From IMG/VR virus record IMGVR_UViG_3300012920_000321, positions 1 through 21,896 of that record: a DNA stretch of 21,896 bases; one strand, given 5' to 3'. Position numbers and translations under genes: made by a program. Source of the stretch: a virus. This document shows positions 1 to 21,896 of this stretch, piece after piece. The notes beneath the pieces were generated by a model. The model did no database searches and had not been told where the DNA came from. It saw nothing but the letters and a program-made list of their open reading frames with translations. Within the stretch, counting starts at the first letter, position 1. Every line of letters begins with the position of its first letter.

Positions 1-2
1 AT

Positions 3-101
3 AAACCAAAGATGGTGATCTGCCGTTTACATCAACTGCCAGAGCATCGTCAATGGCGAAACGCATGGCAAATTAGAGAAGATATAGAACTAGCAGCATA
101 G
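3..101 (+). CDS. 3' end of an unidentified phage gene (partial)
   Basis: An open frame runs in from the left edge and stops at TAG 99-101, giving a 32-residue C-terminal tail that ends REDIELAA. The tail is rich in Arg, His, Gln and Trp (HQLPEHRQWRNAW). The stop overlaps the AGGAG ribosome-binding site of the next gene, which starts at 110; this is the tight packing seen throughout the window and the main reason for choosing this frame. The frame starting at base 2 also looks protein-like after its TAA at 2-4 (DGDLPFTSTARASSMAKRMAN, stop at 74-76), but that TAA prevents it from being the end of a longer gene. Only a fragment is visible and no function is assigned. Confidence 0.4.
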   Translation, partial: KPKMVICRLHQLPEHRQWRNAWQIREDIELAA

Positions 102-109
102 GAGATAAT

Positions 110-481
110 ATGACAAGTTTTATTGTAGATAAGGATGGCAGCCAGATTGATGCATCAACAGTTTCATCAAAGCCATCAGACCGACATTTTAGAAATGCTT
201 GGGCAATTTCTGGTAAAGTTATTTCTGAAGACATGACTAAGGCTAAAGAAATATTTAAAGATAAGATAAGGGAAGTAAGAAAACCTTTATTAGAAGCTGA
301 AGATGTTGTGTACATGAAAGCAATGGAAGCGGACGATAGTTCTGCTAAGACTGCAAGTGTCAATAAGAAAACTGCATTAAGAAATGCACCTGCAGCAAGT
401 GCAATAACCAATGCAACAACAATAGCTGAATTAAAAGCAGCGTGGGATACGTCTGTACTTGGTGATAGCCCTTACGCATAA
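110..481 (+). CDS. small conserved accessory protein next to tail-fibre genes
   Basis: This 123-residue protein begins with MTSFIVDKDGSQIDAS and continues with a RNAW segment and a helical stretch MTKAKEIFKDKIREVRKPLL (about residues 43-62). It ends with a helical AELKAAWDTSVLG segment near the C-terminus. The layout resembles small proteins that accompany tail-fibre genes in marine phages, where helical tails of this kind suggest a chaperone or assembly partner; that role is inference. The start is supported by AGGAG about 6 bases upstream, and the stop TAA 479-481 touches the ribosome-binding site of the next gene. It probably lies in one transcription unit with the downstream fibre genes. 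No catalytic motif, signal peptide or membrane segment is visible. Confidence 0.7.
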   Translation: MTSFIVDKDGSQIDASTVSSKPSDRHFRNAWAISGKVISEDMTKAKEIFKDKIREVRKPLLEAEDVVYMKAMEADDSSAKTASVNKKTALRNAPAASAITNATTIAELKAAWDTSVLGDSPYA

Positions 482-491
482 GGAGTAAACT

Positions 492-1151
492 ATGGCTTTA
501 ACTAAAGTAAGAGGTTCAGGTATTGATGCTGACGGACAAGAGGTAATTCTTGATGCTGATGCCGACACTTCTATTACTGCCGACACTGATGATACTATAA
601 ATTTTAAAGTTGGTGGTTCTGACAGGCTTACTATAAATAGTAGTGGTGACATAGATGTTGAAACAGGTGATATATTTTTTTCAAGTTCAGGTAAAGGCAT
701 CAATTTAGGTGTAACATCAAACACAGATGCTAACACATTAGACGACTACGAAGAAGGCACTTTTACTTTTGGTTCGAACGCAAATATTGGGTTTGTAAGT
801 AATAGTAATGTGGGTAAATATACTAAAATTGGTCGTATGGTTCATTTACAATATCATATAGATATATCTTCTGTTTCAAGTACAAATCATTTTTATATGA
901 GTGGTATGCCGTTTACTTCTGGTTCGGCTACTTCAAATACATATAATGGTGACAGTACAGGCACTTGTATGATTTATAATATTAACACTTATTGGAGTGG
1001 TTCTCAATTTTGTTCTTATATAAGTACAGGTTCAACTAATATGTATTTTTACGAAACATATGATAATTCAAATTGGTCAATAGTAACTAATAGCAGAATT
1101 TTAAGTAGTTCTGAACTATTTGTAAGTCATACATATTTTACGGACTCATAA
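492..1151 (+). CDS. short tail-fibre / virion adhesin protein
   Basis: This is a 219-residue protein. The N-terminal part (about residues 17-60) carries ILDADADTSITADTDDTI and FKVGGSD, a beta-repeat motif common in fibre proteins of marine T4-like phages. A linker containing LDDYEEGTF (about residues 82-90) follows, then a Ser/Thr/Asn/Tyr-rich beta-type C-terminal domain (about 95-219) with GKYTKIGRMVHLQYHIDI, which resembles fibre head domains. Inferred role: part of a distal fibre that contacts the host surface. AAGGAG at 480-485 precedes the start. No peptidase or glycosidase signature is visible. Family assignment as a fibre is fairly secure from the motifs; the position in the virion is unknown. 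Confidence 0.75.
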   Translation: MALTKVRGSGIDADGQEVILDADADTSITADTDDTINFKVGGSDRLTINSSGDIDVETGDIFFSSSGKGINLGVTSNTDANTLDDYEEGTFTFGSNANIGFVSNSNVGKYTKIGRMVHLQYHIDISSVSSTNHFYMSGMPFTSGSATSNTYNGDSTGTCMIYNINTYWSGSQFCSYISTGSTNMYFYETYDNSNWSIVTNSRILSSSELFVSHTYFTDS

Positions 1152-1163
1152 AGGAAAAACAAT

Positions 1164-1478
1164 ATGGCACAAAATGATATAACAAAAGAAATAGAATACG
1201 ATAAAATTGAAGTCGTAAACACATGGAACATACAAGTTCGTCAAGCAACAAAGATTATGGAAGAGCAGGCAGATGGTTCTAAGAAAGAACTAACACGTTC
1301 ATTTCATCGTCATACATTAGTACCATTTCAATCAGAAAAAGATAGTGATGGTAAGTGGACACACACAGCTACAGATTTAAGTAGTGAAGATGCAAAAGTA
1401 AAAGCAATAGCTGAAGTTGCTTGGACAGATGATGTTAAGACAGCATACAAAACATTCATAGAAAGTCAGAGTATATAA
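1164..1478 (+). CDS. small conserved phage protein in fibre cluster
   Basis: This 104-residue, mostly hydrophilic protein begins MAQNDITKEIEYDKIEVV and has a Lys/Glu-rich middle followed by a C-terminal helix-like segment (AKVKAIAEVAWTDDVKTAY). An AAAGGAAAA ribosome-binding site lies just upstream, directly after the preceding stop. Its place between two fibre genes suggests an accessory or assembly function, but no domain is recognised. No membrane segment, signal peptide or cysteine motif is present. Conserved small proteins of this style occur next to fibre genes in marine phages; that is family-level knowledge, not a functional assignment. Confidence 0.65.
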   Translation: MAQNDITKEIEYDKIEVVNTWNIQVRQATKIMEEQADGSKKELTRSFHRHTLVPFQSEKDSDGKWTHTATDLSSEDAKVKAIAEVAWTDDVKTAYKTFIESQSI

Positions 1479-1479
1479 T

Positions 1480-1941
1480 ATGCCATACATAGGAAAAGCA
1501 CCAAACTTTGGAGTAAGAAGTAGATTTGTATATCAAGCTACAGCAGGACAAACATCCTTTAGTGGTTCAGATAGCAATTCATTAACGCTGTCATACAACG
1601 ACAGTCTATACATGGATGTGTATCAGAATGGTGTGTTGTTAAAAGCAGGAACAGACTACACAGCTACAACAGGCACAACAGTCGTACTCGTTGTAGGTGC
1701 AAGTTTAAATGACGTAGTAGAGATGATTGTGTATGATGTATTTAGTGTAAACAATACTTACACTAAAACTGAATCAGATACACGTTATCCTTTTAAAGGC
1801 AACAACAGTATTATAAGATTAAATGGTCAAACTATATCAGCAGACATTACAATAAATAGTGATGAGAATGGTGTAAGTGCAGGTCCTATAACACAGGACA
1901 ATGCCACAGTTACTGTTAATGGTTATTGGAGTATTGTATGA
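1480..1941 (+). CDS. tail-fibre tip protein with 70-residue beta module
   Basis: This is a 153-residue fibre-type protein. Residues 15-85 form a beta module (FVYQATAGQTSFSG, then VYQNGVLL, GTDYTATTG and ending MIVYDVF) that is homologous by eye to two consecutive modules in the large fibre at 15084. A YTKTESDTRY segment follows, of the type found before fibre trimerisation or tip regions. The C-terminus contains SAGPIT and ends VTVNGYWSIV, a common terminal signature of phage fibre proteins. The start lies 1 base after the preceding stop, with no strong Shine-Dalgarno site, so translational coupling is likely. The stop overlaps the next start as ATGA (1938-1941). Likely role: adhesive tip or adaptor at the end of a fibre. 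Confidence 0.75.
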   Translation: MPYIGKAPNFGVRSRFVYQATAGQTSFSGSDSNSLTLSYNDSLYMDVYQNGVLLKAGTDYTATTGTTVVLVVGASLNDVVEMIVYDVFSVNNTYTKTESDTRYPFKGNNSIIRLNGQTISADITINSDENGVSAGPITQDNATVTVNGYWSIV

Positions 1942-2375
1942 CAAGTCAGTTAAATGTAGATACAATCGTAGATAAAGCAGGTAGTGGTGGCACAAATGTT
2001 AAGGTAAACAATAGTTCTACTTATGTTGATGGTTCTAATAAAACCACTAACATGATTAATGCGATTACTAAAGGTTGGATTAATTTTGATTATTCTGCAA
2101 GTTCAACAAGAGATTCCTTAAATGTTTCTTCTACTACGGATAACGCACAAGGCGACCATACATTTACTCATACAAATAATTTTAACAATGAAGGTTATTG
2201 TACTAACTGTACAGGTGGTGGGCATGATTCAACAGATGGGCATTGGGATTATGTTTTAGGAAACTATAATCAAGCTGTAGCAAGTTCAAGAGTGAGAGGA
2301 TTAAGTGTTAATTATACTTCTGCTCTTTCAGATGTTAAAGGTGCAAGTATTTCTTGGAGAGGAGATTTAGCGTAA
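1938..2375 (+). CDS. tandem fibre-tip paralog 1
   Basis: The start is taken at ATG 1938 (MTSQLNVDTIVDKAGSG) rather than the in-frame ATG 12 bases earlier, because 1938 forms an ATGA overlap with the preceding stop and aligns with MASQLKVDTI and MASELRVNTL of the next two genes. The 145-residue protein has a central motif, KGWINFDY then DSLNVSSTTDNAQGD, shared with the two paralogs, and a Gly/His/Cys-containing segment (YCTNCTGGGH) specific to this copy. It ends RGDLA. The motif belongs to a widespread phage fibre class (K-x-W-[VI]-N-[FY] ... S-[LF]-N-V-S-S-x-T-D). Inferred role: distal receptor-contact protein. The CTNC pair could bind metal or form a disulfide; this is speculative. Confidence 0.75.
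   Translation: MTSQLNVDTIVDKAGSGGTNVKVNNSSTYVDGSNKTTNMINAITKGWINFDYSASSTRDSLNVSSTTDNAQGDHTFTHTNNFNNEGYCTNCTGGGHDSTDGHWDYVLGNYNQAVASSRVRGLSVNYTSALSDVKGASISWRGDLA
2361..2371 (+). promoter_or_regulatory. junction repeat copy 1: C-terminal codons doubling as RBS
   Basis: GGAGATTTAGC encodes the end of the Gly-Asp-Leu-Ala tail of the upstream protein. Its GGAG places a Shine-Dalgarno-like site 10 bases before the start at 2375. Identical 11-mers occur at 2813-2823 and 3256-3266. Confidence 0.7.
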
Positions 2376-2827
2376 TGGCAAGTCAACTTAAAGTAGATAC
2401 AATAACAGGTGTAACAACGGCAGGAAGCATTGCTGTTACAGGAGAGGGCAACAGTACAACAACAAACTTGCAAAGTGGCTTGGCAAAGGCGTGGGTTAAT
2501 TATAATCATCATACAGGCCCAACAGTAAGAAAAAGTTTTAACGTATCTTCTATGACAGATACTGCAACAGGTAAATTTCAAGCTAATTGGACAAATTCTT
2601 TTAATGATTATTTATACTGTGCAATTTCAAATCATGCAGATGACAACGAAGCATATGGAAACTATGGTGCTGGTAGTAGAATAAGTTGGTTTAATGGTCA
2701 CTCTATAGAAGAACAGTATCGTCAAAGACCACCATCTTTTGCTCAAGGTTCTACAACAGTAGATGCAAGTGGTGGTTTTACTGATATGAGAACAATTGAA
2801 GGTATGTTTTTAGGAGATTTAGCATAA
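2375..2827 (+). CDS. tandem fibre-tip paralog 2
   Basis: This is a 150-residue protein. The start is set at ATG 2375 (MASQLKVDTITG), which overlaps the preceding stop as TAATG; the longer frame from 2354 adds an MERRFSV leader with no homology to its siblings. The central segment reads KAWVNYNHH, then KSFNVSSMTDTATGK and a W-T-N-S-F-N strand, matching paralogs 1 and 3. The distal part (about residues 70-140) is unrelated in detail to the siblings, with GNYGAGSRISWFNGH. The protein ends LGDLA. Inferred function is a fibre-tip adhesin; conserved ends with a divergent distal region suggest receptor specialisation. Confidence 0.77.
   Translation: MASQLKVDTITGVTTAGSIAVTGEGNSTTTNLQSGLAKAWVNYNHHTGPTVRKSFNVSSMTDTATGKFQANWTNSFNDYLYCAISNHADDNEAYGNYGAGSRISWFNGHSIEEQYRQRPPSFAQGSTTVDASGGFTDMRTIEGMFLGDLA
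2813..2823 (+). promoter_or_regulatory. junction repeat copy 2: C-terminal codons doubling as RBS
   Basis: This is the second copy of GGAGATTTAGC. It encodes Gly-Asp-Leu-Ala at the end of paralog 2 and lies 10 bases (GGAG to ATG) before the start at 2827. Downstream bases TAATGGCAAGT are shared with copy 1, apart from the stop-codon context. Confidence 0.7.
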
Positions 2828-3270
2828 TGGCAAGTGAACTAAGAGTAAATACCTTAAAAGATGCAAGTGGCAATAACTCTGTAGCAACGAGTACAATTTC
2901 AAATGGTGTGTCTAAACATTACGTCAATTATGATGCACAAAATCAAGCAACAGATGATTCATTAAATCAGAGCAGTTTAACAGATGTTGCAACTGGAGAA
3001 TTTTACAGCACATTTACTAGTGCAATGTCTAGTGCGACTGCAAAAGCTCATTATGTATCTGCATTAAACAGTCAAGATGATGGTGCTAATGATACTTCTG
3101 GGACAGTTAGAGCAGGAGTGCATATGAACATTGGTATGTATGATAATCATAGAGTATTAAGTGCTTCAGAAGTTTCATTTTCAAGTGCTTATGGTGCTTA
3201 CACTAGTGGCAATGGAGCAGTTACTGATTTAAGCATGACTTGTTGCATGACATTAGGAGATTTAGCATGA
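2827..3270 (+). CDS. tandem fibre-tip paralog 3
   Basis: This 147-residue protein begins MASELRVNTLKDASGNNS, parallel to its two upstream neighbours. The central segment KHYVNYDAQ followed by DSLNQSSLTDVATGEF matches the paralog motif, with Gln replacing Val in the N-V-S-S position. The distal half is Ser/Ala/Asn-rich, and the protein ends MTLGDLA. The start overlaps the preceding stop (TAATG), and its own stop overlaps the next start (ATGA, 3267-3270). No enzyme motif is seen. Likely a virion surface protein of the same fibre system as paralogs 1 and 2. Confidence 0.77.
   Translation: MASELRVNTLKDASGNNSVATSTISNGVSKHYVNYDAQNQATDDSLNQSSLTDVATGEFYSTFTSAMSSATAKAHYVSALNSQDDGANDTSGTVRAGVHMNIGMYDNHRVLSASEVSFSSAYGAYTSGNGAVTDLSMTCCMTLGDLA
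3256..3266 (+). promoter_or_regulatory. junction repeat copy 3: C-terminal codons doubling as RBS
   Basis: This is the third copy of GGAGATTTAGC. It is followed directly by ATGA, so GGAG lies 7 bases from the start at 3267. It ends paralog 3 and primes translation of the larger fibre protein downstream. Confidence 0.7.
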
Positions 3271-4379
3271 GTAAAGCAGCAGAATTAGCAGCATTTATAG
3301 GTTCTCAAAATTCTTTAGCCAATCGTAATATGATTGGTAATGGTGCGTTTAATATACATCAAAGAAATACAACATTTACTAAAACTGGAAGTGGTGGTGG
3401 TAAAGTAATAGAAAGATGGCGAGAAGACCAATCTAATGTTGGTCAACTATCCGTAGAAGTCACAAGAGCAACAGACTCACCTGATACTTTTCCTGGCAGT
3501 TACTCTTTAAAATGGCAGGCTAAAACTCCTGAAGATAATTTGCATGCAAGTGAACAAACAAGTCTTATTACAAAAATAGAAGGTAAAGATTGTCAAAGAC
3601 TTCTTTATGGAACATCTAGTGCAAAAAATACAACATTGTCTTTTTGGGTTAAGTCAAGTATAGCAGGTACATTTTCCGTAAGAATATATCAAGAAGACGG
3701 AAATGATAATATTTCAAAGCCTTATACAATTAACTCTGCTGACACTTGGGAATACAAAACAATTAATTATCCAGGAAACACAGCTGCAGCTATAGCAGAT
3801 GATAATACAACAGGTCTACAATTAAGTTGGCATATATCTGTAGGTAGTAATAATGTTGGTGGTTCTAATGGTGATGTGTGGTCAGAGTATGCTGATAATA
3901 AATCTGCGTTTGGTCATGTAACAAATACACACATAACAACAGATGAAAGTACATTTCAACTTACTGGAGTGCAGTTTGAATTAGGAGATGTTGCTACACC
4001 TTTTGAGTTGTTGCCAATAGCAGATGATTTAGCTAGATGCCAAAGGTATTTTTACAAATTTTTATCAACTGATATTTATGGCCCGTTAGGAGCAACTGGT
4101 ATGCAGATAAATACTAACGCTTCATCAGGTACTATGTTTCAAGGTATGCACCCAGTAATGATGAGAGCAGCACCATCATTGGCAATAGGAGGAACTTGGA
4201 CTGGTGAGGTAGCTACTGGTGGTATAACTTTTTCATTAGCACAAAGTGTAAGAGTAAATAATTTATTTTGGCAAGTACAAGAAGCAATTCCTACTAGTGG
4301 TGCTAATAATGGTGATGCAGCTATGGTTTATTCTAACAATGATAACGATGCTTTTTTTTCTGGTGATGCAGAATTATAG
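3267..4379 (+). CDS. tail-fibre protein with carbohydrate-binding-like beta domain
   Basis: ATG 3267 (MSKAAELAAFIGSQNSLANR) is chosen because it sits in an ATGA overlap with a good GGAG; the frame upstream to 3240 lies wholly inside the previous gene. The product is 370 residues. Early residues NRNMIGNGAFNIHQRNTTF (about 19-37) are the classic opening of a phage fibre family with a jelly-roll, carbohydrate-binding-module-like domain. FWVKSSIAGTFSVRIYQ and TGVQFELGDVATPFELLP continue that fold (to about residue 250), and DLARCQRYFYKF marks the start of the C-terminal part. The last ~100 residues are a distinct Gly/Ala/Asn-rich tip. Inferred role: host-surface glycan binding. No catalytic acid pair of a glycosidase can be recognised. 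Confidence 0.82.
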   Translation: MSKAAELAAFIGSQNSLANRNMIGNGAFNIHQRNTTFTKTGSGGGKVIERWREDQSNVGQLSVEVTRATDSPDTFPGSYSLKWQAKTPEDNLHASEQTSLITKIEGKDCQRLLYGTSSAKNTTLSFWVKSSIAGTFSVRIYQEDGNDNISKPYTINSADTWEYKTINYPGNTAAAIADDNTTGLQLSWHISVGSNNVGGSNGDVWSEYADNKSAFGHVTNTHITTDESTFQLTGVQFELGDVATPFELLPIADDLARCQRYFYKFLSTDIYGPLGATGMQINTNASSGTMFQGMHPVMMRAAPSLAIGGTWTGEVATGGITFSLAQSVRVNNLFWQVQEAIPTSGANNGDAAMVYSNNDNDAFFSGDAEL

Positions 4380-4387
4380 GAGATTAT

Positions 4388-4573
4388 ATGGATATTAAAT
4401 CAGCAAAATACATAAAAGACACATTAGCAGATGATGGCAGTCATAGTAACATAAGAGTAGTTCTTAATGATAATACAGTTATGGCTGTTCCTATAAATAC
4501 AGAAAACTCAGACTATGTTGAATTAATGAAACAAGTTGATGCTGGTGAATTTACAATAGAAGAAGCTGATTGA
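4388..4573 (+). CDS. small conserved acidic protein
   Basis: This is a 61-residue protein with a beta-rich first half (IRVVLNDNTVMAVPINTEN) and a C-terminal helix ending AGEFTIEEAD. Its pattern, a short variable N-terminus, a 'D-N-T-V-x-x-V-P' strand and a terminal 'G-x-x-I-E-E-A-D', is seen in small proteins beside fibre genes in marine phages. Function is unknown. The start is preceded by TAGGAG directly after the fibre stop. It is the last gene before the late promoter of the neck operon. Confidence 0.7.
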   Translation: MDIKSAKYIKDTLADDGSHSNIRVVLNDNTVMAVPINTENSDYVELMKQVDAGEFTIEEAD

Positions 4574-4588
4574 TAAGATTAAAAATAT

Positions 4589-4596
4589 TATAAATA
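4589..4596 (+). promoter_or_regulatory. T4-type late promoter upstream of gp13
   Basis: TATAAATA matches the T4 late-promoter -10 consensus in full. It is intergenic, between the 61-residue gene and gp13, and ends 28 bases before the gp13 start. T4 late promoters need gp55-type sigma factor and the sliding clamp and lack a -35 element; none is evident here. Confidence 0.75.
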
Positions 4597-4624
4597 GCCA
4601 TAGTATAATTACACGGAGACCTCT

Positions 4625-5380
4625 ATGGCAAACCCAACTTCTCGAGCTACATTAATAGATTATTGTAAACGAAGACTCGGTGATCCTGTTATCGAGATAA
4701 ACGTTGATGTTGATCAACTTGAAGATCGTGTAGATGAAGCTCTACAATATTATCAAGAATATCATCATGATGCCACTATACGTACATATGTTTCTCATCT
4801 TGTAACTTCCACTGATGTAACAAATCAATATATTAGTATAAACGATAATATTATATTCGTTACTCGTATGTTTGCATTATCAAACACTATTAGTGGAAGT
4901 GGTAATTTCTTTGATGTAAAATATCAAATGATGTTAAATGACATGACAGACATTCAAAGATTTGCTGGTGACTTAGCTTACTTTGAACAAATTCAACAAT
5001 ATCTTTCTTTATTAGATATTAAATTAAATGGTCATCCTCAAACTGAATATTCTAGAAAACAAGATAGACTTTACATCTTTGGAGATTTTAAAGATCAAGA
5101 TATTAAAGAAGGTGATTACATAGTATATGAAGCATATCAAATTGTTGATCCAAGTACTCATACTCAGATATTTAATGATATGTGGTTAAAAGAATATACA
5201 ACAGCATTAATTAAACAACAATGGGGACAAAATTTAATTAAGTTTGAAGGAATGCAACTTCCTGGTGGAGTTATGTTAAACGGTAGGCAGATATATGATG
5301 ATGCATCTGGAGACATTGAAGCTCTTCGTGAACGTATTAGATTAGAACATGAAATGCCTCCTAACTTTTTTGTAGGATAG
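4625..5380 (+). CDS. gp13: neck protein gp13 (head completion)
   Basis: This 251-residue protein begins MANPTSRATLIDYCKRRLG, with a helical segment QLEDRVDEALQYYQEYHHD at about 30-48. Both are typical of T4 gp13 homologs; T4 gp13 is about 309 residues and marine homologs are shorter. With gp14 it forms the neck that seals the filled head and gives the docking site for the tail. GGAG at 4615-4618 precedes the start, and a perfect late promoter lies just upstream. The next gene, gp14, starts 1 base after the stop. Gene order 13-14-15-16-17 agrees with T4, which makes the assignment strong. Confidence 0.92.
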   Translation: MANPTSRATLIDYCKRRLGDPVIEINVDVDQLEDRVDEALQYYQEYHHDATIRTYVSHLVTSTDVTNQYISINDNIIFVTRMFALSNTISGSGNFFDVKYQMMLNDMTDIQRFAGDLAYFEQIQQYLSLLDIKLNGHPQTEYSRKQDRLYIFGDFKDQDIKEGDYIVYEAYQIVDPSTHTQIFNDMWLKEYTTALIKQQWGQNLIKFEGMQLPGGVMLNGRQIYDDASGDIEALRERIRLEHEMPPNFFVG

Positions 5381-5381
5381 T

Positions 5382-6278
5382 ATGAGAAATTTTTATTTTT
5401 CTGATAAAGTAAAATCAGAACAAAATTTATACGAAGATATAATCATTGAATCGTTAAAAATTTACGGTCAAGATGTTTACTATCTTCCAAGAGATATTGT
5501 CCAAGAAGATAAAATTTTAGGACACGATATACCTTCCAGATTTAATTCTTCTCACAAAGTTGAAATGTATATTGAAAATATTGAAGGCTTTGATGGAGAA
5601 GGAGATTTATTTACAAGATTTGGTGTAGAGATAAGAGATGAAGCTACTTTTGTTGTTTCTCGTAGAAGATGGGTTCAACAAGTACAAAGAATGGATACTG
5701 AATTAACAAGTGTTCGTCCTAGAGAAGGAGATCTAATATATCTTCCATTATCTAATTCTTTATTTCAAATTATGCATGTTGAACATGAACAACCATTTTA
5801 TCAATTAAACAATCTTCCTGTATTCAAAATGAGATGTCAGTTATTTGAATATAATGATGAAGATTTAGATACTGGTATAGATGTTATTGATAAGATAGAG
5901 CAAGATTTTGCTTACACATATATTTTAAAATTAAATACCACTACAGGATTAATTGAAATAGGTGAGACAGCTACACAAACACTTTCAAGTGGTGTAACTA
6001 TAGCTGGTGAAGTTTCAAAATGGTCTGATTCTGATCAGTTATTACATCTAATACATATTAATACAAGTGATAATAAATATCATACGTACACTGCAGGAGG
6101 GACTGTAGCTATTACTGGAGATCAAGGTAGATTAGCTGATTCATCATTCTCAATTGTAAGTGTAAGTGAGGAAAATAAAATTTCAAGTACTGAACAAAAT
6201 ACAGACTTCAGTCCTTCAAGTTTAAGTTTCCTTGATTTTACTGAAAATAACCCATTTGGAGATCCGGAGAATAATTAA
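5382..6278 (+). CDS. gp14: neck protein gp14 (head completion)
   Basis: This 298-residue protein begins MRNFYFSDKVKSEQNLYEDII. Recognisable gp14 elements are the DVYYLPRDIV stretch (about 30-39), RRRWVQQVQ (about 104-112) and RPREGDLIYLPL (about 120-131), followed by FEYNDEDLDTGI near 175. The C-terminal third (about 190-298) is Ser/Thr-rich and includes a DFTENNPFGDP segment. T4 gp14 is about 256 residues, so this copy is somewhat longer. It joins gp13 in the neck after DNA packaging. Its stop overlaps the following small gene as TAATG, indicating coupled translation. Confidence 0.92.
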   Translation: MRNFYFSDKVKSEQNLYEDIIIESLKIYGQDVYYLPRDIVQEDKILGHDIPSRFNSSHKVEMYIENIEGFDGEGDLFTRFGVEIRDEATFVVSRRRWVQQVQRMDTELTSVRPREGDLIYLPLSNSLFQIMHVEHEQPFYQLNNLPVFKMRCQLFEYNDEDLDTGIDVIDKIEQDFAYTYILKLNTTTGLIEIGETATQTLSSGVTIAGEVSKWSDSDQLLHLIHINTSDNKYHTYTAGGTVAITGDQGRLADSSFSIVSVSEENKISSTEQNTDFSPSSLSFLDFTENNPFGDPENN

Positions 6279-6424
6279 TGAGTGAAGGAGATGTACAAGC
6301 TGGTATACAATTTATTTATCATATGCGGGAGCACTTAGTAGATATAGGTATTGCTACAGTATATGGTTTAATAGTATATGCAATTGTTTTATATATTAAT
6401 AAGAAGATAAAAGGATATGACTAG
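6278..6424 (+). CDS. 48-residue single-pass membrane microprotein
   Basis: ATG 6278 overlaps the gp14 stop (TAATG), and the frame closes at TAG 6422-6424. The product starts MSEGDVQAGIQFIYHMREHL. It has one strongly hydrophobic helix at about residues 22-41 (IGIATVYGLIVYAIVLYI) and ends in a basic tail NKKIKGYD, predicting an N-out or N-in single-span protein with the positive end probably cytoplasmic. It lies exactly between gp14 and gp15, filling the whole gap, so its reality is well supported despite its size. Function is unknown: a holin-like, lysis-modulating or membrane-attached assembly role is possible but unproven. No signal peptidase site is evident. Confidence 0.78.
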   Translation: MSEGDVQAGIQFIYHMREHLVDIGIATVYGLIVYAIVLYINKKIKGYD

Positions 6425-6426
6425 TA

Positions 6427-7200
6427 ATGTTTGGTACTCATTTCTATCATCAAAAAGTAAGAAAATGTGTTGCAATATTTGGAGCATTATTTAATAACTT
6501 ATATGTTGTTAGACCTAACAGTCAAGTTAAAGTACCATTGTCATACGCACCTAAAGAAAAATTCTTAGCTAGAATTAGAGAAAATCCAGACTTAACTACT
6601 GATACAAAAGTAGCTATTAAGTTACCTCGTATGTCTTTTGAAATTCTTTCGTTTTCATATGACAATCAAAGACAATTAACAAAAGTTAGTAATTTTAAAA
6701 CTTCTGGAACAGCTAATACAAACAGACAAAAGTTTTTCTCTCCTGTTCCTTACAATATTCAATTTCAATTAAATATATATGCAAAGAATCAAGATGATGC
6801 ATTACAAATCGTTGAACAAATATTACCTACATTTAATCCTCAATATTCATTAACTATAAAACCGTTTGCAACTGAATTTCCATCTTTTAAAGAAGATATC
6901 CCAATTATTATAAACAGTCTTTCCTTTAGTGATGATTTTGAAGGAACTCTTGATACAAGACGAACAATAGTATATACTTTAGATTTTGAAATGAAAATTA
7001 GTTTTTATGGTTCTATATCTAATTCAGATATTATTAGAACTTCTAAAGCTACATTCTTTGATATGAATGCAGGAGGAAATGATTCTGATATTGCTATTCA
7101 AAGAATTACAACAACCCCAAATCCAGCAAATACTATTGGTTTAGCTGATAGTGATTTTGGATTTACAAATACAATAACTTTATTGAGTGATAGTGCCTAA
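6427..7200 (+). CDS. gp15: tail completion / proximal sheath stabiliser gp15
   Basis: This 257-residue protein opens MFGTHFYHQKVRKCVAIFGALFNNLYV, a characteristic gp15 N-terminus, followed by PLSYAPKEKFLARIRENPDL (about 39-58) and LPRMSFEILSFSYDNQRQL (about 66-84). T4 gp15 is about 272 residues. In T4 it forms the hexameric ring on top of the tail tube and sheath, to which the neck docks. AAGGA at 6411-6415 lies 11 bases before the start. Its final TAA overlaps the nuclease start as TAATG. Placement after gp14 and before the terminase genes confirms the assignment. Confidence 0.92.
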   Translation: MFGTHFYHQKVRKCVAIFGALFNNLYVVRPNSQVKVPLSYAPKEKFLARIRENPDLTTDTKVAIKLPRMSFEILSFSYDNQRQLTKVSNFKTSGTANTNRQKFFSPVPYNIQFQLNIYAKNQDDALQIVEQILPTFNPQYSLTIKPFATEFPSFKEDIPIIINSLSFSDDFEGTLDTRRTIVYTLDFEMKISFYGSISNSDIIRTSKATFFDMNAGGNDSDIAIQRITTTPNPANTIGLADSDFGFTNTITLLSDSA

Positions 7201-7625
7201 TGTACAAATATAGATGTAAATTAAAAAAAGTAGTCGATGGTGATACTGTTGACATAGATATAGATCTAGGTTTTGAGGTTTGGTTGAAAAATCAACGAGT
7301 AAGACTATATGGAGTTGATACTCCAGAATCAAGAACTAGAGATAAAGAAGAAAAAAAATATGGTTTAGCTGCTAAACAATTTGTAGAGAATTTTTTAGAT
7401 GATAAGTGGTTAATACTACAAACAGAAACATATGATGCAGCAGGAAAGTTTGGAAGGATATTAGGTTCATTATATAGAACTACAAATTATGCTGATCAAT
7501 CATTAAATGAATATTTGATTGAAAAACATTATGCTGTTCCATATTATGGACAATCAAAAGAAGACATTCAAAAACAACACTTGGAAAATCGTAAGTTTGT
7601 TAACTTAACAGAAAAAATAATATGA
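7200..7625 (+). CDS. staphylococcal-nuclease-like (thermonuclease) protein
   Basis: This is a 141-residue protein of the SNase (thermonuclease) fold. Visible catalytic elements are VVDGDTV (Asp13 and Asp15, Ca2+ ligands), RVRLYGVDTPES (Arg35, Asp40, Thr41, Glu43) and KFGRILGSLY (Arg86). These correspond to the Asp21, Arg35, Asp40, Thr41, Glu43 and Arg87 set of the Staphylococcus aureus enzyme, so it is predicted active. The family cleaves DNA and RNA phosphodiester bonds with Ca2+. There is no signal peptide, so it would act in the cytoplasm or be carried in the virion. It overlaps gp15 (TAATG) and gp16 (ATGA), so it belongs to the packaging operon. Possible roles are concatemer trimming, host DNA degradation or virion-borne nuclease; none is shown by the sequence. 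Confidence 0.9.
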   Translation: MYKYRCKLKKVVDGDTVDIDIDLGFEVWLKNQRVRLYGVDTPESRTRDKEEKKYGLAAKQFVENFLDDKWLILQTETYDAAGKFGRILGSLYRTTNYADQSLNEYLIEKHYAVPYYGQSKEDIQKQHLENRKFVNLTEKII

Positions 7626-7963
7626 GTGAAAAAAATATAAAATCAGATTATGATTACTCGCGAGAAACTTACTATGATCTTTTAGAAAAAGGTAGACAAT
7701 CATTAGAAGATATGATTGATGTTGCTCGAGCTTCTGAACATCCTAGAGCATATGAAGTTTTATCTGGTATGATTAAAAATTTATCTGAAGTAAATGATAA
7801 ATTAATGGATCTAAATAAAAAGAATAAAGATATTAGTAAAGAAGAAATGAAACAAGTAGCCCATACAACAAATAATAATGTATTTTTAGGATCCACTGCT
7901 GATTTGCAAAAGTTATTGAAACAAGAGGGTGAAGTCATTGATGTCACAGCAGACACTAAATGA
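7622..7963 (+). CDS. gp16: small terminase subunit gp16
   Basis: This is a 113-residue, highly charged, largely helical protein. Segments ETYYDLLEKGRQSLEDMIDVA (about 15-35) and HPRAYEVLSGMIKNLSEVNDKL (about 40-61) are typical of the oligomerising helical core of T4-like gp16. T4 gp16 is about 164 residues and marine homologs are shorter. The small subunit recognises or regulates DNA entry and stimulates the gp17 ATPase during packaging. Its start overlaps the nuclease stop (ATGA), and its 3' end overlaps the gp17 start by 23 bases, so the packaging pair is translated together. Assignment rests on position and helical pattern. Confidence 0.85.
   Translation: MSEKNIKSDYDYSRETYYDLLEKGRQSLEDMIDVARASEHPRAYEVLSGMIKNLSEVNDKLMDLNKKNKDISKEEMKQVAHTTNNNVFLGSTADLQKLLKQEGEVIDVTADTK
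7924..7931 (+). promoter_or_regulatory. ribosome-binding site that fixes the gp17 start
   Basis: AGAGGGTG inside the gp16 gene lies 9 bases before ATG 7941 and supports that start over the in-frame GTG at 7929, which has no suitably spaced site of its own. Confidence 0.55.
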
Positions 7964-9545
7964 TACTTATTTAGGTAATATAAATGTCAAGAGAGATGGT
8001 GTTGTTCAACAATGGACACCTGATCTTGTAAAAGAATATGCAAAGTGTATGAATGACCCTATATACTTTGCTCAACAATATTGTAAAATTATCTCTTTAG
8101 ATCGAGGATTAGTACCTTTTGAACTTTATCCTTATCAAAAGAAAATGTTTGAGGTATTCAATGAACATAGGTTTAATATTGTTTTGGCTTGCAGACAGTC
8201 AGGTAAATCAATCTCAGCATGTGCGTACTTATTATGGTTCGCTTTATTCAATTCAGAAAAAACCGTCGCGGTTCTTGCAAATAAAGGCGCGACTGCAAGA
8301 GAAATGCTCGCGCGCGTTACTCTCATGTTGGAAAATATTCCCTTTTTTCTACAACCAGGTACAAAAGCTCTTAACAAAGGATCTCTTGAATTTAGTAACA
8401 ATTCTCGTATCATCGCTGCTGCTACTTCTGGTTCTTCTATTCGTGGTCTTTCCGTTAATTTACTATACTTAGACGAATTTGCGTTCGTTGAAAGAGCTGC
8501 TGAGTTTTACACTTCAACATATCCTGTTGTTTCTTCAGGTAAAGATACAAAAATTATAGTTACATCTACTGCAAATGGTATAGGAAACACATTCTATAAA
8601 ATATGGGAAGGGGCTATACAAGGTATTAATGAATTTAATTCTTTTAGAGTAGATTGGTGGGATGTTCCTGGAAGAGATGAACAATGGAAAGAACAAACAA
8701 TAGCTAATACTTCTAGATTACAGTTTGATCAAGAATTTGGTAATACATTTTTTGGAACTGGTGATACTTTAATAAATGCTGAAACATTGATGGATTTTAG
8801 AGCTCAACCTCATACTAAAGCATTAGAAGGTGGTGATTTATTAGTATATAAAGAACCTGAAAAAAAACATGATTATATCATGTGTGTAGATGTAAGTAAG
8901 GGAAGAGGACAGGATTATTCTACTTTTAATTTAATCGATATTAGCGTCCGCCCTTTCGAGCAAGTTGCTGTGTACCGCAACAACACTATTTCTCCATTAC
9001 TCTTCCCCAATATTATCTATAAGTATGCAAAAGGCTACAATGAAGCATATGTAGTAATTGAAGCTAATGATCAAGGAGCTGTAGTATGTAATGGATTATA
9101 TTATGATTTAGAGTATGAAAATGTTCATTTAGAATCATCAATAAAAGCTAATGCAATTGGTATAGAAATGAACAGAAAGACAAAACGTCTTGGATGTTCA
9201 GCTATAAAAGATTTATTAGAAAATAAAAAGTTGACTATTGTAGATGAACAGACTATAATAGAAATGTCTACATTTGTTGCAAAAGGTTTATCATATGAAG
9301 CTAGTGATGGTAACCATGATGATCTAATAATGAATTTTGTTTTATTTGGATATTTTACATCAACACAATACTTTGGTGATCTAACTGATATTAATTTAAA
9401 ACAAATGATATTTGATCAAAAATTAAAACAAATAGAGGATGATATAGTTCCGTTTGGTTTTATAGATGATGCATCAGAACACATAGAAAAATTAGAACAA
9501 AATCAAAAGGGTGAGTGGTCTGTTGAGTATGATCCTAATTTTTAA
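7941..9545 (+). CDS. gp17: large terminase subunit gp17 (packaging ATPase/nuclease)
   Basis: From ATG 7941 the protein is 534 residues (T4 gp17 is 610). The N-terminal ATPase shows LYPYQKKMF, Walker A ACRQSGKS (83-90, Lys89), Walker B LLYLDE (174-179, Asp178, catalytic Glu179) and coupling motif TSTANG (208-213). The C-terminal RNase-H-type nuclease shows MCVDVSKGRGQDYS (Asp317), VVIEANDQG (Glu374) and DGNHDDLIM (Asp460/Asp461), giving a full acidic set. It pumps DNA through the portal and cuts concatemers at a full head. It overlaps gp16 by 23 bases. Two stretches (about 8240-8470 and 8930-9015) are clearly more GC-rich than the surrounding gene, with GCG and CGC codons. Confidence 0.97.
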   Translation: MSQQTLNDTYLGNINVKRDGVVQQWTPDLVKEYAKCMNDPIYFAQQYCKIISLDRGLVPFELYPYQKKMFEVFNEHRFNIVLACRQSGKSISACAYLLWFALFNSEKTVAVLANKGATAREMLARVTLMLENIPFFLQPGTKALNKGSLEFSNNSRIIAAATSGSSIRGLSVNLLYLDEFAFVERAAEFYTSTYPVVSSGKDTKIIVTSTANGIGNTFYKIWEGAIQGINEFNSFRVDWWDVPGRDEQWKEQTIANTSRLQFDQEFGNTFFGTGDTLINAETLMDFRAQPHTKALEGGDLLVYKEPEKKHDYIMCVDVSKGRGQDYSTFNLIDISVRPFEQVAVYRNNTISPLLFPNIIYKYAKGYNEAYVVIEANDQGAVVCNGLYYDLEYENVHLESSIKANAIGIEMNRKTKRLGCSAIKDLLENKKLTIVDEQTIIEMSTFVAKGLSYEASDGNHDDLIMNFVLFGYFTSTQYFGDLTDINLKQMIFDQKLKQIEDDIVPFGFIDDASEHIEKLEQNQKGEWSVEYDPNF

Positions 9546-9550
9546 ATTAT

Positions 9551-9558
9551 TATAAATA
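9551..9558 (+). promoter_or_regulatory. T4-type late promoter upstream of gp18
   Basis: A perfect TATAAATA follows the gp17 stop by 5 bases. It would give a leader of nearly 60 bases before the sheath gene, longer than that of the other late promoters here. AAGGA at 9611-9615 is the ribosome-binding site. Confidence 0.75.
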
Positions 9559-9622
9559 ATGGTAAATTGAAACACAACCGTATTATGTATTCTTATAATT
9601 AGTAACCGAAAAGGAAAAAAAT

Positions 9623-11566
9623 ATGGCACTCTTTACACCGTCCGAATCTCCTGCGGTTGTCGTTAAAGAAGTAGATCTGACTGGCGGTGTCCCAAATGTC
9701 CAGTCAACTACAGGCGCATTCGTAGGTAATTTTAGATGGGGTCCAGTAGAGCAAAGAACATTAATCACTAATGAACAAGGTTTAGTAGATGTTCATGCCT
9801 CACCAGACACATCTAATAATAGAAATATAGATTTTGTAAGTGCTACCCAGTTTCTAAGATATTCAAATTCTCTTCAAGTAGTAAGAGCAATTGATGGAAC
9901 AGCAAAAAATGCTAGAGCTCAAACCCCAGCATCATCACTTCCAGTATGGAATGGTATTGGTGATTCGGTTGGTGGCGCTGGTGCATTGCGGGTATTTAAC
10001 ACCACCAGCTTTACTGTCCCTAATGGAACAAATAAAGACTCAGTTGGTGGAAATTTTGTCTTACAAAATTCTATAACAGTCCCAGTAATTAAAAATAAAA
10101 CAAATTTTGAAGCACAAGAAGCAACTTTAGGTACAACTGCAACAAATGTCCAAGATACAACAGGATATCATACATTTGTATCTAGATTTCCAGGAGCACT
10201 AGGAAACAGTTTACGTGTATCAGTATGTCCTCCAAATCATCTTATGTCATTTGACAGTACTACTGGTGATTCTGGTAAACCATTTAATACTTGGGCATAC
10301 AAATCTTCATTTGATGCCGCTCCAGGTACTTCATCTTCTGCTAGTGCACAAAGTGGCGCAAGAGATGAAATTCACGTAGTAGTAATTGATCAAAATGGTA
10401 CTCTAACTGGAACAGCTGGTACAATTTTAGAAACGTATCCACATGTTTCTGTTGCAACTAATGCAAAGAATATTGAAGGAGGAACTAATTACGCTAAAGA
10501 TGTAATTAATGAAAGATCCGAATATATTCATATGTTAAATTTTGATTCTAACTACCGAGTTGAAAATGCTGGTACAGCACTTACTCCTGGTGTAGCAAAA
10601 ACATTTTTAGATAGTCAACAAGTAGCAACTTTTGATTTTGATTCTGGAGTTGACGCTTGTACATTAAGTGCAGCTAATATTCAAACAGGATTTGATCAGT
10701 TTGAAGATAAAGATGCTGTTGAAGTTGATTTCTTAATAGCTCCAGGTATGGCAACTAGAACTGAACAAACAACTGTTGTTAACGATTTAGTTGGAACAGC
10801 TAGATCAACCCGTAAGGATTGTGTAGTTGTAACATCACCATCTAGAGCTGATGTTGTTAATGTAACAAATGCAGCAACCGCAACTACAAATATAACAACT
10901 ACTGCAGCTACGTTTACAAATACATCTTATCTTGTTATGGATGGTAACTATCTTAAAGTTTATGACAAGTTTAACGATGTTTATGTACAAGTTCCTGCAG
11001 CTTCTTCTACAGCGGGTATTATGGCAGCTACTGATAATGAAAGAGCTCCATGGTTTTCACCAGCTGGTGCAAGAAGAGGTCAATACTTTGGAATAACTGC
11101 AATTGATTATACACCAACAAAATCTCAAAGAGATACATTATACAAAGCTGGTGTTAATCCTGTAGCTAATATTCCTGGTACAGGAGTAGTATTATTTGGA
11201 GATAAGACTAAACTTAATAGACCTTCTGCATTCGATAGAATTAATGTTCGTCGATTGTTTTTAGTTCTTGAAAGAGCTATTGCAAGAGCAGCAGAATCAG
11301 TTCTATTTGAATTCAATGATGAATTTACAAGAGCTGAATTTGTTAATATTGTTGAGCCTGTATTAAGAGAAGTAAAAGGACGTAGAGGTATTACAGACTT
11401 TAGAGTTGTTTGTGATGAAACAAACAATACTGCAGCTGTAGTAGACCGAAACGAATTTTTAGCAAGTATCTTCATCAAGCCAGCTAGGTCTATCAACTAT
11501 GTCACTCTAAATTTTGTGGCAGTAAGAACTGGCGTCGACTTCGAAGAAGTCGTTGGCACAGTTTAA
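9623..11566 (+). CDS. gp18: tail sheath protein gp18
   Basis: This 647-residue protein is close to the length of T4 gp18 (659). It begins MALFTPSESPAVVVKEVDLTGGVPNVQSTTGAFVG, a characteristic sheath N-terminus. Conserved landmarks include APWFSPAGARRG (about residue 475), GVVLFGDKTKL, DRINVRRLFLVLERAIARAA in the C-terminal sheath domain, and the end LNFVAVRTGVDFEEVVGTV. Copies of gp18 polymerise around the gp19 tube and contract to drive it through the envelope. It has its own late promoter, as expected for a protein made in large amounts. The gene's two ends are visibly richer in G+C than its middle. gp19 follows after 11 bases. Confidence 0.97.
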   Translation: MALFTPSESPAVVVKEVDLTGGVPNVQSTTGAFVGNFRWGPVEQRTLITNEQGLVDVHASPDTSNNRNIDFVSATQFLRYSNSLQVVRAIDGTAKNARAQTPASSLPVWNGIGDSVGGAGALRVFNTTSFTVPNGTNKDSVGGNFVLQNSITVPVIKNKTNFEAQEATLGTTATNVQDTTGYHTFVSRFPGALGNSLRVSVCPPNHLMSFDSTTGDSGKPFNTWAYKSSFDAAPGTSSSASAQSGARDEIHVVVIDQNGTLTGTAGTILETYPHVSVATNAKNIEGGTNYAKDVINERSEYIHMLNFDSNYRVENAGTALTPGVAKTFLDSQQVATFDFDSGVDACTLSAANIQTGFDQFEDKDAVEVDFLIAPGMATRTEQTTVVNDLVGTARSTRKDCVVVTSPSRADVVNVTNAATATTNITTTAATFTNTSYLVMDGNYLKVYDKFNDVYVQVPAASSTAGIMAATDNERAPWFSPAGARRGQYFGITAIDYTPTKSQRDTLYKAGVNPVANIPGTGVVLFGDKTKLNRPSAFDRINVRRLFLVLERAIARAAESVLFEFNDEFTRAEFVNIVEPVLREVKGRRGITDFRVVCDETNNTAAVVDRNEFLASIFIKPARSINYVTLNFVAVRTGVDFEEVVGTV

Positions 11567-11577
11567 GGAGGTAGAAA

Positions 11578-12114
11578 ATGGCAGTATTAGGAGTAGATGA
11601 TTTTAAGTCAAAACTAAGAGGTGGAGGCGCTCGTCCCAATCTATTTAAGGCGACGATAAACTTTCCAGCATATGCTGGTGGTGATCCTGAACTAACATCA
11701 TTCTTATGTGAAACAGCTCAACTTCCGGGTTCTACAATGGGAACAATAGTTGTTCCATTTAGAGGTCGTCAGTTAAAAATGGCTGGAGACAGAACATTTG
11801 ATGTTTGGACAGTTACCATTATTAACGATACTGATTTTGCAATCAGGAATTCAATGGAAAGATGGATGAACGGTATTAACGCTCATTCCGCTAACACAGG
11901 ATTCTCAAATGTAGCATCCTATGAAGCAGACTTAAGAGTTGAGCAACTGGACAGAAGTGGTGAATCAATAAAAGAATACATCTTTAGAGGTGCATTCCCA
12001 ACTGATCTATCACCAATTGATGTTAGTTATGCTTCTACTGATGAGATTGAAAGATTTACAACAACTTTCACTTATCAGTACTTCGAAGCTACAAATCCAG
12101 TTACTACATCTTAA
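11578..12114 (+). CDS. gp19: tail tube protein gp19
   Basis: This is a 178-residue protein (T4 gp19 is 163). It begins MAVLGVDDFKSKLRGGGARPNLFKATI and includes FLCETAQLPGSTMGTIVVPFRGRQLKMAGDR (about 42-72), FDVWTVTIINDTDF and the end FTYQYFEATN, all typical of T4-like tube subunits. It forms hexameric rings that stack to make the inner tube through which DNA passes. A strong Shine-Dalgarno site, AAGGAGGT, lies just upstream, fitting high expression together with gp18. A hairpin follows the stop. Confidence 0.97.
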   Translation: MAVLGVDDFKSKLRGGGARPNLFKATINFPAYAGGDPELTSFLCETAQLPGSTMGTIVVPFRGRQLKMAGDRTFDVWTVTIINDTDFAIRNSMERWMNGINAHSANTGFSNVASYEADLRVEQLDRSGESIKEYIFRGAFPTDLSPIDVSYASTDEIERFTTTFTYQYFEATNPVTTS

Positions 12115-12121
12115 ATAAATA
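12114..12121 (+). promoter_or_regulatory. near-consensus late promoter upstream of gp20
   Basis: AATAAATA differs from the late consensus TATAAATA only at the first base. It overlaps the final base of the gp19 stop codon and lies immediately before the hairpin. Activity is uncertain because the mismatch falls in a conserved position. Confidence 0.35.
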
Positions 12122-12123
12122 CA

Positions 12124-12146
12124 AGAGGGCCATTTATTGGCCCTCT
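12124..12146 (+). terminator. hairpin between gp19 and gp20 (terminator or attenuator)
   Basis: AGAGGGCC (12124-12131) and GGCCCTCT (12139-12146) form a perfect 8-bp stem, six pairs of which are G-C, with a 7-base AT loop. It is followed by AATTC rather than a long U-run, so it may be a weak terminator, a processing site or a 3' end stabiliser for the abundant gp18-gp19 transcript. It is the clearest intergenic hairpin in the window. Confidence 0.65.
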
Positions 12147-12166
12147 AATTCAATTAGGATATAATA

Positions 12167-13840
12167 ATGGCACCGAACGATAGAAGTTTTAAATTATTTG
12201 GTTTTGAGATTAAAAGAGCAGAGACGGACGATCCAAAGAAGAAACCGTCAATAGTACCAGCGCGTGATGATGACGGAGCTGGATATGTTACTGCAGCTGG
12301 AAGTCATTATGGTCAGTATTTAAATATTGATGGTGATGATTCAAAAGATAATTATAATCTCATAATGAAATATAGAGGAGTTGCAACTCATCCTGAGGTT
12401 GATGCAGCTATTGAAGATATAGTTAATGAATCAGTTAGTAGTAGTGAATTAAAACAATCAGCTGACATTAATTTAGATAATGTTGACACTAGTGACAAAA
12501 TCAAAAAAATTATAAAAGAAGAATTTGATAACATCTATCAGATGTTAGACTTCCATAATATTGGACATGATATATTCAAAAGGTGGTATATTGATGGAAG
12601 ATTGTATCATCATTTAGTAGTTGATGAAAGTAAACTTAAAATGGGTATTCAAGAAATTAGACCTATTGATGCTGCTAAAATGAGAAAAGTTAAACAAGTT
12701 AAAAAGAAAAAAGATCCTGAAACAGGAGTACAATTAATTGAAAAAATAGATGAATATTACATCTATCAAGAAAAACCAGGGATGCAAAGTAACAGTGGTG
12801 TTAAACTTAGTTTAGATTCTGTATCTTATGTTACATCTGGTTTACTTAATGAAACAAGAAAACAAATTGTTTCTCATCTCCACAAAGCTCTAAAACCAAT
12901 TAATCAACTTAGAATGATGGAAGACGCTCTTGTTATATACAGATTAGCTCGAGCTCCAGAACGTAGAGTATTTTATGTAGACGTTGGTAATATGCCACGT
13001 GGTAAAGCTGAACAATATATGAAAGATATTATGGCAAGATACCGTAATAAATTAGTATATGATGCTAAAACTGGTGAAATAAGAGATGATCGTAAACATC
13101 AATCTATGATTGAAGATTTTTGGATGCCTAGAAGAGAAGGTGGAAGAGGAACAGAAGTTTCATCTTTACCTGGAGGACAAAATCTTGGTGAAATAGATGA
13201 TATTGTATATTTCCAAAAGAGAATGTATCGTTCTCTTAATGTACCAATAAACAGACTAGAACAAGAAGCTCAATTTAGTTTAGGTCGTTCTACTGAGATT
13301 AACAGAGATGAATTAAAATTCCAAAAGTTTGTGGATAGAGTACGTAAAAGATTTTCAGATTTATTCATGGACATTTTACGTAAACAGCTAATCTTAAAGG
13401 GTGTTGTTGCTCAAGAAGATTGGGATATGATGAAAAATAATCTTAGTGTAGATTTTATTCGTGATAATCACTTTACAGAATTAAGAGACTCAGAACTTCT
13501 TAGAGAAAGATTACAAACATTAGATCAAGCTAGTAATTATGTAGGAGAGTACTTCTCTAAAGAATGGATTCAAAAGAATGTATTAATGTTTACAGATGAT
13601 GACATTGAACAAATTACTAAACAAATGGCTGATGAACCAAGTGAAGATGATGATGAGGGTAATCAATCTCCAAGAAATCAACAAAATCAAGAACCACCAC
13701 AAGAAGAACCTCAACAAGAAGAACAAGTTGAAATAGATGATGATAATCCAATTAATGAATTTAAAGAAGAAGTTGAACTTTCAATTAAAGAAAAAGAGTT
13801 AGAAGTATTGTCTGGTATTGCAACTGTATTAAAGAGTTAG
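12167..13840 (+). CDS. gp20: portal vertex protein gp20
   Basis: This is a 557-residue protein (T4 gp20 is 524). Landmarks are [18 protein letters not shown] (about 70-87), [38 protein letters not shown] (about 258-278), [17 protein letters not shown] and [13 protein letters not shown]. The RVFYVDVGN region is the one used for g20 marker surveys of marine cyanomyoviruses. It forms the dodecameric portal that nucleates the prohead and is the channel for packaging. The C-terminus has an acidic, Gln/Pro-rich low-complexity stretch (about 490-530) before a final helix. AGGAT precedes the start, behind a hairpin and a weak promoter-like site. The collagen-like gene follows after 1 base. Confidence 0.97.
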
Positions 13841-13841
13841 C

Positions 13842-15041
13842 ATGAAACAGATAATCAACGAAGCTCTTTTAGCCTTAGCTGTTAAAAATCTAAAAGAAGA
13901 AGTTGCCAAACTAAAAGATCAACCACCTAGACGAGGACGTCAAGGTCCTCAAGGAAATAAAGGTGAAAGAGGCCTTATTGGAGAACAAGGTCCTCAAGGT
14001 ATTCCAGGGAAAAGAGGAAAACAAGGTATACAAGGTATTCCTGGTAAACAGGGATTACAAGGACTTCGTGGTGAACAAGGTTTAATTGGTGAACAAGGAG
14101 AACAAGGACAGCAAGGTGAACAAGGTATTCAAGGTATTCAAGGTGAACGTGGATTACAAGGCTTACAAGGACTTCCTGGTGTTCAAGGATTACAAGGTGA
14201 AAAAGGAGACAAAGGAGATCGTGGTCCTCAAGGTATAAGAGGTTTAATTGGTGAACAAGGTGTTCAAGGTGAGCAAGGTATTCAAGGTATACCTGGCGTT
14301 ATTGGAGAACAAGGTGAGCGAGGTTCTCAAGGTGAAAAAGGAGATCGTGGTCCACAGGGTCTTAAAGGTGAAAAAGGAGATCGTGGAGAACAAGGTCCTC
14401 AAGGTATTCAAGGTGAAGTTGGTCCTAAAGGAGAAGATGGTACTAATGTTACATTAGAAGATGTTAAACCAATACTTGACAAATACAATAATGATTATAC
14501 TCGTTTTGTTAGTAATGTTAATAAATCATTAGCTTCTATAGGTGGTGGTGGTTTAGGTGAAGCAGATGTACTAAAATTAATTAATGATAATAGTAGTAGT
14601 GGTAGTGGTTCAAGTGATGTAGATTTATCTGCAGTAGATCAACATATTATTCCAAGTGAAACAGAAACATATGATTTAGGTACTTCAAGTAAAAAATGGA
14701 GAGATTTGTTTTTATCTGGATCATCAATAAATTTAGGTGATGCTAAAATTAGTATTTCATCTAATGGAGGAATACAATTAAAAGATGAACAAGGGACAAC
14801 TCCAAGTCTAACAACTTCAAATACAACTACTATACCTGGATCAAGTGGTAATTTTGATTTAAGAGCTTCAGAAGGAGATGGTGATAATGTAGCACTTGAA
14901 AATGATGCTGGAAATACTCTTGGATCTGTAAGTACTGATGCATTTGGTGCTAATCAAACAACAATATATGATTGCATGGAACCTTTTGGAACATTTAAAA
15001 CTCATGATTATGGTTCAGGGGAAACACATGTTGGAGCTTAA
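13842..15041 (+). CDS. collagen-like virion fibre protein
   Basis: This 399-residue protein has three parts. Residues 1-31 form a charged amphipathic helix ([20 protein letters not shown]), possibly a trimerising coiled coil. Residues 32-199 are 56 uninterrupted Gly-X-Y triplets, with Gln dominant in Y and salt-bridge patterns such as EKGDRG and NKGERG. Residues 200-399 are a beta-type tail with [20 protein letters not shown] and [16 protein letters not shown], a motif common in marine-phage fibres. The protein probably forms a rod-like triple helix on the virion surface, with the tail as tip. Phages lack proline hydroxylation, so stability would come from charge pairs and Gln. It is 1 base from gp20 and probably co-transcribed with it. 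Confidence 0.85.
13935..14438 (+). repeat. Gly-X-Y coding repeat (56 triplets)
   Basis: A 504-base tract of 9-base-periodic codons encodes residues 32-199 of the collagen-like protein. Units such as CAAGGTATTCAAGGT recur, making the tract prone to slippage or recombination that changes rod length in whole triplets. Confidence 0.9.
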
Positions 15042-15047
15042 AAAGTA

Positions 15048-15055
15048 TATAAATA
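15048..15055 (+). promoter_or_regulatory. T4-type late promoter upstream of the large fibre gene
   Basis: A perfect TATAAATA is placed 28 bases before the start at 15084, the same spacing as the gp13 promoter. GAGGT at 15075-15079 serves as ribosome-binding site. Confidence 0.75.
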
Positions 15056-15083
15056 CACTTAACATATTCATTTTGAGGTAAAA

Positions 15084-18000
15084 ATGCCTACAACATTACA
15101 ATTTAGAAGAGGTACCGCTACACAAAACGATTCTTTTACCGGTGCCGCTGGTGAAATAACATTTGATACCACTAACAATACATTACGTGTACATAATGCT
15201 TCTACTGCGGGTGGAACAAGATTAGCGACAAAAGCTGAACTCGATGCACTAAACGTTTCCTCATTTACAGGAGGTGAGGGAATTGATATCAGTAATAGCA
15301 ATGTTATATCTGGAGAAGATGCAACAACATCTAATAAAGGTATAGCATCATTTGCTTCTGCTGATTTTGATGTAACATCGGGTGCTGTAACAATTGCATC
15401 AGGTGGTGTTAGTAATACACAATTGGCAGGTTCAATAGCTAATGCTAAGTTAGCAAATTCTACTGTAAGTTACGGTGGAGTATCACTAGCATTAGGAGCT
15501 ACAGATGCTACTCCAGCTTTTGATTTATCTGATGCAACTAATTATCCTACAAGTTCATTATCAGGAACTATTACAAATGCTCAATTAGCTGGCTCAATTG
15601 CTAATGCTAAATTAGCTAACTCTTCTTTTACAATTACTGATGGAAGTACATCTCAGTCTATAGCTTTAGGTGATACTTTAACAGTTACTGCTGGTGAAGG
15701 TATTGATGCTGTTGTTTCAGCTACTGATACTCTCACAATTTCAGCAGAAGATGCAACTGTATCTAATAAAGGTGTTGCTAGTTTTAACACAAATCATTTT
15801 ACAGTTTCGTCTGGTGCTGTATCAGTAAAAACATTAAATCAAAATACAACAGGAAATGCAGCTACAGCTACAGCTTTAGAAACAGCTAGAACAATAGCTG
15901 GTGTATCATTTGATGGTACTGGTGATATTGCAATTCCTATAGAAAACTTATCAAATGTAAGTAGTACATCTCCATCTACAAATCAAATATTAAAATGGTC
16001 AGGATCTGAATGGGCTCCAGCTGCAGATGGTGGTGGAACTGTTACTGAAGCATTTAAAACAATTGCTGTTGCAGGACAAGATGATGTTGTTGCTGATGGA
16101 GCTACTGATACATTAACATTTGCTGCTGGTAGTAATATGACTATCACTACAAATGCTTCTGGAGATACAATTACATTTACAGCCGCTGGAGGTGGTGGTG
16201 GTGATGTTACTTCAGTAACAGCTGGTAATGGTTTACTAGGTGGTGGAACTTCCGGAGATATATCCATTAGTGTTGATTCTGATAATATAAAAACTTTTAT
16301 ACCTAAATTTGGAACAGATTTTATAGATTCAGCAGCAGCTAACACATTAATTGATACTCGAGTAAATGCAACATTTATTAATAATTTAACAATTGATGCT
16401 GATACTTTAGGTGGACAAAATGGAGCTTATTATAGAGCATATAGTAATTTAACTGGTACTCCTACTATTCCAGCTTTTGGAACAGACTTTGTAGATTCGG
16501 CTACAGTAAATACTTTAGCAGATGCTCGTATAGCAAATAATATAATTGATGAAGATAACATGGCTAGTAATAGTGCAACAAGAGCACCTAGTCAACAATC
16601 AGTAAAATCATATGTTACTACTCAAATTGACGGAATAGTAGATGCTGCTCCTGGAGCTTTGAATACGTTAAACGAATTGGCTGCAGCTCTTGGAGACGAT
16701 GCTAATTTTAGTACAACAGTAACTAATTCAATAGCTGCAAAAGGTACATTAGATTCAGCTCGAACTATAGATCCTAAATTAGGAACAGATTTTGTTGACT
16801 CCGCTGAAGCTAGAAAATTAATTGTAGGTAATAAAGGAATAAATTATGCTTCGGGTACTGGAGTAATTGATATTGACTCAGCTAATATAAGAAGTTTTAC
16901 TGTAGCTGATGCAATTAATAATGGTACTACAAATATTGCACCTTCTCAAAACGCGGTATTTGATGCACTGGCTCTTAAATTAGATGCTAGTGCTGTTCCT
17001 ACACTTGGAGGTAGTTTTGTAGACTCAGCTGAAGCGCGTAAAGTTATATCAGGTGGAACTGGTATTACATATAATTCTAGTACTGGTGTAATTACTACTA
17101 CTGATGCAGATATTGTTCATGATAATTTATCCGGATTTGTAGCTAACGAACACATAGATCATAGTGCAGTTTCTATTATTGCTGGTAAAGGATTATTAGG
17201 TGGTGGTACGATTGCATCAAATAGAACACTTAATATAGATTCTTCAAATGTAGATAAAATGATTGATTCTAATTTAGGTGGAAGTTCAGTAACTATAAAT
17301 GGTAACGGATCAACTGGTGGTATTACAATATCTGATGGTTTAATAGATATGCGAACTGGGACTGGTAGTGTCTCAAAAATTAAATTTTATTGTGAAGTTA
17401 ATAATGCTCATGCACAAACATTACAAGCTCAGCCACATTCTGCTGGTAGTTCAGCAGTTATAGTTTTACCAACTGCTTCTGGAACACTTCTTAATGATAA
17501 TGGATCTGGTGCAAATTTAACAAATTTAAATGCGTCAAATTTAGCAAGTGGAACTGTTCCTTCAGCTAGACTTTCATTAACAACAGCTAATATTGCTTCA
17601 GGTACATTTGATTCTGCTAGAATACCTAAACTTGCTGGTTCAGATATTACTGCTGGAAGATTAGATTCAGATCGCTTACCAGTAGGTGTTTCATATGGTT
17701 CTGGTGGTGGTGGAGGTGGAGGAGGAGGATCTTCAATAACAATACAAGATGAAGGATCTTCTTTATCGACTGCAGCCACAACTATTAATTTTGTAGGAAA
17801 TGGTGTAGTAGCATCAGGTACCGGTTCAACTAAGACAATTACCATATCTGGTGGTGGAAGTGGAGTTACTGTTCAAGAAGAAGGATCTAGTCTTTCTACT
17901 TCAGGTACAACATTAAATTTTGTAGGACGAGGAATTACTGCAACTGGAAGTGGTGCTACTAAAACTATTACATCTCATGTAGATTCAGCTGCTGTTAATT

Positions 18001-18860
18001 CTCTTATTACAAATGCAACTGGAACTCTTACTGGAATAAATCATTTTGATTATCAAGCTGGGGCAAATCAAACTATATTTACTGGAGCAGATATAGATGG
18101 AAATTCGCTATCCTACACCCCTGGATCTATTCAAGTATTCTTAAATGGTATTTTATTAACAGATTCAAATGACTATGTAGCAACCACAGGGTCAAATATT
18201 ATATTAAATTCTGGAGCTGATAGTGGTGACATTCTCAACATATCAACATTTAGTAAACTTAGTGGAGGAGTTAAACATTTTAGATACAATGCAAGTGCTG
18301 CTCAAACCACATTTTCAGGTACAGATCATCTAGGACAGATTTTATCATACAATGCTGGAAGTATAGAAGTATTTCTAAATGGTATCTTACTCGTAGACAG
18401 CGATGATTATACTGCATCAAACGGAACATCTATAATATTGACATCTGGTGTAGATGCTGGTGATGTGATACAGATTAGTGATTATAAAGGTGCAATATCT
18501 GTTACTGAAGCAGCTATAACTCCTATAGTTGATTCGGCTTATGTTCAGGCAAGAGTATCAGGTGGAACAGATTGGCAATCAGTTAAAACTAGTAATTACA
18601 CAGCAGTATCAGGTCAAGGTGTATTTGTTAATAGCACTTCTGGTGCTAAGACAGTCACTTTACCGGCTAGTCCTGCATTAGGAGATGAAGTAAGAATCAT
18701 AGATGCCTATGGAACTGCAGCTACAAATAATATTACCATTGCTAGAAATAGTAAAAAAATTATGGGCGCTGATTCTGACTTCATTATAGATATAAACAGG
18801 TCTGCAGTGGGTTTAGTCTTTGTCAATGATTCTCAAGGTTGGTTACAAATAGAGAGATAA
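15084..18860 (+). CDS. large modular tail-fibre / structural protein
   Basis: This 1258-residue protein opens MPTTLQFRRGTATQNDSF with AAGEITFDTTNNTLRVHNAS, the attachment-type N-terminus common in marine myovirus structural proteins and resembling Mtd N-domains. The middle has repeated units: AGSIANAKLANS twice, SNKG-[IV]-ASF twice, and four copies of a GTDFVDSA-like unit (about residues 408-417, 464-473, 565-574, 640-649). A GALNTLNELAAALGDDANF fibre motif lies near residue 530. A nine-Gly linker near 873-881 precedes two EGSSLST/NFVG repeats. Two 70-residue beta modules follow (987-1056, 1065-1134), then a C-terminal domain ending GWLQIER. Beta-repeat composition fits an elongated trimeric fibre. 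It has its own late promoter. No depolymerase motif is recognised. Confidence 0.85.
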   Translation: MPTTLQFRRGTATQNDSFTGAAGEITFDTTNNTLRVHNASTAGGTRLATKAELDALNVSSFTGGEGIDISNSNVISGEDATTSNKGIASFASADFDVTSGAVTIASGGVSNTQLAGSIANAKLANSTVSYGGVSLALGATDATPAFDLSDATNYPTSSLSGTITNAQLAGSIANAKLANSSFTITDGSTSQSIALGDTLTVTAGEGIDAVVSATDTLTISAEDATVSNKGVASFNTNHFTVSSGAVSVKTLNQNTTGNAATATALETARTIAGVSFDGTGDIAIPIENLSNVSSTSPSTNQILKWSGSEWAPAADGGGTVTEAFKTIAVAGQDDVVADGATDTLTFAAGSNMTITTNASGDTITFTAAGGGGGDVTSVTAGNGLLGGGTSGDISISVDSDNIKTFIPKFGTDFIDSAAANTLIDTRVNATFINNLTIDADTLGGQNGAYYRAYSNLTGTPTIPAFGTDFVDSATVNTLADARIANNIIDEDNMASNSATRAPSQQSVKSYVTTQIDGIVDAAPGALNTLNELAAALGDDANFSTTVTNSIAAKGTLDSARTIDPKLGTDFVDSAEARKLIVGNKGINYASGTGVIDIDSANIRSFTVADAINNGTTNIAPSQNAVFDALALKLDASAVPTLGGSFVDSAEARKVISGGTGITYNSSTGVITTTDADIVHDNLSGFVANEHIDHSAVSIIAGKGLLGGGTIASNRTLNIDSSNVDKMIDSNLGGSSVTINGNGSTGGITISDGLIDMRTGTGSVSKIKFYCEVNNAHAQTLQAQPHSAGSSAVIVLPTASGTLLNDNGSGANLTNLNASNLASGTVPSARLSLTTANIASGTFDSARIPKLAGSDITAGRLDSDRLPVGVSYGSGGGGGGGGGSSITIQDEGSSLSTAATTINFVGNGVVASGTGSTKTITISGGGSGVTVQEEGSSLSTSGTTLNFVGRGITATGSGATKTITSHVDSAAVNSLITNATGTLTGINHFDYQAGANQTIFTGADIDGNSLSYTPGSIQVFLNGILLTDSNDYVATTGSNIILNSGADSGDILNISTFSKLSGGVKHFRYNASAAQTTFSGTDHLGQILSYNAGSIEVFLNGILLVDSDDYTASNGTSIILTSGVDAGDVIQISDYKGAISVTEAAITPIVDSAYVQARVSGGTDWQSVKTSNYTAVSGQGVFVNSTSGAKTVTLPASPALGDEVRIIDAYGTAATNNITIARNSKKIMGADSDFIIDINRSAVGLVFVNDSQGWLQIER
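16305..17030 (+). repeat. four dispersed GTDFVDSA-type coding repeats
   Basis: Ten-codon units at 16305-16334, 16473-16502, 16776-16805 and 17001-17030 encode [KAT]-[FL]-G-[TG]-[DS]-F-[IV]-D-S-A. The spacing is irregular, fitting diverged structural repeats along a fibre shaft rather than simple tandem DNA repeats. Confidence 0.75.
18042..18485 (+). repeat. tandem 70-residue beta modules in the fibre C-terminal part
   Basis: Module 1 (18042-18251) and module 2 (18276-18485) each encode exactly 70 residues. They share HF-x-Y, QT-x-F-[TS]-G, LSY, VFLNGILL, DY-x-A and GD at the same positions. A third relative lies in the separate gene at 1480 (bases 1522-1734). Confidence 0.85.
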
Positions 18861-18861
18861 T

Positions 18862-19905
18862 ATGAAATATTCTTCAATTAAAAAAACAATATCCGAAACG
18901 GTTGGTAAGATAACTGGTACTAACGATGCACCACTTTTCGTGACTGAACCTACGGCATTAACACCTGCACCATCAGCTAATGCTGATTCAAGTGTTATGA
19001 CAGTAAAAGCCTTAGATCCAGATGGGTTTCCTATTGAATATGGAGTAACTTATTTTGATTCAGCTGCTAAAGCTGTTTATTCAAATGACTCAGCGAGTTT
19101 ACCTCCCGCTTTAGCTTCTCCTACTATTATAAGAGATAGTAGTGATGGCAGTGCTGAATTTAAATTTATTTCAAGAACTTCTGATTCAGATGGATCTGGT
19201 AATGCTACTGACAATGAATTAAAAGTAAGGTATCAGGCCACTGACGGCATTAGAACCGGTGTGACTGTAAATACATTTAAGAATTCTTTTGGTTATAACT
19301 TATGGAGATACTATGTACCATCTGGTTATAGTTGGGGAACTTCTTATTTTCATATGGATACATCAAATTCTAGTAAGATAGGTTGGTATAGTAGTACTTC
19401 TAGGAGTTCTTCTACTGATATATTGAGAGGAAATACGTCTTTAACTTCAACTGCACTGACATATAAAAGTAGTGGTGTAGCTGCACAAGGTACTTATGGC
19501 TTTTGGAGAGGAGGAGCTGGTAGAGATTTCTTTTCAGATAATACTGGTGGATTTAGCATTACTAACAATGGAGACTTTTTTAAATCTAATGGCACATTCT
19601 ACTTATATGCAACAACTGGTACTAGTGGTACTAGTAATTTAGTAGCTGATAGAGATATGTTGTACTTTTGGTTTGCTGATCCTCTTGCAGCATCTGATCT
19701 AGTTGGTTCAGTTGTTGCATGGGAAACTTACAGTAATGATAGATCCCCTAATAGACTATTAGTACAATATTATGCGGGTTCATTAACAGCAACATATGAT
19801 GCTGCTAATTGGGTTACAATGTGTACACTTACTGGTAATGCTCATGAAAATAGATACCACGGACCACTAGCAATAGGTGGCAGTCATGCTTCGGTGAGTC
19901 AATAA
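18862..19905 (+). CDS. virion structural protein with cadherin/Ig-like domain
   Basis: This is a 347-residue protein. Residues about 20-145 resemble a cadherin- or Ig-like beta domain: NDAPLFVTEP opening, KALDPDGFPIEYGV, DSDGSGNATDNELKVRYQ and ATDGIRTGV. Asp-rich loops could bind Ca2+. Residues about 146-347 are an aromatic- and Ser-rich beta domain (NLWRYYVPSGYSWGTSYF, FWRGGAGRDFFSDN, YLYATTGTSG) that I do not recognise. The start lies 1 base after the fibre stop, and its own stop overlaps the next start (TAATG). Likely a surface or fibre-associated adhesin co-translated with both neighbours. It has no signal peptide or membrane segment. Confidence 0.7.
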   Translation: MKYSSIKKTISETVGKITGTNDAPLFVTEPTALTPAPSANADSSVMTVKALDPDGFPIEYGVTYFDSAAKAVYSNDSASLPPALASPTIIRDSSDGSAEFKFISRTSDSDGSGNATDNELKVRYQATDGIRTGVTVNTFKNSFGYNLWRYYVPSGYSWGTSYFHMDTSNSSKIGWYSSTSRSSSTDILRGNTSLTSTALTYKSSGVAAQGTYGFWRGGAGRDFFSDNTGGFSITNNGDFFKSNGTFYLYATTGTSGTSNLVADRDMLYFWFADPLAASDLVGSVVAWETYSNDRSPNRLLVQYYAGSLTATYDAANWVTMCTLTGNAHENRYHGPLAIGGSHASVSQ

Positions 19906-21896
19906 TGGCTGAAACAAGAGCAAGAGATTTAGCAAAGAGTTTAGGGCAGGCTGTAAAAACAAATAACATTGCTTCTGATGGTTCACTAGCAGTATTAGGA
20001 GTGACGGCGTATGATAGCTCTGGACTACTTCCTTTAAGTTATGATTCAAATAATGCAGGGTCATTAGGATTTGCAAAAGATTCGGACAGACTTTATGTGC
20101 ATACTGGACAAGGCTGGTTTAATATTGCTATAATTAATACTACACCGATATTCACATCAAGTCCAAGTGCAAGTTATGCACTAGCAAATGATGCTACTGC
20201 TTACAATAACGGAACTGCGACAACTATCACATTGGCGGCAAGAGACTCAGAAGGATTTCCACTAACCTGGTCTTATTCAGCAAATTCTGCATTCAATAAT
20301 ATAGCTTACGTTTCCAATGATTCGTCTGTATATACTATCATACCTAAGTCACAGGATTCAGTTGGAGAAGCTGCACCTTCGGCAGGAACTTTAACTTTCA
20401 CTACATCAGATGGTATTAATATTGCCTCAGCTGCATCTACTTTCACTCTGACTTTTGATGCAACGATAGCAGGATCTGAAGGTACTACATTCTTATCAAA
20501 GGCTATAGGTACAGGAGGTGATAATAGTTCTTTTTCTGATAAGTCTACTACTGGAACAACACACACGATAACAGCTGTGGGTAATACAGATCAAGGTACA
20601 TTTAGTCCTTATTCTCCTGCAAGATATTCGTGGTTTTTTGATGGAACTGATGATGCAGTTCGAACTGATACAAATGGACCTACACTAGGTACTAGTGATT
20701 TAACAGTTGAATTTTGGTTTCAAAATGAATACGATTTTGGTGATAACACATTTAGATCTATAGTTTCTGATAATCTTTATGGGAGTGCTGGAGGTTGGAC
20801 CATTGGTCAATTTGATAATGAAATTAGGTTAGCTGTTGCTGGATCCACAATCCTAAATGCTATTTATGCGCCATGGATTAGTACTCATACTGGATGGAAT
20901 CATGTAGCTTGGGTAAGAAATTCAGGTACTAGTAAAATATACATCAATGGTCATGAATCTGGATCTGTATCTGATACTAATAACTATACGAATAATCGAA
21001 TAATAATTGGAGCCAGTAACTTTGGATCTAATTATCCTAATTATGACTTTAAAGGATGGATACATGATCTTAGAATAGTAGTAGGAACTCCTGTCTATAC
21101 TGGGAACTTCACTCCTCCTAATGGACCTTTAACTACTACAGGAGGTTTATACCCTTCAACTACAAATGTTAATACATCAATAACTGCTAGTCATACGAAA
21201 TACCAAGCATGTAACCTTCCGTATATTAGTCAAGCCAAGGGTTCAACTGGAGATGCTATACAAACTTCTAATGGTACAGTAGTAGCAGATGCATTCAGTC
21301 CTTATAATGTTCAAGAAGCATACTCTTCTTCAACACACGGTGGGTCTGCATACATGGCGGGACCCGGATATGGTTTAACAGTTCCTACTAGTGCTGATTT
21401 TGATATGGATACTGGAGACTATACCATAGAAATGTGGGTGTATCCTACTACTGCAGGTCAAGAAGTATTGCTTGATCCAAGATCTTCTGGTACTCAGAAA
21501 GTTCCAACTATTTGGTGGGACGGTCAAAACTCGCGTTTTTATGCATATATAAATGGTAATTATGTAAGAACTTCTTCTACTGGAATACACAAGAAACAAC
21601 AATGGTATCATGTTGCTTTAACTAGAAATTCTGGTAAGACTATATTATTTGTAAACGGTAATCGACATGCACCTATTTTCACTGATTCGCTTGATTATGT
21701 TCAAGGAAGCACAGTACGTATTGGAAAACATTGGAGCGATACACAGTATGATTTTGAAGGATATATTTCTGACTTTAGGTGGGTTAAAGGAGATTCTAGA
21801 TATCCTTTTTTACCAGTAGCAGAAACTATTACAACAACGACTTCTTATCAAAATGGAATTACAGTAGATGCAGGAGACGTTGAACTCATAATGGCA
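19905..21896 (+). CDS. LamG-domain virion adhesin (3' end beyond window)
   Basis: Open from ATG 19905 (TAATG overlap with the previous stop) for 664 codons to the window edge with no stop, so the gene is partial. It begins MAETRARDLAKSLGQAVKTN with a short attachment-type domain containing RLYVHTGQGWFNIA (about 63-76). A cadherin/Ig-like domain (about 80-190, with ARDSEGFPLTWSYS) resembles that of the previous protein. Two LamG/concanavalin-A-like domains follow: about 233-405 (WFFDGTDDAV, LTVEFWFQNEY, WNHVAWVRNSGTSKIYINGH) and about 464-645 (YTIEMWVYPTT, WYHVALTRNSGKTILFVNGN). Such domains bind glycans or proteins. Inferred role: host or particle adhesion by the virion. Confidence 0.85.
   Translation, partial: MAETRARDLAKSLGQAVKTNNIASDGSLAVLGVTAYDSSGLLPLSYDSNNAGSLGFAKDSDRLYVHTGQGWFNIAIINTTPIFTSSPSASYALANDATAYNNGTATTITLAARDSEGFPLTWSYSANSAFNNIAYVSNDSSVYTIIPKSQDSVGEAAPSAGTLTFTTSDGINIASAASTFTLTFDATIAGSEGTTFLSKAIGTGGDNSSFSDKSTTGTTHTITAVGNTDQGTFSPYSPARYSWFFDGTDDAVRTDTNGPTLGTSDLTVEFWFQNEYDFGDNTFRSIVSDNLYGSAGGWTIGQFDNEIRLAVAGSTILNAIYAPWISTHTGWNHVAWVRNSGTSKIYINGHESGSVSDTNNYTNNRIIIGASNFGSNYPNYDFKGWIHDLRIVVGTPVYTGNFTPPNGPLTTTGGLYPSTTNVNTSITASHTKYQACNLPYISQAKGSTGDAIQTSNGTVVADAFSPYNVQEAYSSSTHGGSAYMAGPGYGLTVPTSADFDMDTGDYTIEMWVYPTTAGQEVLLDPRSSGTQKVPTIWWDGQNSRFYAYINGNYVRTSSTGIHKKQQWYHVALTRNSGKTILFVNGNRHAPIFTDSLDYVQGSTVRIGKHWSDTQYDFEGYISDFRWVKGDSRYPFLPVAETITTTTSYQNGITVDAGDVELIMA

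Follow-up and report, generated by a model that had tools for sequence, protein, structure and literature searches.

The locus examined here raises the question of why a T4-like phage should carry, directly before its head-tail adaptor gene, three consecutive small fibre genes that share their ends and differ in between. The stretch of DNA analysed, hereafter the window, is a 21.9-kb fragment (21,896 nucleotides) of an uncultivated virus. It is a T4-like myovirus, encoding head-tail adaptor, head closure, sheath stabiliser, terminase, sheath, tube and portal proteins, and its terminase shares 73% identity with the enzyme of phage C48C1, which is placed in the Kyanoviridae. A megablast search of the whole window against phage records gave no match, and PADLOC returned no hit. 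The answer that we consider likely is that the three genes represent three fixed slots, each combining an address tag with a freely exchanged beta-sandwich head, and that their coupled translation would supply each virion with three different heads.

The three reading frames are intact (1938-2375, 2375-2827 and 2827-3270, encoding 145, 150 and 147 amino acids, respectively) and lie on one strand, the plus strand, as do all features given below. Each has its own start; genes 1, 2 and 3 overlap by one base (TAATG), and the downstream fibre gene overlaps by four (ATGA). An invertible fibre segment of the Mu G type would involve an invertase and inverted repeats, with one copy expressed at a time. 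The first-pass annotation proposed that they are paralogues with divergent distal regions, and the alignments agree with this proposal. Pairwise local scores of the three proteins (152, 108 and 139) were reached by none of 500 shuffles, and the scores obtained without the first 12 and last 6 residues (125, 88 and 107) by none of 1000, so that similarity is significant outside the ends as well, the comparison that had been set beforehand as the test. For the distal part following TDxAxG, with the end excluded, between-copy similarity was not significant, the score being reached by 64, 878 and 145 of 1000 shuffles. All three proteins match phrog_11355, 'tail fiber protein' (E-values of 1.3e-7, 6.9e-14 and 4.2e-7), a name that is silent on slots, tags and coupling; the Pfam search gave no convincing family for any of the three, and tblastn of gene 1 against phage records gave no match.

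Relatives were gathered by three scans of viral contigs together with a profile of the N-terminal region, resulting in 592 copies in 151 loci and 433 distinct complete proteins. Some of these loci overlap or repeat, L001-L003 are the window itself, and the set is enriched for such members, since the search motifs were taken from the tags of the window itself and from K-x-W. Gene order in the relatives is constant: D153, slots 1, 2 and 3, a further gene, A123, an optional gene, D153 again, slots 1, 2 and 3, a fibre gene (H) and I61. The same two-cassette layout, with the D-slot 1-slot 2-slot 3 order occurring twice and H after the second, is found in the cultured SAR116 podovirus HMO-2011, a Puniceispirillum phage. 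The proposal of a duplicated family holds insofar as the genes are paralogues, but there is no simple local duplication; they form a standard three-position cassette that usually occurs twice per contig, its positions being ancient and fixed and not the product of a recent duplication. HMO-2011-type genes are present in 40 loci and T4-like genes in the window and a few more (102 of the 151 loci are without an assigned phage type). Among 28 other T4-like loci that extend at least 2.7 kb upstream of the adaptor gene, the window and the window-derived L002 being left out, only 5 carry the family. As the same layout is shared by the podovirus HMO-2011 and the T4-like window, the module has moved between phage families.

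Most of this layout can be followed in the window. Positions 1-98 encode the C-terminal remnant, KPKMVICRLHQLPEHRQWRNAWQIREDIELAA and a stop, of the gene that in relatives comes after the upstream triplet, as judged from the frame translation against the C-terminus of HMO-2011 gene 36; since the window starts inside this gene, a second triplet probably lies just beyond the window edge. A123 (110-481), located by its conserved position between the two cassettes, matches phrog_20196 (E-value of 1.2e-33) and is weakly like tail fibre assembly proteins (phrog_4912 'tail fiber assembly', 0.003). The optional position between A123 and D153 (492-1478) is occupied here by the fibre-like B219 (492-1151; phrog_18345 tail fiber protein, 0.0013) and C104; in other contigs and in HMO-2011 (gene 34) it is occupied by a tagged head, often with a 'MALT...' tag, and it may represent a seventh socket. 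D153 (1480-1941), the likely shaft or anchor protein opening each cassette, is 82% identical over its full length to HMO-2011 gene 33. Downstream of the three slots are H370 (3267-4379), a tail fibre C-terminal-type protein (phrog_4492 tail fiber protein, 1.1e-54) whose position and similar N-terminus make it the counterpart of HMO-2011 gene 28; I61 (4388-4573), a small acidic protein with which the downstream cassette ends in relatives, as indicated by conserved gene order and the HMO-2011 layout; and the head-tail adaptor of the T4-like neck region (4625-5380; phrog_211, 3.2e-40), the first conserved gene past the fibre region. In some contigs a fourth family gene follows slot 3 (L120:6820-end, L119:2834, L167:2760 and L168:5589), in cases with an MSKASDLARL tag resembling the start of H370, which suggests that the H position can also hold a head.

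For the internal organisation of the proteins, each was cut at the conserved Lys of K-x-[WFY], present in 427 of the 433 copies, which yields tags of 25-50 residues and heads of roughly 100. In the window, the gene 1 tag, the putative slot-1 address (1938-2069, 44 amino acids beginning MTSQLNVDTIVDKAG), is followed by a head of 101 amino acids running from K-G-W to GDLA, plus the stop (2070-2375). The corresponding slot-2 parts are a tag of 37 amino acids beginning MASQLKVDTITGV (2375-2485) and a head of 113 plus stop (2486-2827), and those of slot 3 are a tag of 29 amino acids beginning MASELRVNTLKDAS (2827-2913) and a head of 118 plus stop (2914-3270). Among 79 complete, distinct triplets from marine viral contigs, the slot was predicted in cross-validation with an accuracy of 98% from the tag and 49% from the head, the latter being 31% (chance 33%) with vertical relatives masked. 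For the six-way address of two cassettes by three slots, leave-one-out accuracy was 0.93 for the tag and, with vertical relatives masked, 0.21 for the head (chance 0.24). Pairs with identical tags had heads less than 40% identical in 129 of 137 cases, which is the level of random pairs, and these heads differ wholesale rather than at scattered adenines, where a target of a diversity-generating retroelement would vary; a reverse transcriptase was not recognised among the scanned genes of the window, itself a fragment. The divergence boundary had previously been placed after the central motif, and this placement has to be revised, as the natural boundary is found earlier, at K-x-[WY] (residues 45, 38 and 30); a cut after the central motif gave a blurred picture, whereas the K-x-W cut gave a clear contrast together with the DNA seams described below. 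As to whether the three genes are fixed one-to-one with invariable distal regions, the genes are indeed fixed in most relatives, with a modal copy number of three and 98% slot identity, but their distal regions are extremely variable. The unit of interchange appears to be the whole head, from K-x-W to GDLA, moving between positions, cassettes and phages.

Exchange of the distal region among related phages, for which the first-pass annotation had recommended a search, is a strong pattern. Heads at least 75% identical were found on tags less than 50% identical in 22 independent groups, including tags of other positions. Across such swapped heads, DNA identity is about 0.25-0.6 before the Lys codon, about 0.88 from it onward and 0.83-0.89 across GDLA, and past the stop codon it is 0.45 and falls to 0.3. 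For instance, loci L183 and L222 are 99% identical in the DNA of the head, 54% in the tag and 53% in the next gene, and HMO-2011 gene 32 has head DNA 81% identical to a slot-2 head and tag DNA 50% identical. Ordinary vertical divergence, in which three old paralogues with fast-evolving distal loops undergo no exchange between slots, would fit the distal regions of the window genes not being significantly similar; it is nevertheless very improbable in view of the near-identical heads on unrelated tags, the identical tags with unrelated heads, the sharp DNA steps at both ends and the slot-free heads, and the swapped pairs already contradict it. Triplet pairs with close heads in common share one head in 24 cases, two in 5 and three in 2, and the heads seem to be exchanged mostly singly.

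Most of the exchange evidence comes from metagenome contigs, HMO-2011 being a cultured isolate, and many contigs are short, some of them ending inside heads (e.g. L220 and L221). Wrong contig joins at the similar tag and GDLA ends might consequently have produced false tag and head combinations, an explanation to which we attach hardly any weight. The identical bases common to both sides at the seams number 0-7, which would not suffice for k-mer misjoins; identity among many of the swapped heads is 74-95%, and these are hence different molecules; tags follow the slot order with 98% consistency; and the cultured HMO-2011 genome has the same pattern. Seams without shared sequence, along with the agreement of the isolate, thus argue against assembly chimeras. 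Within the window, the gene 2 head has 87% identity to a slot-2 head of an upstream cassette, whose tag is 81% identical, and 53% identity to heads in slot 1 on tags 35% identical, the latter being the closest match of a window head on a clearly different tag. For gene 1, an upstream-cassette slot-1 protein matches the head at 76% and the tag at 66%, and the gene 3 head, with a best relative at 41%, is nearly alone so far.

The GDLA end described previously is present in all three proteins, but it is not simply a protein signature, as the ribosome-binding site for the following gene is embedded in its codons. In the window these codons are GGA GAT TTA GC(A/G), followed by TAATG or ATGA, and GGAGA is located 9, 9 and 6 bases 5' of the next start: at 2361-2365 in the Gly-Asp codons of gene 1, before the gene 2 ATG (TAATG overlap), at 2813-2817 inside the gene 2 end, before gene 3, and at 3256-3260 inside the gene 3 end, before H370 (ATGA overlap). 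The Gly codon of GDLA is GGA or GGG in 293 of 296 ends from distinct internal runs, compared with 35% elsewhere in the same genes, and the overlap with the next ATG (TAATG or ATGA) is present in 425 of the 433 copies. Related heads in unrelated phages (Rhizobium, Octadecabacter, Vibrio and Manatee Spring) are followed by a spacer before the next gene and end in VAIFG, VMVLG, VVFSN or TAIFY, with no GDLA. Given the GGA/GGG codon bias, the overlapping genes and the uncoupled heads without GDLA, the Gly-Asp part is best read, at the level of sequence, as a Shine-Dalgarno element inside the coding end, and for this part GDLA clearly illustrates how a translation signal for the following gene can account for conservation at the C-terminus of a protein. 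A purely protein-level signature was considered and found insufficient on account of the bias to GGA and the lack of GDLA in uncoupled heads. The Shine-Dalgarno element alone does not explain why Leu-Ala is constant and why CTC is over-used for Leu at GDLA (98 of 296, this codon being rare elsewhere in these genes, with only 66 uses), and one possibility is that these features reflect a shared DNA seam for recombination. With the Shine-Dalgarno element of each following gene lying in this end, translation of the overlapping genes is probably coupled, and all three products are therefore likely made together. Of the 'alternative or combined' fibre tips suggested previously, combined tips are favoured by this coupling and by the separate tags, and alternative tips are disfavoured. 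The same device is seen upstream of gene 1, where GGAG (1928-1931) lies in the Trp-Ser codons of the conserved D153 end (...NGYWSIV, 1924-1941), 6 nucleotides before the overlapping ATG (ATGA).

The slots can also hold unrelated fibre modules, namely C1q (PF00386, 4e-10) or Peptidase_S74 proteins. The upstream slot 2 is often represented by fibre proteins of 270-380 amino acids with tags like MSEVKTNKISS (L181:4256-5128, L125:3252-4385 and L154:829-1797), some with a terminal Peptidase_S74 chaperone and others, such as that of L154, without one. HMO-2011 has its own Phage_tail_APC chaperone gene after each non-standard slot-2 protein (L225:7362-7607 and L225:4054-4374), as if unusual heads travel with a chaperone.

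The modal number of exactly three slots (79 of 131 distinct internal runs), the coupled translation and the strict slot identity of the tags would be expected of one heterotrimeric tip assembled, in the manner of complement C1q with its A, B and C chains, from one chain per slot, the tags setting chain order and the coupling giving a 1:1:1 ratio. This arrangement is considered unlikely, since heads change singly (only one in common in 24 of 31 sharing pairs), since heads within one triplet are no more alike than heads across triplets (31.9 versus 31.6%), and since a slot may hold a C1q or S74-chaperoned module that is unlike the other two and would not co-fold with them. For these same reasons, each slot product is more probably a homotrimer.

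Predicted structures are consistent with a fibre-tip role of the heads. The AlphaFold2 models of genes 2 and 3 (mean pLDDT of 73.6 and 81.4) are beta-sandwiches; the heads of the two are unlike in sequence, yet in both models the first strand (residues 37-44 and 29-36, respectively) begins at the seam between tag and head, and the distal loops have low pLDDT (50-60). The top hits of both models are phage tailspike or fibre domains: the phiAB6 tailspike (Z-scores of 8.6 for gene 2 and 6.9 for gene 3), the receptor-binding domain of the Pam1 tailspike (6.3 and 6.4, rmsd of 2.0-2.1 over 68-69 residues), AP22 gp53 (5.5 and 5.6) and, for gene 3, R-pyocin fibres (about 5). These matches are middling (Foldseek E-values above 0.001, Z-scores below 9), and the list is not exclusively of phage, a shrimp-virus envelope protein falling in the same range (6.1-6.6); they are quoted because two models with unlike heads agree. 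A C-terminal beta-sandwich has been described in the phiAB6 tailspike (PMC5314372), and from the entry numbering we infer that this is the matching region. The models thus suggest a resemblance to known distal phage fibre domains, although likeness of fold is no proof of binding.

In T4, the genes for gp12 and fibritin are located just before the neck genes. The module in the window has the same place, and its products might accordingly be decoration, assembly or collar proteins on the virion rather than receptor-binding tips. We regard such a role as improbable: the predicted fold resembles that of distal fibre domains, the head terminates fibre-annotated proteins in unrelated phages, C1q and S74 modules replace it in the slots, and a variable host-recognition region is found at the same place in pelagimyophages (PMC7029224).

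The reading preferred here is that of fixed slots with exchangeable heads. The N-terminal tag (29-44 residues in the window) most likely anchors each protein at a dedicated site of the fibre, which D153 or a neighbour might provide, and the predicted beta-sandwich head of about 100 residues most likely binds the host surface, as its fold, its position and its replacement by C1q or S74 modules suggest. Heads would be swapped as single units, whether from slot to slot, from one cassette of a genome to the other or from phage to phage, and the exchange seams would lie at the stop codon and where tag and head meet. These seams would fall where all family members must match, that is at Lys-x-Trp at the start of the head and at the Gly-Asp-Leu-Ala codons with their Shine-Dalgarno element. 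Translational coupling would provide the three tips in similar amounts, and three different heads would be carried at once by each virion. As far as sequence comparison can indicate, the tag/head set looks like a plug-in system for changing the bacterial surface that is gripped.

Among known systems, the closest parallel is with the tailspikes TSP1-TSP4 of Ackermannviridae (CBA120, Kuttervirus), which form a branched complex on the baseplate and have position-specific N-termini and diverse C-terminal binding modules, some of them swapped between positions (PMC8432352, PMC11414711). As in that system, several genes for receptor binding, a role presumed in the window family, are found in one cluster with position-specific N-termini (the tag predicting the slot in 98%) and C-terminal modules that appear exchangeable between positions. 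However, large beta-helix spikes are carried in Ackermannviridae by XD docking domains similar to T4 gp10, whereas the window family has short tags of 25-45 residues and predicted sandwich heads of about 100, overlapping genes, a ribosome-binding site in the coding end and heads without position preference. Its tags match no Pfam family and seem too short for the T4 gp10-related XD1-3 or TD1-2 docking domains. HMO-2011 shares the gene order described above, but is a podovirus, and its slots 2 are occupied by C1q or other heads accompanied by chaperone genes. Pelagimyophages have a hypervariable host recognition cluster with fibre and C1q genes upstream of gp14 (PMC7029224), and metaviromic islands are likewise variable and contain fibre and C1q genes (PMC3909814). 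Both resemble the module in genome position, hypervariability and gene content, but have been described as variable islands and not as ordered slots with interchangeable heads. A fibre host-recognition module moves between distantly related Alteromonas phages of different morphology (PMC10579305), but it consists of one fibre and a chaperone instead of several small tips in separate slots. Position-specific N-termini with swapped C-terminal modules and a hypervariable fibre region at this place are therefore already known from Ackermannviridae and pelagimyophages, respectively. In the open-licence papers searched, no published description of the slot, tag and head design was found, including for the HMO-2011-type module; this applies to the small tag/head design, the apparently slot-indifferent heads, the putative ribosome-binding site in the shared end and the occurrence of the same set in a podovirus and a T4-like myovirus.

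HMO-2011-type phages are reportedly among the most abundant viruses in the ocean (PMC9038755). A broader scenario, which we put forward only tentatively and think rather less than evenly probable, is that abundant marine phages of different families use a universal plug-in receptor system, in which up to six or seven address-tagged sockets per genome would accept any head from a large shared pool, heads would be inserted singly by recombination at the head border and the GDLA ribosome-binding sequence, and host range would equal the combination of heads. If their host contact indeed depends on interchangeable heads seated in fixed sockets, the sequence of a phage would in principle disclose its host range as a list of heads, rates of head exchange would be measurable from reads, and a concrete mechanism would be available for the metaviromic islands at this place. 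The heads would also constitute a set of small, single-domain, naturally interchangeable candidate binding proteins.

Other genes of possible relevance to attachment were noted elsewhere in the window. A protein of 399 amino acids with long collagen-like G-x-y repeats (PF01391) is encoded at 13842-15041 and is followed by a 1258-amino-acid protein with an Mtd_N domain. An open reading frame at 18862-19905, with no PHROG match, precedes one at 19905-21896 that is open at the contig end and, with two apparent lectin/LamG-like repeats, encodes a candidate adhesin.

Follow-up and report, generated by a model that had tools for sequence, protein, structure and literature searches.

The locus raised the question why a T4-like phage carries a nuclease gene between the genes for the tail sheath stabiliser and the small terminase, and which function the encoded protein might have. 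The window, i.e., the whole stretch of DNA that was analyzed (21,896 nt), is a 21.9-kb IMG/VR virus record of a marine-type T4-like phage, in which the genes gp13 to gp20 are present in the T4 order. The nuclease gene and its neighbors are:

4625 to 5380, plus strand: gp13, head-tail adaptor, first gene of the unit (phrog_211)
5382 to 6278, plus strand: gp14, head closure, second gene of the unit (PF11649, phrog_460)
6427 to 7200, plus strand: gp15, tail sheath stabiliser (PF16724, E 1.3e-67)
7200 to 7625, plus strand: gene of the SNase-family nuclease, 141 aa (PF00565 / phrog_452; cyanophage T4-GC228 belongs to this family)
7622 to 7963, plus strand: gp16, small terminase (PF11053; phrog_445, E 8e-40)
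7929 to 9545, plus strand: gp17, large terminase, in the predicted late unit of the SNase gene (PF03237, PF17289)

The initial annotation had described the gene as overlapping both gp15 and gp16, and this is the case. The gp15 stop codon ends at position 7200, which is the A of the SNase ATG (overlap of 1 nt), and the gp16 ATG starts at 7622, while the SNase stop codon ends at 7625 (overlap of 4 nt). It is also correct that T4 has no gene at this spot: in T4 gp15 ends at position 96185 and gp16 starts at 96194, with eight bases in between. No metabolic gene is present beside the window SNase, unlike the typical cyanophage gp16-gp17 location near carbon-metabolism genes.

The open reading frame starts with ATG and stops with TGA. 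Pfam analysis of the 141-aa protein revealed the SNase domain PF00565 (E 3e-13, 50.6 bits versus a cut-off of 21), and the PHROGs match was phrog_452 "endonuclease" (E 2.7e-39, residues 1-132). A sequence search of the PDB yielded the S. aureus nuclease (E 2.9e-6). An AlphaFold2 model was generated from alignment A1, which comprised 60 of the 63 window and locus sequences (references L040, L050, and L055 were left out), and it had a pLDDT of 87.7 and a pTM of 0.80. When the model was used for a Foldseek search, all solved structures among the matches listed were S. aureus nuclease (E 3.6e-9), and a VIA-align comparison with this enzyme gave a Z score of 13.5 and 2.9 A over 113 residues. The residues D15, R35, D40, E43, and R86 of the window SNase aligned with D21, R35, D40, E43, and R87 of the S. 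aureus nuclease. The respective codons are:

7242 to 7244, plus strand: D15 codon, equivalent of S. aureus nuclease D21
7302 to 7328, plus strand: codons R35-E43 (RLYGVDTPE), with active-site R35, D40, T41, and E43 (PDB match, alignment)
7455 to 7457, plus strand: R86 codon, equivalent of S. aureus nuclease R87

D15 is presumably a metal ligand, and we take the catalytic roles of the other aligned residues to be those known for the family. An alignment of 117 sequences, including the window and excluding L202 (77 aa), showed that all five residues are invariant in the 29 copies that are located between gp15 and gp16 (the slot). In the 88 non-slot sequences R35, D40, and R86 were present in all 88, E43 in 87, and D15 in 86 (two gaps). 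The SNase fold and the catalytic Asp/Arg/Asp/Glu/Arg set are thus intact and the enzyme is probably active, as judged from the alignment and the model, and the claim of a predicted-active SNase-family gene with all catalytic residues was upheld by Pfam, the aligned active site, and the agreement of AlphaFold2 and VIA-align. The dN/dS values of slot pairs were between 0.02 and 0.08 in eight of the nine computable pairs and 0.18 in the ninth, a very close pair (dS 0.11); the values are rough, because a tenth pair was saturated and several dS values were above 1. They indicate that the slot SNase is evolving under purifying selection. The GC content of the SNase gene (0.281) is like that of gp15 (0.281) and gp16 (0.289), and thus the composition gives no sign that the gene was recently acquired from beyond the phage pool.

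Next, the likely time of expression was considered. The motif TATAAATA is the late promoter element of T4, and a variant, NATAAATA, has been described for S-PM2 (PMC2984593). Two occurrences flank the region:

4589 to 4596, plus strand: TATAAATA, a late promoter motif of the T4 type that begins 36 nt ahead of the gp13 start codon; opens the predicted unit that contains the SNase gene
9551 to 9558, plus strand: TATAAATA upstream of gp18, predicted start of the next late unit (motif scan)

The window contains six copies of the motif versus 4.2 expected, and the count itself is not significant, in contrast to the position of the motif across relatives. There, distinct upstream regions contained the motif in 59 of 73 cases for gp13 and in 81 of 81 for gp18. 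The respective values were 0 of 80 for gp14, 1 of 105 for gp15, 0 of 69 for gp19, and 4 of 62 for gp20, and the motif was never found upstream of the SNase gene (0/30), gp16 (0/115), or gp17 (0/97); the background inside gp17 was 36 of 1439 windows. The presence of the motif before gp13 and gp18, yet not before the SNase gene, gp16, or gp17, places the SNase gene inside a gp13-gp17 late unit, and its transcription very probably proceeds from the late promoter of gp13. The promoter and terminator of its own by which a moron is recognized were not found for the window SNase (late motifs 0/30, overlaps of 1 nt and 4 nt), and no terminator-like site was detected between 6427 and 9545. A sigma-70-like match within gp15 (6950-6978, 10/12) could be an early promoter and counts against a late-only reading, but such matches are at chance level in the region (39 found versus 43.3 expected). 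The late expression that had been claimed for the gene was therefore supported by the motif pattern across relatives, in which no late promoter directly precedes the SNase gene. In the accessible parts of the literature, no transcript time course was found for a phage with this SNase gene.

The predicted late unit bears on two possible functions. The genes denA, ndd, and denB are missing in cyanomyoviruses, for which a nuclease not yet described has been postulated (PMC2984593, PMC10976474), so that the SNase might be an early replacement for the missing host-DNA-degrading nucleases denA/denB. However, it is located in a late unit without a promoter of its own, and no SNase was found anywhere in the contigs of the relatives G002 and G003 (141 and 147 kb, possibly incomplete), indicating that its function is dispensable. 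An early replacement is thus regarded as highly unlikely. Production together with structural proteins would fit a virion or injected protein that attacks the DNA of the host or of competitors when the next infection begins. The T4 prohead protease cleaves at the motif LxE(A/G/S). In 18 slot representatives, no such site was present among the 40 N-terminal residues, and these proteins have neither an N-terminal extension nor a hydrophobic leader. In addition, S-SM1 encodes the endonuclease, but it is not mentioned where the main text describes the virion proteome (41 proteins) of this phage (PMC3037559). A virion or injected role finds no support in the sequence and is very unlikely.

The gp15-gp16 interval was then surveyed in T4-like relatives, as had been proposed in the initial annotation. 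From the 80 contigs each that were most similar to the window by gp17 and by gp15, plus L006, 121 loci with both genes were obtained. The presence of an SNase in the slot was confirmed for 23 of the 121 loci, which are near relatives of the window only and were not dereplicated, but the slot is not reserved for it, because 46 loci contained other ORFs and 52 had a gap under 150 nt ("empty"). Dereplication started from 103 rows, each with 150 aa or more of gp15 and of gp17, and resulted in 80 rows, window included, of which 17 had an SNase, 33 had nothing, and 30 had other cargo. A survey that started from the SNase was rejected as a measure of placement frequency: only one slot copy (L006) was among the 80 listed, and L167 and L168 (82% identical) were missed. 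The junctions are tight: relative to the final base of the gp15 stop codon, the SNase starts at -7 to +3 nt in 23 of the 29 slot loci, among them the window, and at +9 to +13 in five others, while L213 has another gene in between. In six SNase-free relatives the gp16 homology starts 0-2 bases past the gp15 stop.

The other slot cargo belongs mostly to one chained group of 35 fibre/structural-like ORFs and a group of 10. The slot ORF L087:1107-1988 matches phrog_677, a baseplate wedge/tail-fibre connector, and the slot ORFs of L219 and L144 had no named match. A 78-aa Cys-rich ORF without family match is alone in the slot of L187, L188, L190, L191, and L192 (e.g., L190:6807-7043). The slot of L105 (L105:2214-3744) contains aprB, the adenylylsulfate reductase beta subunit (TIGR02060, E 1.9e-53), as well as a ring-hydroxylating oxygenase-like gene (PF00848), i.e., sulfur/aromatic metabolism cargo. 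The other flank of gp16 also takes inserts: L214, L106, and L223 have gp16-gp17 gaps of about 300 nt and an empty gp15-gp16 slot.

The SNase gene was also found at other places in relatives. In Melnitz it is located between gp5-type baseplate genes and gp25, where it closes a late unit other than gp13-gp17. The first gene of this unit, a gp5-type OB gene, has TATAAATA starting 29 nt upstream, and the next TATAAATA is at the end of the SNase gene, before a baseplate wedge gene. In S-TIM5 and S-SM2 the SNase is part of clusters with plastocyanin, PTOX, and carbon-metabolism genes. In S-IOM18, S-SM1, and S-RIM2 it is directly before gp17, and in P-RSM4 it is also before gp17, with two genes in between. 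In C48C1, which is the closest isolate by gp17, gp15-gp16-gp17 are contiguous, the slot is empty, and the SNase is about 62 kb round the circle. The 142-kb contig G001 also has an empty slot; its SNase is flanked by a large exported-looking ORF and a tail-assembly-chaperone-like ORF and belongs to a non-packaging cluster with TATAAATA starting 27 nt upstream of the first gene. Among 49 non-slot representatives (including 4 isolates) an endolysin-like gene was directly upstream in eight, and 114 of 168 neighbor families occurred only once; the placement "elsewhere" is less sure for the 11 representatives that are near a contig end. One SNase lineage (L065, L066, L072, L076, L081, and relatives) has a phage-lysozyme-type endolysin gene just upstream, which was checked for L072, and this could be a hint that the nuclease is used at lysis. 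No late motif was present within 100 nt upstream of the non-slot copies (0/49, many of them not T4-like), and thus late expression of most of these is a candidate only.

These results can be compared with a role in packaging, which the initial annotation had favored together with a role in the virion. The SNase would then be an accessory of gp16/gp17, e.g., for concatemer debranching or trimming at the portal instead of endonuclease VII (gp49). Several observations are in line with this. The SNase gene is translationally overlapped with gp16 in the window, and two gp15-gp17 arrangements exist, i.e., gp15-SNase-gp16 (window) and gp16-cargo-SNase-gp17 (S-SM1, S-RIM2, P-RSM4); cyanophages of several genera keep the SNase just upstream of gp17, as a packaging link would predict. 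Furthermore, endonuclease VII (PF02945) was undetected in eight of eight SNase-carrying isolate records and in 11 of 11 related contigs; the search gave no match in the 14-genome set, while the T4 positive control was found. The PF02945 domain was also not found by Pfam in the window SNase itself. However, G002 and G003 lack both the SNase and endonuclease VII, and thus the function is not required, with the reservation that these contigs may be incomplete. The slot is empty in C48C1, the copies of Melnitz, S-TIM5, and S-SM2 are elsewhere, and the slot is also used by unrelated fibre-like cargo. Both nucleases can coexist, because "Enase VII" is listed for 5 of 16 cyanophages and the endonuclease for 15 (Sullivan et al. 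2010, PMC3037559). Slot copies also do not have an N-terminal extension relative to copies elsewhere. The initial annotation had itself held that many unrelated positions in relatives would speak against a link to packaging, and this is largely what was found (Melnitz, S-TIM5, S-SM2, C48C1, environmental contigs). A packaging accessory is therefore unlikely. It is rather improbable, too, that phages without detectable endonuclease VII repeatedly recruited the SNase to the terminase unit, at two positions around gp16, for debranching or clean-up coupled to headful packaging.

The history of the gene was analyzed with an SNase tree of 72 representatives at 95% (140 columns), in which many forks are unresolved. 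Slot and non-slot copies are mixed, with nine changes of the slot label, at least five of them forced by well supported branches (eight binary changes instead of nine if L088, probably a slot copy, is counted as one). A single clade of slot copies was rejected (p-AU 1.4e-6, L088 as slot), again at variance with a packaging- or virion-tied role. The baseplate-located SNase of Melnitz nests with the slot copy L218 (bootstrap/SH-aLRT 94/93), and the slot copy L116 has the non-slot pair L014 and L017 as its neighbors in the tree, of which L017 lies close to the end of its contig. The slot label is nevertheless more clustered than shuffled labels (nine changes versus a mean of 15.8), which indicates some vertical maintenance of the SNase beside gp16. 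For 406 pairs of slot loci, the identity correlations (rho) were 0.38 for SNase and gp15, 0.27 for SNase and gp16, and 0.79 for gp15 and gp16. For example, gp15 of L171 is 82% like that of the window and its SNase 70%, but the L171 SNase is 87% like that of L225, whose gp15 is only 73%; in L171, L006, L218, L203, and L213 the nearest SNase and the nearest gp15 are from different phages. On a gp15+gp17 tree of the 80 dereplicated rows the presence of the SNase changed at least six times, and in the sister group of the window and L167 the slot is empty in nine of ten rows. The mixed tree and the loose tie to the flanking genes indicate that the SNase was exchanged between slots and between the slot and other sites.

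Such exchange could suggest that the SNase cuts DNA and promotes the spread of itself or its neighbors. It is found in variable regions and at cassette edges, its exchange between slots is decoupled from the flanking genes, and mobilisation and gene shuffling by the cyanophage endonucleases were proposed as a guess by Sullivan et al. 2010 (PMC3037559). In contrast, no homing endonuclease domain (HNH, GIY-YIG, LAGLIDADG, or similar) was detected in the window SNase, for which Pfam revealed only SNase and PHROGs no such domain. SNase-family enzymes are not sequence-specific. The gene-tight junctions have no target footprint, and these junctions, as well as those of the six SNase-free relatives, could result from ordinary homologous recombination through gp15 and gp16. 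A mobility nuclease therefore appears quite unlikely. Likewise, a nuclease against co-infecting phages, plasmids, or a defence system was considered, because the PADLOC model PDLC01096 (candidate C3a212, SNc+LTD) matches. The match comprises only the SNase domain, and neither a recurrent partner domain nor an immunity-type gene was found beside the SNase, making this function most improbable.

Taken together, we favor, as the somewhat more probable reading of the sequence comparisons, that the SNase is exchangeable, late-made nuclease cargo, probably a non-specific enzyme of the sugar-non-specific type that cuts DNA and RNA, which would degrade nucleic acid in late infection or during lysis. 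The stand-alone, leaderless protein with a complete active site, which moves among late operons with unrelated tasks, is indicative of a general nuclease and not of a subunit of the packaging motor. By comparison of position, catalytic site, promoter pattern, and history, it is swappable cargo of a gp15-gp16 slot that accommodates one or a few genes, and it is very probably transcribed with gp13-gp17; the conserved feature seems to be late expression via hitch-hiking in different late operons, not nearness to the terminase. Its most likely substrates would be nucleic acid of the host and unpackaged nucleic acid, degraded during late infection or upon opening of the cell, and the nucleotides could be recycled, or DNA could be cleared from the lysate while the packaged genomes are protected. 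The S. aureus nuclease requires Ca2+. If the phage SNase were also Ca2+-dependent, it might, speculatively, be weak in the cytoplasm and be switched on by seawater calcium at lysis; an Mg2+-dependent member of the SNase family is also known (PMC3585158). The gp15-gp16 junction of the marine T4-like clade is thus a recurrent cargo slot, a widespread uncharacterised cyanophage "endonuclease" family travels among several late operons, and the question moves from a packaging nuclease to why marine T4-like phages want a late SNase.

Three known proteins are similar to the window SNase. The S. aureus thermonuclease is a secreted bacterial enzyme. It has the fold and the active-site residues in common with the window SNase, but the phage protein has no hydrophobic leader, and it is far below the NCBI equivalog cut-offs (39 versus 180 and 37 versus 250 bits). 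The "nuclease-like protein" of Melnitz EXVC044M (QZI94884.1) is 63% identical and is encoded at the end of a late unit, but it is between gp5 and gp25, outside the packaging unit. The cyanophage T4-GC228 proteins (PF00565; e.g., SSM1_125 of S-SM1) belong to the same phrog_452 family and are small stand-alone SNase domains. In T4-like marine phages they frequently map to the variable gp15-gp17 interval, as does the window SNase. They are, however, only about 45-50% identical, and in cyanophages gp16 directly follows gp15 and the SNase is before gp17 behind metabolic cargo, whereas in the window it is alone between gp15 and gp16. The gp16-gp17 site is not truly defining, because the location also varies in cyanophages. 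GenBank notes tie PF00565 to GC228; section 27 of PMC3037559 swaps GC228 and GC282 relative to the legend of Fig. S7.

Variable cargo in the gp15-gp17 stretch of the structural module is also a property of the hyperplastic region g15-g18 of cyanomyoviruses, after Millard 2009 (cited in PMC2984593 and PMC3037559). The slot differs in that it comprises only gp15-gp16 and contains mostly one or two genes, usually the SNase or fibre/structural-like ORFs. The position of the hyperplastic region was called unique to cyanophages (PMC2984593). An endonuclease that is not numbered in the table was reported for 15 of 16 cyanophages, with hot spots that include gp16-gp17 (Sullivan et al. 2010, PMC3037559). 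The gp15-SNase-gp16 arrangement is therefore a new spot for a known family, as family and hotspot had already been described for cyanophages. Neither this arrangement nor a tested function of the phage SNase family was found in open-access PMC text. The word "nuclease" does not occur in the text on pelagimyophages (PMC7029224), and the accessible text on Melnitz (PMC9004378) does not discuss the SNase gene. Two further candidates were rejected: GBSV1-NSN (PMC2390534), examined as a possible characterised example of a phage SNase, proved to be DnaD-like and is not homologous to any known nuclease, and SNases are not treated in the accessible text of PMC10448857 on nucleases at exchange boundaries.

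A last observation concerns the region downstream of gp20 in the window. T4-like phages usually continue with head genes after gp20. Here, a collagen-like triple-helix repeat protein (PF01391) is encoded directly after the gp20 portal gene (13842-15041), followed by long fibre-like ORFs. A further copy of TATAAATA is present at 15048-15055, 36 nt upstream of a 1258-aa fibre-like ORF at 15084, which is consistent with a further late unit.
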